Below, piece after piece: positions 1 through 64,000 of a stretch of 64,000 nt of DNA. The stretch's first letter is position 1. The number at the start of each line of letters is the position of its first letter. Made by a program: the position numbers and the translations under genes. This DNA is from Candidatus Woesearchaeota archaeon (GTDB lineage Archaea > Nanobdellota > Nanobdellia > Woesearchaeales > GW2011-AR9), in the NCBI GenBank assembly GCA_018676855.1, contig JABHDY010000003.1, positions 1 to 64,000 on the forward strand, written 5' to 3'. The notes beneath the pieces are model-generated. The model was not told the origin of the DNA and did no database searches. It saw only the letters and a list, made by a program, of their open reading frames with translations.

Positions 1-119
1 AAGAACTTTTTAAACTTATTGATGGGAGCTTTTCTTTTTTGTTTCAAAGATAAAAACTCAGCGGTTAACAAGTTAACCTTGCCACCCCATAAAGGGGTGG
101 AGACTTAACATCGTTAAGT
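1..119. repeat. 119-bp exact direct repeat, left copy
   Basis: Identical base for base to 3041-3159. It begins at the window edge, so it may be longer. It contains a T-rich stretch followed by GTTAAC-rich sequence and one complete 37-bp double-hairpin site at its right end. The identity stops one base after the GTTAAG arm. Such perfect identity next to non-identical related sites points to recent duplication or gene conversion. Confidence 0.97.
82..118. repeat. Double-hairpin cassette-boundary site, copy 1
   Basis: Stem CCACCCC/GGGGTGG around loop ATAAA, linker AGA, then CTTAAC-ATC-GTTAAG, a second 6-bp hairpin with a 3-nt loop. This geometry (7+5+7+3+6+3+6 = 37 bp) is the same in all five copies. 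It lies just past the 3' end of the metzincin-like lipoprotein gene. The upstream bases TTAACAAGTTAA could pair with the second hairpin as an alternative fold. Confidence 0.85.
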
Positions 120-183
120 TTAATTTGAAAACTCCCTATTTAGAACAATGATACTCTTCTTTCTTGTGTTGTTGCCCTAAAAA

Positions 184-2070
184 TTAATTGATGACAATGT
201 TTACCGGATTACTCCATTGCCCTCTTACGAAAACTTTAACTTCTTTTTCACCAGGCTCCATGTCTTCTGGAATTAAAATTGGAATTGCGACACAGATTTG
301 ATCATCGTTAAAATTTTCTAGAGGGAATTGTCTATCGCCAATGTAAACAGTAGGATTGTAAATATTACCTCTAAACCCAGTGTAGCATCCTCTGGCTGAA
401 GTGAACCTGAATCCCATAATCCACATTGTTTCACCTCTTTCAAATTGATCTTGAGAATCTTGACTGGGCTGTAGTAATCCAAATTGAACACTCTCTCCTC
501 TTACCTCTTCAATTAAAGGAGGCCCATTCATTATATCAATACCTCTTGCTTCAACATCTAATAATTCATATACATTTCTTTTAGTAGTTCCAATGGGGAG
601 CTTGTATAATAAACGAAATACTTCTATCTCTTCAGGCAAAGGAAATAAAGAAGAGATTCGACCATACATAATTCTACTCTGAAAAGAAGCAAAGTGCCAA
701 GGGTGATAATAACCTAAGGCATGACCTAATTCATGAACTGTAATTGATTCAGATGCTTCTTCTAATAATAATGCTCTAGCAAAGTAGATATGGCCCCCAA
801 CAATCTCGTCTCCAGCAATAAGTGTATCCCCTTGAGCTCCAAATCTTCTCCAATCAGGAGCTTCAATCGAGATAAAATATTTATCATATAATTCTTGCAA
901 TTCGGGATGTTCATTTAAAAAGATAACATCGTAAACTCCGCCTGTTAAACTGCTTATCCTCTCCTCGATAGTTCTTCGTACCTGCTGACCTGCAACTGTA
1001 TCCCATCCCTGCTTAAATAGAATTGGGATGTGACAATCAGCTGGGTTCCACCTAGCGATAGGAGTTCTAATGTTAAGAAAATCATCATTTTCCACTAACT
1101 CGCTTTCATGTAAAACATCAGGATTGCTAGTAGTAAACACTTCAAAAAAGTATCTGATCTGGTTCTCAGATAATGGGCTTTCTGTTAACAACTCAATATC
1201 TGAACTGCAAGAATTATCTCTTTCTATAATCTGAATTGAGGTGATTTCTCTAGGGTTTAAATTAGTAATTGTTGATTGTCCATCAACAGATAGCCTTAAT
1301 TGATATTCTCCCAATTGATTAGGTGCTCTAATACGAAAAAATGCAATTATGTCTTCAGGAAGATTTGTAAGCCAATCAATATCTTCTTTGACTGATATTG
1401 TTATTGGTTCTTCCCAACCAGCGATAGAAAAATCAAATGAACCCAGATGATTAGATGAGGGATAAATAAAATTATCTCCTTGATCAGGAAATCCTTCTGC
1501 TTCAATGCTAAAAGTAATACTCCTCCCATTTGGTTCTCCTTCTATTTCAAGATAACATGGGATTTCAGTTCCTGGATTAACTATAGGTTTACAATGTAAT
1601 GAAACTGTTCCTCTTTCTTCTGCTTCTTTGCATTTCCCTTCCTCACAGATATATTTTTCACCCAAGTTAGAACAATCAAAGGTATGGTCTCCTCTATAGT
1701 TACCATCCTCACAGACGTATTCTTGAAGTCGTCTTTCATCACTCCAACACCCATCAGATTTAACTTTCTCTCTTCCAGAATATCGTAAGGTTACATTTCC
1801 TGCTTCCTCATAGTTTCTTCCACCATCTGAATCTTCACATTCAATGTTAAGTTTCCTAACTTCACTTTTAAGACTTCTTAATTTAGATGAGACTTTAAAA
1901 CCAAATTTCGCCTCTCCCACGAGTGCATCATCTTCTGAAAGAACGTAACTTAATTCTGAATCATTAAGACTATCAAATTTATCTGCTAATTCGTCTTCGG
2001 AGATCTCTTCAGCACAACCAACTAAAAAAACTAATAATACAAGGGCAACAACTAAACGCGTCTTTTTCAT
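184..2070 (-). CDS. Secreted lipoprotein, metzincin-type zinc peptidase
   Basis: Predicted secreted, lipid-anchored metallopeptidase of 628 residues. The N-terminus MKKTRLVVALVLLVFLVGC is a lipoprotein signal with lipobox LVGC. Residues about 446-456 read HELGHALGYYH, the full HExxHxxGxxH zinc site of metzincins. It is followed by IMYG at about residue 470, a plausible Met-turn. An N-terminal cysteine-rich module (about residues 75-150) matches the small protein at 31255-31605. The ATG at 2070 is preferred because it gives a clean signal peptide; the longer frame begins with TTG at 2091. It is the only gene of cassette unit A, with a terminal inverted repeat on each side. Substrate unknown. 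Confidence 0.8.
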   Translation of the reverse strand: MKKTRLVVALVLLVFLVGCAEEISEDELADKFDSLNDSELSYVLSEDDALVGEAKFGFKVSSKLRSLKSEVRKLNIECEDSDGGRNYEEAGNVTLRYSGREKVKSDGCWSDERRLQEYVCEDGNYRGDHTFDCSNLGEKYICEEGKCKEAEERGTVSLHCKPIVNPGTEIPCYLEIEGEPNGRSITFSIEAEGFPDQGDNFIYPSSNHLGSFDFSIAGWEEPITISVKEDIDWLTNLPEDIIAFFRIRAPNQLGEYQLRLSVDGQSTITNLNPREITSIQIIERDNSCSSDIELLTESPLSENQIRYFFEVFTTSNPDVLHESELVENDDFLNIRTPIARWNPADCHIPILFKQGWDTVAGQQVRRTIEERISSLTGGVYDVIFLNEHPELQELYDKYFISIEAPDWRRFGAQGDTLIAGDEIVGGHIYFARALLLEEASESITVHELGHALGYYHPWHFASFQSRIMYGRISSLFPLPEEIEVFRLLYKLPIGTTKRNVYELLDVEARGIDIMNGPPLIEEVRGESVQFGLLQPSQDSQDQFERGETMWIMGFRFTSARGCYTGFRGNIYNPTVYIGDRQFPLENFNDDQICVAIPILIPEDMEPGEKEVKVFVRGQWSNPVNIVIN

Positions 2071-2159
2071 AATAACACTGTTAGTCTTCAAAGACTTTTA
2101 AACTTTTGGGCAACAACACTCTATGTACGGGAGTTTTCAAACTCCTCGCTAACGCTCGA

Positions 2160-2196
2160 CCTGGACATAAAGTCCAGGAAGCTTAACATCGTTAAG
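2160..2196. repeat. Double-hairpin cassette-boundary site, copy 2
   Basis: Stem CCTGGAC/GTCCAGG, loop ATAAA, linker AAG, then CTTAAC-ATC-GTTAAG. The stem sequence differs from copy 1 on both arms while pairing is kept, so structure rather than primary sequence is conserved. Read on the minus strand, the bases after the hairpin include GAGCGTTAGC, reminiscent of an integron attC 3' end. Confidence 0.85.
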
Positions 2197-2238
2197 TCTA
2201 ATTTTTATCTTTGAAAGTTAAAATTAAAAAGAAAAGCC

Positions 2239-3024
2239 CTATAACTTCCTCCAATCAGGAAGTTGATGTTTAACAGAATTCAAAGGAATAGCTTGAATTG
2301 TTTTATTCTTAGTATCAAAAATCATTACTCCATTAGCAAAAGTACCATTTGCAACACTTGGACCATGAAGCCAAACAGGAGTATCGGGCAATTTTACTTT
2401 TTCAAATCCAAAATGTTTAACATCATTTGGAGTGAAAAAATACATTCCTTCTTTGTGATCATGGCCAGAGATACTAATAAAACAATTCTTACTTTTAATA
2501 AAATCAAAATGTTTCTTTAATTCTTTAGGTTCTGAGTATTCAAATCTAGTTGTTCCTACAAGATCTGGAAATGCATAATGTGAAATAAAAATCCTTAATC
2601 CATCAACATTTAAAACCAAAAATTCTGAAAGCTTGGCTAAAAATTGTCTATCTGCCTTTGTTAACATTGGATTTAAAGTATCTTCATCATACAAATACAA
2701 CTTTCCTTTAGAAATCTTTTTCTTTGTTTGATAATCTAAAGCATACCAATTTTTAGGATATTTAATTTCTGCTTTATATGTTGGGATTTTTTCTATTGAA
2801 TATAAATCATGGTTCCCAACAACAATGTGGTCACATTCTTTCTTAACAATTTTTATTACTTCACTAGCATTTCTTGATCTAAGATAATGATAATATGGAA
2901 CACTATAACCTGCAAGGTCTCCTAAACAAATAATTTTATCACATTTTTTATTTTTTAAAATTTTAAGAGCATTCTTCAATGAATTAACATCTTCATGAAT
3001 ATCAGAGAGTATTCCTATTTTCAT
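2239..3024 (-). CDS. Calcineurin-like metallophosphoesterase
   Basis: Predicted metal-dependent phosphoesterase, 261 residues. The family motifs appear in order: GILSDIHED (DxH) at the N-terminus, CLGDLAGY (GDxxG), VGNHDLYS (GNHD), a lone His in FISHYAF, and GHDHKEG (GHxH). These supply a two-metal site. There is no signal peptide, so it should act in the cytoplasm. The start is set at the ATG giving MKIGILSD; the codon before it is TTG. It is the sole gene of cassette unit B. The substrate cannot be read from sequence; DNA, nucleotide or phosphoprotein are all possible for this fold. Confidence 0.88.
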   Translation of the reverse strand: MKIGILSDIHEDVNSLKNALKILKNKKCDKIICLGDLAGYSVPYYHYLRSRNASEVIKIVKKECDHIVVGNHDLYSIEKIPTYKAEIKYPKNWYALDYQTKKKISKGKLYLYDEDTLNPMLTKADRQFLAKLSEFLVLNVDGLRIFISHYAFPDLVGTTRFEYSEPKELKKHFDFIKSKNCFISISGHDHKEGMYFFTPNDVKHFGFEKVKLPDTPVWLHGPSVANGTFANGVMIFDTKNKTIQAIPLNSVKHQLPDWRKL

Positions 3025-3040
3025 CAATTAAGTGATTTTA

Positions 3041-3159
3041 AAGAACTTTTTAAACTTATTGATGGGAGCTTTTCTTTTTTGTTTCAAAGATAAAAACTCA
3101 GCGGTTAACAAGTTAACCTTGCCACCCCATAAAGGGGTGGAGACTTAACATCGTTAAGT
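3041..3159. repeat. 119-bp exact direct repeat, right copy
   Basis: Same 119 bases as at the left window edge. It sits directly upstream of the phosphoesterase start (minus strand), so the T-rich part may serve as that gene's promoter region. It ends in boundary site 3. Confidence 0.97.
3122..3158. repeat. Double-hairpin cassette-boundary site, copy 3
   Basis: Identical to copy 1 as part of the 119-bp repeat: CCACCCC/GGGGTGG with loop ATAAA, linker AGA, then CTTAAC-ATC-GTTAAG. Confidence 0.85.
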
Positions 3160-3200
3160 ACAATTTTAAGGGCACCTCTTCCCGTAGTTTTTGCACGTTT

Positions 3201-3380
3201 TTATGGATAATCTAACACCGCTTCAAAAAAATAATAAAAAATGAAGACTGTGTTAGTTAATCTCTGAGCACAATATTGATAAAAACATGCAACAGCATTA
3301 TGAGCAATCCTCAACAAGTTCGAAGAACATATGCCCACTGTGTTCACATATGTACAATTTTCTACGAAAACTTTGCTCAT
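3201..3380 (-). CDS. Doubtful 59-residue ORF in cassette unit C
   Basis: An open frame of 59 codons beginning MSKVFVENC, in the same orientation as the genes of the other units. It is cysteine-rich and ends in a hydrophobic stretch. Another ATG at 3384 in a different frame opens a 28-codon peptide, MNEQSFRRKLYICEHSGHM..., whose YICEHSGH vaguely recalls desulforedoxin-like zinc or iron knuckles. Neither has a clear Shine-Dalgarno site, and the region is full of inverted repeats, so either may be chance. Function unknown. Confidence 0.2.
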   Translation of the reverse strand: MSKVFVENCTYVNTVGICSSNLLRIAHNAVACFYQYCAQRLTNTVFIFYYFFEAVLDYP

Positions 3381-3433
3381 TCATGCTTAAAACTTCGTTG
3401 GCGACCTTAAAACTTGCTTTGACAAGCAAAGCA

Positions 3434-3470
3434 CCTGGGGATGAACCCCAGGGAACTTAACATCGTTATG
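3434..3470. repeat. Double-hairpin cassette-boundary site, copy 4
   Basis: Stem CCTGGGG/CCCCAGG, loop ATGAA, linker GAA, then CTTAAC-ATC-GTTATG. The second stem has one mismatch (T opposite T), intermediate between the CTTAAC/GTTAAG and CATAAC/GTTATG versions. A further hairpin CTTTG-ACAAG-CAAAG lies directly to the left. Confidence 0.85.
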
Positions 3471-3497
3471 CAGAATTATTACTCGGAGGCATTAGAA

Positions 3498-4178
3498 CTA
3501 TTTAATCAATAAGAAACCTAAACTCTTCTTTGGTTCGCTGTCATAAACTCCATTAACCAACTTCTCAAAAATAGGCCATTCTCTATGATAAACATAAGCA
3601 GTATTCTTAACTTTAAATAAATTAGGACTAGCAATTACAAAAGCAAGTTCTTCAATCAAATATTTAACACCAGCATCAATGGCTTTATCCATTTTAACTG
3701 TCTCTTTAATTTTTCCTTTCAAAACTTCCTCTGTTGTTTCTCTCGCATCTTTTCTAAAATCAGCATTATTATCATAAAGATCTTTAACAAAAATTAATGA
3801 TTTTTTATATTCTTCTTTAGGAATAATATCAACATCCCAATCAATAATTTTAAAATCTGATTTTTTAGATAGAGAATCAATAGCTCTTTGAGTATGATTT
3901 TTCATCCGATTAGAATTCAATCTAGCTTTCTTCTTTGCAGTCTTTACATCATAACCAAGAGCTTTGTAAGTATGCTCTGCAGGTTCGTTTGGAATAAGAA
4001 TTCGTATCTTTGAAAATTTATCATTAACACATTTAATTAAATTATCAATAACTTCTTTCTTAAAATAACTATTTCCTACACTCATCCAGACAATAGCTAG
4101 TCCTTTATTTTTTAGAATACTATAACCATTATCATAAACATGACCTTTTAGACCGAGTTTAACATTACAATTATTCAT
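3498..4178 (-). CDS. tRNA-dependent cyclodipeptide synthase (CDPS)
   Basis: Predicted to join two aminoacyl-tRNAs into a cyclodipeptide (2,5-diketopiperazine). The 226-residue protein matches the AlbC family along its length: MSVGNSYF (residues 32-39) aligns with AlbC ISAGNSYF, placing the catalytic serine at S33. N36 matches AlbC N40. KYLIEE supplies Y173 and E177 (AlbC Y178, E182), and VYHREWPI supplies Y197 (AlbC Y202). A basic helix (KKKARLNSNRMKNHTQR) matches the tRNA-binding region. The start is ATG 4178, with a TATA-like TTATAAAT about 25 bases upstream; a longer frame to 4289 would run through the boundary hairpin. No tailoring enzyme adjoins it. Confidence 0.88.
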   Translation of the reverse strand: MNNCNVKLGLKGHVYDNGYSILKNKGLAIVWMSVGNSYFKKEVIDNLIKCVNDKFSKIRILIPNEPAEHTYKALGYDVKTAKKKARLNSNRMKNHTQRAIDSLSKKSDFKIIDWDVDIIPKEEYKKSLIFVKDLYDNNADFRKDARETTEEVLKGKIKETVKMDKAIDAGVKYLIEELAFVIASPNLFKVKNTAYVYHREWPIFEKLVNGVYDSEPKKSLGFLLIK

Positions 4179-4198
4179 AATTAAAACTAAATTATAAT

Positions 4199-4208
4199 AA
4201 TTTATAAG
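4199..4208 (-). promoter_or_regulatory. TATA box of the cyclodipeptide synthase gene
   Basis: On the minus strand CTTATAAATT lies about 25 bases before the ATG at 4178, as expected for an archaeal TATA box with a short or absent leader. It supports the unit carrying its own promoter, unlike most integron cassettes. Confidence 0.5.
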
Positions 4209-4264
4209 TTTTCTTATTGATTTAGGGCCTCCTGCGTCATAACTTGCTCGACTGACGTCTCGCA

Positions 4265-4301
4265 CATGGGGGTGAACCCCATGCTGCATAACATCGTTAT
4301 G
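4265..4301. repeat. Double-hairpin cassette-boundary site, copy 5
   Basis: Stem CATGGGG/CCCCATG, loop GTGAA, linker CTG, then CATAAC-ATC-GTTATG. Here both arms of the second stem have changed together relative to copies 1-3 (T to A on one side, A to T on the other), a true compensatory pair. It is the right-hand end of the array; the next gene is on the opposite strand. Confidence 0.85.
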
Positions 4302-4361
4302 TCCAATTGAAAAAGAGCACTCGTAGAATATTTTATATATCTAATATCATCTTAAGATAAT

Positions 4362-4925
4362 ATGGAACTAGGAAAAACACTTTATGTAACTAATAGAAAA
4401 CAATGGCGTTCATGGCTCGTTAAAAATCATAAGATAGAAAAAGAAATCTGGCTTATTTATTATAGAAAATCTTCTGGTAAAAGAAGAATCCCATACAATG
4501 ATGCAGTGGAAGAGGCACTTTGTTATGGTTGGATAGATGGCATTGTGAAGGGGATAGATGAAGAAACATTTTCTCAGAGATTTACTCCAAGAAGATCAGA
4601 TAGCACACTTTCACAAATGAACAAGGAACGTATTTATAGACTTATTGAACAAAAGAAAATGACCTCTAAAGGTCTTACTGCAGTTAAACATGTGTTTGAT
4701 AATTCATCAAAAAATCAAAAATGTATCATCAAAGCAGACATTCTCAAATCTTTGAAAGAAGACAAAATAACTTGGGAAAACTTTCAAAAATTTCCTGAAT
4801 CATACAAACGTATTCGTATTGAATGGATAGAAGGAGCCAGAACTCGCCCTGAACAGTTTAAGAAGAGACTAGAATATTTTCTTAAAATGACTGCAAAGAA
4901 TAAAAAATATGGTGTGGTACAGTAA
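4362..4925 (+). CDS. YdeI/OmpD-associated family protein
   Basis: A 187-residue cytoplasmic protein of the YdeI/OmdA family. Recognisable features are the N-terminal WRSWLVKNH, then EIWLIYYRKSSGK, the signature EALCYGWIDGIVKGID, and QRFTPRRSDSTLSQMNKER (about residues 70-90), in the usual order and at usual length. Family members have been linked to bacteriocin or peptide resistance in bacteria, but the molecular activity is not established. A TATA-like TTTATATAT lies about 25 bases before the start. It stands alone on the plus strand between the cassette array and a minus-strand membrane operon. Confidence 0.85.
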   Translation: MELGKTLYVTNRKQWRSWLVKNHKIEKEIWLIYYRKSSGKRRIPYNDAVEEALCYGWIDGIVKGIDEETFSQRFTPRRSDSTLSQMNKERIYRLIEQKKMTSKGLTAVKHVFDNSSKNQKCIIKADILKSLKEDKITWENFQKFPESYKRIRIEWIEGARTRPEQFKKRLEYFLKMTAKNKKYGVVQ

Positions 4926-4959
4926 TAAATCAATGCGGAGAATTAAGAAAATAAAAAAA

Positions 4960-5160
4960 TTATTTCTTTATCATTGCCATTAACGGTTTAATCAAGAACA
5001 CAACAAATACGATCACGTACCAATACCATGCTAATGATGTTACTGCAGTCCAATACTTTGCCACAAAAAACGCAAATGCAACCATTGCTACTTCATCGGA
5101 AGCTACGTCAATCAACGTAAACTTTTTCTTTTTATAATTAAACAAATTTGCTAATCCCAT
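4960..5160 (-). CDS. Small membrane protein, third of three tandem paralogs
   Basis: A 66-residue protein with two predicted membrane segments joined by the motif TSLAWYWYVIVFV. The two genes upstream carry LSLDWYWYGLIFV and SSLEWYWYGLIFI at the same place, so the three arose by tandem duplication. The start has Shine-Dalgarno GAGGTAA about 8 bases upstream, the same as its neighbour. It is last in the operon that starts with the DUF4013-like gene. No known function. Confidence 0.75.
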   Translation of the reverse strand: MGLANLFNYKKKKFTLIDVASDEVAMVAFAFFVAKYWTAVTSLAWYWYVIVFVVFLIKPLMAMIKK

Positions 5161-5167
5161 TTTTATT

Positions 5168-5371
5168 TTACCTCTTAATATATGTTTTATAAATTGGTTT
5201 TGCTCCTGCTACTACAAAAATTAGTCCATACCAATACCAATCTAAACTAAGTAACGGTGTCCAAAGTTTTGCTATCATTAAAAAGAATGCAGCAACACTA
5301 ATTTTTACTAGCCCAATATCTTTCCAATCTAATTCTTTTATTTTCCTATTCCAGAATGTTACTAATGTCAT
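5168..5371 (-). CDS. Small membrane protein, second of three tandem paralogs
   Basis: 67 residues, basic N-terminus (WNRKIKELDWKDIG), two hydrophobic segments, central LSLDWYWYGLIFVV and a basic tail YKTYIKR. The paired segments suggest a hairpin in the membrane with both ends cytoplasmic. The gap to the preceding gene is three bases. Shine-Dalgarno GAGGTAA precedes the ATG. Function unknown. Confidence 0.75.
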   Translation of the reverse strand: MTLVTFWNRKIKELDWKDIGLVKISVAAFFLMIAKLWTPLLSLDWYWYGLIFVVAGAKPIYKTYIKR

Positions 5372-5374
5372 TAT

Positions 5375-5605
5375 TTAATTACCTCTTCTTTTTAAATATT
5401 TTAATAGATGGATAACTGGATGTATTATTGTAATGATAAATATTAATCCGTACCAATACCATTCAAGACTTGATAACCAATCCATAACCGTATAAAATTC
5501 AGACTTAACAGAAGAATAGAATAAACCTAACGCTACCAATGAAATTGTTGCAAAGACAATGTCCAATAATGTAATTATCTTTTTTTTCTGAGCATCTTTT
5601 ATCAT
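5375..5605 (-). CDS. Small membrane protein, first of three tandem paralogs
   Basis: 76 residues with basic N-terminus (DAQKKKIITLLD), two hydrophobic segments and the family motif SSLEWYWYGLIFI, ending in a basic LLKYLKRRGN. Its ATG overlaps the stop of the upstream DUF4013-like gene by four bases, so translation is probably coupled. Function unknown; possibly small subunits accompanying the larger membrane protein. Confidence 0.75.
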   Translation of the reverse strand: MIKDAQKKKIITLLDIVFATISLVALGLFYSSVKSEFYTVMDWLSSLEWYWYGLIFIITIIHPVIHLLKYLKRRGN

Positions 5606-6165
5606 TGTACTTTTCTCCTATAAAAGTCTGCTAAAAAGATGTATTGTGTAAAGGTTCCAGCAGGAATACCTACAAGCACTATCCACATCAGAAAGAAAAC
5701 AATGGTTAACAAAATGGTTTTTAACACAACAATGATATACTCAACAAAATTATCAAAAACTGATTTTATTATTTCAATTTCAAAAAATGAAATTATTGTT
5801 TGTTTCGTAAAGAAATTAATTGTTAATATTGGAACTACAAATAGGCTAAGGAAAAATCGTACAATTCCTGCAATCCAAGGACTAAGTACTGTCAAGATAA
5901 AAATAAGGATACCATATACAAGAATAAATGGAATAGATTTGAGAAACATTAAAACTCCCAAATGTAAGTCTTGACTAAATTTAAATGAAGGTAATTCAGA
6001 AAACTTCCCTTTACAAAACTCTTGAACAATTCGGATAGTATAACCACCTAATGCGAACCATCCTATAATAGGTAAAAAGATCCAGAGAATATTTAACAAA
6101 CCTATTGATCTGTTAAATGGATATTTAAATGCAGTTGTAAAATCTAAAATCGCTGTCTTTTTCAT
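5602..6165 (-). CDS. DUF4013-like multi-pass membrane protein
   Basis: 187 residues with about five hydrophobic segments. The stretch IIGWFALGGYTIRIVQEFCKGK followed by LPSFKFSQDLHLGVLMFLKSIP resembles the DUF4013 pattern (glycine-rich turn, basic loop, LPxF/W, second helix pair). It heads a four-gene operon, with a TATA-like TTTATAAAC about 25 bases before the ATG on the minus strand. The role is unknown in this family. Confidence 0.65.
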   Translation of the reverse strand: MKKTAILDFTTAFKYPFNRSIGLLNILWIFLPIIGWFALGGYTIRIVQEFCKGKFSELPSFKFSQDLHLGVLMFLKSIPFILVYGILIFILTVLSPWIAGIVRFFLSLFVVPILTINFFTKQTIISFFEIEIIKSVFDNFVEYIIVVLKTILLTIVFFLMWIVLVGIPAGTFTQYIFLADFYRRKVQ

Positions 6166-6227
6166 ACACGTAGGTAATGTAAAAGAGTTTATAAAACTAA
6201 CTAAAAAGAAAATAAAAGAAAAAAAAA

Positions 6228-6467
6228 TTATTCTTTTTTATTTGCCAATTTAGCTATCCATATTGTTGCAATGACAGCTATTACCGTTACAATTAATGCA
6301 TATACCCATGGTCCACCTGAAGAAAGCATACAAAGTGCTCCCGCACCTTCTGTTCCACACGGCCCAATAAATAGCGCTTTAATTGCATCGTTCCATGCAA
6401 GTGCTGCAACAAGTCCAAAAGCGGCAATCATTAATGCCGATACTTTTTCCATTACGTCTTTTCTCAT
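6228..6467 (-). CDS. DUF5654-like small membrane protein
   Basis: 79 residues starting MRKDVMEKVSALMIAAFGL. Two membrane segments flank AALAWNDAIKALF, the hallmark of the archaeal DUF5654 family, and the second ends TIWIAKLANKKE. The ATG at 6467 is preferred because GGGGAGGT lies just before it; the longer frame would begin with TTG and translate the Shine-Dalgarno site. Four residues of the loop (GPCGTEGAGALC) suggest a possible disulfide outside the cell. Function unknown. Confidence 0.75.
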   Translation of the reverse strand: MRKDVMEKVSALMIAAFGLVAALAWNDAIKALFIGPCGTEGAGALCMLSSGGPWVYALIVTVIAVIATIWIAKLANKKE

Positions 6468-6572
6468 TATAGTACCTCCCCACAATTATTGTTGAGTAGA
6501 ATTATTATTAACTATAGTTAATGTGTTAAAATATATAAATGTTTTGGTTTATAGATCAGAGTAACTAAAAAA

Positions 6573-6833
6573 TCACAACGCTTTCGTATACACTATCCGT
6601 TGAACAAACAATATTGCCCATAACGTAGCGTTAATAGAAGCAATGATTGCAGAAAAATATAATGATAATGTAAAGAACGCAATTGCAATCGCATACAATC
6701 CTAAAGATGTTAATCCTGATGTTTGTAATATTACAAATCCTTTCTTTCTTTTAAATCCATGATGTACCTGACTAAATATAGAAAAAGTAAATAATAAATT
6801 AGCAATTGCTATTACCATATCTTGCCATACCAT
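6573..6833 (-). CDS. Small three-helix membrane protein
   Basis: 86 residues with three hydrophobic segments and a basic loop FKRKKGFVILQTS between the first and second. Size and helix number resemble SemiSWEET/PQ-loop half transporters, but there is no clear Pro-Gln motif, so the resemblance is only structural. The start is the ATG at 6833; the codon three positions upstream is TTG. It stands alone, with TTATAAAT-like sequence upstream. Confidence 0.6.
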   Translation of the reverse strand: MVWQDMVIAIANLLFTFSIFSQVHHGFKRKKGFVILQTSGLTSLGLYAIAIAFFTLSLYFSAIIASINATLWAILFVQRIVYTKAL

Positions 6834-6885
6834 TTCAATCAAGAATTATAATAAACTTATAAATTTATCCAACCATTCAGAGTAA

Positions 6886-7458
6886 CTAAAATAAACTAAT
6901 AACGTCTGCAACTGGATATACGTCTAAATCCCTTTCATCAATCTTTGTACGAACATGATCAATAATTCTGGGATCAACAGAATTTTTTACTAAAGCAACT
7001 AAGCCACCAGCATGCGCAATCATTTCTTTTTCATAAAAACTTTTTTTCCTTGCAGTTATAAAATCTGCATTAGTTCCATATCCTGGCTTTAAGAACCTAC
7101 GTGTTGCTCTATCATGCGTTGTACAATATTCTTTATCCATAAAATGAAGATGTATTCCTACACTATCTGTTACATTTTTAAACAAATCTAATTCACCTAG
7201 ATACATAATGGCATGTCCTTCTTCATGACCTCGAGCAAATAACTTTTGATTATGTGGAAGTAAACCATTTACTGCAATTTCTATAGAGATTTTACCTCCT
7301 AAATATTGACTAATACATGAACCCCATAATTCTCTATGATTTTCATCAATTATGTCTCCACGGTCAATATACGTTGCTCCCTGAGGAACCTCTATTTGCA
7401 AACCAATTGCATGGAGGTCAGCCATTTCAGGTCTATGAATACTAATTACGTTTCCCAT
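6886..7458 (-). CDS. HExGH-type putative zinc metallopeptidase
   Basis: 190 residues, no signal peptide. GHEEGHAIMYLG (about residues 77-88) gives an HExxH zinc site, and EKEMIAHAGGLVAL about 65 residues later offers a glutamate third ligand. This is the arrangement of ImmA/IrrE-like and other gluzincin peptidases. Overall similarity to a named family is not obvious. It stands alone between a membrane protein gene and the DEAD-box helicase. Cytoplasmic regulator cleavage is possible but is only inference from motif spacing. Confidence 0.5.
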   Translation of the reverse strand: MGNVISIHRPEMADLHAIGLQIEVPQGATYIDRGDIIDENHRELWGSCISQYLGGKISIEIAVNGLLPHNQKLFARGHEEGHAIMYLGELDLFKNVTDSVGIHLHFMDKEYCTTHDRATRRFLKPGYGTNADFITARKKSFYEKEMIAHAGGLVALVKNSVDPRIIDHVRTKIDERDLDVYPVADVISLF

Positions 7459-7539
7459 AATATCACAAGAACACCACCCATTTATATAATTTACTACTGA
7501 GACATAATAATAAAGAAAAAAAGTTAAAAAAAGAAAAAA

Positions 7540-8832
7540 CTATCTTCGTGATCCAAACCGAGATTGTCCATTTGAAGGTCGTGAACCAGACCTATCACCG
7601 TAACTTCTACGGCGAGGATTATGTCCACCACCATAATTGCCACGAGATGAACCTGAACCACCACGGTAACCGCCGCCACGATTACCACCGAAAGAACTTC
7701 GTTGTTGCACTTCAAATTTCAATCGAGGAACTTGGCCAGCTTGTAATTCGTTAGCATCAATATCGTACCTACTAAAGATTGCATGAAAAATTCCATGATC
7801 TTGCGGAGATAATAATGTAATTGCTTTACCAGCTTCACCAGCACGAGCAGTTCGTCCTACTCTATGAACATATTCCTGTGGATCTCGTGATAAATCATAA
7901 TTGAAAACGTGTGTAACGTCTTTAATATCAAGTCCTCGAGCAGCAACAGATGATGCAACTAAATAGTCAGTCTTACCAGCATTGAACCTATCAATAACTG
8001 TTAACCGTTTATTTTGTGTCATCTTACCATGTAACATCTCAGCTTTAATGCCATGATTTCGTAAGTTTTTGTTAACTAACTCAACAGTTGACCGTTTTGA
8101 ACAGAAAATGATTACTCTACCCGTATGTTCTTGATTTAACAAATGTACAAGTAATGAAAATTTTTCGTTCGTTGGAACATTGTAGTAATACTGTTCAAGT
8201 AAATCTTTCTCAACATGTAATTCAGTTTCAGCTAATGCAACATTATGCATGTGCTTTCCACGAATATAATCAACTTCGTTGGAAATTGTTGCCCCGAACA
8301 AAAGTATTTGTCTACTTGACGGTGTTGTAGATAATATTCTTTCAATATCTTCAATAAAGCCCATCTCAACCATCTTATCAGCTTCGTCTAACACAAAACA
8401 TGATAGTCTTGATAAGTCTACATTACCACGTTCTAGGTGGTCAAGTAATCTTCCAGGCGTTGCGACAAGAATTTCTGATCGTCTAATTGCACGAATCTGT
8501 GGATCCATTGCAACTCCACCAAAAATGGTTGTTACTGTTAAACCTAAATTCTTGCTCCATTTCTTTAACTCGTTAGAAATTTGGTTTGCCAATTCACGCG
8601 TTGGTGCAAGGACTAATCCCTGGACACCTTTTCCAAGATGTACTTTTTCTAATAAAGGAACGCCGAATGCAGCAGTTTTACCTGAGCCAGTTCGTGAAAT
8701 TCCTATTACGTCTTTTCCTTCATGAACTAGTGGAATTGTTTTCTCTTGTATGTCTGTCGCTGTTACTATTCCTTCTTGTTTCAATACGCTCACAACTTTC
8801 TGTGATACGTTTAATTCTTCAAATGTTGTCAT
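7540..8832 (-). CDS. DEAD-box RNA helicase with RGG tail
   Basis: ATP-dependent RNA helicase, 430 residues. Motifs in order: Q motif near residues 4-30, SRTGSGKT (motif I, about 46-53), APTRELANQ, TPGRLLDH, LDEAD (motif II), FGAT in place of the usual SAT (motif III), ARGLDI (V) and HRVGRTARAG (VI). Residues about 375-430 form an Arg-Gly-rich tail (GGNRGGGYRGG) typical of nonspecific RNA binding. A TATA-like TTATAATA lies about 32 bases before the start, with GAGAGGAT as Shine-Dalgarno. Probable roles are cold adaptation, RNA remodelling or ribosome assembly, as for bacterial and archaeal CsdA/DeaD-like enzymes. Confidence 0.93.
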   Translation of the reverse strand: MTTFEELNVSQKVVSVLKQEGIVTATDIQEKTIPLVHEGKDVIGISRTGSGKTAAFGVPLLEKVHLGKGVQGLVLAPTRELANQISNELKKWSKNLGLTVTTIFGGVAMDPQIRAIRRSEILVATPGRLLDHLERGNVDLSRLSCFVLDEADKMVEMGFIEDIERILSTTPSSRQILLFGATISNEVDYIRGKHMHNVALAETELHVEKDLLEQYYYNVPTNEKFSLLVHLLNQEHTGRVIIFCSKRSTVELVNKNLRNHGIKAEMLHGKMTQNKRLTVIDRFNAGKTDYLVASSVAARGLDIKDVTHVFNYDLSRDPQEYVHRVGRTARAGEAGKAITLLSPQDHGIFHAIFSRYDIDANELQAGQVPRLKFEVQQRSSFGGNRGGGYRGGSGSSRGNYGGGHNPRRRSYGDRSGSRPSNGQSRFGSRR

Positions 8833-9072
8833 TTTTTTATTGTATCCTCTCTATTAAACTAAATATTATAAGTTGAAACAGAATTAGTATTTTTTTTTAC
8901 TCTTGATCTAAACTATCTGTCTCTGCCAAATATCTATTTGAGTATATATTTGTAGCGTAGCTTTAAAAAGCTTTCTATAATAGTTGTTTAAATGAAGTAT
9001 TTGCACGATTATGACATAATTACCTGCTTAATTTGGAAACATTTATAAAGAAAATGTGATAAATCTGTTCTT
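8833..9072. promoter_or_regulatory. Divergent promoter region, helicase / rpo11
   Basis: 240 bases between divergent genes. TTATAATA (8864-8873, minus strand) serves the helicase. ATTTATAAAG (9041-9050, plus strand) lies about 30 bases before the rpo11 ATG and implies an almost leaderless transcript. Between them a perfect AGCTTT-AA-AAAGCT palindrome (8959-8972) could be an operator. No other gene was seen. Confidence 0.6.
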
Positions 9073-9342
9073 ATGGAATTCAATGTTCTTGAAGAAACGA
9101 AAACTCGATTAGTGTTTCAACTGAAAGGAGAAACACATACATTCTGTAATACGCTAAAAGAAGAACTGAATAAAGTGAAGGGAGTTACAATAGCAACGTA
9201 CAAGATTGACCATCCACTTATCGGAGTTCCAGAATTTCTAATAGAAACAAAAGGCGTTGAACCACGTAAAGCACTAAAAGATGCTCTTAAAGTAGTTAAA
9301 AAGAACGCTGAAGAGTTTAAGAAAGAAGCGAGTAAGTTATAA
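9073..9342 (+). CDS. rpo11: RNA polymerase subunit Rpo11 (RpoL)
   Basis: 89-residue small assembly subunit, the archaeal counterpart of RPB11 and of the alpha dimerisation half. The signature HTFCNTLKEELNKVKGVTIATYKIDHPLIG matches the HTLgN...V..AgY..pHP segment that pairs with Rpo3. The C-terminal helix carries alternating lysines and alanines as usual. Its partner Rpo3 is encoded 4 kb downstream in the ribosomal cluster. Confidence 0.9.
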   Translation: MEFNVLEETKTRLVFQLKGETHTFCNTLKEELNKVKGVTIATYKIDHPLIGVPEFLIETKGVEPRKALKDALKVVKKNAEEFKKEASKL

Positions 9343-9345
9343 GTT

Positions 9346-9816
9346 TTATTGAACCAATTCTTCTAATAATCTAAGACTTCCTTTAAATTCAGCTATATCG
9401 TCAGGAGTATATTTTTCTGGTTTAGCTTCACAATACTGAATTAAATCATGAAAAAAATCTCGTCTCATACGCATATAATCATGCCGTATATCTTTCGGAA
9501 CTAACTTTAATTCTTCTTCAAGTGCAGTCATACATCTATCAGGCGTACCCATACCAATTCTCATAAACTCAATGTATTCATGTGCAACTGCATATTGTCT
9601 AAATTGTTCTGGAACAGTATCAGAAATGCCAAAAACGTAACCGTCTTCTGGTTCACCCGTACATCGAAATACAAAGTTCTTTAGATTAGGTTCTAATGTA
9701 TGGGGAAGAACAAAATACGAAAATTCTGAATCTCCTAGTGTTACTTCTATTTCGTCAAAATTATCTTCAAAGTATGCACGCGTTCCGTCAATTCCTTCTT
9801 TCGAAAATTTTTTCAT
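9346..9816 (-). CDS. Conserved hypothetical protein with HEYIE motif
   Basis: 156 residues, cytoplasmic, acidic. The middle holds YAVAHEYIEFMRIG (about residues 78-91), a His-Glu-x-x-Glu pattern in a helix, followed by EEELKLVPKDIRHDYMRMRRDFF. No named family is recognised. HExxE could bind metal, but the rest of a peptidase site is not visible. It lies convergent with rpo11, only a few bases from its end. Confidence 0.6.
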   Translation of the reverse strand: MKKFSKEGIDGTRAYFEDNFDEIEVTLGDSEFSYFVLPHTLEPNLKNFVFRCTGEPEDGYVFGISDTVPEQFRQYAVAHEYIEFMRIGMGTPDRCMTALEEELKLVPKDIRHDYMRMRRDFFHDLIQYCEAKPEKYTPDDIAEFKGSLRLLEELVQ

Positions 9817-9902
9817 TTTTCACGTAAAATATATCAATTTTTAATAAATATTATGGTGATTTTTACAAAAAGAATTTAAACCTGTAGAATTCTAACAATG
9901 AG

Positions 9903-11408
9903 ATGCCAGAACTTACAAAAAGTGCCATTCTAAAATTCTATAAACGTAAAGATATTCAGGACGCTATCATCGAACATGCTTTACATAAAGAAATTGGGAT
10001 GCAGTTCGGCGTAGGAAATTTTGGAAAACGGCCAGACGTGTTAACATATCCACGGGACGTCTTAGAGTTAGCATTACAGGATGTTACGTCTCTTCATTCT
10101 AGTGAAGAAATATGGGAGAATCCTTTAGCAATAAGTAGCGATCTTACAAAGAAAGAACTTAATAATGTAAGAACAGGTTGGGACTTAATACTAGATGTTG
10201 ACTGTCCAGATTGGGAAATTTCAAAATTAACCACACATTTATTCATTAAAGCATTGAAAGAAAACGGCGTTACTGACATAAGTTGTAAATTTTCTGGTAA
10301 TAAAGGGTTCCATATTGGCGTACCGTTTGAATCATTTCCAAAAGAAGTTGCAGGGACGAAAACGAAAGATATGTTTCCTGAATGTCCAAAAAAAATCTCA
10401 TTATACTTATTGAACATAATTTCAACTCGTTATATCACTATAAAAGATAATAAAATAGTGTTTGACAATACATACGCATTTAGTATACAAGAATTAAAAG
10501 ATAAGTTTGGTGAAAGAGAGTTTCTTATTACAAAATGTGTACGGTGTAAAAAGAAAAGAAAAGTGCAAGAGGAATATGTAAATGAGTTTGTTTGTTCTAA
10601 ATGCGATGATACAATTAAAGACGAGAAAGAATTCATTACATGTGATAAGTGTAACATCCTAATGGAAAAGATTGAACGTAAAAATGTCTGTGACTGTGGT
10701 TCAAACGAGTATACAACAACATTTGATCCATTATCAATTTTAGAGATAGATACTATCTTAATCTCGTCACGTCATTTGTATCGGATGCCCTACAGTTTTC
10801 ATGAAAAGTCTGGATTGGTAAGTTTACCAATAGATCCTAATAAGGTAATGGAATTTGAAAAGGAAATGGCAATGCCACAAAAAGTCTTAACGCCAATGTT
10901 TACTTTTTTAGACAGAAACGTTACGGGTGAAAATTCTCGAAATTTGTTATTACAAGCGCTTGACTTTGAAGTTAAAAATGAGGACGATGAACGTGAAACT
11001 AAACAGTATGAAGAAATATCTATTACAAGTCCCATAACTGAAGAGTTTTTTCCTCCCTGTGTTCATTATATGTTGAAGGGTATAGATGATGGTAAAAAAC
11101 GCGGACTGTTTATAATGACAAATTTTTTAGGAAAATTAGGATGGCAAAAGAATGATATTAAACAGTTTATTACAAAATGGAACCAGCAAAATCCTGACCA
11201 GTTACGTATGTCGTACATAAATGGCCAGTTGCACAGTTTTATTCCAGGTGCGAAATTACCACCAAACTGTTCCAATGACGGATATTATACTGGCATAGGT
11301 ATATGTCATCCTGACGGTTTATGTAAATATATTAAGAATCCTGTAAATTATACAATTGCAAGGTGGCGTAGGCATTTACGTGATAATGAAGAGAAAAAGA
11401 GTGAATAA
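9903..11408 (+). CDS. Single-chain DNA primase (PriS catalytic core fused to PriL-like Fe-S domain)
   Basis: 501-residue replicative primase. The PriS part has the metal-binding pair in LILDVD (D98, D100), the SGNKGFH motif (131-137), and SSRHLYRMPYSFHEKSGL (288-305), the nucleotide-binding element. A zinc-binding insertion carries C212, C215, C231, C234 and further CxxC pairs. The C-terminus (about 380-485) looks like the PriL Fe-S domain, with C386, C456, C468 and C474 and GYYTGIGICHPDGLCKY near the end. Most archaea split PriS and PriL; fusions are known in Nanoarchaeum and other DPANN. It sits directly upstream of the S13 operon. Confidence 0.85.
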   Translation: MPELTKSAILKFYKRKDIQDAIIEHALHKEIGMQFGVGNFGKRPDVLTYPRDVLELALQDVTSLHSSEEIWENPLAISSDLTKKELNNVRTGWDLILDVDCPDWEISKLTTHLFIKALKENGVTDISCKFSGNKGFHIGVPFESFPKEVAGTKTKDMFPECPKKISLYLLNIISTRYITIKDNKIVFDNTYAFSIQELKDKFGEREFLITKCVRCKKKRKVQEEYVNEFVCSKCDDTIKDEKEFITCDKCNILMEKIERKNVCDCGSNEYTTTFDPLSILEIDTILISSRHLYRMPYSFHEKSGLVSLPIDPNKVMEFEKEMAMPQKVLTPMFTFLDRNVTGENSRNLLLQALDFEVKNEDDERETKQYEEISITSPITEEFFPPCVHYMLKGIDDGKKRGLFIMTNFLGKLGWQKNDIKQFITKWNQQNPDQLRMSYINGQLHSFIPGAKLPPNCSNDGYYTGIGICHPDGLCKYIKNPVNYTIARWRRHLRDNEEKKSE

Positions 11409-11416
11409 GCAGAAAC

Positions 11417-11489
11417 CTTTATAAACAAACTGAAAAATTAGATATAATCAGCCCGAGTTCACGCGTTTATAGGGTTTCAGACATAAACG
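11417..11489 (+). promoter_or_regulatory. Promoter and leader hairpin of the S13 operon
   Basis: TATA-like CTTTATAAAC (11417-11426) overlaps no gene and predicts transcription from about 11450. The leader can form a 7-bp perfect stem, CGTTTAT (11464-11470) with ATAAACG (11483-11489), loop 12 nt, about 20 bases before the start codon. It is a candidate site for feedback by a ribosomal protein of the operon. Confidence 0.5.
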
Positions 11490-11510
11490 TATTCTTGGGG
11501 ATAATAAATA

Positions 11511-11987
11511 ATGGCAGAAAACCAAACTTACAAACATATTGTACGGATTGCACAGGTTGACGTTCCCGGTGATAAACCTATCAGAATTGCACTTACAAAG
11601 ATTAAAGGTGTAGGTATCAATTTGGCAGACATTTTCTGTACAGTTGCCGGTATTGACAAACGTCTTAAAGCAGGAAATCTATCAGCAGATAATGTTGAAT
11701 CATTAAACGGCGTTATTAAAGATCCGTTAAGTCACGGCATTCCTGCATGGATATGTAACAGACAGAAAGATTACGAAACTGGCGAGCATAAACATATTCT
11801 TACAAGTACATTAAATTTTACGTTAGATAATGACATTAAACGATTAAAGAAAATCAAATCATTACGTGGTATGCGACATCAAAAGAAACTTCCATTACGT
11901 GGTCAGAGAACGCGAAGCAATTTCAGGCGTAGTAAGGGTAAGGTTGTTGGTGTACGTAAAAAAGCTACTGCAAAGAAGGGTAAATAA
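11511..11987 (+). CDS. rps13: 30S ribosomal protein S13
   Basis: 158 residues. VRIAQVDVPGDKPIRIALTKIKGVG is the archaeal S13 N-terminus, and the basic tail SLRGMRHQKKLPLRGQRTR contacts 16S rRNA and tRNA as in all S13 proteins. It opens the cluster S13-S4-S11-Rpo3-L18e-L13-S9 in standard archaeal order. Shine-Dalgarno-like GGGGAT lies about 12 bases before the ATG. Confidence 0.97.
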   Translation: MAENQTYKHIVRIAQVDVPGDKPIRIALTKIKGVGINLADIFCTVAGIDKRLKAGNLSADNVESLNGVIKDPLSHGIPAWICNRQKDYETGEHKHILTSTLNFTLDNDIKRLKKIKSLRGMRHQKKLPLRGQRTRSNFRRSKGKVVGVRKKATAKKGK

Positions 11988-11989
11988 AT

Positions 11990-12598
11990 ATGGGAGATCC
12001 TAAGAAATTACGGAAAAAGTACGAAACGCCAATCCATCCATGGATTAAAAAGAATATTGATGAGGATAAAATACTTCGTCGAGACTATGGTCTTAGAAAT
12101 AAAAGAGAGTTGTTAAAGATAAGTTCATTCCTTAAAAAGTATAAAAATATTGCTAAAAGGTTAACAACTGATAAAAGTGCACAGGGTGAACACGAAAAAA
12201 AGCAAGTTCTTGGAAAATTACAAAAATTAGGATTACTTCCCGTAGGTTCAGAACTTGACCAGATATTAAGTTTAGACATTAAACATGTACTTGATAGACG
12301 ATTACAGAGTGTTTTGTTTCAGAAACATCTTGCACGTAGCATGAAACAAGCACGACAGTTCATCACGCATAGGCACGTTTCAATTGGAGATAAAGAAATT
12401 ACTGCTCCGTCATACCTTGTTACTTTAGAAGAAGAAGCAATTTTACGATTTAAAACGTCATCTGAACTGGCTGACGAAAATCATCCTGAAAGGGCACATG
12501 AAATTAAAGAAATACAAAAAGAAAAAGAAATGATTACAAATTCAACTGAAGAAAAACCAGCTGAGGATACTACCAATGAGACCACAGGAACAAAATAG
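11990..12598 (+). CDS. rps4: 30S ribosomal protein S4
   Basis: 202 residues. [17 protein letters not shown] is the archaeal S4 start. The S4 RNA-binding domain includes [32 protein letters not shown] (about 105-135). The acidic, threonine-rich tail of about 35 residues is longer than the domain requires and overlaps the next gene. It follows S13 by two bases. Confidence 0.97.
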
Positions 12599-13028
12599 AA
12601 GAGGACCCGATACAAGGGAAAGAAGGCCATACCAAATGGAAAAAATCCGTTGGGGCATTGCACATATATTTTCAACATACAATAATACTCTTATCACTAT
12701 AACTGACATTACAGGTACAGAAACCATTGCACGATCAACTGGTGGACAAATTGTAAAGTCTGACAGATTGGAAAGTTCTCCAACAGCAGCCATGGGAGCA
12801 GCAAAAAAAGTTGCAGAAATTTGTAAAGAAAAGGGTATTCGTGGGTTATATATTAAAGTTCGAGCACGTGGTGGTCATAACGGTCCTAAAAATCCTGGGC
12901 CTGGTGCACAAGCTGCTATACGAACATTATCACGTGTGGGTATGAGAATTGGTAAGATTGAAGAGGTAACTCCTGAAGCACATAACGGATGTCGAGCAAA
13001 AGGCGGTCGGCGAGGGAGACGTGTATAA
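12576..13028 (+). CDS. rps11: 30S ribosomal protein S11
   Basis: 150 residues if translation begins at the first ATG, which overlaps the S4 gene by 23 bases. [18 protein letters not shown] at 12636 is an alternative start close to the conserved core. The core has TVTD-like ITDITG, the GGQIVK strand, and the C-terminal [13 protein letters not shown] that binds 16S rRNA in the platform. Confidence 0.96.
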
Positions 13029-13034
13029 ATAACA

Positions 13035-13817
13035 ATGGCAATCAAACTTCATAAAATTAAGGAAGAGAAAAAAAATAATAATATTATTTTTCGTATAGAA
13101 GGTGCAAGTGAAGCGTTCGCAAACACTGTTCGGCGTTTAATTGTTGAAGAAGTTCCAACATTAGCTGTTGAAAATGTTGAAATTAAAGATAACGATTCTG
13201 CATTGTTCGATGAAATGCTTGCATTACGGTTAGGATTAACTCCTATCAAGACAGATATGAAAAGTTATCGTCTACCAGAAAATGAAGATGAAATTACAGA
13301 AAAAAGTGCACGATGTACATTACAAATACGACTTAAATCTGCAAAAAAGGGATATGTATACGCTGAAGAGGCTGAAAGTAGCGATCCAAAATGTGTTTTT
13401 GTTCAAGCAAAAATGCCAATTATAAAATTATTATCAAAACAAAAGTTAGATGTGACGATGACGGCAATCATGGGTCAGGGAAAAGATCATATTAAATGGG
13501 CACCTGGTTGGGCATTTTATATGAAAGAACCCGTATTAAAAGTTGGTGCAGTAAAGGATCCTCAACGTGTTATGGACATGTGTACCGATAACGTATTTAC
13601 ATTAAAGGGAAATAAGTTACAGGTTAACCAAGACAATGTGTACCAAAGTCGTCTTTTAACATATTATGCAGAACTTGACGACAATATCACGTTAGATTAT
13701 ACAGACAACATCATTTTCACGCTTGAAAGTTGGGGACAACTATCATGTAAAGAAATTCTGCTTAAAAGTGCAGACATTTTAATCGAGAAAGCAACACAAT
13801 TTGAACAACAAATATAA
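13035..13817 (+). CDS. rpo3: RNA polymerase subunit Rpo3 (RpoD), without Fe-S cysteines
   Basis: 260 residues, homologous to RPB3 and the alpha N-terminal domain. FRIEGASEAFANTVRRLIVEEVPTLAVENVEI is the dimerisation motif for Rpo11. The segment corresponding to the Fe-S domain of many archaeal Rpo3 proteins (HIKWAPGW... to DDNITLDYTDN) keeps only one cysteine, at MDMCTDN, so no cluster can form. Loss of this cluster is known to vary among archaea. It is followed by L18e after two bases. Confidence 0.95.
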   Translation: MAIKLHKIKEEKKNNNIIFRIEGASEAFANTVRRLIVEEVPTLAVENVEIKDNDSALFDEMLALRLGLTPIKTDMKSYRLPENEDEITEKSARCTLQIRLKSAKKGYVYAEEAESSDPKCVFVQAKMPIIKLLSKQKLDVTMTAIMGQGKDHIKWAPGWAFYMKEPVLKVGAVKDPQRVMDMCTDNVFTLKGNKLQVNQDNVYQSRLLTYYAELDDNITLDYTDNIIFTLESWGQLSCKEILLKSADILIEKATQFEQQI

Positions 13818-13819
13818 AA

Positions 13820-14179
13820 ATGGTAAGACGAACAGGCCCTACGAACAACATTGTACAAGAACTTATAGCTGAGCTACAAGGTAAAACTGTTGAAAGTAGG
13901 TTCTGGAAAAGAATTGTTAAAGATTTACAGAAACCAACACGTGAAAGAAGAACAGTTAATATTTACAAAATTGATAAGTTTGCACGTGACGGTGAAACTA
14001 TTATAGTTCCTGGAAAAGTGTTAAGTGTTGGAACGTTAAATAAGAAAGTTGACGTTGCAGCAATGAATTTTTCTGATGAAGCACGAAACAAGATTATTAG
14101 TGCTCAGGGTAAAGTACTTTCTATTAAAGAATTACTTACACAGAATCCTGAAGGTAAGAATGTGAGGATATTAGGATGA
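13820..14179 (+). CDS. rpl18e: 50S ribosomal protein L18e
   Basis: 119 residues. TGPTNNIVQELIAELQGK, then RFWKRIVKDLQKP and the C-terminal core IIVPGKVLSVGTLNKKVDVAAMNFS identify L18e (L15/L18e fold). The end overlaps the L13 start by four bases, so translation is probably coupled. Confidence 0.96.
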   Translation: MVRRTGPTNNIVQELIAELQGKTVESRFWKRIVKDLQKPTRERRTVNIYKIDKFARDGETIIVPGKVLSVGTLNKKVDVAAMNFSDEARNKIISAQGKVLSIKELLTQNPEGKNVRILG

Positions 14180-14595
14180 AAATATACAACGGAGAAAATA
14201 TGTTACTTGGACGTTTGGCATCTCGTGTAGCTAAAGATGCATTATTAGGCGAAGAAGTAAAGGTTGTAAATTGTGAAAAAATTGTCTTAAGTGGAAAGAA
14301 AGTACTTGTGTTTAAAGAAGAAAAAGAAAAACGTTTAAGAAAAGGATATCCGTTAAAGAGTGCTAAACGTATACGATTACCGGACAGACATGTACGACGA
14401 TCTATCAGAGGCATGCTTCCATGGAAACAAGCACGTGGAAAAGACGCGTTTAAACGTATCATGTGTTATTCTGGCATTCCAGAAATACTTGCAGATAAAG
14501 ACCTTATTATTTTAAAGGATTCTTCAGTAAAAAAACTTCCAACACGTAATCATATTACTGTGGGAGAACTTTGTAAACATGTAGGTGGAAAATGA
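14176..14595 (+). CDS. rpl13: 50S ribosomal protein L13
   Basis: 139 residues. MLLGRLASRVAKDALLGEEV and VNCEKIVLSGKK are the L13 N-terminal motifs. IRGMLPWKQARGKDAFKRIMCYSGIP is the conserved rRNA-binding segment. It overlaps both neighbours by four bases (ATGA type). Confidence 0.96.
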   Translation: MKIYNGENMLLGRLASRVAKDALLGEEVKVVNCEKIVLSGKKVLVFKEEKEKRLRKGYPLKSAKRIRLPDRHVRRSIRGMLPWKQARGKDAFKRIMCYSGIPEILADKDLIILKDSSVKKLPTRNHITVGELCKHVGGK

Positions 14596-14990
14596 AAAAC
14601 ATAATTCATGCACAGGGATCACGAAAACAAGCAGTTGCTCGAGCTGTCCTTTACCAAGATGGAAAGGGTAATGTTATTATTAATAATCAAAAACTTGAAC
14701 AGTATGGAAATGACGTTTCAAGATTGCGTATCAGTGAACCTTTAGTCTTAATGGGTGCAAAAGCAAAAAGTGTTAACATTAATGTTACTGTTAACGGTGG
14801 CGGTATGAACGGTCAAGCGGATGCTATTAGACTGGCTATTGCACGTGCACTTGTACAACACGATCCTAAACTTAAAAAAGAATTTACAGAATATGATAGA
14901 TTATTACTTGTTGCTGATGTAAGACGGAAGGAAGTTTGTAAACCTAACGATTCAAAAGCACGAGCAAAACGACAAAAATCATACCGATAA
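14592..14990 (+). CDS. rps9: 30S ribosomal protein S9
   Basis: 132 residues. GSRKQAVARAVLYQDGKG at the N-terminus and the C-terminal SKARAKRQKSYR, which reaches the P-site tRNA, identify S9. Last of the tightly overlapped ribosomal genes; a 74-base spacer with its own leader ORF separates it from rpo10. Confidence 0.96.
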   Translation: MKNIIHAQGSRKQAVARAVLYQDGKGNVIINNQKLEQYGNDVSRLRISEPLVLMGAKAKSVNINVTVNGGGMNGQADAIRLAIARALVQHDPKLKKEFTEYDRLLLVADVRRKEVCKPNDSKARAKRQKSYR

Positions 14991-15005
14991 GAGGATACAA
15001 ATAAA

Positions 15006-15068
15006 ATGATTACAATAAAAATAAACAAATTTTTAAGCAATCATTGTTTTACGGAGGTTAAACAATGA
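15006..15068 (+). CDS. 20-residue leader ORF overlapping the rpo10 start
   Basis: ATG at 15006 opens a 20-codon frame (MITIKINKFLSNHCFTEVKQ) whose TGA overlaps the rpo10 ATG as ATGA. A Shine-Dalgarno-like AGAGGAT lies about 9 bases upstream. The frame runs through the hairpin that hides the rpo10 start, so its translation would melt the stem and place a ribosome at the start. Function is inferred from layout only; the peptide itself resembles nothing known. Confidence 0.4.
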   Translation: MITIKINKFLSNHCFTEVKQ

Positions 15069-15070
15069 TT
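15039..15070 (+). promoter_or_regulatory. Hairpin enclosing the rpo10 ribosome binding site and start codon
   Basis: A perfect 11-bp inverted repeat, AATCATTGTTT (15039-15049) and AAACAATGATT (15060-15070). The 10-nt loop TACGGAGGTT carries the Shine-Dalgarno GGAGG. The rpo10 ATG (15065-15067) is inside the 3' arm. The stem would block initiation unless opened, for example by translation of the leader ORF. Confidence 0.7.
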
Positions 15071-15262
15071 ATACCTATACGTTGTTTTTCCTGTGGGAAA
15101 CCTGTTGGACACCTTTGGGAAGAGTTCAATGAACGGAAAGAAAAAGATGAACATCCTAAGAAAATACTAGATTCTTTAGGAATGGAACGGTTTTGTTGCA
15201 GAGCACTCTTTTTAGGACATGTAGATCTTATCGACATTGCTGGCGAATTTAAGAAAAGTTAA
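15065..15262 (+). CDS. rpo10: RNA polymerase subunit Rpo10 (RpoN)
   Basis: 65-residue zinc-binding subunit corresponding to RPB10. IIPIRCFSCGKPVGHLWEEF and GMERFCCRALFLGHVDLID supply the CxxC...CC zinc site and the universal N-terminal strand. Placed after S9 as in most archaea. Its initiation region is folded into an 11-bp hairpin behind a 20-codon leader ORF. Confidence 0.95.
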   Translation: MIIPIRCFSCGKPVGHLWEEFNERKEKDEHPKKILDSLGMERFCCRALFLGHVDLIDIAGEFKKS

Positions 15263-16019
15263 GCATTTTCGCTACGTATATTCGTAACCATGCTATATAT
15301 AATAGGAAAAGTACTCCCGTGATATATGGTATTAAAACTATTTTTCCTAATCCAAATATAATTATGTTAAGTATAATTGCTGTACCTAACGCGTACACGT
15401 AAAGACATTTAATTTTTGACCATTTCTTTTGTATCAATTCGTATGCAAATGTAAACGATTGCCACACACGATATTCATGTGTAAATGAGTACATAAGTAT
15501 GAAAATAAGTATTGGAAATAGTATAATGAGTGCTAAACTTAAGAATGCGTTAATAACTGCAAGGAATGTTGTTGATGAAAGAAATGCGTTTACGATACTT
15601 TTAATAAAAAAGTATACCATGAAGTAGGGTAAGACATGGAATGGTAATATTATGAGAAATGTGTTCCATCGCCAAAATTTCTTTTTATTAAATTTTTTGT
15701 TAAGTATATTGTTCCAAATAAGTGATCGTGTAAGTGAGAATAGTAAAAGTGAACCAACTGTTAAAATAAGAATGCCTATGATAAGAATTGCAAGGAATCC
15801 TTGTAAATCTGTTGTAAGCGCTTGTGCAAGTTCTGGCGATGATAATAATTGTTCTTTAAGATTTTGTAATGGAATTGTACGTAGTGCACCACTTTTTGCT
15901 TGTAATAAGAATCCAATAATTCCTGCAAGAACAAATATTATTGTACCAAAGAGTATGTCAAGAAAGAATCCTCTCAATATCTTTGCTTGTTTTAATGACG
16001 CAATATAATGTTGTATCAT
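15249..16019 (-). CDS. Multi-pass membrane protein, last gene of surface-protein operon
   Basis: 256 residues from MIQHYIASLKQAKILRG. There are about six hydrophobic segments, separated by basic loops (NNILNKKFNKKKFWRW, ELIQKKWSKIKC). The ATG at 16019 follows the upstream stop by one base. The open frame extends further upstream, but that part only shadows the preceding gene. Its 3' end overlaps the convergent rpo10 by a few codons. No family recognised; it could be the membrane platform of the secreted proteins encoded upstream. Confidence 0.65.
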   Translation of the reverse strand: MIQHYIASLKQAKILRGFFLDILFGTIIFVLAGIIGFLLQAKSGALRTIPLQNLKEQLLSSPELAQALTTDLQGFLAILIIGILILTVGSLLLFSLTRSLIWNNILNKKFNKKKFWRWNTFLIILPFHVLPYFMVYFFIKSIVNAFLSSTTFLAVINAFLSLALIILFPILIFILMYSFTHEYRVWQSFTFAYELIQKKWSKIKCLYVYALGTAIILNIIIFGLGKIVLIPYITGVLFLLYIAWLRIYVAKMLNFS

Positions 16020-16020
16020 T

Positions 16021-18633
16021 TTAACATCCATTAAGTCCACAATATGAACCACTTTCGTCTGCATGTACTCGTGACGTTCCTTTTGCTTTATCAACAGAAA
16101 TAGGTTTCGCTTTAACGATAGTATTACATCTGTTACCGATAGACTTAGAACCTGTTGCAGACCAATCATCAAACGTTTTAGGTTTATTATCTCCCCATAT
16201 AACACATATCTCATCAAAATCATGCAATGAATAATCAACAATAAGTTCTGGATAGTACTGGCTACTTCTTTCTCCGTTATCAAGACCAATAGAATTTTCG
16301 TCTGCAACGCCCGTATTATTATTTGCAAAAAGCCATATATCTTTTGATCCTTTAAGTTGTAAGTTAAACGTTACTGGTTGACTATCTTCATCTATCTGTG
16401 CAGTAAACTCTTCATCTCTCGGAGCTGTTACTCCCCAACTGATTTTGTAAAAGAACGATTCTTCAGGGACGTCTTTTCCTTCCTTATAACATAACCCATC
16501 ATTTTGACATTCTAAGTCAAGTGGACATTCAGCATTTTCGTCGCACGGCATCGCACCTGCTTTAGATTTCTCTGCGCTAACATGTGCAACAAGTTGCCAT
16601 GTATCTGATTGTGTTTGTATAAGTGCAACGCCTGCCGGTTGATCGATATCGTAACCAACGTCTTCACATATCCCTGAGACCCAATAATCAGTTCCTAAAT
16701 AATTTGCTGCAAAGAACCTATCAACATCTTGCATCCATTCTTTATATCCTGACCATCCTAAATCTACAACTCCACGAATACTTGGAAATTGGAAAAGGTT
16801 ACGTGACCGAATTTGATCAGTTGTTTGGCCAACTTTAAGTTTTTGTGCTTCTTGTCTTTGTGCAATTTGAGCTTTTCCTGCTTCTAATTGAGATTCTAGA
16901 ACACTTTTTTCAATATCGTCAGAAGATTCTCCCCGAATAACTGTTTTTGTTCCATCCTTATCTGTTGCTGTTATTACAAGTTTACCATCAACAACATTAA
17001 AAGTCACTATATCTGTTGGGCTGACACCCATTTCTTTCAGTTCTTTTTCTGAGTAATCAAATTGTGCAATTGTTTTTTTACCTATAACAATTTTTCCAGT
17101 ATTATAATCAATTTCCAATCTTAACTCATCCATCTTTATTTTCGCTTCTGGACTTATTCCTATTCTAGTTCCAGAAGTTGTCTTTGATGGTGATGGACTA
17201 TAATCTTCATCATCAGCTTCGTCAACACCGGAAACATCTTCAGGATCTCCTGGATCGGTAGGAGTAACTTGTACTGAAGACTTTTTTGTATATTTACCAA
17301 TACTTCTTGCAGAAATGACACCATCTTCTCCCTCAAAAACTACTGCCCCATTTTCATCAACAAAGTCTACAGTATGTTCTGTTCTGTCTTCTCTTATCAA
17401 TACATCTCCTACTTCGATATCAGCAGATGTAAGTGGTGCTTCAGTCTCCACAGGATTAGTTTGTGCGGTACTCCCTGGACCGACATTTTCTTCTTGTTCT
17501 GAAGCAGGAGCAGTTTCGCCCTCTTGAGCAGTAGGTTCATCAGGAGCAGATTCAGCAACAGCCCTTCCAACAGGATTTGGAGGATAAGGTTCTACGACAG
17601 ATGCAACAGACGTAGAAGCTCGAGTTGGAGATAGACGTGCAAGTTCTTCAAGAGAACTTGAATGAAGATCAACAGGACCACCAGTTAAGTCAATACCATC
17701 CCAGTCAGTACCATGCTGTTCAGAAATTCTCATTCTTTGGCCATCTTCAAGCCTTCCAATAAAATAATTAGTTTTAGATGCATCTCCTTTCTTATATAAT
17801 ATATATCGATCATCTCCAAGATATTCATTCATCAATTGCCACACATCATTTCCACCATCTTTTATTCTCTCTGGTAATTGGAGTAATACTGGAGGTGTTG
17901 CTGGCCGTTCAACTTTTGGTTCAGGGATAGGATCAACAACCTCTTCCTCTTCAGGTTCTATAGTAACTTCTGGTTCTTCAACAATAGTTTCAACAGCTGG
18001 AACTACCGGTTCTGTTTGAGGAACTTGTACCTGTGATTCATGTGGCGTAAATGGAGCAACCCCTTCATATTCTGTTTCTGGATCTGGTTCAAAATAACTT
18101 TTATACTTATATTCAGGAAGAACTCCAGTCCTATATGTAACATATTCCCCCTGACCAGTTTGATCTAAATCAAAAACATATTTCTGAACCGTTTCTTTTC
18201 CATCAATTAAGGGATACACTTTTCTATTTGTATCATCATAATCATAAATGTAAATTCCACCAACGTCATACTTTCCACTTGCAAACTTGTTTCCAAGAAG
18301 TGCATCAGATTCAACATCTCTCAGTTGATACCAACCATATATCTTTTTTAATTGAATTGGGTTAGAATATCCACGCCGGACATCAACAATATATGGATCT
18401 GTTTGAGTCCCTGAACCTTCTTCATACTCAAAAAGACCAGCTGCAGCTTCCCCAACCAAATTCCGTCCTTCGATCAAACTATCCCCAGCACGATTATCAG
18501 GATTTCCCCAAAGGAAACAACTAATACTGTCCCAGAAACCTGAACAAGGATCATCTATAACGTCTTCAGCAATAACTAATGAACTACAAAGTAGAAGAAC
18601 CACGACAAATCCAACCATTATTTTCATTTTCAT
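16021..18633 (-). CDS. Large secreted protein of unknown function
   Basis: 870 residues with signal peptide MKMKIMVGFVVVLLLCSSLVIAE. The N-terminal third has cysteines and short beta-rich segments. A proline- and acid-rich linker (EPEVTIEPEEEEVVDPIPEP, about residues 225-245) suggests a wall- or surface-spanning part. The C-terminal third is cysteine-containing (CPLDLECQNDGLCYKEGK) with a beta-sandwich-like FNLQLKGSKDIWLF. No named domain recognised. Its start overlaps the upstream gene's stop by four bases (ATGA), so the two are likely co-translated. Confidence 0.7.
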   Translation of the reverse strand: MKMKIMVGFVVVLLLCSSLVIAEDVIDDPCSGFWDSISCFLWGNPDNRAGDSLIEGRNLVGEAAAGLFEYEEGSGTQTDPYIVDVRRGYSNPIQLKKIYGWYQLRDVESDALLGNKFASGKYDVGGIYIYDYDDTNRKVYPLIDGKETVQKYVFDLDQTGQGEYVTYRTGVLPEYKYKSYFEPDPETEYEGVAPFTPHESQVQVPQTEPVVPAVETIVEEPEVTIEPEEEEVVDPIPEPKVERPATPPVLLQLPERIKDGGNDVWQLMNEYLGDDRYILYKKGDASKTNYFIGRLEDGQRMRISEQHGTDWDGIDLTGGPVDLHSSSLEELARLSPTRASTSVASVVEPYPPNPVGRAVAESAPDEPTAQEGETAPASEQEENVGPGSTAQTNPVETEAPLTSADIEVGDVLIREDRTEHTVDFVDENGAVVFEGEDGVISARSIGKYTKKSSVQVTPTDPGDPEDVSGVDEADDEDYSPSPSKTTSGTRIGISPEAKIKMDELRLEIDYNTGKIVIGKKTIAQFDYSEKELKEMGVSPTDIVTFNVVDGKLVITATDKDGTKTVIRGESSDDIEKSVLESQLEAGKAQIAQRQEAQKLKVGQTTDQIRSRNLFQFPSIRGVVDLGWSGYKEWMQDVDRFFAANYLGTDYWVSGICEDVGYDIDQPAGVALIQTQSDTWQLVAHVSAEKSKAGAMPCDENAECPLDLECQNDGLCYKEGKDVPEESFFYKISWGVTAPRDEEFTAQIDEDSQPVTFNLQLKGSKDIWLFANNNTGVADENSIGLDNGERSSQYYPELIVDYSLHDFDEICVIWGDNKPKTFDDWSATGSKSIGNRCNTIVKAKPISVDKAKGTSRVHADESGSYCGLNGC

Positions 18634-21600
18634 TCTATCATACTACAATATGATTTACCTATGTAATCTTGTGTTTCAAGTGTTGATGCAACAGTACCTA
18701 TAATACTTATTAATTTTTGGACAGCTTGAAATGCATTACATGTTCCAGCACCTGCAGGACTTATAGGACAAAATAATCCACAGACAAAAACAGGAATGTT
18801 TGTTATAGCACTAATCCAATCTTTAAATACATTTTTTATAGCGTTTAATATCGCATCTAATCCTGCTAAAAATGGAACAAATTCAAACACTTCCCCAACA
18901 ACATATTTACATATCATGTTAGCTTCAAGCTGTTCACAGACACTTACAGGAATGCCTGCAGCAACTTCATTTTCTAAACAGTACACTTTACGACATGCAA
19001 TATTACGCCATTCGCCAAGATTCTTTACAATACCAGGGACGCATAAACCAACAGCAGACGTAAGCATATTATCTTGAATATCACGAACTTGATGAGGATT
19101 TGTTACAAATCCAGTAGCTACACCTTCAATCCCTATATACGAATCTTGATTAAGAGATAGATAATTGTACCATCCTAATACTTGATTGTGCCATTCTCCT
19201 AACCATGACGTACCGCTTCCAAAATTAAACGCATTAGCATTACATGATAAGATTCCCGTCACTCCCTGAATAGCTGACGTGACACCAGTTAATGTATGCT
19301 GACCAATAGAAGTACTATGACATATAGCAGTTGCAGGGGTATTTGTAATAGGATTCTTTGATGCCCCTTCTAAAGAAATCTTCACAATATCTATAATTTC
19401 AATAATTCCAATCAAAGGCTTTACAATTAAATTGTTGACAAATTCTATCCAGCCAATAACTGTAAGGAATTCGTCCGTCCATGACCACGCTTTGTTCATT
19501 GCAACATCACGTGCAGCATCAATCTTATCTTGAAGAGCTTTATCTTCTGCACCTAATTCTGATAACGCAAACTCAACATCTATTGAAACTTTTTGCATCT
19601 CTGCAGACAATAATGCGTTCTTCCCAATCTGCGAATATATTTGAATGGTACAATTGTATTCACGTGGAAACTTTGCAACATCTTCATTTTCTTCAACATT
19701 AAAAAATTCAAGACCGTCAAACTGTTCAAACTCTAACAATAATGTTGGACTTGCAATATTATCACCCTCAAGAGATGCACCGTACAAAAACATGTTACTA
19801 ATTGTAGGACTTTCATCTTCACCTTCACAACTTAACGGATCCATGTGTAACATCTTAACATTAGTACCTGCTTCTAACGTAACGGCAACGGGTAAACGTA
19901 ACGTTGCAAGTTCCGTTGACGATATGTCAATAAAACCATTCTCAGAAACACTTCCAACTTCCCAATAATCAGGATCAATTTCTTCGTCTAACCCTAACAA
20001 CTGAAACGATTGAGATTTTTTGTATCCTTCATTACCTGCAGTATCTTGAACAATTAAATCAAAATTTACACTATCAGGACCACTTTTAACAGGTTTTGTT
20101 AACAATGAACATTCCCAGACTAACACATCATCGTCTGACCGTACACAACTTTCTTCATTAAATTCTGCCCATCCTTCTTGTGAAAAATCCTTTTCAGGAT
20201 ATTCAGTTGCAGAGTCCATGATAACATCGTCCATCTCAACAAAGAATCGAAGACCGTTCCGTTCTTTAACTTTAATTTTTATCAGTAACTCATCATTACT
20301 TTGAATATACTCTTTTTCTTGACTATTAGAAACGCCAAACAGTTCAATAGAATCAACAATAACTTCAGGCTTTTCAGTATCAACAACAATTTCTGGTGAC
20401 GGTTTCACACCTTCATTTCCTACAGCATCTTCAAACCGTGTTAAATATATCTTTTTATTTCCAGCAGATATTGTACCGGTAACGTCCCAATAACATACAT
20501 ACGTTCCCTCAACAGAACCACATTCGTCAGGCCGTACATTATCTGCACCGCCAACACCCTTCAAATTGGCAACGACCGTATCTTTAGTAATTCCTGAACC
20601 CTGTTCATCAACAATAAGAATTACACGATTCTTACCAGACATTGCATACGATTGTTCATTATATATTCTGTCCGTTCCATAATAAGTAACAACGGGTTTA
20701 TCAGTATCAGGCACAAACGTCTTTTGAACATTTTGAGTTACTGTATTCCCAAACTTATCTTCTGCAGTAACAGAAAGTTGAACTGTCTCACCAGAAAAAA
20801 CTAACACATCATTCCACGTACATGTATACAAACGTGCACCATCAACAACTTTAGAAACGCACGTTGCAGGATCATCTTCTAAATCTGCATGAGGAGATGA
20901 TGCAGTAACGGTAATAGGATAGGTTGTATCTGTAATATTAACCTGAATATCTGATCGTGAACTTGTCTCGCCAATGAAACGGTCAAGTGCCGTAAAACTT
21001 AATGTTTGGTCAATAACCGGCGCAACATAATCAACTTTAAGTGAAACTGCACTGCTACTTGATTCATGGCCAAACCTATCAACTGCACGAATTTTTATAT
21101 GCTTAGTTCCCTCACCAGTAAGTTCAGTTTCTACTTTACCAGTATACGAAAAGTCATCATCGCCGTCGTCAACGTCCATCGTTTGTAAGACTGCACCTGT
21201 ATCAGCATCAACTATTTCAACATGCTGTAAACCAACAACGGGAAGAGTAGACAACTTATCATTAACATAAAAAGTAATGTCGATCGTTCCATCAACGTTC
21301 TGTGACACGGCACCATTTCTAAACGTGATAGAGGGAGAACTTCCGTCAGCAGTAACAGAATTGCTTACTGATGATACAGTTTGTGTAACACCGTTATTGT
21401 CAACAGTTTCGTATACAACTTCAAAACTGTACGTATTTTCGGGAAGGCCACTTTCAAGCGGACTGGCATAACTGCACACTGCACCAAGATCAGACGTACT
21501 ACATGATTGAAACTGTGCATTACGAGAACCAACAACTAACGAAACCTCTTCAGCAGTTACATCACCAACAATATCAGTTATCGTTGCTTCAACTGTCCAC

Positions 21601-21761
21601 GTGTCACCCTGTGCATCTAGAAAGCCGTTAATGTTTGCAGTACCATGATTCTGTGATACGGAAACGTACGTTGCAAGTGCACTTGCTGAATAAAACGGCA
21701 TGAGAATAACTAATAGTATCATAAACATTCCTGCACCGTTCCACATCTTTGTAATTTTCAT
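18630..21761 (-). CDS. Large secreted Ig-like surface protein
   Basis: 1043 residues. A signal peptide (about residues 10-32, ending SASALA) is followed by tandem Ig-like modules of about 110 residues. These are recognisable by recurring linkers such as VDYVAPVID, PDTDKPVVTYYG and VDTEKPEVIVD, with paired cysteines within modules. The last 300 residues change character: long hydrophobic helices (VIGWIEFVNNLIVKPLIGIIEIIDIV, in part) and many cysteines, suggesting membrane-associated or helical packing. The architecture suits adhesion or a surface appendage. It belongs to the six-gene operon. Confidence 0.7.
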   Translation of the reverse strand: MKITKMWNGAGMFMILLVILMPFYSASALATYVSVSQNHGTANINGFLDAQGDTWTVEATITDIVGDVTAEEVSLVVGSRNAQFQSCSTSDLGAVCSYASPLESGLPENTYSFEVVYETVDNNGVTQTVSSVSNSVTADGSSPSITFRNGAVSQNVDGTIDITFYVNDKLSTLPVVGLQHVEIVDADTGAVLQTMDVDDGDDDFSYTGKVETELTGEGTKHIKIRAVDRFGHESSSSAVSLKVDYVAPVIDQTLSFTALDRFIGETSSRSDIQVNITDTTYPITVTASSPHADLEDDPATCVSKVVDGARLYTCTWNDVLVFSGETVQLSVTAEDKFGNTVTQNVQKTFVPDTDKPVVTYYGTDRIYNEQSYAMSGKNRVILIVDEQGSGITKDTVVANLKGVGGADNVRPDECGSVEGTYVCYWDVTGTISAGNKKIYLTRFEDAVGNEGVKPSPEIVVDTEKPEVIVDSIELFGVSNSQEKEYIQSNDELLIKIKVKERNGLRFFVEMDDVIMDSATEYPEKDFSQEGWAEFNEESCVRSDDDVLVWECSLLTKPVKSGPDSVNFDLIVQDTAGNEGYKKSQSFQLLGLDEEIDPDYWEVGSVSENGFIDISSTELATLRLPVAVTLEAGTNVKMLHMDPLSCEGEDESPTISNMFLYGASLEGDNIASPTLLLEFEQFDGLEFFNVEENEDVAKFPREYNCTIQIYSQIGKNALLSAEMQKVSIDVEFALSELGAEDKALQDKIDAARDVAMNKAWSWTDEFLTVIGWIEFVNNLIVKPLIGIIEIIDIVKISLEGASKNPITNTPATAICHSTSIGQHTLTGVTSAIQGVTGILSCNANAFNFGSGTSWLGEWHNQVLGWYNYLSLNQDSYIGIEGVATGFVTNPHQVRDIQDNMLTSAVGLCVPGIVKNLGEWRNIACRKVYCLENEVAAGIPVSVCEQLEANMICKYVVGEVFEFVPFLAGLDAILNAIKNVFKDWISAITNIPVFVCGLFCPISPAGAGTCNAFQAVQKLISIIGTVASTLETQDYIGKSYCSMIE

Positions 21762-21769
21762 CTTTATAT

Positions 21770-24097
21770 TTATGTAAATGTTGGGTGTAACATTCTTCTT
21801 GTTTTTAATTGTCGTGTTAAATTTGAAAGTTCTGCCATAACGTTAAGATCTTCCATGACACGTACATGTTCCTCTTCAGGTACATTACGCATTTCTTGTA
21901 CTGGTAAATATAATGTTATACCCTGTGATCCGTATAACTGTTCAGGCGTTATTGTAATGTACGTATCTTTCGTGTTCCATTCAATCTGACTAGTAACAAA
22001 CGCATCAAATGTAATCTCATCAATTGTAAAACATTCAGATTCTTCCCATATTCCAGGAATAATTTCAATTTCAATACAACGCCTCTCTTCAGGTATCACT
22101 ATAGGTTCATTTAAAACTGCAGTTCCCGTAACTTTATACACGCCAGGAACAAGTTCAACTTCTTGAGTTTCAGGTCCTGACACAGCTATAGCCGCTTGAA
22201 ACGGTGAATTGAACACGCCTGGAACGGTATCGCTGATACGTTCAAGGAAAATGGTTGCTGTTTCTGTATCTCTAAGATTTTTTTTAGAACTGGTTAATAC
22301 CCATCCATGATTTTCACCTAAGGCTTCAGGCCTATAACTTATAACTGGATCGGGAGCAAATAATGAATCTGCAAAGAAACAATTATCGTCAATACATTTT
22401 TCTAACGAAATTTTCTTAACTGAGACGGGAACGCTCACAACTTTATGTAATGGAATAACATTTTCAGGTTCGCCAAGTGCATACCCTATAATTCCAGGAT
22501 TTTCTTGATATTCATACGTATCAATGGGATAAAAGTTTGTTAAATAATCTTCTTTCATAAAATTCACAACACCGCCAGTTATAAGCGGATATTCAGTTTC
22601 AAGTTCACCATTCATATCCGTTAAACCAATTAAACATTCAGTTTCTTCAGGAATAGTTAATCCTATTCGAACAGTATCAACGGGATTAAATGTATAACTA
22701 TCAACAACAACAGACTTAATAAGTTCACTGTTACGTTTATTTTCGTCACAGATTAACGGTCGTGCAAAACCTGTTAAAGAAACGGTCTCTCCACCATCTT
22801 CCACTGCCCAATTGTTACGCAGATTAGCTTCAAGTGCAATATTGAACGTGTAACCCGTACCATCAAACGCAGTTTCGTCATCAATCGTTACAAGGATGGG
22901 ATAACTTGCATCATACTGAGTTTTATATTTTTGCATTGCAAATGTAAATGGTGGAAAACCTAATGTATTACTGATAAATAATTCTCGCGGTTTTACAGTA
23001 CCACTTTCTGTCAGGTGCATATATATCGGCCAGTCAAAATAATTGAACCGGACAGAGACGCCAGGATTTTCCCATTCTACCGGTACAATAAAGTTATCGT
23101 ACACCGATTGGAACGTATCGCTTAACCGCGATGTTGGAAATACATAATCAAACATGTTATTACTTCCAAAGAAACGTAGCATGGGAACGTGCGTTGTTAA
23201 TAATGATTGAAATTTACGTTCAACGTCAGGCGTTGTCCATTGAGTTCCAATAAAATTAACGTCAAGCGCATTCGGCGGTGGTAATTGTTCAGGAGACGTA
23301 CCTGCATATATTTCAATCAAATTAATTCCCTGCAGTTCAAGAAAACTATAATTTTCTTGTGCTTCCGTTATGGCAGCTGCAACTTCATACAATTTTTGTA
23401 ATTGTAATGGTATGGAAACAGAAAAGCGTTCCATTGTACGTTCTGCAGTATCCTTTTTAACATCTAACGGTTTAGTTAACAAAAATTGAACAGCTGTCGG
23501 TGAAACTGAAACGTCTGCAATAGGTTCTCCAGCAATTACACGGAAACCCTGCCGTGCAAACGGTTCATATTCAAGAAGACATTCGTCAACCTTTTCTTCC
23601 ACGTACCTACTTAACTGTGCTTCAATACTCAGTTCAGTATCATCTTCCATATATAACGGCGGTTTCCATGATGCAAGTGTAATTTTTGTATCGCTATTTT
23701 CTTGCTTGTTAAAATGCCAGTATGGTACACGTGCAGGTTCAAGATTAATTCCTGGAGAATCTGTTGGATCTGCAATGGAAAAGTCGCCTACCAGTTCTGG
23801 ATAAATGTAACCGCCCTGTTCACCCAAAATACGTAAACCGCGAGTAGCTACCTGTAAAAGGCAATTTTCTGTATATGTTTGAATGGGATTAAATTCGAGT
23901 GGAACATCTTCACGCACATATTCACCCTCTGTCGTAAATTTTTCAGTTGTAACTGATTGAGTTACGAACAAAATGGTTGCTGTAACGAACAAAATAACGA
24001 TACCGATAATGATAAATACTGTAATTTGTCCTTTCTTCTGTTTAGGGTAAAAAGTTCTAGAACTACTTCTATATTTGCTCCCCTTTTTTACTTCCAT
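21770..24097 (-). CDS. Large surface protein with class III (pilin-type) signal
   Basis: 775 residues. PKQKKGQITVFIIIGIVILFV (about residues 18-38) is a class III signal: lysines, a Gly-Gln-Ile-Thr junction, then an uninterrupted hydrophobic helix, as in type IV pilin-like proteins. The rest is beta-rich, with no named domain, and a few cysteine pairs (CDENKRNSELIK, CIDDNCFF). It probably assembles into, or decorates, a pilus-like surface structure. Its promoter has TATA CTTTATATAC immediately downstream of the 21-bp element shared with the other pilin-signal gene. Confidence 0.75.
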   Translation of the reverse strand: MEVKKGSKYRSSSRTFYPKQKKGQITVFIIIGIVILFVTATILFVTQSVTTEKFTTEGEYVREDVPLEFNPIQTYTENCLLQVATRGLRILGEQGGYIYPELVGDFSIADPTDSPGINLEPARVPYWHFNKQENSDTKITLASWKPPLYMEDDTELSIEAQLSRYVEEKVDECLLEYEPFARQGFRVIAGEPIADVSVSPTAVQFLLTKPLDVKKDTAERTMERFSVSIPLQLQKLYEVAAAITEAQENYSFLELQGINLIEIYAGTSPEQLPPPNALDVNFIGTQWTTPDVERKFQSLLTTHVPMLRFFGSNNMFDYVFPTSRLSDTFQSVYDNFIVPVEWENPGVSVRFNYFDWPIYMHLTESGTVKPRELFISNTLGFPPFTFAMQKYKTQYDASYPILVTIDDETAFDGTGYTFNIALEANLRNNWAVEDGGETVSLTGFARPLICDENKRNSELIKSVVVDSYTFNPVDTVRIGLTIPEETECLIGLTDMNGELETEYPLITGGVVNFMKEDYLTNFYPIDTYEYQENPGIIGYALGEPENVIPLHKVVSVPVSVKKISLEKCIDDNCFFADSLFAPDPVISYRPEALGENHGWVLTSSKKNLRDTETATIFLERISDTVPGVFNSPFQAAIAVSGPETQEVELVPGVYKVTGTAVLNEPIVIPEERRCIEIEIIPGIWEESECFTIDEITFDAFVTSQIEWNTKDTYITITPEQLYGSQGITLYLPVQEMRNVPEEEHVRVMEDLNVMAELSNLTRQLKTRRMLHPTFT

Positions 24098-24136
24098 CGT
24101 ATCACGAGAAAGAAAAGAATGAGGGTATATAAAGGT

Positions 24137-24157
24137 TTTCGTTGGCTACCGTCTATT
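24137..24157 (-). promoter_or_regulatory. 21-bp upstream element, copy 1
   Basis: Identical over 21 bases to 27017-27037 (core GACGGTAGCCAACG on the minus strand). It ends 2-3 bases before a TATA box, where an activator or repressor would touch TFB/TBP, and about 40 bases before the pilin-signal gene start. It overlaps the last codons of the upstream 734-residue gene. Confidence 0.65.
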
Positions 24158-26357
24158 CTGAGTAGAAAACAATTTCTGGCCTTGATAAGCATGTTAACGA
24201 ATAATATTTACATCTTCCACAATTGCTTCCTTCACAATGTTCTCCCATCAAGTATAAGTATTTTTCTTTAGGTATAACACCTGCGTCATATTCCATCTGA
24301 ACAGTATCTCTTGCAACATCATCTCCTTGTGCGATTCTTAATCGTAAATATGGGTCTTCTCTTTCACTACCAACCGTAGGAATTTCAGCATATTCTTTTG
24401 GCCGATCTTCTCCCCGTTCATAACCTTTAAATGCATAAGGATATAAACCGGTTAGTTGTCTTACCCTAGATACATATTGCTTTGCTAATTGTTGTGCTCT
24501 AAATGCTTCATCAGTATCCGGAGCTTCGGCATAAATTTTTAGAAAATGTCCATGAAGAAAAGGAATTTCATCTGTATCTTTTAAAGCAGTTTCAAATTTA
24601 TGAAGAGTATGTGCGCCTGATTTTGTAACTAAATGATCCATGGCATTAGCAATTTTTACTAATTCTTCGTCGTTTCTGATTTTTATCATGCTTCTTTGAG
24701 CTAATTCTCGATATTTTGATTGAATTCCTTCACTCTCAATCTCTTCTCTAGAGAAGTCTTCTGTTTCATAGTGTTCAATATAATTATCAAATCCATGTCT
24801 TAGTTCGTGATCGCCAATCTGTTTCGCGTCTGTTATGGAGCGAATCACTTTTCCACCTGGAACAAGCACAGCTTCACCAAAAATAAACACTCCAGGAATT
24901 GGTAGTGCTGCAGCTTGTGCTTCATCATAGAATAATATTTTATTTACATAAGCGTCCGTGGTAGGGTTACTATCTAACCATTCTGTTACGAATTGAGCCA
25001 TATTTGATGTGATGGATTTTAAACTAGGAATTTTAATTGTAGTAAACTCCCCACCTGCAGACATGATTTCTAAAGTTTTTTGAAAAATCTCAAATTCAAT
25101 GTCAGGATATATGTATTTTAGATCTTCAATGGTTTTTATTCTATTGAATTCTAATTGGTCTGACACTTTTAATCCAAAAGCCAATTCATTAACAACATCA
25201 TTATTAACAGTTACTTGCTCATTATTAACAGTTACTTGCCAGCGATTTGAAGAACTTGTGCGGATAAGAGAATCTTTTTCTTCTTCTTTTAGTACTAATT
25301 CAAAGGCCACACTATTTACTGGATTAATTACTCCTCCATGTTTTGAAAACAGATTGTTAATTGTAAGATAGCTTTCTTTATCACCAGTCTCGCCATCTTC
25401 TTTTATCCCCATTTTTATCCTACCCGTATTAATGCTAAACTCTCCACCACCATCATTATGCACCAACTTAGGTGTCTTCCCTTCCTCCGCCCGCGAAAAA
25501 GCACTAATACTATCACCACCACTCACAGTAATCTCTAAATGGTCCATCTCACTTGGAATAAGCGATGGTGGATCTGTTGAATAGTCATACTTGAGCATGT
25601 CAAACAATTCATTACCGGGAAGAACTTTAACATTTACCTCTTCAGTTTCTGAACTGCTGATACCAATACTACCCTCAGCAATATCAACATAATTTTCTTC
25701 TGGTTTAACAACAGCATCAAAATAAACAGAAACGTCACCAGTTCCGCCTATTTTGTATGTTCCAATCTGTCCAACATCACCACCTTTAACATACGCTTTT
25801 CCTTCCAAAAAAGAAAGACCGTCAACACGATGGGTTGTACCATCACGTAACGTCAAATCTGTTGCCCAATCAATTTTAAAGGTGTCTGATTCCGTAATTT
25901 GATTTTGTGAGATTCCGTCAGGAGCACCAACTTTAATTATACCATCTTTATCAACTAAAAAACTCCAAGATTCTTTTCCAGTAAGAGATAAACTATCCTG
26001 TTCACCACTACTTGCATAAATGATATCATCACTAATATACGCACTACTATCAAAACCCATTACATCTACACTATACTGTTTGAAAATTGCTTCTGGTGCT
26101 GATTGTATTTCAGTCAAATCTGTAAACCTATCTAAATGATCAACTATTTGGTCAACTGTTAACGCAAACTTTTGAACGGGACTTAACGCCCCGATTTGAT
26201 CATCAGAAAGTTCACTTAAATCTAACAAATCAACGGGAACTTGACCAATCTCTGCCGGCGTAAGACCAGATAATTCGTCCACAGCACAATCAGGAGGACA
26301 TTCTGCACTCGCAAACGCTGCTAAAATACAAATAATTATTATTATACTATATTTCAT
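24153..26357 (-). CDS. Secreted protein with HExxH peptidase-like motif
   Basis: 734 residues with signal peptide MKYSIIIIICILAAFASAE. The N-terminal helical repeats (LTPAEIGQVPVDLLDLSELSDD, in part) precede a long beta-rich middle of short repeated strands (about residues 110-350). About residue 525 is GDHELRHGFDNYIEHYE, an HExxH zinc motif with further possible ligands. The last 200 residues are helical and end in cysteines CEGSNCGRCKYYSLTC. A zinc peptidase is plausible but no family is assigned. Its start overlaps the stop of the upstream pilin-signal gene by 11 bases. Confidence 0.6.
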   Translation of the reverse strand: MKYSIIIIICILAAFASAECPPDCAVDELSGLTPAEIGQVPVDLLDLSELSDDQIGALSPVQKFALTVDQIVDHLDRFTDLTEIQSAPEAIFKQYSVDVMGFDSSAYISDDIIYASSGEQDSLSLTGKESWSFLVDKDGIIKVGAPDGISQNQITESDTFKIDWATDLTLRDGTTHRVDGLSFLEGKAYVKGGDVGQIGTYKIGGTGDVSVYFDAVVKPEENYVDIAEGSIGISSSETEEVNVKVLPGNELFDMLKYDYSTDPPSLIPSEMDHLEITVSGGDSISAFSRAEEGKTPKLVHNDGGGEFSINTGRIKMGIKEDGETGDKESYLTINNLFSKHGGVINPVNSVAFELVLKEEEKDSLIRTSSSNRWQVTVNNEQVTVNNDVVNELAFGLKVSDQLEFNRIKTIEDLKYIYPDIEFEIFQKTLEIMSAGGEFTTIKIPSLKSITSNMAQFVTEWLDSNPTTDAYVNKILFYDEAQAAALPIPGVFIFGEAVLVPGGKVIRSITDAKQIGDHELRHGFDNYIEHYETEDFSREEIESEGIQSKYRELAQRSMIKIRNDEELVKIANAMDHLVTKSGAHTLHKFETALKDTDEIPFLHGHFLKIYAEAPDTDEAFRAQQLAKQYVSRVRQLTGLYPYAFKGYERGEDRPKEYAEIPTVGSEREDPYLRLRIAQGDDVARDTVQMEYDAGVIPKEKYLYLMGEHCEGSNCGRCKYYSLTCLSRPEIVFYSE

Positions 26358-26985
26358 TGTTAAATGTAAATCTATATTCCTCCCCGTCTAATAGTGTTGG
26401 ATGAATTATTGTTGCAACAATTTCTGTATCTGTAACAGAGACAATATCAACTACCAAATTATTATCAGATGCGTACGGTACAGTACATGAAACGCATATT
26501 CCTTCATCATACGTATCAATCAATAATCTTGATAATTCAAAAATGTGACGAACATCATAATTTCCATATTCAATAGAATACATGCCAAACTCTTTTTCTT
26601 GAATATCCGTCCCCCTTTCTCCAATAATATCAGTTTCAATGATAATACCAGACGGCGAAAATATTACTTCAGACATTGTCGTTACTGAAAGTGTTTCCAG
26701 ACAATAGGGTAAGTAATAATCAAGATGATTTTCTATCATTAATGCATATTCTTCATCTGTTGGAACTGTTTGTAATGGCCCTATCTCAGGTAAATACATT
26801 CCAATCATGTCAAGTGTCCGAGTCATACCCATTTTCATACAACCTTCAATAAGACCAGTGTACTGTGCATGACTTACAGTATCAATATCTTCAGGAGAAT
26901 CATTAAGTGAAAATAAAAGAAAAATTCCTCCAATAAGTATAATACCAACTATTACATAAATCGTTATCTGTCCTCTTTTGTGCAT
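26347..26985 (-). CDS. Pilin-type-signal surface protein, operon head
   Basis: 212 residues starting MHKRGQITIYVIVGIILIGG, a class III signal: basic Lys-Arg, Gly-Gln, then a hydrophobic helix. The body is beta-rich with few cysteines (CVSCTVPY). Such short proteins are candidates for minor pilins or for tip or assembly subunits. TATA-like TTATATAC lies about 25 bases upstream, directly after the 21-bp shared element. First gene of the run that ends with the membrane protein at 15249. Confidence 0.7.
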   Translation of the reverse strand: MHKRGQITIYVIVGIILIGGIFLLFSLNDSPEDIDTVSHAQYTGLIEGCMKMGMTRTLDMIGMYLPEIGPLQTVPTDEEYALMIENHLDYYLPYCLETLSVTTMSEVIFSPSGIIIETDIIGERGTDIQEKEFGMYSIEYGNYDVRHIFELSRLLIDTYDEGICVSCTVPYASDNNLVVDIVSVTDTEIVATIIHPTLLDGEEYRFTFNNEI

Positions 26986-27016
26986 ACAAGAATGAAATTA
27001 AGAGAGTATATAATAA

Positions 27017-27037
27017 TTTCGTTGGCTACCGTCTATT
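27017..27037 (-). promoter_or_regulatory. 21-bp upstream element, copy 2
   Basis: Perfect copy of the element at 24137-24157, with the same orientation and the same distance to the TATA box, although the flanking bases differ. That pattern points to selection on the site rather than to a large duplication. Confidence 0.65.
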
Positions 27038-27124
27038 AATAACTCATTTTAATAATAATTCTAAAAATAATCGGTTTTTTCTCTATTTCAAATGATTAAT
27101 TTACAACCGAAATCTTTATATATT

Positions 27125-27152
27125 ATATAAGTTTATCTATATATAAGTTTAT
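27125..27152 (+). promoter_or_regulatory. Direct-repeat operator candidate of the toxin-antitoxin pair
   Basis: Two copies of ATATAAGTTTAT (27125-27136 and 27141-27152) spaced 16 bases apart, overlapping the likely TATA box and ending 15 bases before the antitoxin ATG. Binding by the winged-helix antitoxin here would give the usual autorepression of such operons. The assignment is from layout only, and the region is very AT-rich. Confidence 0.4.
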
Positions 27153-27166
27153 ATAATAATCAAAAA

Positions 27167-27427
27167 ATGCAACAAATCCTTCACTATCCAAATCTGAAAA
27201 CAGTTCTTACAGTAGAAAAAGTCCTGCAAGAAGCAGATACAGTAATAACCAAAAGTGAACTCAAGAGAAGACTACCTACCCAGATTATGCATCAAACGCT
27301 CAATTTGATTTTGGAATATTTGGAAAAAAGTGGTAAAATCATCATTGGTACTAAGGGACTAACTTGGACATACAATAATAATCCAAAACTAAAATCTTTG
27401 TTAAGCAGGGCCGTGAGAGTAGCATAA
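27167..27427 (+). CDS. Winged-helix antitoxin
   Basis: 86 residues with a winged-helix pattern: VEKVLQEADTVITKSELKRRL, a recognition helix TLNLILEYLEKSG, and a wing KIIIGTKGLTWTYN. It precedes a RelE-like toxin by a single base, the common archaeal arrangement of a DNA-binding antitoxin and RNase toxin. It should bind and neutralise the toxin and repress the operon. Confidence 0.65.
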   Translation: MQQILHYPNLKTVLTVEKVLQEADTVITKSELKRRLPTQIMHQTLNLILEYLEKSGKIIIGTKGLTWTYNNNPKLKSLLSRAVRVA

Positions 27428-27428
27428 A

Positions 27429-27800
27429 ATGGACAAAGAAGTTTGGGTTGAGTTTTCTGAAGAAGCAGATAGTAGTTATCAAGAACTACAAAAGAAAGTT
27501 ATTGAAGAAAAAGTACAGGGTATTGAGAATTCCCAAAATATACAACTTCTTAAGTCAATAGAAAGAGCAAAAAATAACCTTAAGATTGATCCACAATTTG
27601 GGATACATATCCCAAGAAAAGTTATTTCCAAGACAGTTTCTGCTAGATACGGAACAGATAGACTGTGGAAGATTGATTTAGTTGGATATTGGAGATTAAT
27701 TTACACTATTATTGGTGATGAAATAAAAATAATTTCTTTTGTTTTAGAATTTATGAATCATAAAAGTTATGATAAAGTTTTTGGCTATAGAAAAAAATAA
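27429..27800 (+). CDS. RelE/ParE-superfamily toxin
   Basis: 123 residues. PQFGIHIPRKVI, YGTDRLWKIDLVGYWRLIYTI and FVLEFMNHKSYDKVFGYRKK follow the archaeal RelE-like plan: a WRLIYTI strand, a late Glu/His in a LEFxxHKxYxxxFGY tail. RelE relatives cleave mRNA in the ribosome; the particular target here is not known. It is encoded directly after its antitoxin. Confidence 0.75.
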   Translation: MDKEVWVEFSEEADSSYQELQKKVIEEKVQGIENSQNIQLLKSIERAKNNLKIDPQFGIHIPRKVISKTVSARYGTDRLWKIDLVGYWRLIYTIIGDEIKIISFVLEFMNHKSYDKVFGYRKK

Positions 27801-27807
27801 GTAATTT

Positions 27808-29889
27808 CTAACAAATCTTAGAACCATCTTTAACTTTCTTTACTTTAACTGATCCTTTAGACGTGACCATTTTAGCTTTATTATAGATAACATGACCATC
27901 TTTTACAGTCATTTTAATTTTTAGAAAATCGTTAAATGACACTTCTTTGTGTGATGAAGATAAACCTTCAAACTGAACATCGTCACCCACTTTAGCAGAA
28001 CCAACATTCAACAATTCAACATGTTCACCATCTTCAGCTACCATCACCATCGCTTCGCTCACTTCTCCACGAATCTTAGCTTTTGCTAAATTGACACAAA
28101 ATACAGCTTTCATACCTTCAAGATCCTTTTGATAAAAATGTTCGCGTAAACCAGCAACAACTTGCCTTTTCTCAGATTTAAAATCAACCTTAAGAACATA
28201 CAATTTATCTGCGTCAGGATGATTTTTCACATCAATAATCTTACCAACTTTCATATGTAATGGAAATTCATTTTTGGAAGAAGATTCTTTCATTTCAGGT
28301 ACTTTATCAACTTTGGTAACAAGTATTGCTACTTTTCCTACAGTACCCTTCCATTGAAAATTTATATCGTCCCAGACAAGATTTTTCTCACCTAATGCTT
28401 TCTGTACTTTCATAGCAAATTCTGGTAAGATGGGTTGTACAAGTATTGACAAATTTCTCGCAATGTTAACACAGAAATTTACCTGTGCAGCAGACGTTTC
28501 TTTATTTTTCCATGGTTCAGTTTTTTGAAAATATGCGTTACCAACATCAGCAATTTGTAAAATGTTTTTAACAGCAGATTTAAAATTGAATACGTTATAC
28601 TCTTTCTTCGTTTTTTCAATTAAACCATTAATTTTCTTCACTAAAGCACCTTCAACAGCATTCTCATCCAAAGAATCATAATTTTTCTGCGCAAATGTAA
28701 GTGTCCTATAACAAAAATTGCCCAAATTGCCCATTAACACATTATTAATAACAGCTTTAAAATCGTCAAATTGTAAATCTATATCTGACACTTTTGTATC
28801 TAAATGTGATGCATAATAAAATCGTAACAGTTCTGCTGGAAACAATTTCAAAAAATCTTCTGCAGTAAAAAACGTACCACGAGATTTACTCATTTTCGTA
28901 CCATTAACATTAACAAATCCGTGCGTTAAGAGTTTTGGAAGTGGAATGTCCATCCCCATAAACATTGCTGGCCAAAACAAGTAATGAAAATAGACAATAT
29001 CTTTACCAATGAAATGTTGTACCCTTCCTTTGTACCAATACTCTTTCCAATCCTTACCGTGCTTATCACACCACTTTTTTGTTGATGAAATGTAACCAAT
29101 AGGAGCATCTAACCACACATAAAAATATTTTTTTTCGCCAGTTTCCTTTACAGAGTCAGGAATTTCAAAACCATAATAAGGAGCATCTCTACTAATGCAC
29201 CAATCGTCAAGACCGTTTTTTATCCAACCACATAACCAATTTTTAATTTCTGGCTGTACTCCTGATTCAGGATCGTTCATCCATGTTTCTAATCTTTTAG
29301 AAAATTTCTTCAGTGTAAAAAAGTAATGTTCACTTTCTTTTTGTATAGGATTTTTGGCACATAACACGCAGTGTGGTTCGATTAAGTCTATTCCTTTCAA
29401 AACAGTATTACATTTTTCGCATATGTCACCGTACTGATCATCTTCGCCACAATGTGGACATGATCCTTTCACAAACCTATCTGGTAAGAATCTTTTACAC
29501 GATTCACAGTACATTACAGTCATTTTTTTACGTGTTATATGTCCTTTTTTCTTCAATTCAGTATAGAAAAATTCTGCAAGTTCCTGATTTTCTGGCGTAT
29601 CTGTATGATAATAATTGTCAAAATTAATAAGATAATTCTCAAGTACTTCTTTCTGCTTTTTATAAAATTTAAGTGCAAACGTTCTCGGCTTTTCACCAAC
29701 AGCTTTTGCTTTAATTTCAATGGGTGTACCGTGCATGTCTGCTCCACCCATATAGACAACATTAGTGTTCAACAATTTCATGAACCGGACATACATGTCT
29801 GTCTGAATAAATTCAAGTATGTGGCCAATGTGGAGGGGTCCATTTGCGTACGGTAATGCTGACGTTACAAGTAATGACGTATTTTCCAT
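27808..29889 (-). CDS. metG: Methionyl-tRNA synthetase
   Basis: 693 residues, charges tRNA-Met. LPYANGPLHIGH holds the HIGH motif (residues 20-23). A zinc knuckle CESCKRFLPDRFVKGSCPHC and a second CxxC pair occur at about 125-178, and KMSKS at about 331-335. The C-terminal 130 residues are an OB-fold tRNA-binding domain (VGKIIDVKNHPDADKLYVL...), which is often encoded separately but is fused here. A TATA-like TTTATATAC stands upstream. Confidence 0.96.
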   Translation of the reverse strand: MENTSLLVTSALPYANGPLHIGHILEFIQTDMYVRFMKLLNTNVVYMGGADMHGTPIEIKAKAVGEKPRTFALKFYKKQKEVLENYLINFDNYYHTDTPENQELAEFFYTELKKKGHITRKKMTVMYCESCKRFLPDRFVKGSCPHCGEDDQYGDICEKCNTVLKGIDLIEPHCVLCAKNPIQKESEHYFFTLKKFSKRLETWMNDPESGVQPEIKNWLCGWIKNGLDDWCISRDAPYYGFEIPDSVKETGEKKYFYVWLDAPIGYISSTKKWCDKHGKDWKEYWYKGRVQHFIGKDIVYFHYLFWPAMFMGMDIPLPKLLTHGFVNVNGTKMSKSRGTFFTAEDFLKLFPAELLRFYYASHLDTKVSDIDLQFDDFKAVINNVLMGNLGNFCYRTLTFAQKNYDSLDENAVEGALVKKINGLIEKTKKEYNVFNFKSAVKNILQIADVGNAYFQKTEPWKNKETSAAQVNFCVNIARNLSILVQPILPEFAMKVQKALGEKNLVWDDINFQWKGTVGKVAILVTKVDKVPEMKESSSKNEFPLHMKVGKIIDVKNHPDADKLYVLKVDFKSEKRQVVAGLREHFYQKDLEGMKAVFCVNLAKAKIRGEVSEAMVMVAEDGEHVELLNVGSAKVGDDVQFEGLSSSHKEVSFNDFLKIKMTVKDGHVIYNKAKMVTSKGSVKVKKVKDGSKIC

Positions 29890-29985
29890 CGTACAAGAAA
29901 GAGTAAAATGAGTGTATATAAATATTGCGGGATTTAAAAGTAATATGAGGGAACATTTAAATAAACCACTTTCACAGAAATAATT

Positions 29986-31254
29986 ATGCTAAACCGTATA
30001 AAAAAACTGTTCCAGAAAGAAAAACCGGTAGAAAATGAGACCATTTCAATAAAAGAATTGCAAGGATGGTTCAATACGAAAGTGTCTCAGATTGGTCTTG
30101 ACACATATTTAGTAGATTATTTCACAAAAATTCAACATATTAAAACTCAACTGAAAGAAAAATTACCAATTCTTCAACATAAAGAAATTGCTGAAAAGGA
30201 TGCGAAACAAGTAGAAGATCGTGTGAAGAATATCGTTACGGGCCATAAAGAACATTATTGTAGAGAAATGGAACGTTTTACGGATAACCTTATTCCATTA
30301 GAAAAGAAATGGAAAACTCTTTCTGAGTACCAAGAAGCCATTGAATTCAATACAGAACTAGACAAAGAAATTGATGAATTGGCAAAGAGAACGCATAAAA
30401 GTTATCAAGCTACACAACATTTATTTTTTGAAACTGTCCAAGACGTGTTTAAATCAATGGGAGAATTGAACCTCCTTGTCAAAGATTTCAAAATTACTAT
30501 TGCTAAATATAACATTGATAAAGTAACAGAAATTCAACAATTTATTACACAACTTCATGCTGAAATTGAAAAAGAACATGATTTGAAAAACAAGATTATA
30601 GAAAATGAAAAAGAAATGATAGAAATAACAAAAGAAGTAAAACAAGCGCAGAACGTACATAAAAGTTTATTGGAAAGTGAAAAGTATAAGGAATATACAA
30701 ACTTAAAAAAACAAGTAGAAGACATTGAAAACAAAAATAAAATTGTAGAAAACAACATATTTTCATTCTTTTCAAAATTACAAAAAGCTCTTAAGAAATA
30801 TGAACGTATTGCGTTAGAGAGTAAACCTATACAACCCTACATTGAAAATAGTGTTACTGCATTTTGGAACGATACAGAATTACTAATTGTAGAGATATTA
30901 CAAAAATTGAAACATAACCTGACCAAATTAAATTTGGACGAAAAACAACAAAAAAACATGGTAGCATTAATTCAGAAAAGTGAAACTGGCTATTTGAACG
31001 AATTAAAAATCAAAGGACAAGCAGTACAACAAGAAAAACAATCAATTATGAATGCTATTAAACAAAATTCTATACAGGAAGAGATTGATACAGCAAAGCA
31101 CCATCTTAATACTGTTCAAGAAACGAGCAAAAGAATACAAAATGATGTAGAGGACGTAAAATCAAAAATAGAAAAAATTGACATTAATTCTATCAAACAA
31201 AGTATTAGTACAAAAAGTACTGTAGTATTCCGTGTAACCGTTACGATTCAATAA
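29986..31254 (+). CDS. Coiled-coil protein
   Basis: 422 residues, no signal peptide. From about residue 50 to 400 it is mostly heptad-rich helix, dense in Glu, Lys and Gln, broken by FWNDTELLIVEILQKL near residue 290. It resembles an SMC-like or structural coiled-coil but has no Walker motif. TATA-like TTTAAATAA lies about 30 bases upstream. Function unknown. Confidence 0.6.
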   Translation: MLNRIKKLFQKEKPVENETISIKELQGWFNTKVSQIGLDTYLVDYFTKIQHIKTQLKEKLPILQHKEIAEKDAKQVEDRVKNIVTGHKEHYCREMERFTDNLIPLEKKWKTLSEYQEAIEFNTELDKEIDELAKRTHKSYQATQHLFFETVQDVFKSMGELNLLVKDFKITIAKYNIDKVTEIQQFITQLHAEIEKEHDLKNKIIENEKEMIEITKEVKQAQNVHKSLLESEKYKEYTNLKKQVEDIENKNKIVENNIFSFFSKLQKALKKYERIALESKPIQPYIENSVTAFWNDTELLIVEILQKLKHNLTKLNLDEKQQKNMVALIQKSETGYLNELKIKGQAVQQEKQSIMNAIKQNSIQEEIDTAKHHLNTVQETSKRIQNDVEDVKSKIEKIDINSIKQSISTKSTVVFRVTVTIQ

Positions 31255-31605
31255 TCATCCAGGAGAACATCTACCTTGCCGACATTTTGTTCCAAGGTCT
31301 GTACATGCATATTCAGTAACCATTTCTCTGTTTGTATTTCTATCACATGAATATTCTTTTACAGTTATCTCGTCAACACATTCGTCGGTAAAGACTTCCA
31401 TATTTCCTGTTGAGGGCGTGGTTACCCGTACAACACCGTGCGTTTTTTGCGGATATGTGTTACGTCCATCATTATCTGAACATTCGTACATGGTAGCATC
31501 TGATGCAACCATCCCGACAATATTTCCATAAAGGCCAGAACCTGCAAAAAGAAATAATCCAATAACGACTAAACCAACAAAAAACACCATTTTTATAAGT
31601 CCCAT
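31255..31605 (-). CDS. Small membrane-anchored cysteine-rich protein
   Basis: 116 residues: one N-terminal membrane helix (FFVGLVVIGLFLFAGSG), then a module with six cysteines, YECSDNDGRNTY ... DECVDEITVKEYSC ... YACTDLGTKCRQGRCSPG. The same spacing and a similar order occur in the metzincin-like lipoprotein of unit A (IECEDSDGGRNY ... CWSDERRLQEYVC ... CEEGKC). Probably an extracellular disulfide domain. The stop abuts the convergent coiled-coil gene. Confidence 0.65.
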   Translation of the reverse strand: MGLIKMVFFVGLVVIGLFLFAGSGLYGNIVGMVASDATMYECSDNDGRNTYPQKTHGVVRVTTPSTGNMEVFTDECVDEITVKEYSCDRNTNREMVTEYACTDLGTKCRQGRCSPG

Positions 31606-31642
31606 ATCTATGTAAGAATAATTGTAGTGTTTATAATAATTT

Positions 31643-32047
31643 CTATTTCTTCTTCTTAATTTTCTTTAGTTTTTTTGTAATGGGGATAATCTCTTTACAA
31701 TGTTGACATTCAAGAATGTATGCTTGTACTCCTTTGTATGATTTTCGTTTATAGATAGTAGTAGATTCTCCCTCTTTATTACAATGAGGACACGTATATA
31801 TAGCTTCTAAGGTTAAAGACTCTTCATGTACTGCTTTCTCTTCTGTATATCCACAAGAGGGACATACATATTCTAGAGATCTAGATTTTGGTCTTCCCGT
31901 TTTTGGGTCAACCGGCTTGCCCATTTGATCTTTTTTACACTTTGGACATTCTTTTCTATAAACCCATGCGAGAAGTTTTACATCTTCATTATTTCTGTTT
32001 GTAAAATATAAACATTTATCCATTGATTCAGGTACGTTTAATGCCAT
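31643..32047 (-). CDS. Multi-zinc-ribbon protein
   Basis: 134 residues with four CxxC pairs: CPKC, CPSC, CPHC and CQHC, arranged as two treble-clef or ribbon units, and a very basic tail KKLKKIKKKK. Not a recognised named family. Composition suggests nucleic-acid or ribosome contact. Stands alone between two minus-strand genes. Confidence 0.6.
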   Translation of the reverse strand: MALNVPESMDKCLYFTNRNNEDVKLLAWVYRKECPKCKKDQMGKPVDPKTGRPKSRSLEYVCPSCGYTEEKAVHEESLTLEAIYTCPHCNKEGESTTIYKRKSYKGVQAYILECQHCKEIIPITKKLKKIKKKK

Positions 32048-32111
32048 GTTTTGTATAATTCAGAACTTGTTTAAATAGTTTTGTGTTTATGAAAGAATAA
32101 TGAAAGAAATA

Positions 32112-33302
32112 TTATTTTTGCAATTCTATTCCTAAATCTGCAAGGGCTTCTCTGACATCTTTTAATGACTTTCTTCCAAGTACTTTAGATTTAAGCAACT
32201 CAGCCTCAGTTATTCTTGCTAATTCACCAATAGTTTTAATATCAGCATTTTGTAAATAATTTGCAGTTCGAATACTCAATTCTAATTCATCAACAGATCT
32301 ATCTGCATGCTCTCCAAGTCCAAGTTCTCTTTTTTCTTCTAATTCCTTAACCTTTTTCTGAACCCCAGGGTCATATGGAGCAACAGAGAGAACTTCTTCT
32401 CTTATCCCAGGCATTAATTCTTGCCTCCATTGAGCTCTTTCTTCTCTACGTTGAACTTTATCAAGACGAGATTTAACATTTGCATCTGTGTAGAAACCTC
32501 TAACAGCATTTAATTCCTCAGATCTTGAGGTATGACGTAATTTACGTAATGCCACTGCTTCAATTTGACGTATTCTTTCTGATGTAAAATTAAAATTTTT
32601 GCTGATTTCATTAAGATTTTTAGGTTTCTCATATCCATCAAGACCAAACCGCATTCCAAGAACTCGTTGTTCTTTTTCATTAAGTGTTTTAAGAACATCA
32701 TGTACAATTCCTTTCTTTAAATCTGTCCATGCTAATCCACCATCTCGTACCTTATCAATAATTGTTGTTCCGGCTGTGCGAAATACTTTTTGTAATGCAA
32801 CTTTATCTTGTCCAAGATACGCGTCTTTAAGTGCTAATAGAACTTCTTTTGTAACAGTACCATTCACAGCTAAATGACTTTCACGTGATCCAAAGATTAC
32901 ATCAAATAACATATCGTATGAATTTCTTCTCTCCATATATTCAGGAAGGGCCGTTCTTTCAACAACCGCATCAATTCCTGGTTGATACAATACTTCTCTG
33001 ATTGTTTCATATACTGGTTTATCTTTTGTAATATCAACTAACCCGGTTGGTTCTGGATCAATATCAGAATCAAAAGTAAGTATTAAATGAGCAGCGTTTT
33101 CATCTTTATTATGAGGATTTGTTTCTCTATATGCTTCAACTAACGGATCTTGCCATTCACGTGAACGTCTTCCAACTATGCTCATTCTAGTGGTTGCATC
33201 AGAGACATCATATTTTCCTTTAATAATATCTGTACTAACTCCACATAAATACGTAAGTGCAACTTCCCGTTCTAATTCAGGTGATAATTTTTGTGTTGGC
33301 AT
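32112..33302 (-). CDS. Fusion of bacterial sigma-70 region 4 and RNAP alpha C-terminal domain
   Basis: 396 residues. Residues about 205-262 read [17 protein letters not shown]...[27 protein letters not shown], matching sigma region 4.1-4.2. The -35-contacting E242, R243, R245 and Q246 correspond to E. coli E585, R586, R588 and Q589. Residues about 335-396 match alpha-CTD without gaps (offset 80 from E. coli). R345, N348, G376, K378 and S379 equal R265, N268, G296, K298 and S299, the UP-element contacts; C269 is Y and E302 is D. A probable N-terminal helix-turn-helix occupies residues 1-50; there is no sigma region 2. It is likely a DNA-binding regulator made from bacterial parts. It stands alone, with no bacterial polymerase gene nearby. 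Confidence 0.8.
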
Positions 33303-33351
33303 AGATTAACAGAAACAGCATTTATTTATAAACTTTACTACTAAAAAATAA

Positions 33352-34164
33352 CTACAACCGTTTAATCTCAATACTTATTGCTTTATCATTTAACCTTATA
33401 TACCGTGGACATTCAGTATACTCTAAACCGTTCTCTTTACAATAGTCAATAATAGCACTTTTCGCTTCTTTACTATGATATCGTATAACAACAACAAATC
33501 CATTATCGTACGGATGTACAATATCAAAATCGGCTAAATCTTTCAGAACTTTATCACGTATCAATACCAATTTCGCAACACGGTGAGGCAATTCTTGAAA
33601 ACTGTCATAAATTTGTGAAATCATATCATCGTTCGTTAATGGTTTCATACCTCTGAAAACTTTATCCCACACTTTTTCTTCTCGACATGATACAAAACCG
33701 CCAACCTTTGCATTGATAGGTTTCCACCTGCCAAAACTACCAACAAGAATGTCTGCATGTTGCGGATCGCATAATGGTGTTCCAATAGCTCCTGACACGT
33801 CAACGATAACTAAGACACCTGCAGAATGACACAACTTATAAATCTCTTCAACCGGTTGTTCAGCAAAATATCCACCTGGTTGTTGGTATAACAGTGCACC
33901 GATCAAACCAGTTTCAATCTTTGTACGTAAATCTTTCATATCAATCCGAGCATCATTACACATGACAGGAACTGACTTTAATCCTTTCTTTTGTGGAAGA
34001 GTTTTATATGTTAACCATCCACCTTCCTGTGGAATACAAACTTTCCTATCTAAGGGTACAGCTGACAAAGCAGCATCGATAGCACTATTACCACGAGTCG
34101 TTATTTCTATGTATTGGTGACCAGTCATCCGTTGAATAAATCCTTTAATCTTATCGGCACTCAT
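33352..34164 (-). CDS. PLP-dependent fold-type I enzyme
   Basis: 270 residues. TTRGNSAIDAALSAV is the phosphate-binding start, VLVIVDVSGAIGTP carries the aspartate that contacts the pyridine ring, and GSFGRWKPINAKVGGFVSC supplies the Schiff-base lysine. The chain is short for the family (usually about 370-400), lacking much of an N-terminal arm. Aminotransferase, DegT-like or SelA-like activities are possible; substrate cannot be told. Cytoplasmic. Confidence 0.65.
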   Translation of the reverse strand: MSADKIKGFIQRMTGHQYIEITTRGNSAIDAALSAVPLDRKVCIPQEGGWLTYKTLPQKKGLKSVPVMCNDARIDMKDLRTKIETGLIGALLYQQPGGYFAEQPVEEIYKLCHSAGVLVIVDVSGAIGTPLCDPQHADILVGSFGRWKPINAKVGGFVSCREEKVWDKVFRGMKPLTNDDMISQIYDSFQELPHRVAKLVLIRDKVLKDLADFDIVHPYDNGFVVVIRYHSKEAKSAIIDYCKENGLEYTECPRYIRLNDKAISIEIKRL

Positions 34165-34189
34165 ACAATAAAGAAATTGAGTAAACTTT

Positions 34190-35308
34190 TTATGCTTTAC
34201 GTTTTCGTATAGTGTGAAACTTAGTTTCCCACATTAATCTATTTGTAAGTGATTGACGTGTAATAACACTAACAAGAGACTTTTTATGCATCACGGGAAG
34301 AATTTCTATATTTTGTGTAGTTATAAGTTTAAACGCTGTATATGCAGTATCTTTAAGAGAAACAGTTTTAATTTTGTGTAATGAGACAGATAATTGTTGT
34401 ACCGTTACAAGATCTTTCATCTTAGGAGAAATACGTTGTATCCTATTAATATCAAGTACACCAGAAAATGATTTTCCTTTTACAATAAATGTTGTTTTAC
34501 CACTATTCCCATACTTTTTCATAAAATCGACAAACTTTAACGTAGGAGAAACAATAGTTGGTTTTGTACTCAATTCTTGTACAGTAATTTTGTCAAGAAT
34601 ACTCTTAATAACAACTTGTTGATAACTAATATTGGCTATAAAATATAAGAAGCCTCCTAAAAGTACGAACCACAATCCTGTTCCTATACCGCTAAATAAA
34701 CTTACCAATCCTAAAACAATAAGGAAACCAGCAAAAAGTTTTCCAAGACCAGCAGCTATACGTGTTGCTTTTGTAATATCTTTATAGTACGCATAGAGGA
34801 TTGCACGTAATGCTCTTCCACCGTCAAGAGGATATCCTGGAACGAGGTTAAACGCTGCCAAGATAAAGTTTAACTGGTACAAATAAAATGTTATAGCTGT
34901 CCACATACCGTTAATGTCTAGAATGTGTAACACATAAAACACACCGCCAAGAAATATTGAAAATAATGGACCTGCAATGGCCATAAAAAATTCTGAAGAT
35001 GGTTTCATGTCTTCCTTTGATATACTAGCAACACCGCCAAAGAAAAATAACGTTATTGAATCAACTTTAATATTTTTAGCTTTTGCAACAAGTGAATGTG
35101 CTAACTCATGTAATAATACAGATACAAACAATAATGCAGACGCAACAATTCCCATTATCCAATATTCTGTCGTTGTATATTCGGGAAAGTAATGTGGAAA
35201 GAAAGATGATGCTAAACTCCACGCAATAAAAATGAAAACGAACCACCATGTATAATGTAATTTAACGTCAATACCAAATATCCTAAACAGTTTTGTTGCC
35301 CTATGCAT
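34190..35308 (-). CDS. Site-2 protease (M50) with CBS domains
   Basis: 372 residues. Membrane metalloprotease with LLHELAHSLVAKAKNI (HExxH) in an early helix and NLVPGYPLDGGRALRAI supplying the third ligand. About six membrane segments are followed by a C-terminal pair of CBS-like repeats (about residues 240-360). The archaeal CBS-bearing group cleaves membrane-bound substrates in response to nucleotide ligands in relatives. Followed upstream on the same strand by a dehydrogenase gene with three bases between. Confidence 0.88.
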   Translation of the reverse strand: MHRATKLFRIFGIDVKLHYTWWFVFIFIAWSLASSFFPHYFPEYTTTEYWIMGIVASALLFVSVLLHELAHSLVAKAKNIKVDSITLFFFGGVASISKEDMKPSSEFFMAIAGPLFSIFLGGVFYVLHILDINGMWTAITFYLYQLNFILAAFNLVPGYPLDGGRALRAILYAYYKDITKATRIAAGLGKLFAGFLIVLGLVSLFSGIGTGLWFVLLGGFLYFIANISYQQVVIKSILDKITVQELSTKPTIVSPTLKFVDFMKKYGNSGKTTFIVKGKSFSGVLDINRIQRISPKMKDLVTVQQLSVSLHKIKTVSLKDTAYTAFKLITTQNIEILPVMHKKSLVSVITRQSLTNRLMWETKFHTIRKRKA

Positions 35309-35310
35309 TT

Positions 35311-36312
35311 TTATGTAACAATATTAACCTTCTTTTTTTTCTTAAACTGTTTTATGTTTAGAATTGTTGTGTCAAGTATACGTTGTAACGCTTCATGCGT
35401 ATTAAATGCGTTATGAGGAGTAATGATAACATTTGACATTTTTAATAATGCATGGTTCGCAATAAGCGTTTTCATGTCACACTTACCCTTAAAACTTTTT
35501 TTCAACAATTCAGTTTCTTCCATAATGTTACATTCCTCTTCAAGTACATCAAGAGCAGCTCCCGCAATCTTTTTACCATTCAAGACTTTTAAAAGGGCCT
35601 TCGTATCAATAATCTCACCTCGAGACGTATTAACAAGGAACGCTGTTTTCTTTAATAAAGACAATTTTTGAGCATTAATCAAATGATGTGTGTGTGTGTT
35701 TAATGGAACATGTAACGTTACAACATCTGCAGTTTTAAGTACAGTATCTAAAGGTGCATATGAAAAACCTAATTTCTTTGCTAACACCATATTTTTGTGA
35801 ACGTCAAACACCTTTACATTCATTTCAAAACCTTTTGCAATCCTGACAACATGTTCACCAATGCTTCCACATCCAATAATACCTAACGTTTTTCCTTTAA
35901 GATCAAAACCTCGTAAACCGTCAAGGTCAAAACTGCCACTTTTTGTCCTCTCCACACTGTCAACAAATTTTCTGCTCAATGCAAGGATAAGTGCAAACGT
36001 ATATTCTGCAACAGTATTTTCTCCATACACGGGAATGTTACTAACACTAATACCATGTTTTTTGCACGCAGCAAGATCAATATGGTTATATCCCGTACTT
36101 CGTGTAACAAGAAATTGTAATTGGGTTAATTTTGCACATGATTGTTCTGTGATTTCTGAATAGACAAACGTAGAAATAACATTGAGGTCTTTATACTTTG
36201 ACGCATTATGTGCTGTTAACTTCCCCGTAGAAAAAAGTAACGTATCGTGCGGAAATGCTTCCTGAAACAACTTCTTTTCCCACGGTTCAATCTCAAAAAA
36301 GCCAATTTTCAT
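35311..36312 (-). CDS. D-2-hydroxyacid dehydrogenase
   Basis: 333 residues, NAD-dependent oxidation or reduction of 2-hydroxy/2-keto acids. GIIGCGSIGEHVVRIAKGF is the Rossmann glycine motif. LVNTSRGEIIDTKAL carries the catalytic Arg, LDVLEEE the Glu, and ITPHNAFNT the His. The insertion EEECNIMEETELLKKSFKG before it resembles D-lactate dehydrogenases. Substrate not certain. Three bases from the site-2 protease gene, so probably one transcript. Confidence 0.88.
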   Translation of the reverse strand: MKIGFFEIEPWEKKLFQEAFPHDTLLFSTGKLTAHNASKYKDLNVISTFVYSEITEQSCAKLTQLQFLVTRSTGYNHIDLAACKKHGISVSNIPVYGENTVAEYTFALILALSRKFVDSVERTKSGSFDLDGLRGFDLKGKTLGIIGCGSIGEHVVRIAKGFEMNVKVFDVHKNMVLAKKLGFSYAPLDTVLKTADVVTLHVPLNTHTHHLINAQKLSLLKKTAFLVNTSRGEIIDTKALLKVLNGKKIAGAALDVLEEECNIMEETELLKKSFKGKCDMKTLIANHALLKMSNVIITPHNAFNTHEALQRILDTTILNIKQFKKKKKVNIVT

Positions 36313-36320
36313 TGTTATCT

Positions 36321-37205
36321 TTATTCCTCAACAACAACTTTCATTGTTTCAGTTGTAAAAATACCGTCAACAATGATACACGTACCCGTTTGAGTAAATG
36401 TGTACTGGTACGATGATTCAGGTTCATAGATGCCACTCTTAACATCACGACACCACATTGTTCCAATAATCATTGCATTTTTGTATCCATCACTTCGAGA
36501 ATTTTTCCATTCAACAGTATCATCAACACTAACAGTGATAACATCTTCATCAAATCCGATACTGGTCATCTCAACAACGTGCGTTTTTGGTAAACCATCG
36601 TCAACAACTTCTTCAACTTCTACTTCAACCACTTCTTCATCAGTTTCGTCAACATTAACAGTATCTTCTTCTGTTTCTTCTTCGTCATCAAGATCATCAT
36701 CGTCAACGGTACTGCTAATACTATTTTCATCAGACGTTTCTTCAATAACAACATTATTTTCATCGTCAACGTCACCATCATCTTCATCAAAGTCTAAAAA
36801 TAATGAAATAAAAGCAAATTTTATTTTGTTAAAGAAACCAACAGATTCGTACGTAATCTTTTCTTCAGCAACTGCTTTCTTGACAGAAAGTAATAGGTCT
36901 TGTGCCGTACTCATTTCTTGAATAGCACTTTCTGAGGTATACACATTAAGTGATGGATCGTCTAATTCTTCTAAATTAATTGAAGAAATGATTTTGTCTT
37001 TAATTACAATACCTACGATAAGTTCTTCACCATTATTTTGATCAATGTAAATGTTCATGTGAACGTTCTTAAACAATGTTCCTACAGGACCAGTTAATCG
37101 TTGTCCCTCAGAATTAACTTTTATATCTTGAAAATCGTTGTTAAAGTCTGCAATGGCAAATGTGCTTAAAACCACACACATTAGGATAAATAGTATACGT
37201 TTCAT
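36321..37205 (-). CDS. Secreted protein with degenerate cupredoxin-like domain
   Basis: 294 residues. MKRILFILMCVVLSTFAIA is a signal peptide. The ATG at 37205 is chosen because GAGGTGAT stands 4-5 bases before it. A 60-residue acidic linker (DEEETEEDTVNVDETDEE) leads to a C-terminal plastocyanin-like domain: VDDTVEWKNSRSD ... YQYTFTQTGTCIIVDGIF. The usual copper His ligands are missing (EWKN without His, C not followed by HxxM), so copper binding is unlikely. Role unknown. Confidence 0.65.
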   Translation of the reverse strand: MKRILFILMCVVLSTFAIADFNNDFQDIKVNSEGQRLTGPVGTLFKNVHMNIYIDQNNGEELIVGIVIKDKIISSINLEELDDPSLNVYTSESAIQEMSTAQDLLLSVKKAVAEEKITYESVGFFNKIKFAFISLFLDFDEDDGDVDDENNVVIEETSDENSISSTVDDDDLDDEEETEEDTVNVDETDEEVVEVEVEEVVDDGLPKTHVVEMTSIGFDEDVITVSVDDTVEWKNSRSDGYKNAMIIGTMWCRDVKSGIYEPESSYQYTFTQTGTCIIVDGIFTTETMKVVVEE

Positions 37206-37261
37206 AATGATCACCTCAATTTATAAAATTAAAAACAAAACCAACTATTAAAATGTTTCTT

Positions 37262-37969
37262 TTACGGAATGGTATATTCTATTGCTTTAAGACCGCCAGG
37301 GTATGATTGAAACAACACATCTTGTAACGTAATTTCTAAACCACCAACAATTGTTGAATTTCCTGTTCTAACCAACCAATCACTTTTAGCATCGTTAACT
37401 TTTATTCGTACACGATCCATTTCAATATTGTAAACACTAAGGTTATAATTAGTTTCAGCAACAGTTATAATAACTTCATCACCTATCTCAAGCTGTTTAA
37501 TATCAATTGTCACTACGTCTTCAACATCTTCAACAGTTTCATTCGTTTCAGTTGTATTTGTTACATTTCCGTTCTCTGGTGCAGGATTGCATGCATTTCC
37601 TGAACAACCATAATCGCACCATTTCTTTTTTGTCGTTTTACAATCTTCTTTTTGAAATGCTTGCATATCATCATTGATACAAACAAAACCGGAGTTGCAC
37701 GTTTTTGCTGCCCTACACGCACCATCATTACAACTTAGTGTACATTCTTTCTGTCCCGTAATGCTACAGTTTGAATATTGGTATGCTTTAGTATTGTCAT
37801 CTATACAAATCCATTCGGGTGAACATTCTGTAGGTGTTTCAGTTTGTTCATCAATTGATTGATTTTCTTCAATTGTTTCAGTTTCAACATCTTCAGTTAC
37901 TGTACATCCTACAATGAAGAGGACACTAATAAGAAATATAATGAATACTATCTGTTTGAGTGTTAACAT
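37262..37969 (-). CDS. Lipoprotein with two cysteine-rich repeats
   Basis: 235 residues. Lipobox FIVGC at about residue 22, then a Thr/Glu-rich spacer. Two copies follow of a six-cysteine repeat (ECSPEWICIDDNTKAYQYSNC..., TCNSGFVCINDDMQAFQKEDC...). Then comes an Asn/Thr-rich linker and a C-terminal beta domain (IGDEVIITVAETNYNLSVY). Anchored on the outer face of the membrane. No known family. Confidence 0.7.
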   Translation of the reverse strand: MLTLKQIVFIIFLISVLFIVGCTVTEDVETETIEENQSIDEQTETPTECSPEWICIDDNTKAYQYSNCSITGQKECTLSCNDGACRAAKTCNSGFVCINDDMQAFQKEDCKTTKKKWCDYGCSGNACNPAPENGNVTNTTETNETVEDVEDVVTIDIKQLEIGDEVIITVAETNYNLSVYNIEMDRVRIKVNDAKSDWLVRTGNSTIVGGLEITLQDVLFQSYPGGLKAIEYTIP

Positions 37970-38045
37970 TATTGTAAAGTATAATTATTAGGTATATAAA
38001 ATTACCGACTAGAAACAAATTAATAGAAATTATACTAAAAAAGAA

Positions 38046-38696
38046 TTAACGGTTAGTATCGATTCTTGGAACATACTTACCACGCTGTAATTCTTGGACT
38101 AGGTCAGAAATTGTAAAGACTGGATTAATAAAGTCTGTATATGTTTGCCCAATATGAAAAGGGTGATGTGCATCAGAACCGCCAGTTTGTGGTAAGCCTA
38201 AAGATAACGCTGCAACCTCTCCAAGATCATTTATTCTATCACTACACTGACCATTTTTCGTTTCAACAGCAAAAAAATCTTGTAATGTAAAAATATTATC
38301 TTTCATGATTTTTGTATAACCACTTATGTAAGGATGAGGTATTACAACAGCACCACCTTGTTTTTGTACAAAGTTAATAACGTCTTGTGCAGGACCGTAC
38401 GCTCCAAACTCCCTACATACATCATCATTATCAATTCCATAAAGTAATAGATGGCCCATATCACTACCATATTCCATCCCACGTAACAAAACAATATCAG
38501 GATTATCTTTTTTTACACTTTCAAATTCATCATTGCCTGCTTCAATTGTCATATGATCAGTAATGACTGCACCATCTAAACCTTTCTGACGAAGTATTTC
38601 AGGAATTTCTGTAAGACGAATAGTAGAATCTGTAGGTCTTCTATCAACATCTCCTTGAAAACTAAATTGTGTATGTAAATGCATATCTAATTTCAT
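38046..38696 (-). CDS. PHP-domain metal-dependent phosphoesterase
   Basis: 216 residues. MKLDMHLHTQFSFQG (HxHxxxS), VITDHMTIEAG, VIPHPY and GGSDAHHPFHIG are the four PHP metal motifs, giving a trinuclear site. Its start overlaps the upstream ADP-ribosylglycohydrolase stop by four bases. Substrates of such stand-alone PHP enzymes range from histidinol phosphate to nucleotides; here the neighbour hints at ADP-ribose derivatives, which is inference. Confidence 0.85.
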   Translation of the reverse strand: MKLDMHLHTQFSFQGDVDRRPTDSTIRLTEIPEILRQKGLDGAVITDHMTIEAGNDEFESVKKDNPDIVLLRGMEYGSDMGHLLLYGIDNDDVCREFGAYGPAQDVINFVQKQGGAVVIPHPYISGYTKIMKDNIFTLQDFFAVETKNGQCSDRINDLGEVAALSLGLPQTGGSDAHHPFHIGQTYTDFINPVFTISDLVQELQRGKYVPRIDTNR

Positions 38697-39634
38697 TCTG
38701 TAACCTTTTGATGTATCCTAACAGCAATTGATTCAAGATGTTCTTTATCCTCAATTTTATCACGAAATCGTGAAGGGATTGAATGTAATCCATTACGTGC
38801 ACCTGACATTGCACCTGCAATGCATGCAATTGAATCGGTATCGCCTGGAACTAAATTTGCAGCTTCAATGAGCGTTCTTTCAAAACTATTAGGAGAATGT
38901 AAGAAACAGTGTAACGCCATAGGTATCGTTTCAAAAATACTTTCAGACATACCCATATACCGACCAACATCTTTAGGAGATACTGTAACATTATCCAAAA
39001 CGTATTGTAACCTATCTTTTAATGAAGTTGTAGAATTATCGGTAAGATCTTGTAATGATTGAAATGGATCTTGATCATTAATGCCGGTAGATACCATTCT
39101 TGCAATAATTTTACCACCCTCAACACATGCAGGATGTGTATGTGTTACTGCAGAACATGCTTCTGCTGCATTGTCCAACTTTTCTGTATCATTATGATAG
39201 AATAAACCAATGGGAGCAATTCTCATTGCAGCACCACACGTAGGACTATCTCTTCCAGTCGTACCAGGTATTTCACCATCATATATTCTCATAGATGAAC
39301 GTAAACTAGTGCCACCAGCAAAACGATTATATCCAGGTTCATGATAACAACGGAATGCCCATTCACCCATTTTTTGTCCAAAATTGACAATATCTAGCCC
39401 GTCAGATTCAAGTAAGGATTCTGCAAGTAATAGTAATTGTTGAGTATCATCAGTAAATTGTCCAGGGTTCAAATGTGAACATGGATGATGAATTGAAGGT
39501 GCTAGAAAATTAGAAACACAACCTCCATAAAGTTCATTAAGTTCTCGTTGACTGATATATTCAGTTGGCATTCCAAGTGCATCGCCACATGCTGCACCAA
39601 CAATACATCCCACAAATTTGTTTGTATCTACCAT
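38693..39634 (-). CDS. ADP-ribosylglycohydrolase
   Basis: 313 residues of the DraG/ARH fold. FVGCIVGAACGDALGMPTEY opens it, GQFTDDTQQLLL gives the first magnesium-binding motif, and LVPGDTDSIACIAGAMSGARNG the second. These enzymes remove ADP-ribose from arginine or other residues. Translation is probably coupled to the PHP gene (ATGA overlap). Confidence 0.9.
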   Translation of the reverse strand: MVDTNKFVGCIVGAACGDALGMPTEYISQRELNELYGGCVSNFLAPSIHHPCSHLNPGQFTDDTQQLLLLAESLLESDGLDIVNFGQKMGEWAFRCYHEPGYNRFAGGTSLRSSMRIYDGEIPGTTGRDSPTCGAAMRIAPIGLFYHNDTEKLDNAAEACSAVTHTHPACVEGGKIIARMVSTGINDQDPFQSLQDLTDNSTTSLKDRLQYVLDNVTVSPKDVGRYMGMSESIFETIPMALHCFLHSPNSFERTLIEAANLVPGDTDSIACIAGAMSGARNGLHSIPSRFRDKIEDKEHLESIAVRIHQKVTE

Positions 39635-39701
39635 AAAGTGACAATATAAAACACACTATATAAATGTTTTGTGGAAAATAACTCAGAAAAAAAATATAAA
39701 A

Positions 39702-40067
39702 TTAGTGAACTAATGAGAAATATTTTGATGAATAGCCCTTTCTTTCTAATAACGCTTCAATTTTTGGTAACATTTCTTTTGGCATTTGAATAATAACCAA
39801 CGCAGAGGGAGGTTCTTCAGTGACAAATGAAGAAATTGTTACTTTATCTTTGCCTTTCTTATGTACACTATGAGTTGTCCCTTTATTACTTGATGAAATT
39901 GCAAGACTTTCATATCCTAAACTCATAATGTACTTCTTTGTTATATATGTAATTTCGGCAGCATACTTCATAACTAGCCAGTATCTATTTATAACGTGTT
40001 TCAATTTAGAAAACTTTTTGTGATCAACATCTGCAATTTGATTAATATCAACGCTTAATTTGAACAT
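39702..40067 (-). CDS. Conserved hypothetical protein
   Basis: 121 residues, cytoplasmic, basic. N-terminal helix FSKLKHVINRYWLVMKYAAEITYITKKYIMSLG is followed by a strand-helix segment ending ALVIIQMPKEMLPKIEALLERKGYSSKYF. No family or motif recognised. Standing between the ADP-ribosylglycohydrolase and the giant gene. Confidence 0.5.
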   Translation of the reverse strand: MFKLSVDINQIADVDHKKFSKLKHVINRYWLVMKYAAEITYITKKYIMSLGYESLAISSSNKGTTHSVHKKGKDKVTISSFVTEEPPSALVIIQMPKEMLPKIEALLERKGYSSKYFSLVH

Positions 40068-40131
40068 CTTCTTTTTTTAATCTCCAGGTTTATATATTTT
40101 TCTCATTTTACGTTTTTAAAAAAAATAAAGT

Positions 40132-43100
40132 TTATTGAATGACTGTCGCTTTTTGTGTTTTTTCTAAAATTATTAGTTGATCCATGTATGCTCGAAGTAT
40201 TTCTTCTTGTTCACCTAATCCAGCTCCACCCCTATTAGAATCTGCACCTTCAATTCTGTTACCTAAAGTACGTTTCCTTTGTAATATAGGTAAACCAGTG
40301 TCAACATCAAACCCTTTAAACTTAAATGGAACAACAACATCTTCGACTATACCACCACTTAGTGCAAGATTTGTATGACGAAACGTTGATCCCATGAGTA
40401 TATTTTGAATTTCGATCTCAGGATGAAATTTATTAATAGTTGAAGCGACAAAACTATTTATAGTTCCACTGCAACACGTATCGACAAGACGAAGTCTTTT
40501 TTCCTGTGTTAACCCCTCAGCTACCATTTGTTTGTACGTTCTGTCTACCGCTGACCTAAAATCTGCACTTTTTTCATATAAATCGTTAAACTGTCTAAGT
40601 ACAATTTTGTTATATTCTTTTTCATATGTAGAAATTGTTAGACCCCGACGAGTAATGATAGTTTCTAATTCGGACCTTGTTATAGTCTCAAAAGGTATTT
40701 CAATACCTACTGATCTAAGAGAAGATTCTAATTCATCTTGAGCAACTCCCATCATAGTACGCATTCTATCTGATTGCGTGAATTCAGCTATTGTCGTTGT
40801 ATCCCTCGAAACATATGATGTTCTAACTTTACTTATACCAGAACCGAGAGTTGTTCTTAATTCATGTGCTGCACCTAAATGAAGACCATCACGTAAAAAA
40901 TGAACTGTTGTAAAACCAGGATCCAATTCGTCAAACTCCCCAAGAACTTCAATCATTTTTGGGATATCAATAGACTTTTTAGTAGTCTCATCGTATAAAT
41001 AATTATATCTTTTAATAAATGTCGCAATCTCTCCCTCATCCATGCCAATAGCTCGTGCCCTGATAACTGATAAATCTAATATTTTTTCTCTAGATAAAGG
41101 AACTGAATATCCTATTTCATGTGCGATTTCTAAAACATCTTGTTCAATACGTGCAGGGTCAATAGCAAGTCCAGCATCTTTACTATCAAACCGTTCAAGT
41201 GTAGCTAATGTTTTCTGACGAGATCTTTCAAGTAATGGTACGGGAACACCCATAGATTCTGCTTGAAGTTGATAATAAATACTTTCTTCACCTGGTTGTG
41301 GTACGGGCCGCGTAAACGTATCATCTGATTTACCTAACCATCCCCTTTCAGGATCAAATTTGTATAACTGTCCATCCAATGAGTATATTTGTTCAGTTTC
41401 ATCAAGAAGAACTGCACGTGATCGCACTTGAAGTTCCGGTCGCGATTCATGTAATGTACCCTCAAGAACGTCTGATAAAGAATCTCGTCTTGTTTTTAAC
41501 GCATATTTCATATATGCTTCTTCACTTCCACCAAACTCTAAACGAATCCGCGTAGCAACTTCTAACGCATCTTGTGCTTCTGCAGTCGGTTGCGCTTGTA
41601 AAGCTTCAATCCTTTTCGCCAAATCTGCTTGTTGTTTTGAAAGTGAATCGAATCTGAATGCATCACTCACAATAGCGTCTATTTGATGATCTGTAATACT
41701 TCGAAGTTGACGAATACCGTCTTCAACAACAGTAGGATTTCTAATAAATAAACGTCCCTCAGGCGTAATCTCAACAAGGTTTGCATATGCAGGATTGATT
41801 TTTCCACCAAACTGTGGATTTGTAAGAATTACTTTAAGTTCATCTTGAGTTACTATGTCATGAAGTGCCCTATACCTGCCCGTTGCACTTGAACCAAGGG
41901 ATGCTCCCTGGTCAATAAAGACAAACGCATCATCTTTATACATCATGTTCCACGCTGCACGATCATAATTTCCTATCAAAGAATCGTAGACAAATGCACC
42001 CTGTAAACTTTCATCTGCACGAATTGCTATTGGCATGGTTTGACTGGATGCAAAATCGTCAAAAAATTCAAGTACTTGCCTGACTTCACCATTTTCAAGT
42101 GCAAGAGATGTTTTTGGAGTTGGATGGCCTCCAAGTGCAAGAATTCGTTGACCAACATAATCTGCACGAGTGGTATGTTCTGGACCACCTTTAATTAACA
42201 CTTCTTCTCCTGTGATAGGATTTCGCCGCCGATAAATTGGATGTGTACTAATAACATCTTTACTTAAAGGGCCCAAATCGTCCCATTTAGTTACTATCTC
42301 TTCTAAATTATATTGTTGTGATTGTAACCCTTTAGAAGCCTGGACAGGCGAAACCTGAGATATCTCTGCAGCACTGAAAGGAACACCACTTTTAATTGGC
42401 GGTGATGATCCTTTTGCAAGTTCTTCTAATAATGATGTTCGTTCAGGACGATTTTCTATACCATACTTCACACGAAGAGCATCATCTGTCATAATCGTCA
42501 TGCCCTCATCACTTGTTCTAAAAAAATCGTCAACAAGTGGGTTACCAGCTTCATCTAAATCAAACGCCGTTACACGATATCGTGTTGCGCCTGAACTGCC
42601 AGGTATTCGTTCAATTGGAAGTGCATATCCCTCAACAGTAATCGTGCTACCCTCAATAGTATATCCCCTTTCAAGAGCCCATGCTTCATCAATTTCATAC
42701 CTGAACCCAGCAATTAAATCAAGTTCACGTCCATCTTCTAAAATAACTGAGCCCTTCGCTGAAGAACCGTACGTTACTCCTCGAGGATCTGTTCTTGATT
42801 GATAAACAAGTGGTTTATACTCAATCACGCCAATTTCGCGCAGTCTACCCTCTTGAGATAATTTTGTTAACAATGTATGAGTTTTTTCTGCTTGCGTACT
42901 TGATAATAGTATATCTATATCACCTGCAACATCATCGGAAAGGCCAAGTCGTGCAAATTCAGTCATCTCGTCTGCTTTTGCTACAGATCCACTAAATACG
43001 TAATGAACACCATTTTCTTCAAGAAGATCAGTTACCGGTTTTGCAATGGCTTTAGCCTGTTGTCGCGATGAAATAACAGAAATATCATCAACGGTAGAAA

Positions 43101-46100
43101 ATCGTGAAACAGTGGGTATGGTATCGGGAGGTAGATCCTGAACTCGTGGTTTTAATGCTGATTCAAACATATCATCTGCTTTCATAACCTCAGATTCAGA
43201 AAGTGACAGAGGACGATTTTCCACTTTTGCAAGTTCATCTTCCCAGCCAGGGAAAGAACTTATTTTTGCAATAGCTGCTGTTTCTGTGGCTCGTGCAGCT
43301 TGAGAGGCTTTTGTTGCAGCTCCCCCAATAGTATCTCGTGTCAATCCAATAGTTTGTAATGCTCTTTCAATATCTGCAATTTCATCAGACGATTTTGCAG
43401 TTTTTGATAATGTATCAAGACGTGTTAAAACACTTTCTTGTAATGCAGCTCGTTCCGCTGCTTCTTCTGCCGCAAGTACCTGTTTATATCCAACTTTACT
43501 TCGTGAAAGTAATGGTGTGGTAAGGAACTCACCAGTACGTGCAGCTGTTCTTTGAAGAACACTTCCCTCAGGAGCTATCCTCGCTGCTAATGTACTTGTA
43601 AGTTTACGTACTTTTCCTGGGGCTTTAACACCAAGAAGACCTGCATTTGCTACCTTTTCAAATTTAATTAAATTGTTTGTTGCTAATGCACTCTCTAATT
43701 CATAGAGCTTACCAACTTGTGAAATTTTTGAAGATTTACCCATAATTGCAAATGGCAATAATATTTCAAGAGTAGTTTCAACGCCAGAACCAACTCTAGA
43801 AATTGCAACCCCTGCTTTATTATCTTCAACCCATCCATCCGCGTCAGAATTTCCTTGTGCAGCAAGATGTTGCATTTCTTCAAATACTTGTGAAGTACCA
43901 CCATCTTCAAAATCTGCAATGTATTTTAATTTTTCAAAATCTGCTTGTTGACAATCAATACCACGTGATTTGCATGAGAATTGTGCTGACTGACTATAAA
44001 TGTTAGGAGATAAATCTTCAAAAGATACACCATTAGCAATTTCTTCTTGTGTTTCTTCAATTCCTTGAAGTATTTCTTGATTATATTCTACTTCTTTTTG
44101 TAACTTATCACTTTTTGAATCGCCAGAGATATAACTTATTCCACCTCTTACAGTTTTTATTGGAGTGACAAAGATTCCCTCACCAGCTTCAGGTGGAATA
44201 GGTATTTCAGTATCAGCAACAAGGTTATGAGCAAGAGCCCCTAAACTAACAACACTCACTAAACCTAATTCACGTGCACCCTTTGTCACAAGACTGTCTT
44301 GTTCTTCACGTTCAATTTCCCACTGTGCACGAACAATAGAAGTTGCCCTCTCAGCTTTCGCTATTTCTGCTGCACAAAAACCATCAAGATAACATGTTTT
44401 AGAACTTTTTACATATGCAACACCGGGAACAGTATCATCAACACCCTCAACTAATGCTGCCGCTTCAGCATAACGACCAGCATCTACTAAACGTATTGCA
44501 GTACGTCCCTTCGCTTCATCAATTGTATTAATAGAAACGGGAAATGAAGCTTCTTGTAATAGTTCTAATTGTTGTAACTTAAATTCAGCTCCAACTGCTT
44601 TATCATCAATTCGAGTAAATCCTTCTGCAGTTTGGATAGTTTCGCTTCTTCCAAGAGAACTATATATCTCTGGCAATATTGGTGAACCTTCGTGTGAAAG
44701 TAAAAATCTTTCAACCTTCGCTTTTTGTTTTTCTTGTGATTCACGTACTAATGATACAGATCTTGTATGACGTCTTTCTGCTTCTACCAATAGAGTATAG
44801 GTGAAATCATTTTCTAAATCTTCAGGAGGAATAGAACTAGGCAATCCCATTTTAGAGCTAAGACGCATCTGTCTAAGTTCTTGAGATATTTGAGCTAATC
44901 TTCTTTCTGCAATTGTAACATCTTGTTGTTGTTCTTGTAACTGTTTTCCCCATTCTGATGCAACTAATATGGCATCTTTCTCTTGAGGAGTAAGATCGCC
45001 TGACATAACACGAACAACTTCACGCTGATAAATTTGTGGTTCTAACACTGCTTGTTCCATGGACAATATCGCTAAAGATTGATCAAACCCTTCTGTATCT
45101 TGTCGTGCAGTTTCAGCAAGAATTTTTCCTGCTGCAAGAAACTGTTTTTGTCCTTCTTGAGTTTTTTCTTGCAGCTGAAGGTACAACGTATAGGGACGTT
45201 CATTTAATTGACGATGTTCTTCTAATTTTTCATAACAATCTGCCGGTTCAAAACATGAACCTGACTCGTCAAAGAAAAACCCATATCCATCCAAACTATC
45301 ACGTATCTGTACTACATCATCCTGTAGAACTTTTGTACCTTCCCATATACGATTAGCATATTCGGTATCATACATCATCAAACCGACATCAATTCCCGTT
45401 GCTTCTTTTATGGTAGCTTGAACTTTTGGATCATCATAACTTCCTTCAGGTGAAAACATAAATAATTCTGAAAGTTGACCGTCTTGATAACTTGTCATAA
45501 ATTTTCCCACTGCTTGTTTCTGTTGGTCGTCTAACACAAACACTTTTCCGCCTATAACGTCACGTATTCCAATATCTAAAGTGACTGGATTAAAATCACC
45601 GTCTCCATCTCGTTCATAAATTCCTAAAGTACCTCCTTCAAACGCAACAAGACCGTCATTACTTTCAATAGAAATGTCTGCTCTCTTAACAATTTGATCT
45701 TGTTTCGCAATTCTACCCAATTCAGACGCAGAAAATGAAGGTGTTAATTTTCCAGTATCATCAACAGTATATGTTACATGAAGTGTCATATCTTGTTCTT
45801 TTTCAGGGGACACAACATAGAAATCTTGTCGTTCTCCTGTTACTGGATGAACAAATTGTTGTTCCTCAATAACCTTGCCACCTGCAAGTTTCATACCAAC
45901 AACAGCGGCTTCTGTCCCAGAAGTACATCCTGTACAACGTACAGATATTGACTCAGCAGTTTCAGAAGAGTCTGAAATTTTCTGTTCAACAAAAGCACCT
46001 TCAGAACTAACAACATCTTTAGAGTAATCTTCATAATGTGCTTTACCACGCATAACAAACTTAGATCTTCCTAAAAGATCTTTTTCAGCATGGTATTCTG

Positions 46101-47448
46101 CACTTTCTTCAAGACCAGTAAATGACGGCCGTAAAGAACTTTTACCAATGGGATTTCCTGCTACAACTGTCTCTTCAAACACTGTAACAATACCCTTAGC
46201 AGAAATTGATCGAGCATCGTCTGATATCCATACTTGACCCATGTCACTTGGAAACGACCCACCTAATGGTTTTCCAGTGACGTACGGAGAAGAATCAGTT
46301 TTTTTACCGTTATACACAACAACATCAACACCATCTGTTCTAACAGAAATTGCATCATCACCATGAATTGACGTAAAAGAGGTTTCACCATCTTCCATGG
46401 GTTCTAACTGATATTCTGATCCAACTTTCCTAAATCTACCATCAGCAATTGCAGTATGTTCTTCATCAGGTTTCTCAATGCTAGATTGAATAAATTCTGC
46501 AGTTGCATCAAATGCAGTAACATCTCCATCAGCATTAAACTCAATAGTTCCTCTATGATTATCAAAGATAACTATTCCTCCCCGAATTAATGCATGACCT
46601 CCAACAACTAACCCGTCAACTGCAACTTTACTTTCTCCCGTTTTTCGTACAGAAACCCTATCGTATCCACCAAATGGTAGAACTATTGACGCATCATCAA
46701 CAGTAACAAAATAACCATTCACGTCTGGACTACGAGATATTTCCATGTCGCCAGAAAACGTTGTTTCTACAAGTCCATCTTCTTTAGGAATAAGTTCTTC
46801 TGCAACATCTTCTTCCTCAACAGGAACATCTTCTTCAACATCAGGTTCTTCGTCAGGTGGTGTTTGGTCCACTTCTGTAATTGTAACTTTTCCCCCTGAT
46901 GTCGCTTTAACTTTTCGCACACCCTTACTTTTCTGAAATTCATCTAATTTAATTTCTGGACCACCATCAAAACGTATACGTCCCTCTTCTCTATCGTACT
47001 CTGAAACTCCAGAATCCTGCAAATCTAAATCTACATCATGTTCAACTTCAACATGTTCGCTAAAAGAAGTCCTTGTATCTTGACTTTTACTAATAGTACC
47101 TCCATTCTCTTCAGATTCTTGTCCGCCAAACAATTCTCCTCGTACAGTATGACAATTTGAATCGTCACATGCAGTACTTGGATCAACTATTCGTTCTTCA
47201 ACAACATCACGAAGGATAGGATCGCTGTGAACCAATGCAGGTTGTCCTGCAAGTAGTTCCATAGCTTTATCCGGATCTGACTGTATTAATTCAACAATAC
47301 CTTCAGTAGTTCCTGGAGAAAAATCCGTTTCAAAATCTAAAGAAGTATCAGATTCAAAAACGGGTGCACCTTCATGATTTTCTGAAATACTTAATGGTAG
47401 TAAAAGTAACAAAACAAGTACAAGCACCACCACATTTTTAATTATCAT
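40132..47448 (-). CDS. Giant secreted protein with nucleotidyltransferase-like and HipA-like kinase-like segments
   Basis: 2438 residues with signal peptide MIIKNVVVLVLVLLLLLPLS. Residues to about 900 are acidic linkers and repeated beta-rich units resembling the middle of the protein at 24153. Residues about 900-1400 are helical. FSGSVAKADEMTEF (about 1485) followed by GDIDILLSS (about 1508) is the GS...DxD pattern of nucleotidyltransferases. IGNYDRAAWNMM (about 1828) followed by FVFIDQGASLG (about 1843) follows the HipA/FAM20-like kinase active site (GNxDR...N, then IDxG). RLVDTCCSGTINSF near 2323 is weakly reminiscent of phosphoribosyltransferase-type loops. A secreted multi-effector protein is inferred. 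It is encoded 15 bases after a pilin-signal gene. Confidence 0.65.
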   Translation of the reverse strand: MIIKNVVVLVLVLLLLLPLSISENHEGAPVFESDTSLDFETDFSPGTTEGIVELIQSDPDKAMELLAGQPALVHSDPILRDVVEERIVDPSTACDDSNCHTVRGELFGGQESEENGGTISKSQDTRTSFSEHVEVEHDVDLDLQDSGVSEYDREEGRIRFDGGPEIKLDEFQKSKGVRKVKATSGGKVTITEVDQTPPDEEPDVEEDVPVEEEDVAEELIPKEDGLVETTFSGDMEISRSPDVNGYFVTVDDASIVLPFGGYDRVSVRKTGESKVAVDGLVVGGHALIRGGIVIFDNHRGTIEFNADGDVTAFDATAEFIQSSIEKPDEEHTAIADGRFRKVGSEYQLEPMEDGETSFTSIHGDDAISVRTDGVDVVVYNGKKTDSSPYVTGKPLGGSFPSDMGQVWISDDARSISAKGIVTVFEETVVAGNPIGKSSLRPSFTGLEESAEYHAEKDLLGRSKFVMRGKAHYEDYSKDVVSSEGAFVEQKISDSSETAESISVRCTGCTSGTEAAVVGMKLAGGKVIEEQQFVHPVTGERQDFYVVSPEKEQDMTLHVTYTVDDTGKLTPSFSASELGRIAKQDQIVKRADISIESNDGLVAFEGGTLGIYERDGDGDFNPVTLDIGIRDVIGGKVFVLDDQQKQAVGKFMTSYQDGQLSELFMFSPEGSYDDPKVQATIKEATGIDVGLMMYDTEYANRIWEGTKVLQDDVVQIRDSLDGYGFFFDESGSCFEPADCYEKLEEHRQLNERPYTLYLQLQEKTQEGQKQFLAAGKILAETARQDTEGFDQSLAILSMEQAVLEPQIYQREVVRVMSGDLTPQEKDAILVASEWGKQLQEQQQDVTIAERRLAQISQELRQMRLSSKMGLPSSIPPEDLENDFTYTLLVEAERRHTRSVSLVRESQEKQKAKVERFLLSHEGSPILPEIYSSLGRSETIQTAEGFTRIDDKAVGAEFKLQQLELLQEASFPVSINTIDEAKGRTAIRLVDAGRYAEAAALVEGVDDTVPGVAYVKSSKTCYLDGFCAAEIAKAERATSIVRAQWEIEREEQDSLVTKGARELGLVSVVSLGALAHNLVADTEIPIPPEAGEGIFVTPIKTVRGGISYISGDSKSDKLQKEVEYNQEILQGIEETQEEIANGVSFEDLSPNIYSQSAQFSCKSRGIDCQQADFEKLKYIADFEDGGTSQVFEEMQHLAAQGNSDADGWVEDNKAGVAISRVGSGVETTLEILLPFAIMGKSSKISQVGKLYELESALATNNLIKFEKVANAGLLGVKAPGKVRKLTSTLAARIAPEGSVLQRTAARTGEFLTTPLLSRSKVGYKQVLAAEEAAERAALQESVLTRLDTLSKTAKSSDEIADIERALQTIGLTRDTIGGAATKASQAARATETAAIAKISSFPGWEDELAKVENRPLSLSESEVMKADDMFESALKPRVQDLPPDTIPTVSRFSTVDDISVISSRQQAKAIAKPVTDLLEENGVHYVFSGSVAKADEMTEFARLGLSDDVAGDIDILLSSTQAEKTHTLLTKLSQEGRLREIGVIEYKPLVYQSRTDPRGVTYGSSAKGSVILEDGRELDLIAGFRYEIDEAWALERGYTIEGSTITVEGYALPIERIPGSSGATRYRVTAFDLDEAGNPLVDDFFRTSDEGMTIMTDDALRVKYGIENRPERTSLLEELAKGSSPPIKSGVPFSAAEISQVSPVQASKGLQSQQYNLEEIVTKWDDLGPLSKDVISTHPIYRRRNPITGEEVLIKGGPEHTTRADYVGQRILALGGHPTPKTSLALENGEVRQVLEFFDDFASSQTMPIAIRADESLQGAFVYDSLIGNYDRAAWNMMYKDDAFVFIDQGASLGSSATGRYRALHDIVTQDELKVILTNPQFGGKINPAYANLVEITPEGRLFIRNPTVVEDGIRQLRSITDHQIDAIVSDAFRFDSLSKQQADLAKRIEALQAQPTAEAQDALEVATRIRLEFGGSEEAYMKYALKTRRDSLSDVLEGTLHESRPELQVRSRAVLLDETEQIYSLDGQLYKFDPERGWLGKSDDTFTRPVPQPGEESIYYQLQAESMGVPVPLLERSRQKTLATLERFDSKDAGLAIDPARIEQDVLEIAHEIGYSVPLSREKILDLSVIRARAIGMDEGEIATFIKRYNYLYDETTKKSIDIPKMIEVLGEFDELDPGFTTVHFLRDGLHLGAAHELRTTLGSGISKVRTSYVSRDTTTIAEFTQSDRMRTMMGVAQDELESSLRSVGIEIPFETITRSELETIITRRGLTISTYEKEYNKIVLRQFNDLYEKSADFRSAVDRTYKQMVAEGLTQEKRLRLVDTCCSGTINSFVASTINKFHPEIEIQNILMGSTFRHTNLALSGGIVEDVVVPFKFKGFDVDTGLPILQRKRTLGNRIEGADSNRGGAGLGEQEEILRAYMDQLIILEKTQKATVIQ

Positions 47449-47463
47449 TACGTAATATTTCTC

Positions 47464-48279
47464 CTAATCATTTTTATTGTTGATAGCATACAAAAACATT
47501 TCTGGATATTGTTCCTCGCCATAATAAAGACTGTAAATAGTATTTTCCTCATCAAATGGAAATACTTTTATCAATGGTTCAAAACTGCTTAATAAATTAA
47601 AATCAATAGTATTTTTTTCTGTTTGTGAAGACACTGTTTCTGCTACTATATTTAATGCAGAACCAATTTTTGCAGGAACGGTAATAATAAAATTGTGTAA
47701 AACAAAATTATCATCTCCACGTGTAACTTCTAAAGGATATTCAACATTAAATTTAACAATGTCATCATTAATTTTTGTACGAGTAAAAGAAGGAAATGAA
47801 AATGGAATTTCTACAATTTCTTTATCTTCAACAGAATCATCTACTAAAAAATTTCCTGACTCTATAACTTGATAAAGGTGTGAAAAAGTGGTAAAATCTT
47901 GAATACAATCGTTTAATGTAAGATCAACATAAACACCTAATTCATTCTCCACAAATGATTTATCAATAGTTTTCGTATTATCTTTATACACATACCCAAC
48001 AAGAATTTCTTCTGTTAAAAGAACGTCATCTTCAGTTGGAAAAATGAATCCGCCCTGTAATCCAACAATTTCTATTCCCTGCACTGCTCGTTCTTCAATA
48101 CAATTTTCAATAAATGAGACGAGTGGTGCACCGACTCCCGTCTTAAAATGTGATTCTTCTTCCTCTAAAATAAAAGATCCAGTTTGAGATTTATTAACAA
48201 CCATATACACTCCAGCAGAAACAAATAAGAGTACTATACCTACCACTAAGAAAATTGTCACCTGTCCTCTTTTATTCAT
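47464..48279 (-). CDS. Pilin-type-signal surface protein upstream of the giant
   Basis: 271 residues from MNKRGQVTIFLVVGIVLLFV, a class III signal with Lys-Arg, Gly-Gln and a long hydrophobic helix. The ATG at 48279 is chosen; the longer frame begins with TTG. The body is beta-rich, with cysteines at FIENCIEER and LNDCIQDF. These two cysteine positions resemble ENCLLQVATRG and VDECLLEYE of the 775-residue protein, so the two are probably related. It ends 15 bases before the giant gene; TATA-like TTTTAAATA lies upstream. Confidence 0.72.
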   Translation of the reverse strand: MNKRGQVTIFLVVGIVLLFVSAGVYMVVNKSQTGSFILEEEESHFKTGVGAPLVSFIENCIEERAVQGIEIVGLQGGFIFPTEDDVLLTEEILVGYVYKDNTKTIDKSFVENELGVYVDLTLNDCIQDFTTFSHLYQVIESGNFLVDDSVEDKEIVEIPFSFPSFTRTKINDDIVKFNVEYPLEVTRGDDNFVLHNFIITVPAKIGSALNIVAETVSSQTEKNTIDFNLLSSFEPLIKVFPFDEENTIYSLYYGEEQYPEMFLYAINNKND

Positions 48280-48365
48280 ACACAAAAAGAAACAAAATGC
48301 CTATTTAAAAGTTTGTATTAAAATGGAGAGTAAAAATTATAAAAACAAGTGATTTTAAGAACAAA

Positions 48366-48689
48366 ATGTTTTGTAAAACCTGCGGTTCATTACTTGTACC
48401 GAAAAGTACACCCTATGGTAAATGGATGAGTTGTTCTAATGGCCATTCTCAACCGGAGATTGTACAGAAAGCAGAAACCATAACTGAAAAAAATACAATA
48501 AAAGAAAAAATAAAGGTTGGGGACGATGTTAATTATTTAGCTGTAAACGATCATGTATGTGCAAAATGTGGACATGGTAAAGCTGAAATGTTAGAAATCG
48601 GATCATTTTATTCTGACGAAGATTCTTTAGTAAAAATGAAGTGTGGTAAGTGCGGACATATAGAACGGCTAGAAGGAAAGATAACATAG
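48366..48689 (+). CDS. TFS/Rpo-M-like zinc ribbon protein
   Basis: 107 residues. N-terminal ribbon FCKTCGSLL...SCSNGH (one site may lack a cysteine) and C-terminal ribbon HVCAKCGHGKAEMLEIGSFYSDEDSLVKMKCGKCGHIE. In the archaeal TFS family the tip of the second ribbon carries an Asp-Glu pair that promotes RNA cleavage in stalled polymerase; YSDEDS keeps DE. Sequence around it diverges from the usual RSADEPxT, so cleavage activity is likely but unproven. TATA-like ATTATAAAA lies upstream. Confidence 0.7.
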   Translation: MFCKTCGSLLVPKSTPYGKWMSCSNGHSQPEIVQKAETITEKNTIKEKIKVGDDVNYLAVNDHVCAKCGHGKAEMLEIGSFYSDEDSLVKMKCGKCGHIERLEGKIT

Positions 48690-48690
48690 A

Positions 48691-50172
48691 TTATCCCTTA
48701 ACATTTCCAATAGGTCGTAAAGAAACAACTTTCTTTGTAATACCAGCTTTTTCAAGAGAATCGACAACACTATTAACGTCTTTGTACGCGCCACCAGCTT
48801 CTTCAGCGACACCTTTCATAGTAACGGGATGAACATAAATTCCTTTCAGTTCCATTTTCTTCAACAAATCTTCTGCTTTAAATTTATTCTTTGCAGCCAT
48901 ACGTGACATGATACGGCCTGCACCGTGCGCGGTTGACGCAAACGTTTCATCAGCAGTATCTGTTCCTAACAATAACCATGAACCAGTTTCCATTGATCCG
49001 CCCAAAATTATAGGTTGACCAATTGTTTTATAATCGTCAGGTAAATCATCTCCACGAGAAGGACCGAAGGCACGAGTTGCACCTTTTCTATGAACAAGAA
49101 GTTCTTTCTCGACACCATCAATTGTATGTTTTTCTAATTTTGCAATGTTATGTGCAACGTCATAGACTAATTTCATTTCCATTTCTTCAGCAGTTTTATC
49201 AAATACACGAGAAAACACTTCACGTATCCTATGTAAGATAACTTGTCTATTAGCAAATGCCATATTAGCAGCACATGCCATTGCTTTATAGTACGATTGT
49301 CCTTCAGGAGAGTTAAACGGTGCACAGGCTAATTCTCTATCACGAATTTCTATGTTATATTTTGGCATGACTTCAAGGAATTGTCGTAAATAATCTGTTC
49401 CAATTTGATGACCGAAACCACGTGAACCACAATGTACCATGATAACGACTTGGCCAGGTTTTGTTATACCCATAACTTTTGCAGCGTCCCAATCGTGCAC
49501 ATTCTTCTCATCAACAACTTGAATTTCTAAATAATGATTTCCGCTTCCAAGAGTTCCTATCTGATCAAATCCGCGTTTAATGGCTTTCTCAGATACTGCA
49601 GATACGTCTGCACCTTCAATCTTTCCACGATTTTCTATATGTTCAATGTCATGCTCGGTTGCATATCCATTTGTAAGGCACCATTGTGCACCATCAACCA
49701 TAACTTCTTTAAATTCGTCTTTAGTAATTTTAACAAAACCTTTACAGCCAACACCTGCAGGAACTTTCATATAAAGAGCGTCAACTAGTTCTCTAATCTT
49801 TGGTTTAACTTCTTCTTCCGTTAAGTTAGTTGTAATTAACCTCATCCCACAATTAATGTCAAATCCTATACCGCCAGGTGATATAATACCGCCTTCTTTA
49901 GGATCAAATGCAGCTACTCCGCCGATTGGAAAACCGTATCCCCAATGTCCGTCAGGCATACAATATGCATATTCCTGGATTCCAGGTAGGGTAGCAACGT
50001 TAGTAACCTGTTCAAAAACACCCGCATCCATTGCATTTATCAAATCTTCACTTGCAATAATACGTGCAGGAACTCTCATTCCTTTCTTATACGTTTTAGG
50101 AATTTCCCAAATAGTATCACTTACTTTTATGATTTCTGAGGGTGGTCCTACTCGCTGTTTTTGATGTTCCAT
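48691..50172 (-). CDS. rtcB: RtcB RNA ligase
   Basis: 493 residues, GTP- and Mn-dependent ligase for tRNA exon joining and RNA repair. Motifs: GIGFDINCGMRLI, GTLGSGNHYLEIQ, MVHCGSRGFGHQIG, DVAHNIAKLE, VHRKGATRAFGP (the guanylylated histidine region lies in HGAGRIMSR). The ATG at 50172 (MEHQKQRVG) is preferred; a longer frame would reach into the divergent gene's leader. A TATA-like TTTATAAG lies about 25 bases upstream. Confidence 0.95.
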   Translation of the reverse strand: MEHQKQRVGPPSEIIKVSDTIWEIPKTYKKGMRVPARIIASEDLINAMDAGVFEQVTNVATLPGIQEYAYCMPDGHWGYGFPIGGVAAFDPKEGGIISPGGIGFDINCGMRLITTNLTEEEVKPKIRELVDALYMKVPAGVGCKGFVKITKDEFKEVMVDGAQWCLTNGYATEHDIEHIENRGKIEGADVSAVSEKAIKRGFDQIGTLGSGNHYLEIQVVDEKNVHDWDAAKVMGITKPGQVVIMVHCGSRGFGHQIGTDYLRQFLEVMPKYNIEIRDRELACAPFNSPEGQSYYKAMACAANMAFANRQVILHRIREVFSRVFDKTAEEMEMKLVYDVAHNIAKLEKHTIDGVEKELLVHRKGATRAFGPSRGDDLPDDYKTIGQPIILGGSMETGSWLLLGTDTADETFASTAHGAGRIMSRMAAKNKFKAEDLLKKMELKGIYVHPVTMKGVAEEAGGAYKDVNSVVDSLEKAGITKKVVSLRPIGNVKG

Positions 50173-50263
50173 ATGTTCATATTTGTTTGATAATACTCTT
50201 ATAAATGTTTTGGAAGAAAAACCTTCCATAACCCTTTTAAAACACGTTCATTCTGAAACATAT

Positions 50264-50860
50264 ATGCTTACAAAACAAGAGTTGGGAAGGCAAATTATTC
50301 ATGCTGGTGCAGGTATTGTTACCGTTACGTTGATATATTTTGATATCCTAAGTTCATTTGCTATATTCTTATTGATTATCATTGGCATTATTGCAAGTAT
50401 TGTAAGTAAAAGAATTAAACTTCCATTCTTTAGTACGTTCTTACACCATTTTGAGAGAGAAGAAAATAAAAAGAAATTTCCTGGAAGGGGATTGATTTAT
50501 TTTTTTGTTGGTTCATTGTTAGTATTACAATTGTTTGACAAGGATATTGCCATGGCATCTATCATGGTACTTGGCTTTGGCGATTCTGTAAGCCATATTA
50601 TTGGCGAGAAGTTCGGCCAATGGAAAAATATATTTAACATGAACAGTAACAAATTGTTAGAGGGAACTCTTGCAGGTACGTTTGCAGGTTTTTTAGGTGC
50701 TGTTTTATTTGTTCCAATCCCAGAAGCTGTTTTAGGAAGTGCAGTTGCAATGATAGCAGAAGTTGTCAAGATAGATTTGAACGACAATACTATTGATGAC
50801 AATTTAGTTGTTCCACTTGTTGCGGGAACGGTTATGTTCTTGGTCAGGTTATGGTTATAG
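50264..50860 (+). CDS. Polyprenol/diacylglycerol kinase or CTP-transferase-like membrane protein
   Basis: 198 residues with about six membrane segments, of the SEC59/DGK1/VTE5 group. The core KKFPGRGLIYFFVGSLL and VLGFGDSVSHIIGEKFGQWK, with a glycine-Asp-Ser loop, is characteristic. Family members phosphorylate lipid alcohols such as dolichol or phytol using CTP. In an archaeon a polyprenol carrier or geranylgeraniol is the likely substrate. The ATG at 50264 is preferred, with TTTTAAAA as promoter 25 bases upstream. Confidence 0.75.
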   Translation: MLTKQELGRQIIHAGAGIVTVTLIYFDILSSFAIFLLIIIGIIASIVSKRIKLPFFSTFLHHFEREENKKKFPGRGLIYFFVGSLLVLQLFDKDIAMASIMVLGFGDSVSHIIGEKFGQWKNIFNMNSNKLLEGTLAGTFAGFLGAVLFVPIPEAVLGSAVAMIAEVVKIDLNDNTIDDNLVVPLVAGTVMFLVRLWL

Positions 50861-50911
50861 ACACATTCAACAACCACAATCCTTTTAAACATTCTATTAT
50901 TCCATGTATGC

Positions 50912-51286
50912 ATGGAAGAAGAAAAAAAGAAGGATAAGAAAAAGTCTGAAGATGAAGTTTATCCCGCAGAAGAACAGGGAATTCTCCAAGATACAACAAG
51001 TGAAGAAAAGAAAGAAGAAATGGAACACGGTGAAAGAGAGGAAGATCCATTAACTAAAGAAGGAAGGGAAAAACTTGTTGAAGATGGAGAAATGGAACCC
51101 TGGGAAGCAGGATTTGCTGAAGGTGCAAGTGATGAAGGGCAGCATGCAAAAGATGCACTGACGGGCGAACCATTGATGGACGTTGAAGACGTTGTTGAAG
51201 CAGAGATTGAAGGGAAAATGTATAGGTTTACAAGCGAAGAGAATGCACAAAAATTTAGAGAAAAGAAAGAAAAAGAAGATCTTTAA
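50912..51286 (+). CDS. Highly charged acidic protein
   Basis: 124 residues. First 60 are almost all Glu, Lys and Asp, probably disordered. Then GEMEPWEAGFAEGASDEGQHAKDALTGEP, and a C-terminal fold VVEAEIEGKMYRFTSEENAQKFREKK resembling small YHS-like modules (strand, FTSEE, helix) but lacking the usual cysteines. Function unknown. Confidence 0.55.
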   Translation: MEEEKKKDKKKSEDEVYPAEEQGILQDTTSEEKKEEMEHGEREEDPLTKEGREKLVEDGEMEPWEAGFAEGASDEGQHAKDALTGEPLMDVEDVVEAEIEGKMYRFTSEENAQKFREKKEKEDL

Positions 51287-51288
51287 TT

Positions 51289-52422
51289 TTAATCTCTAAA
51301 CATTTTATGCGCTTTATTTTTTGCATTGTTAAATGTTTTTCGTACTGCTGTACGCCAGTCCCAATCTTCTTGTGACACACTAAACATCTTGCCAGGAAAT
51401 TCTACATGAAGATTAATTGCATACTTCTGTTTCCTACCATCTTTTTCATACTCTTTAATGTGCAATGTTAACGAAAATTCGTTTTTAATTTGTCGTTGCA
51501 GTTTAAACGCTTCATTTGACGCAATTTTTTGTAACGCCTCTTTTTCGTAGTCATCCCATCGTAACTTTTTCAGGCCAACAAACGCAATGTTAAAATTTTC
51601 AGGAACTTTTAAACTTGCAACCCATCGTAAAAGATTCTTTACAGTTAATAATCCAACATATTCATTACCGTCCATGATAAGTAACGACGATACTTTTCTC
51701 TGAACCATTTTTTTCACTGCTTCCTTTGATGATGCAGAACGCTGTATTGTTACCAAATTTTCATTCGTGCTAAAGTTATGAACAGGAAGTGCAGCTAACT
51801 GAACAGAATCTACTTGTGCAGCTTTTGTACGCGCCATTTTGTTAAACCGGGCAGACATATCTCGCTTAGGCGACCAGTTAAGATACTTTCGCAATACATC
51901 TTTATGGCTAATGATACCGTACAATTCACCACTTTCAAAAATTGGTACGTGATCAACACTGTTCTGATACATAATATTCATTGCTGTTGCAAGTGGTGCA
52001 TCTTTATTCAGTGTTGGAAGTTTAACAGACTTAACATCCTCAACTTTACAATGCTTCGCTTCTGGTAAGTTTAATGCTTCTTTAACAACATCTATTGCTC
52101 GTACCACTCCAACAATACTTTTATTTTGTTCAACGGGAACAAATTCTAAATCACTTTTAAATAACATATATGCAGTTTCAAGAATGTCTGCATGACTTCC
52201 AATAATCGGCGTTTTTTGTACAAATTTTGCAACTTTTTCTTTCGTTGTATCGATACGTTTTCGAAACAGTTTCTTTTTTTCTACTAATCCAACGTACTTT
52301 TTGTTCCTAAACACAAGACCAGCACGTTTTTCGTACTGTCGTAATTGACCAATCATTGTAGAAATCGTTGATGTATCTTCAAGAACAATAAAATCTTCTT
52401 GAATAATAGGGGTAATATCCAT
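51289..52422 (-). CDS. CBS-domain protein with C-terminal hibernation-factor-like fold
   Basis: 377 residues. Four CBS-like repeats (about residues 10-275; each with a VG(V/L)(V/L) type strand such as SIVGVVRAIDVV and EYVGLLTVKNLL) sense nucleotides in relatives. The last 100 residues (NIAFVGLKKLRWDDYEKEALQ ... LHVEFPGKMFSVSQEDWDWRTAVRKTF) resemble HPF/S30AE: helix, two strands, and a DWDWRTAV helix like the DxYxAI of HPF. A nucleotide-gated ribosome-hibernation factor is a plausible inference. GAGGTG lies before the ATG. Confidence 0.6.
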   Translation of the reverse strand: MDITPIIQEDFIVLEDTSTISTMIGQLRQYEKRAGLVFRNKKYVGLVEKKKLFRKRIDTTKEKVAKFVQKTPIIGSHADILETAYMLFKSDLEFVPVEQNKSIVGVVRAIDVVKEALNLPEAKHCKVEDVKSVKLPTLNKDAPLATAMNIMYQNSVDHVPIFESGELYGIISHKDVLRKYLNWSPKRDMSARFNKMARTKAAQVDSVQLAALPVHNFSTNENLVTIQRSASSKEAVKKMVQRKVSSLLIMDGNEYVGLLTVKNLLRWVASLKVPENFNIAFVGLKKLRWDDYEKEALQKIASNEAFKLQRQIKNEFSLTLHIKEYEKDGRKQKYAINLHVEFPGKMFSVSQEDWDWRTAVRKTFNNAKNKAHKMFRD

Positions 52423-52514
52423 AGTAACACCTCACTATTTAGGTATTATTTATGAGTATTTAAATGTTGTTTTAGATAGTTCAAGAAGAGTAGCATACAA
52501 ATTATTAAGAAACC

Positions 52515-52607
52515 TTTTTAAAACAAAGCACAAATTAGCTCTATTGGAGATGTGGGTAGTGGCTTACCTGAATCCGCAGAAAAGAAACTTAAACGGAGGC
52601 CAATACA
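52515..52607 (+). promoter_or_regulatory. Promoter and leader of the L15e gene
   Basis: TATA-like TTTTTAAAAC (52515-52524) would start transcription near 52549, giving a leader of about 60 bases. ATG at 52550 opens a 26-codon frame that runs over the L15e start to 52630. The Shine-Dalgarno ACGGAGGC of L15e lies 8 bases before its ATG. Whether the small frame is translated is unknown. Confidence 0.5.
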
Positions 52608-53126
52608 ATGAGTTTATACAAACAAGTTAGAGATATTTGGAAAAAACCAAAACAAAATTTACAGGAACTGTGGCGTGAACGCCTTATTGCATGGAGAAAA
52701 GAACCTGTAACAGTAAAAATAGAAAGACCAACACGGATTGATCGTGCTCGTTCTCTTGGATATAAAGCTAAGCAGGGATATATTGTTGTACGGCAACGTG
52801 TCATGCGTGGTGGACATACACGTCCTCAGATTAGAAAAGGTAGGAGACCAAAACGATACGGAACTCGGTTAGACCTTACAAAGAATTACAAACAAGTTGC
52901 AGAAGAACGTGTACAAAAAAAGTTTGTTAATTTAGTTGTTCTTAATTCATACTGGGTTGCAAAGGATGGAAAGAATTATTGGTTTGAAATTATCTTAGTT
53001 GATCCACATCATCCAGTTATCAAGTCCGATAAGAACATTAATTGGGTATGTCAACCAAAACGACACAGTAGAGTTTTCCATGGACAAACGTCTGCTGGAA
53101 AGAAAGGTCGTGGATTGAAGAAATAG
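52608..53126 (+). CDS. rpl15e: 50S ribosomal protein L15e
   Basis: 172 residues. LYKQVRDIWKKPKQNLQELW, RPTRIDRARSLGYKAKQGY and the C-terminal SRVFHGQTSAGKKGRGL are diagnostic. Standing alone rather than in a ribosomal cluster, with its own promoter and a strong Shine-Dalgarno site. Confidence 0.97.
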   Translation: MSLYKQVRDIWKKPKQNLQELWRERLIAWRKEPVTVKIERPTRIDRARSLGYKAKQGYIVVRQRVMRGGHTRPQIRKGRRPKRYGTRLDLTKNYKQVAEERVQKKFVNLVVLNSYWVAKDGKNYWFEIILVDPHHPVIKSDKNINWVCQPKRHSRVFHGQTSAGKKGRGLKK

Positions 53127-53160
53127 TTTTGTTTTTAATTATATTTTTTTTTATATTTTT
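53127..53160 (+). terminator. T-rich terminator after L15e
   Basis: TAG is followed by TTTTG, TTTTTAATTAT and a run of nine Ts (to about 53153). Archaeal termination commonly uses such T-tracts without a hairpin, and none is visible here. Confidence 0.5.
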
Positions 53161-53186
53161 AGTATAGGAAGTGGGGGTTATACACA

Positions 53187-53579
53187 ATGGTATCAGGATC
53201 AGATGCAGAAAAAGCTTTAAAATATATTGTCCGTTCAAGTATTAATTTTCCACCTAGAGTAATAGCTTTCTCAACATACTTTTCTAAAAGAGTTTGTATC
53301 TCAGAAGATGGTACGGTTCTTTCATTTCGATCAGATGATACATACACCCTATCACCAAAACAATTCATTTTTAGAGCACGGAGAACAATAAACGATTTAC
53401 GTGAAATGCCCCAAATGCCAGGAGCTCTTGAAATATTAACATGAAAGTCTGTAGATTTTTATAAAGATCTTGAAACATGGATTCCTGCAATTGCAAAAGC
53501 AATGTTTCCTGAAGAAACGCACGATTTTGGGAAAGATGTAGAAAGAATGTATAATAGATTATATCAAAAGAAAAAATAA
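53187..53579 (+). pseudogene. Unknown gene interrupted by a single in-frame TGA
   Basis: The frame codes for 85 residues (MVSGSDAEKALKYIV ... MPGALEILT), meets TGA at 53442-53444, then stays open in the same frame for 44 more codons (KSVDFYKDLETWIPAIAKAM ... YNRLYQKKK) to TAA at 53577. The downstream part has ordinary composition and a clear alternation of charged and hydrophobic residues. Read through, the product would be about 130 residues. A point mutation, a sequencing error, or UGA decoding could explain it. No family recognised. Confidence 0.6.
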
Positions 53580-54203
53580 TTACATAAACAACTTTTTTGT
53601 TACATTTCTTTTTTCTTCATCTTTTACTTTAGTTTCTTCAGACATATTTTTCCAACTTTCAATTCCCTTTACACCTTTCTTTAATGGAAAAAATCCTCGA
53701 AAGTCAAGAGGTGTATCAGCTTTATCCTTATTTGGTAAAAGAGAAACATCAATAATGTATGTTTGACCATCTTCTTCAATATACACATACTTCTTTTCCT
53801 TTGCATACAATTCTTTTACATCGGAAAGAGTTCCTTTTGTGAAAGGAACGTGTGAAGGAATTACCATTTCGTCAATAATACTTTTAACTTCATATTCATC
53901 ATTTTGTGTTGGAATAAGATGAACATGTGCATGTGGTACTGTTTGTCCCCAAATGCCGTACTCTAAAAGAAATGGTGTAGCAAATTTGTCAGTTATTGTT
54001 TGTATAACAAACTGTTTTAGTTGATGATACTCTTCATTTAACTCATCTGGAAGTTCACCGTAACATCGTACATGTAATTTTGATACTATCATTACATGGC
54101 CAGCAGTTACTAATCCAAATCCTACTTTCACAAAGAAATTATCAGTTTCATAAATAATATCATCTTTGATTATATCATAATCACAAAATATACAATCTGT
54201 CAT
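53580..54203 (-). CDS. HIT-family nucleotide hydrolase or transferase
   Basis: 207 residues. N-terminal zinc pair CIFCDYDII, the GHVMIVSKLH loop, and QTVPHAHVHLIP, the histidine triad (HxHxH) with catalytic middle His. Relatives split dinucleotides or nucleotide conjugates (Fhit, Hint, GalT). A C-terminal extension of about 80 residues is not typical of the shortest HIT proteins. Converges with the interrupted gene at 53187. Confidence 0.88.
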   Translation of the reverse strand: MTDCIFCDYDIIKDDIIYETDNFFVKVGFGLVTAGHVMIVSKLHVRCYGELPDELNEEYHQLKQFVIQTITDKFATPFLLEYGIWGQTVPHAHVHLIPTQNDEYEVKSIIDEMVIPSHVPFTKGTLSDVKELYAKEKKYVYIEEDGQTYIIDVSLLPNKDKADTPLDFRGFFPLKKGVKGIESWKNMSEETKVKDEEKRNVTKKLFM

Positions 54204-54254
54204 ATTCTATTGTGATAAAACAACATATAAAAAGATTACTGTTTTTGTTGTAGT

Positions 54255-55265
54255 ATGAAAAAGATAATAACATTAATTGTTATAATAGTGTGTGGAACAT
54301 TGTACTTCTTTAACGGAGACATAGGAATAGAAGATATAACGGGAAGTGTTGTACAAAATGACGTACAATATTACATAGAAGATGATGGTGATGTTCAAGT
54401 ATTTTTTTGTCCGCATCAAGATTGTGAAGGAGAGTTAGTTTCTTTTATAGAATCTGCAGAAGAATCAATACATTGTGCGTTATTTGATGTTGGATTAAAA
54501 TCTGTTCAAGACATTTTAGACAAAAAAGAACAACAAATAGATGTTAAAATAGTCACGGACAATGATTACCTCCACAAATTTGACAGACCATTTGTCAAAA
54601 CAGATACGTGGGGATTACAGCATAATAAATTTTGTATTATTGATGGAAAAAAAGTATCTACAGGATCTATGAACCCAACAAATAATGGTGCTCATAAGAA
54701 TAATAATAATCTTGTGTTGATTAATTCAGACGTTTTTGCACAGAATTATGAAGATGAATTTCAAGAAATGTGGAATGGGACGTTCAAGAAAGGAAATCAA
54801 GTACAAAATCCAAGTGTACGTGTTGGAAAGACAATCATAAGTACATATTTCTGCCCTGAGGATAATTGTGCTTACCACGTAAAAGAAGAACTGAAAAAAG
54901 CAACGGAATCAATTCATTTTATGGTTTTTTCATTTACTCATGATGGAATCGGTAATATTGTATTATTGAAACATCTTGATAACATTACAATACAGGGAGT
55001 TATGGAAGCTCGTCAGGTCACCAAATATTCAGAATTTCAACGTTTAGAATATCAGGGAGTTGATGTTGTTAAGGATGGAAATAAAAATAACTTGCATCAT
55101 AAGGTTTTCATTATTGATAAAGAGACAGTCATTACAGGATCATTTAACCCTTCTGAGGGAGGAGATACACGTAATGATGAAAATATGCTGATTATTCATG
55201 ATAGAGAAATTGCATCTTTATTTCTAGAAGAATTTGAGAAGGTTAGAATTGAAGCTAACAATTAA
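54255..55265 (+). CDS. Phospholipase D-superfamily protein, exported
   Basis: 336 residues. Signal or anchor KKIITLIVIIVCGTLYFF, then GIEDITGSVV. Two HKD motifs: HNKFCIID (about 123-130) with GSMNPT, and HHKVFIID (about 281-288) with GSFNPS. Together they form one active site. PLD-family members act on phospholipids or nucleic acid. The location outside the membrane suggests lipid or extracellular DNA, but activity is not predictable. Confidence 0.85.
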   Translation: MKKIITLIVIIVCGTLYFFNGDIGIEDITGSVVQNDVQYYIEDDGDVQVFFCPHQDCEGELVSFIESAEESIHCALFDVGLKSVQDILDKKEQQIDVKIVTDNDYLHKFDRPFVKTDTWGLQHNKFCIIDGKKVSTGSMNPTNNGAHKNNNNLVLINSDVFAQNYEDEFQEMWNGTFKKGNQVQNPSVRVGKTIISTYFCPEDNCAYHVKEELKKATESIHFMVFSFTHDGIGNIVLLKHLDNITIQGVMEARQVTKYSEFQRLEYQGVDVVKDGNKNNLHHKVFIIDKETVITGSFNPSEGGDTRNDENMLIIHDREIASLFLEEFEKVRIEANN

Positions 55266-55366
55266 TAGGTCATAAACACTTTATTTTTGTCAAATTAATC
55301 TTATTTTCTTAAAAAAGAACATATATTTTATATAGAATTGACAGGATTTTGTTACTTTCGTAAACA

Positions 55367-56338
55367 ATGGTAGTAACAAATATAGGAATCAGAACTAGTA
55401 CAATTAGAAGAGAACAAACCAAGCCACCAATAGTTACTAATACGTTTGATTCTGATCGGAAAAAAAGACTTGTTGAGATTGTACGAGCAACGCCTGAAAC
55501 TGCAGAATTAGTTCAACAAGAACCAACCGTTATTTATGATTGTAACTATGACTTCTTCGAAAATGCTTTTCTTCGTTTTGTTTTACATCTTCAAACGAGC
55601 GGTTTTGAATGGAATCATGAAAGAGGTAAGACGTATATGGATCATCAAAGTATGGACCTTCTTGACCATTTAGACCATAATCCAAAATGTTGGATGCCTG
55701 AAGTTCACACGTGCGAAGTTTATGGAGAACAATATAATGTACGACTCGTCACGGGCCGTGTAAAGGGAATTTCAAGTTTACTTGAAAAAGAATGGAGAAA
55801 AAGTACAAATGATGAACCAAATGATATCTCTCACCCTTTTGTTGAAGATGTGTATGCCATGACTTTCGTTACAGATACAGAAACATCGGCAAAGAAATTA
55901 AGTGAATATAATAAATCATTACCAATGGTAAAAGGAATTTCTGATGAAGAGGATCTCTACCATCGAACAAAAAGAAAAGGTGTTGATAAACATGATGCGG
56001 TGCATTATACCATACGTGTCCCTATTGACATTCAAATGTCTCCGGAATCAATAATTTCAGCATCAGAGGGGTATAATATTGAGATTCATGTTACCGATAT
56101 TGACAATTATGAAAGAGATAGATTTAGAAACCCAGGATCAGATAGAATTCACAGAAAGTATAAAATTGATACCATAAACGAAAGTGTCCATGAAGCAAGA
56201 AATCGTACCCCCATCATTGTATGTAATAAACACGATCTAAACAAAAAAGTACGCCATTATAAAGTAGATCTGACAAATGGCGCTTTTGAAAGAAGCATAG
56301 GGCCACTGATTGGCCACGTTCTAGAAGTAAACGGATAA
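55367..56338 (+). CDS. Divergent RelA/SpoT-like protein
   Basis: 323 residues. LVTGRVKGISSLLEKEWRK resembles the GRxKxxxSIxxK start of (p)ppGpp synthetase domains. FVEDVYAMTFVTDT sits where xxDxxAxRIV is expected, DAVHYTIRVP where YxSxHxxV is, and IEIHVTD where EIQIRT is. The Arg after the Asp and the Tyr of the G-loop are changed, so synthetase activity is doubtful. No archaeal function is established. Alternative: an unrelated nucleotidyltransferase-fold protein. Confidence 0.4.
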   Translation: MVVTNIGIRTSTIRREQTKPPIVTNTFDSDRKKRLVEIVRATPETAELVQQEPTVIYDCNYDFFENAFLRFVLHLQTSGFEWNHERGKTYMDHQSMDLLDHLDHNPKCWMPEVHTCEVYGEQYNVRLVTGRVKGISSLLEKEWRKSTNDEPNDISHPFVEDVYAMTFVTDTETSAKKLSEYNKSLPMVKGISDEEDLYHRTKRKGVDKHDAVHYTIRVPIDIQMSPESIISASEGYNIEIHVTDIDNYERDRFRNPGSDRIHRKYKIDTINESVHEARNRTPIIVCNKHDLNKKVRHYKVDLTNGAFERSIGPLIGHVLEVNG

Positions 56339-56386
56339 ATACTTTTCTCAATATATTTATAAAAAGACGTTGATACGACAAAGTAT

Positions 56387-57598
56387 ATGTCAAAAATACA
56401 GTTTGAAACACTTGCTTTCCAGCAAATAGATAATGTACTTCACGTAACGCTGTTGAAACTTTTCACTACTTCTATTCCTACTGAAGAACTTGAACAAATT
56501 GCACCGTTTCGTGTTATTGATAAACATACATTATCGTTTGACAAAATAGATGAGGATAAAGCACACACAAAGTTTGGGTTTGTATTAGAAAAACATTTTG
56601 ATACGCTTAAGAATAAATTAACGGGTAACCATGTTACGTATGTTCACAGAAATTCTGGCATTCCTTTGATAGGTAATGTTGCGTTTGGTATTGTCCATAG
56701 AGATTCATCCATCATTGAGATTAAACCAATAACGTCATGTAACTTAAATTGTATGTACTGTTCAATATCTGAAGGTATTTCGTCTAAAAAGAACGATTTT
56801 GTTGTAGAAAAGGATTATTTAGTTGAAGAACTGTTTAAACTCATAAAATTTGTTAATGAACCTGTGGAAATACATGTTGGTGTTCAGGGAGAACCGTTCT
56901 TGTACGAAGATTTAATTCCATTACTTGAAGATTTGCAAGAGAACAACAATATCCATACAATTTCTGTTGATACTAATGCAACTCTTTTAACAAAAGAAAA
57001 GATTGATTCAATCTCTAGAAATAACAAAGTACAATTAAATTTTTCGTTAGACGCATTAGATGAAAATCTTGCGAAAAAAATTGCAGGTGTAAAGAATTAT
57101 AATATTACTCATGTAAAAGATATGATTGCATACGCATCTGAAAAAATGAAAGTTATTGTTGCTCCAGTATTTGTTCAGGGTTTAAACGATACAGAAATGG
57201 AAAAAATAATAACGTGGATAAAAACACTTCCAAAACAACCACGGCTTGGTATTCAAAACTTTCTTCGATATAAGACAGGTAGAAATCCTGCACAATCTCT
57301 TGTATGGAGTACATTTTATACAATGTTACAAGAATGGGAAAAAAAATTTGACATTAAACTTCAATTGAATAAAGAAGACTTTAATGTTCGGAAAGTGAAA
57401 GAATTACCAAGACCATTTCAAAGAGATGATGTCGTTCCTGCCATAATCAAATGTTTAGACCGGTTTCCAGATACTGTTATCGCTGTTGCAAAAGATAGAA
57501 CTATCTCTGTTGCTAACTGTCCTTTTGTTAAAGATAAAAGAATTAATGTTAAATTATCAAGAGATAAACATAACGTGTTTGTTGGGAAGGTTGTTTAG
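56387..57598 (+). CDS. Radical SAM enzyme
   Basis: 403 residues. C118, C122 and C125 in TSCNLNCMYCS bind the 4Fe-4S cluster. VEIHVGVQGEPFLYEDL is the usual GGEP-type segment, changed to GVQGEP. A 110-residue N-terminal region precedes the core, which is unusual and might bind substrate. The reaction is not predictable. TATA-like TTTATAAA about 25 bases upstream. Confidence 0.85.
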   Translation: MSKIQFETLAFQQIDNVLHVTLLKLFTTSIPTEELEQIAPFRVIDKHTLSFDKIDEDKAHTKFGFVLEKHFDTLKNKLTGNHVTYVHRNSGIPLIGNVAFGIVHRDSSIIEIKPITSCNLNCMYCSISEGISSKKNDFVVEKDYLVEELFKLIKFVNEPVEIHVGVQGEPFLYEDLIPLLEDLQENNNIHTISVDTNATLLTKEKIDSISRNNKVQLNFSLDALDENLAKKIAGVKNYNITHVKDMIAYASEKMKVIVAPVFVQGLNDTEMEKIITWIKTLPKQPRLGIQNFLRYKTGRNPAQSLVWSTFYTMLQEWEKKFDIKLQLNKEDFNVRKVKELPRPFQRDDVVPAIIKCLDRFPDTVIAVAKDRTISVANCPFVKDKRINVKLSRDKHNVFVGKVV

Positions 57599-57660
57599 AT
57601 TGTCTCTATTTAGTGATGAAATTAGAAAAGTTTATAAATGGCTTCTTTAGGACCAATACT

Positions 57661-58395
57661 ATGAAAAAGAATACAAGGCCCATAAAAAGATTATCACCAT
57701 TAATAACTGAAATATGTGGTGGTAACAATGCGCTTATTAGTAGTGTTCACCATGGATTAGCTGAAGTTGACATGAGTTCACTATTTCCACATTTAGATTT
57801 AGATGAATTAATAATGTTTGCTGCTGCATCTTGGCAAATTCGTCAGTTTGAAAATCGTGATGGAAAAATGTTTCTTTCGCATTCTTTAGAAGAAATATTT
57901 GATCATTACATTAATAGCACGTTAGATGTGGACCAATACTTTCCACGAAGTAATCCTATACGGCGGTTTGCGAACGCATACGATTGGCTCAGTGAACGGC
58001 AGACCATTTCTGAAGAGAGAAAACCTTTTCATCAGCGCGTGAATCCATTTCAGGGGAAAGACTTACAAGAACGATTATCTTCAGTCGAGCCAGCAATTGT
58101 GAGAAAACTTAGAGATCAACTACTTGAGTCTACAAAAAGATATGTTTTTGAATGTGACTATACATTGGCAAAAGACGATGCACGTTCTGAGCGAAATCCT
58201 CCAGAGATTGTTGTTATGACTTTCCAAACAGTGTATCCAAGAAAGGGAGGAGTTGTTCCTCGATATGCAACAGAGATAGGTAGTATCATAAAACGATTTC
58301 CAACACAGTATATTGATACTACAAAAGTAGAACCACAAACTGTAAGAGTTGAACCACCTACCACAAGAAAAGGACAGTATGCGCTTGAATTCTAA
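57661..58395 (+). CDS. Hypothetical protein
   Basis: 244 residues, cytoplasmic. Start chosen at the ATG giving MKKNTRPIKRL because a TATA-like TTTATAAA lies about 25 bases upstream within the longer frame. There is a helical middle, then RKLRDQLLESTKRYVFECDYTLAKDD, and a C-terminal EIVVMTFQTVYPRKGG. No family recognised. Ends four bases into the convergent Lhr helicase gene. Confidence 0.5.
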   Translation: MKKNTRPIKRLSPLITEICGGNNALISSVHHGLAEVDMSSLFPHLDLDELIMFAAASWQIRQFENRDGKMFLSHSLEEIFDHYINSTLDVDQYFPRSNPIRRFANAYDWLSERQTISEERKPFHQRVNPFQGKDLQERLSSVEPAIVRKLRDQLLESTKRYVFECDYTLAKDDARSERNPPEIVVMTFQTVYPRKGGVVPRYATEIGSIIKRFPTQYIDTTKVEPQTVRVEPPTTRKGQYALEF

Positions 58396-60968
58396 TTTTT
58401 TACTTTCTTTCCTTCTTTCAACGCAATCTTTGCACGTACCAAATGATGCATCCTACGTACAAAATCGTGTTTGTCTTCAATCTTGATAACGTCACTATGA
58501 CCAGATACTATTAAACCAATAGCGAACGGACTGGGAATTTCTGTAAACATTTCTTCCAAAGCAATATTGTTTCCAAGAATTTCTAACGCATGTTCATAGT
58601 CCATGACATCTTCAAGAACTTCCCTACGAGCTTCCTTCAAAATTGAAAATTGTTGATCAAGACGTTTGACTGCACTAAACAATAATCTGCTACCCATTTG
58701 TAATTTACCTGCAGACTTTTTCCGACCCATATATTGTCGAAGTATCATTAATGATCGTGCTGCACAATGTCTGAACCGCCTTTTCAACACTTCACTTCGT
58801 TCGATAGCATTCTCTAACACAGGCCGAAAATTCTCAGTATCAATCATAGTAAATGCTTTAACTGCATTAAATGGTTTATCTGCAGTAACATAAAAACCAT
58901 TATCGCTAATGCCAACCTCAACATCACGACGTTGCTGTTTTCCTATTGTGTACGCTAACGCTCTCGATAAACAATCATTCACACGTCTTCCGAATAATGT
59001 ATGAAAGATAACGTACGTCCTCTCATGTTCTACATCCTTGTACGTTTCAACAACTATTTTTGTATCTGAGGGAATACTACTAAATTTGTACTGTTCATAA
59101 AAATATTGGTAAATGCTCTGAGCAGCTTTTTGGTCAACGTACAAATAGTTATGAACAAATTCAAGTATTTCTTTTTTTGAGGAATGTGTTAAATGTTCGT
59201 CCATTAATCGTCTGAACTTACTAATTTCCATTGCTAAATCGAACGATAATGGTAACATTTCTGAAAACCATGAAGGAACCGTAGGAGGTCGATTAACAGA
59301 TGCAGATACTTGTGCAGTCATACCTCGCGAAAATTTGAATTGGTACACTTTACCTCCAAGAATGAAAACGTCGCCACGGTTAAGCCGTTCAAGAAATCCT
59401 TCGTCAACCATTCCAACAATATGATCGCCAGCTTTAACTGTAATGTATGACTCTTCTGGTATCGTACCAATGTTAGTCATATAGATTATACGGGCCATCT
59501 TACCACGTTTTCCAATATCATTTGTTTCTTCATCATACCATATTTTTGCATAGACATACCTCTCTTCTAATGCAACGTAATGACCTGAAAGATATTTAAT
59601 AACAGAAAAGAAGTCATTCCACTCTAAATCTTTGTAACAATAACTTTTTTTTACTAAATGATATAGTTCATAAATGTTAATAATGCCATTAATTGCAATA
59701 CCATAAATGTGTTGTGCAAGTACATCTAACGCATTTGTTGGAATGTGAACTTTATCAATCTTTTTTTCAATTGCTGCTTTTAATATAAGTGAACATTCAA
59801 CAAGATCGTCTCTATCCATAACAATAATTCTTGCCTTAACAGTACTATGTAATTGGTGCCCTGCCCTTCCTGCTCTCTGTAAAAAACGTGCAACAGATTT
59901 CGGTGAGCCTAAACATAATACCAAATCAATAAAACCAATGTCTATTCCTAGTTCAAGAGATGTTGACGAAACAACAACTTTTAATTTCCCACTTCTAAGA
60001 TTTTCTTCTGTTGAAAATCGTGCTGTCTTACTTAAACTACCATGATGCGCATCAATATTATCACTATAATGTTGAGGATACATTTCTTTTAAGTTATGGA
60101 CAACACGTTCCGTTGCTGCTCTCGTATTTGTAAAGATAAGTGTCGTTTTATGTTTCTGTATTTGTTTATGTATAAGTTCATACATCTTGTTATGTTTTAA
60201 CATATAATCAAGTTCTACAAGTGATTTTACTGGACTTAATACTTTCAAGTCCATATTTTTTAGAAATTGAACATCTATAACACCACAATCTCTTTCTCCA
60301 ACTAAATAATGAGCAATACTTTCCAATGGTGCAATGGTGGCCGATAAACCAATTCGTGTTAAGCCTGGAGAAAATCTTTGTAATCTTTCCATTGTAAGGC
60401 TTAAATGGACACCACGTTTATTTTCTGCCAGGGCATGAATTTCGTCCGTTATTAACCATTGAACATCACTTAGATGTTCTTTAAACTTTGGCGAGTTGAT
60501 CATTATCGCTAATGATTCGGGTGTTGTGATAAGGATATGTGGTGGATTTTTCAACATCTTTGATTTCTGGTATGCAGTCGTATCTCCCGTACGAACTCCA
60601 ACTCGGATATTGAGTTTATCTTTATTAAGTTCTTCAAGTTCTTCCAATGGTTGTAAAAGGTTATGTTCAATATCATAATTAAGCGCTTTCAATGGTGAAA
60701 CATAAACACAGTACACTTTATCCTTCAAAATTTGTTTCTTTGACGAATCTACCAGTTCGTTAAGAATTGCTAAAAATGCAGTTAATGTTTTTCCTGATCC
60801 CGTTGGTGCTGAGATAAGCGTGTTTTTTCTGTTATGGATTTCCATCACACCAAAAAGTTGCGGTTCAGAAAATGCTTTAAATTTTTTAAAGAACCATGTA
60901 TTAAGAAGTGGGTGAAGTATTGATTTTACATGTACAGGTTTGTATGCTTCTTTTATTCTAGTAATCAT
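58392..60968 (-). CDS. lhr: Lhr-type superfamily 2 helicase
   Basis: 858 residues, 3'-5' helicase of the Lhr core group (aLhr2-like). SAPTGSGKT (Walker A), TTPESLAIM, LITDEIHAL (DEIH), SATIAP, and VSSTSLELGIDIG with FLQRAGRAGH (motifs V and VI). The C-terminal Lhr region is present in the shorter archaeal form. Roles proposed for archaeal relatives include replication-linked repair and RNA/DNA hybrid unwinding. Confidence 0.93.
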   Translation of the reverse strand: MITRIKEAYKPVHVKSILHPLLNTWFFKKFKAFSEPQLFGVMEIHNRKNTLISAPTGSGKTLTAFLAILNELVDSSKKQILKDKVYCVYVSPLKALNYDIEHNLLQPLEELEELNKDKLNIRVGVRTGDTTAYQKSKMLKNPPHILITTPESLAIMINSPKFKEHLSDVQWLITDEIHALAENKRGVHLSLTMERLQRFSPGLTRIGLSATIAPLESIAHYLVGERDCGVIDVQFLKNMDLKVLSPVKSLVELDYMLKHNKMYELIHKQIQKHKTTLIFTNTRAATERVVHNLKEMYPQHYSDNIDAHHGSLSKTARFSTEENLRSGKLKVVVSSTSLELGIDIGFIDLVLCLGSPKSVARFLQRAGRAGHQLHSTVKARIIVMDRDDLVECSLILKAAIEKKIDKVHIPTNALDVLAQHIYGIAINGIINIYELYHLVKKSYCYKDLEWNDFFSVIKYLSGHYVALEERYVYAKIWYDEETNDIGKRGKMARIIYMTNIGTIPEESYITVKAGDHIVGMVDEGFLERLNRGDVFILGGKVYQFKFSRGMTAQVSASVNRPPTVPSWFSEMLPLSFDLAMEISKFRRLMDEHLTHSSKKEILEFVHNYLYVDQKAAQSIYQYFYEQYKFSSIPSDTKIVVETYKDVEHERTYVIFHTLFGRRVNDCLSRALAYTIGKQQRRDVEVGISDNGFYVTADKPFNAVKAFTMIDTENFRPVLENAIERSEVLKRRFRHCAARSLMILRQYMGRKKSAGKLQMGSRLLFSAVKRLDQQFSILKEARREVLEDVMDYEHALEILGNNIALEEMFTEIPSPFAIGLIVSGHSDVIKIEDKHDFVRRMHHLVRAKIALKEGKKVKN

Positions 60969-61051
60969 AGGAAGAAAAATACTAATTTGATATGCTACTT
61001 TAAATAAGTTACCCGTGGTTGTCCAGTGGGGTGTGGGTTAGAAAAAAAAAA

Positions 61052-63361
61052 TTAATCCAAAAAGTAATTCCAGAATGCAACAGCAGAGCCAGTAATTGCA
61101 TCTCCACCAGAATCAGAAGATTCTGAACTTCCAGAATCACTACTTCCACTATCTGACGAACCTGAATCAGAGGAACCACTATCACTACTTCCACTATCTG
61201 ACGAACCCGAATCTGATGAACCTGATTCTGAACTTCCTGAATCGCTACTTCCACTATCAGATGAACCTGAACCGCTATCAGTTTCAGAAGAACTATCATC
61301 AGAACTTCCTGAGTCGGTTGAGTCACCATCACTACTACTAGAATCGTCACCTGTATCATCTACAGGTTCTTCAATCGGACCACCATCTCCAGAACCGGGA
61401 CCGTCAATAGCGCCGCCCTGTGTTGGATCTTCAACTATAGGTTCATCATCTCCTCCACTAGAATCATCAGAAGGAGGGCCATTAGAACCATATCCTAAAC
61501 AGATACAATTTCCGTCAACACAATCAGTGTTTTGGTCACCACATTCTTGCTGACAACCGTCAGAACACTCACTTTCTACCCAATCATCATCGCCGTATTG
61601 TGGAGGCCCATCACGAGGAAAGAATTCTTCATCTTTACAAATACAAACACCTTCCCTAAAATCCCATGGTTTATTTTCAGATGCACATTGAGATGCACAT
61701 TCTTTTTGTTTTTCTTGTATTTCTTCCCAACGCATATTATAATCATCATCTTTAAACTGGCCAAAATCAATGCATGTAGCATCTATCGTACATTCATACC
61801 CACGACCAGAATCTCCCATTACAGGTTCGTCTCCTGCATGCTCGCCATACAAATCTCGACATTCTTGTTTTTTATCATTCCAATCACTATCCGTCATGCA
61901 CGGACCATCATAATTGTCATCATCAAATCCTGTAAAACCACTTGCTTGAGAAGATGCTTTATCAAAACAGTTTAACCGTTCCATTGGATCGTCTATTCCT
62001 TTACAATTAAAATCAATAGTGAAATCAGAACCACCACCGTTCTTCAAGAACTCTTTACAGTCTCGTAAATCGTGTATATCATTATCTGCACATTCTTGAG
62101 GTCGTCTATCAATATTAAACATATAATCTTTGCATTCATCTTGATCAGTAATTCCTTCCGTTACACATTCAGGTGAATGAAGTTCCATCATTATTTTGTC
62201 ACAAATTTCTCGACCTTCCCTTTCAGTTTCAGGTTCTGCTGCTAACAATGCTTCTTTACATTCTTCTGGAGCATGTAATTGTGTCATAACATTACCACAT
62301 TCTTTAGCAGTAGTTGCACCTGCTTCGACACATTCTGGAGGCATATGCAAATCAAATCTTGCACCCTCGACTTCGCCCTCTAAATCATCAAAAACGTCCT
62401 GTAAATGGTTAGGAAGTTCTGGCATGTCTAAATCATCTAATTTTCCACATGCAGCTTCATCTCCATTATCACACGCAACAGCAAGTGGTGCAGCTTTTGA
62501 ACATGCTTGAGAAAATTCTGGGAATGGAATCTGGTCACATTGACAATCACGACCAGCAGATTCAAAACATTGTGACATGATTTTTCCAAACTTTTTAGCT
62601 TCTTCAATCTGAGTTCCGGTTAAATCTTCATGCAAATCTTTTTGCCACTCAGGAGAATCCTCTTCAGTATTACACACTTCATAATATTGTGAGGGATCAA
62701 TTTTTGATAAGTCTCTACATAGTTCGTTAATTTTACTTGCAATCTCTGCTGCTGTTGCAATTGAACTTTCTTGATTAAGAATATCATCAACAAATTCTTT
62801 CCTATCATTCTCAGGAATTAAGTCTTCTAACTCTTCCATTACTTGTTTAATGACAGCAGCACTCAATAAAACATCTTCTCTTTCATCAGGAGATACTTCT
62901 TTCTCTAATTCCAGTGCTTGTTTATAGTAATTTTGTAACGCAACTTTTGCAGCATCAATCTTCCCTTCTTCTATCATAACTTTAATCTCTGATACTTTTT
63001 CTTCTTTTATCTCAATAGTATTACCAAACGTATCAAATAACCTATCTAAGAAATACAGTGCACTATCGGGAGTCATTCCACCATCAACTATTGTTTTTGT
63101 AGGTTCACTGAGAGAAATAGGTTCATTCTGTTCATCAATATCGCCATTCAATACAACAATACAACGACCATTCTCAACACCACACGAAAAATCTCGTGTT
63201 GGTGGTAGGCACATTGCTACAGCGACAAAGTCTGATGGTGCACATGCATCACCACATGGTAAACAAAATAACGTATCTTTTTTTGTAGTATGTTCTTCAG
63301 CAGAAACTGTAACAATTAATAAACTTAAAACAAGTATAGTAAGGAATAACTTTTTCATCAT
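61052..63361 (-). CDS. Secreted cysteine-rich protein with Ser-Asp repeat tail
   Basis: 769 residues. Signal peptide KKLFLTILVLSLLIVTVSAE; ATG at 63361 chosen since GAGAGGTG lies just before it. Residues about 100-320 are helical, and about 320-450 carry repeats of PxEC...ECxxxM (MPPECVEAG, SPECVTEG, RPQECADN). A further cysteine-rich region follows (CSDGCQQECGDQNTDC). Residues about 668-754 are a DSGSS repeat tail, then AITGSAVAFWNYFLD at the very end. The tail resembles the stalks of bacterial surface adhesins. Attachment mode unknown. Confidence 0.7.
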   Translation of the reverse strand: MMKKLFLTILVLSLLIVTVSAEEHTTKKDTLFCLPCGDACAPSDFVAVAMCLPPTRDFSCGVENGRCIVVLNGDIDEQNEPISLSEPTKTIVDGGMTPDSALYFLDRLFDTFGNTIEIKEEKVSEIKVMIEEGKIDAAKVALQNYYKQALELEKEVSPDEREDVLLSAAVIKQVMEELEDLIPENDRKEFVDDILNQESSIATAAEIASKINELCRDLSKIDPSQYYEVCNTEEDSPEWQKDLHEDLTGTQIEEAKKFGKIMSQCFESAGRDCQCDQIPFPEFSQACSKAAPLAVACDNGDEAACGKLDDLDMPELPNHLQDVFDDLEGEVEGARFDLHMPPECVEAGATTAKECGNVMTQLHAPEECKEALLAAEPETEREGREICDKIMMELHSPECVTEGITDQDECKDYMFNIDRRPQECADNDIHDLRDCKEFLKNGGGSDFTIDFNCKGIDDPMERLNCFDKASSQASGFTGFDDDNYDGPCMTDSDWNDKKQECRDLYGEHAGDEPVMGDSGRGYECTIDATCIDFGQFKDDDYNMRWEEIQEKQKECASQCASENKPWDFREGVCICKDEEFFPRDGPPQYGDDDWVESECSDGCQQECGDQNTDCVDGNCICLGYGSNGPPSDDSSGGDDEPIVEDPTQGGAIDGPGSGDGGPIEEPVDDTGDDSSSSDGDSTDSGSSDDSSSETDSGSGSSDSGSSDSGSSESGSSDSGSSDSGSSDSGSSDSGSSDSGSSDSGSSESSDSGGDAITGSAVAFWNYFLD
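61100..61360 (-). repeat. Coding Ser/Asp/Gly repeat tract
   Basis: About 87 residues of near-repeating D-S-G-S-S, encoded by 15-base units that differ at third positions. Such tracts form stalks in MSCRAMM-type adhesins and expand or shrink by slippage. Confidence 0.85.
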
Positions 63362-63456
63362 AAACACCTCTCTACTGTTTAGATAGTATTATGTTATATA
63401 AATGTAGCTTTTTGTTGTAAGCAATATTTAAATACTACAATTTACTTCTTATAATT

Positions 63457-63888
63457 ATGAAATACAAAACTTTATTTATAATAACAATCATAAGCATTCT
63501 CTTTATAGTGGGATGTACACCGAAAGAACCTAGCTTTACTGACATTAAAAACTCGCCAAACACATATCTTAACAAAGAAGTATCACTTGCTGGCTTTGTA
63601 GGATTACATATTACAGAAGAGTTTGGTTCAGGTAATGGTCATGCAGAGGCTTTCATTTTTGCAACGGAACAACAATCACAAATAGTAACTCAAAACCCGC
63701 ACACGTTCGGTTTTCCTTTATTTAACAATGGAGCATTTATTGAATGTTCAGAAAATAATGTAGGATCAACCTCATGCACTTCAGACATTGATAATGATCA
63801 TTATACCATCCGTGGGATTATTCGAGAAGCTAGTGGCAGGTTCTACATTGAAGTTGTTCACATGATTAAAACGAATGATTTGTATTGA
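63457..63888 (+). CDS. Small lipoprotein with OB-like fold
   Basis: 143 residues. Lipobox FIVGC at about residue 20, then FTDIKNSPNTYLNKEVSLAGFVG and YTIRGIIREASGRFYIEVVHM, strands that resemble a small OB-fold domain. A cysteine pair (ECSENNVGSTSC) is between them. TATA-like ATATTTAAATAC lies upstream. Role unknown. Confidence 0.65.
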   Translation: MKYKTLFIITIISILFIVGCTPKEPSFTDIKNSPNTYLNKEVSLAGFVGLHITEEFGSGNGHAEAFIFATEQQSQIVTQNPHTFGFPLFNNGAFIECSENNVGSTSCTSDIDNDHYTIRGIIREASGRFYIEVVHMIKTNDLY

Positions 63889-63891
63889 AGT

Positions 63892-64000
63892 TCACAATTT
63901 CTTCCGTTTCAATAACAAACTGTTTGTAATAACACTAACAGAACTTAGTGCCATTGCACCGCCAGCTATCATAGGATTAAGTAACCATCCTGTCCAGGGA
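63892..64000 (-). CDS. Heavy-metal P-type ATPase, C-terminal fragment at window edge
   Basis: The minus strand reads PWTGWLLNPMIAGGAMALSS then VSVITNSLLLKRKKL and TGA at 63892-63894. This is the last membrane helix of copper-type P1B ATPases (CopA-like: NPxxAGxAMALSSVSVxxNSLRL). Only about 36 codons are in the window; the body of the gene lies beyond 64000, so substrate metal cannot be judged from the CPx motif. Confidence 0.85.
   Translation of the reverse strand, partial: PWTGWLLNPMIAGGAMALSSVSVITNSLLLKRKKL

Follow-up and report, generated by a model that had tools for sequence, protein, structure and literature searches.

The stretch of woesearchaeal DNA analysed here (the window, 64,000 nucleotides) encodes a protein in which sigma-70 region 4 is fused to the C-terminal domain of the bacterial RNA polymerase alpha subunit (alpha-CTD), the two being placed behind a lineage-specific helical N-terminal domain (Table 1). 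The region 4/alpha-CTD fusion is a recurring design in this archaeal class and in some viral contigs, and its sequence suggests that the archaeal protein is, on balance, probably a chromosomal DNA-binding transcription regulator.

Domain composition of the fusion protein

The presence of both domains in a single ORF, as read in the earlier note, was confirmed by Pfam matches far above the cut-offs, with Sigma70_r4 covering residues 203–257 (E 3.4e-14, 52.5 bits, cut-off 24.1) and RNA_pol_A_CTD residues 331–388 (E 1.8e-17, 63.3 bits, cut-off 23.8). NCBIfam agreed with Pfam, giving RpoD/SigA region 4 and the RpoA C-terminus, and the PDB sequences matched by the fusion in phmmer were RpoD/SigA region 4 and RpoA chains. 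Residues 1–195 gave no Pfam match. A core-binding region 2, already said to be missing on first reading, was detectable neither by Pfam in the whole protein nor by hhalign of the N-terminal profile. The alpha-CTD has the same fold and UP-element contact residues as its bacterial counterpart (PF03118), whereas the N-terminal dimerisation/assembly domain of the bacterial alpha subunit is absent by Pfam and NCBIfam, which matched the CTD alone, and region 4 is joined instead.

Table 1. Position of the fusion gene, its parts and its promoter element in the window.
Feature	Position	Strand	Remarks
Fusion protein gene, 396 aa, ATG start	32112..33302	-	N-terminal domain, sigma-70 region 4, linker, alpha-CTD
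N-terminal domain, residues 1–190	32733..33302	-	Predicted all-helical; without Pfam match
Sigma-70 region 4, residues 196–265 (Pfam core 203–257)	32508..32717	-	Pfam and residue table
Recognition helix of region 4, residues ~239–256
Linker, ~65 residues	32313..32507	-	AlphaFold2 model; predicted helical, lower confidence
Alpha-CTD, residues 331–394	32121..32312	-	Pfam, residue table, Foldseek
Archaeal-type TATA box TTTATAAAT	33324..33332	-	Starts 30 bases before the fusion ATG

In the AlphaFold2 model (nine family members; mean pLDDT 80.5, pTM 0.62) the folds of region 4 and the alpha-CTD were confident, the latter superposing on alpha-CTD crystal structures with an rmsd of about 1.0–1.4 Angstrom in Foldseek. 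No match of the whole model was as good as E 0.001. The N-terminal domain is predicted to be helical throughout its ~190 residues and to open with a three-helix HTH-like unit (residues 8–49); modelled alone, it matched PDB folds no better than E 1.6, and weak TetR-like matches were not significant. Long, low-TM matches of the whole model to sigma factors had raised the possibility that this domain is a decayed sigma region 2/3. This was rejected, since the N-terminal model alone gave it no support and the N-terminal profile, aligned by hhalign with 49 archaeal sigma proteins, matched their region 2/3 with a probability of 1%.

DNA-contact residues

Residues were compared using bacterial sigma sequences taken from the PDB sequence search, together with the E. 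coli residue numbering and alpha-CTD sequence. The equivalences proposed in the earlier note were upheld, with E242, R243, R245 and Q246 of region 4 corresponding to E585, R586, R588 and Q589 of E. coli sigma-70, and R345, N348, G376, K378 and S379 of the alpha-CTD to E. coli R265, N268, G296, K298 and S299. A further -35 contact, R584, had been overlooked; this position is occupied by Ser in the window copy (S241) and by Pro in G487, and the loss of R584 weakens the -35 half of the window copy. The alpha-CTD position of E302 is Asp in the fusion. Sigma R603 and alpha E261, which contact each other when region 4 and the alpha-CTD lie adjacent in bacteria, have counterparts in R260 and E341 of the fusion.

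Across the archaeal relatives, the positions of R265, N268, G296, K298 and S299 are all retained in the window copy, G487 and G317, and also in G486 except for an Arg replacing K298. Many contact residues are gone in one or both domains of G215, G184 and G175. Given the change at R584 and these losses, the site read must differ or binding must be relaxed. It is plausible that the fusion could read a bacterial promoter as one unit.

Archaeal setting of the gene

The host contig is 704 kb long and belongs to a genome of 0.94 Mb in 4 contigs (92.8% complete, 0.03% contaminated), whose size and gene content suggest a DPANN archaeon of the Woesearchaeota kind. Some 20 kb from the fusion, the window encodes subunit D of the archaeal RNA polymerase and an S4 of archaeal type, and TBP, TFB and a two-piece archaeal RpoB, which scores far under the bacterial rpoB cut-off, are encoded elsewhere in the genome. 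Together with the low contamination, these genes support an archaeal chromosome, in line with the initial assignment of the contig. TATA-like motifs among the window genes peak ~30 bases ahead of the start codon, the spacing to be expected if archaeal transcripts are leaderless; they also precede most fusion orthologs at ~-30, and because TTTATAAAT stands at ~-30 the fusion gene itself appears to be transcribed by archaeal machinery.

The bacterial type of both domains is what would be seen if a bacterial gene had been misassembled into an archaeal contig. This chimera reading is effectively refuted by the length of the contig, the low contamination of the genome, the matching GC, the nearby subunit D and S4 genes, the archaeal TATA box, and the full-length orthologs that other archaeal genomes carry among archaeal neighbours.

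Relatives in archaea

A search for homologs with the same fusion recovered it in ten more archaeal genomes, all belonging to this class, in most cases with the N-terminal domain. The family consists of the window copy and G487, G486 (partial), G317, G457, G215, G048, G225, G120, G184 and G175, of which G317 and G457 were added when the wider group was searched with a profile. A search at the level of the window genome's own family brought in G487, whose full-length copy is the nearest ortholog (38% identical over 410 aa), and G486, where the contig stops within the gene. Both Pfam domains were above the curated cut-offs in the window copy, G317, G457, G048, G225, G120, G184 and G175, which supports the regulator reading; in G215 the alpha-CTD was above its cut-off and region 4 under it (E 0.019). 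G175 is a short form without the N-terminal domain, and G184 is without most of it. Pairwise BLAST aligned the window copy with G487, G317, G457 and G215 across nearly the whole length. The N-terminal HMM was built from the family's own sequences, so that its matches are partly by construction; G317 was nevertheless recovered across positions 11–352 by a profile that did not include it. Within the genome contig collection, the archaeal N-terminal domain was found on the G317 contig alone (MAG archaeon SI047_bin88).

The fusion was present in 7 of 288 genomes of the order. The one congener genome compared (83% complete) does not have it, nor do most other genomes of the order, which suggests that it is dispensable in most lineages. 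The housekeeping neighbours are further support for a regulator: MetRS in the window, an adjoining MetRS and an EF-2 ~2.6 kb off in G317, and an IleRS near the fusion in G487 (EF-2 and IleRS named from sequence). Neighbourhoods across members show loose echoes only, namely MetRS in the window and G317 and a DegT-like gene in the window and G175. A separate ORF in G483 (L243:2334-2861), cut by the contig end, carries two alpha-CTD repeats ~80–100 residues apart.

Fusions on viral contigs

The fusion is not confined to archaea: the same two-domain design is encoded on at least eight IMG/VR contigs (L150, L152, L153, L154, L156, L158, L218 and L222; ORFs of 203–304 aa). Region 4 and the alpha-CTD follow in the same order as in the archaeal proteins, with linkers of 40–52 residues in the four measured. 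Unlike the archaeal fusions, however, the viral ones are without the archaeal N-terminal domain, for which a search of the viral contigs found no match, and three of the eight have an XRE-like N-terminal HTH instead. The three contigs examined look like bacteriophages, with phage helicase/methylase genes on L150 and L152 and an integrase-like gene on L222; the IMG/VR fusion contigs could include prophage pieces. Among named phage and plasmid records, none spanned both domains of the archaeal query and none reached 80% of the viral queries, while two unannotated fecal phage records aligned with 57–66% of the viral queries at about 28% identity.

The eight viral contigs, the XRE-like HTH in three of them and the phage genes beside the fusions on L150, L152 and L222 are consistent with a design of bacteriophage origin, the archaeal protein then being a domesticated phage regulator that now represses or activates genes in the ordinary way, or persists as a mobile-element leftover. 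Such an origin is nonetheless unlikely, given that the archaeal N-terminal domain is missing from every one of the viral proteins and that archaeal fusions with enough flank lie among housekeeping genes, with no obvious phage genes. The region 4 tree, with 36 of its 57 forks open, gives no direction of transfer.

Sigma-70 proteins in the same archaea

The statement in the earlier note that archaea lack both domains has to be corrected for sigma-70. DPANN archaea encode sigma-70 proteins (family fam00359, Castelle et al. 2021), which are reported to be particularly prevalent in Woesearchaeota and for which the authors ruled out mis-binning (PMC8204110), and a review credits Rinke and colleagues for the first archaeal sigma factors (PMC6126073). 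In the present analysis, sigma-70 region 2 was found in 102 of the 288 genomes of the order, the window genome included (examples are L005, L008, L009 and L021, some in frames >1000 aa). The archaeal sigma proteins and the fusion both have a bacterial region 4 and come from genomes of like kind; the sigma proteins of the order contain region 2 (-10 reading and core binding) and no alpha-CTD, whereas the fusion contains an alpha-CTD but lacks region 2. Most archaeal sigma proteins of the class retain the residues that read the -10 element (W433 in 42/49, W434 in 45/49 and Q437 in 42/49), W434 being retained although the host cells should have no bacterial polymerase. The window genome itself encodes a 476-aa sigma-like protein with regions 2 and 3 and a weak region 4 (C1:523692-525122, equal to L141:7693-9123, minus strand), its gene being flanked by one for a HerA-like ATPase and one for an HtpX-like protease; both W433 and W434 are gone from this protein.

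These proteins raise the possibility of a partnership, in which the fusion would provide -35/UP recognition and the sigma proteins -10 recognition, the two jointly directing transcription at bacterial-type promoters by the archaeal polymerase. Region 2 and the fusion co-occur, with region 2 in 6/7 genomes that have the fusion vs 96/281 that do not (Fisher p 0.009, uncorrected for kinship), and both the retention of the -10 residues among the 49 proteins and the archaeal genes flanking the sigma gene of the window genome fit a partnership. Against it stand the loss of both tryptophans and the weak region 4 in the window genome's own sigma-like protein, the case of G225, which has the fusion but no region 2 match, the uncorrected kinship behind the co-occurrence figure, and the lack of enrichment of sigma-70-like promoter pairs around the fusion gene (52 found vs 67.6 +/- 9.2 in shuffles). 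Nor is the archaeal polymerase known to contact region 4 or region 2. We consider a partnership rather unlikely. The wider proposal that these archaea read bacterial-type promoters, the one-chain -35/UP reader acting beside sigma factors whose -10 residues are intact so that the archaeal polymerase transcribes their own genes or genes acquired from bacteria and phages, is quite unlikely in our estimation.

Proposed function

Without region 2, the fusion should not be a sigma factor on its own. A major-groove -35 reader and a minor-groove AT-rich reader on a chain that has no core-binding region are most simply read as a site-specific DNA-binding regulator. According to this reading, the TBP/TFB machinery of the host cell would transcribe the gene; region 4 would contact a short -35-like site in the major groove while the alpha-CTD held the neighbouring AT-rich minor groove, and the N-terminal domain may serve in dimerisation, touch DNA at a third point or contact a partner. 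Bound near promoters, the protein could then repress or recruit transcription. Counting against this reading are the altered and lost contact residues, the lack of enrichment of sigma-70-like promoter pairs around the gene, and the rarity of the gene within the order. The closeness of both domains to bacterial RpoD and RpoA (53–59% for region 4) might instead point to bacterial DNA or bacterial RNA polymerase in a partner or host cell as the target. This is very unlikely: no secretion signal was seen in the sequence, and there is no known bacterial partner and no identified delivery system.

A sigma-type HTH acting as a regulator has a precedent in Gram-positive bacteria, where phage late-gene activators of the ArpU/RinA type use a region 4-like HTH without region 2. 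These activators resemble the regulator proposed here in using such an HTH without region 2 but, unlike the fusion, are not known to have an alpha-CTD. The parts of the fusion are already known and the design recurs in viral contigs; the fusion itself, which the earlier note held to be undescribed, was found in no paper of the literature searched, a search with most subscription papers and all preprints outside it.

Archaeal sigma-70 proteins have been on record for years, still without a clear idea of their role. A protein with the two upstream-promoter readers only separates the reading of bacterial promoter DNA from the binding of bacterial polymerase and, being small and conserved, can feasibly be expressed and tested directly. 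If the fusion binds -35/UP-like DNA in an archaeon, a bacterial promoter code would be in use within a TBP/TFB cell.

Neighbouring genes and other ORFs of the window

Directly upstream of the fusion lies a gene for a short DegT/EgtE-like PLP protein (33352-34164), a 39% relative of which sits 2.5 kb from the G175 fusion. The second gene upstream (34190-35308) encodes a site-2 protease (M50) that also matches CBS weakly, an arrangement that recalls SpoIVFB/sigma regulation; around the G317 and G487 fusions, no site-2 protease was seen. Further away, a 2438-aa ORF without Pfam match spans 40132-47448, and a 501-aa ORF at 9903-11408 that matches both primase subunits encodes a fused primase, in which the PriS part is followed by the PriL part.
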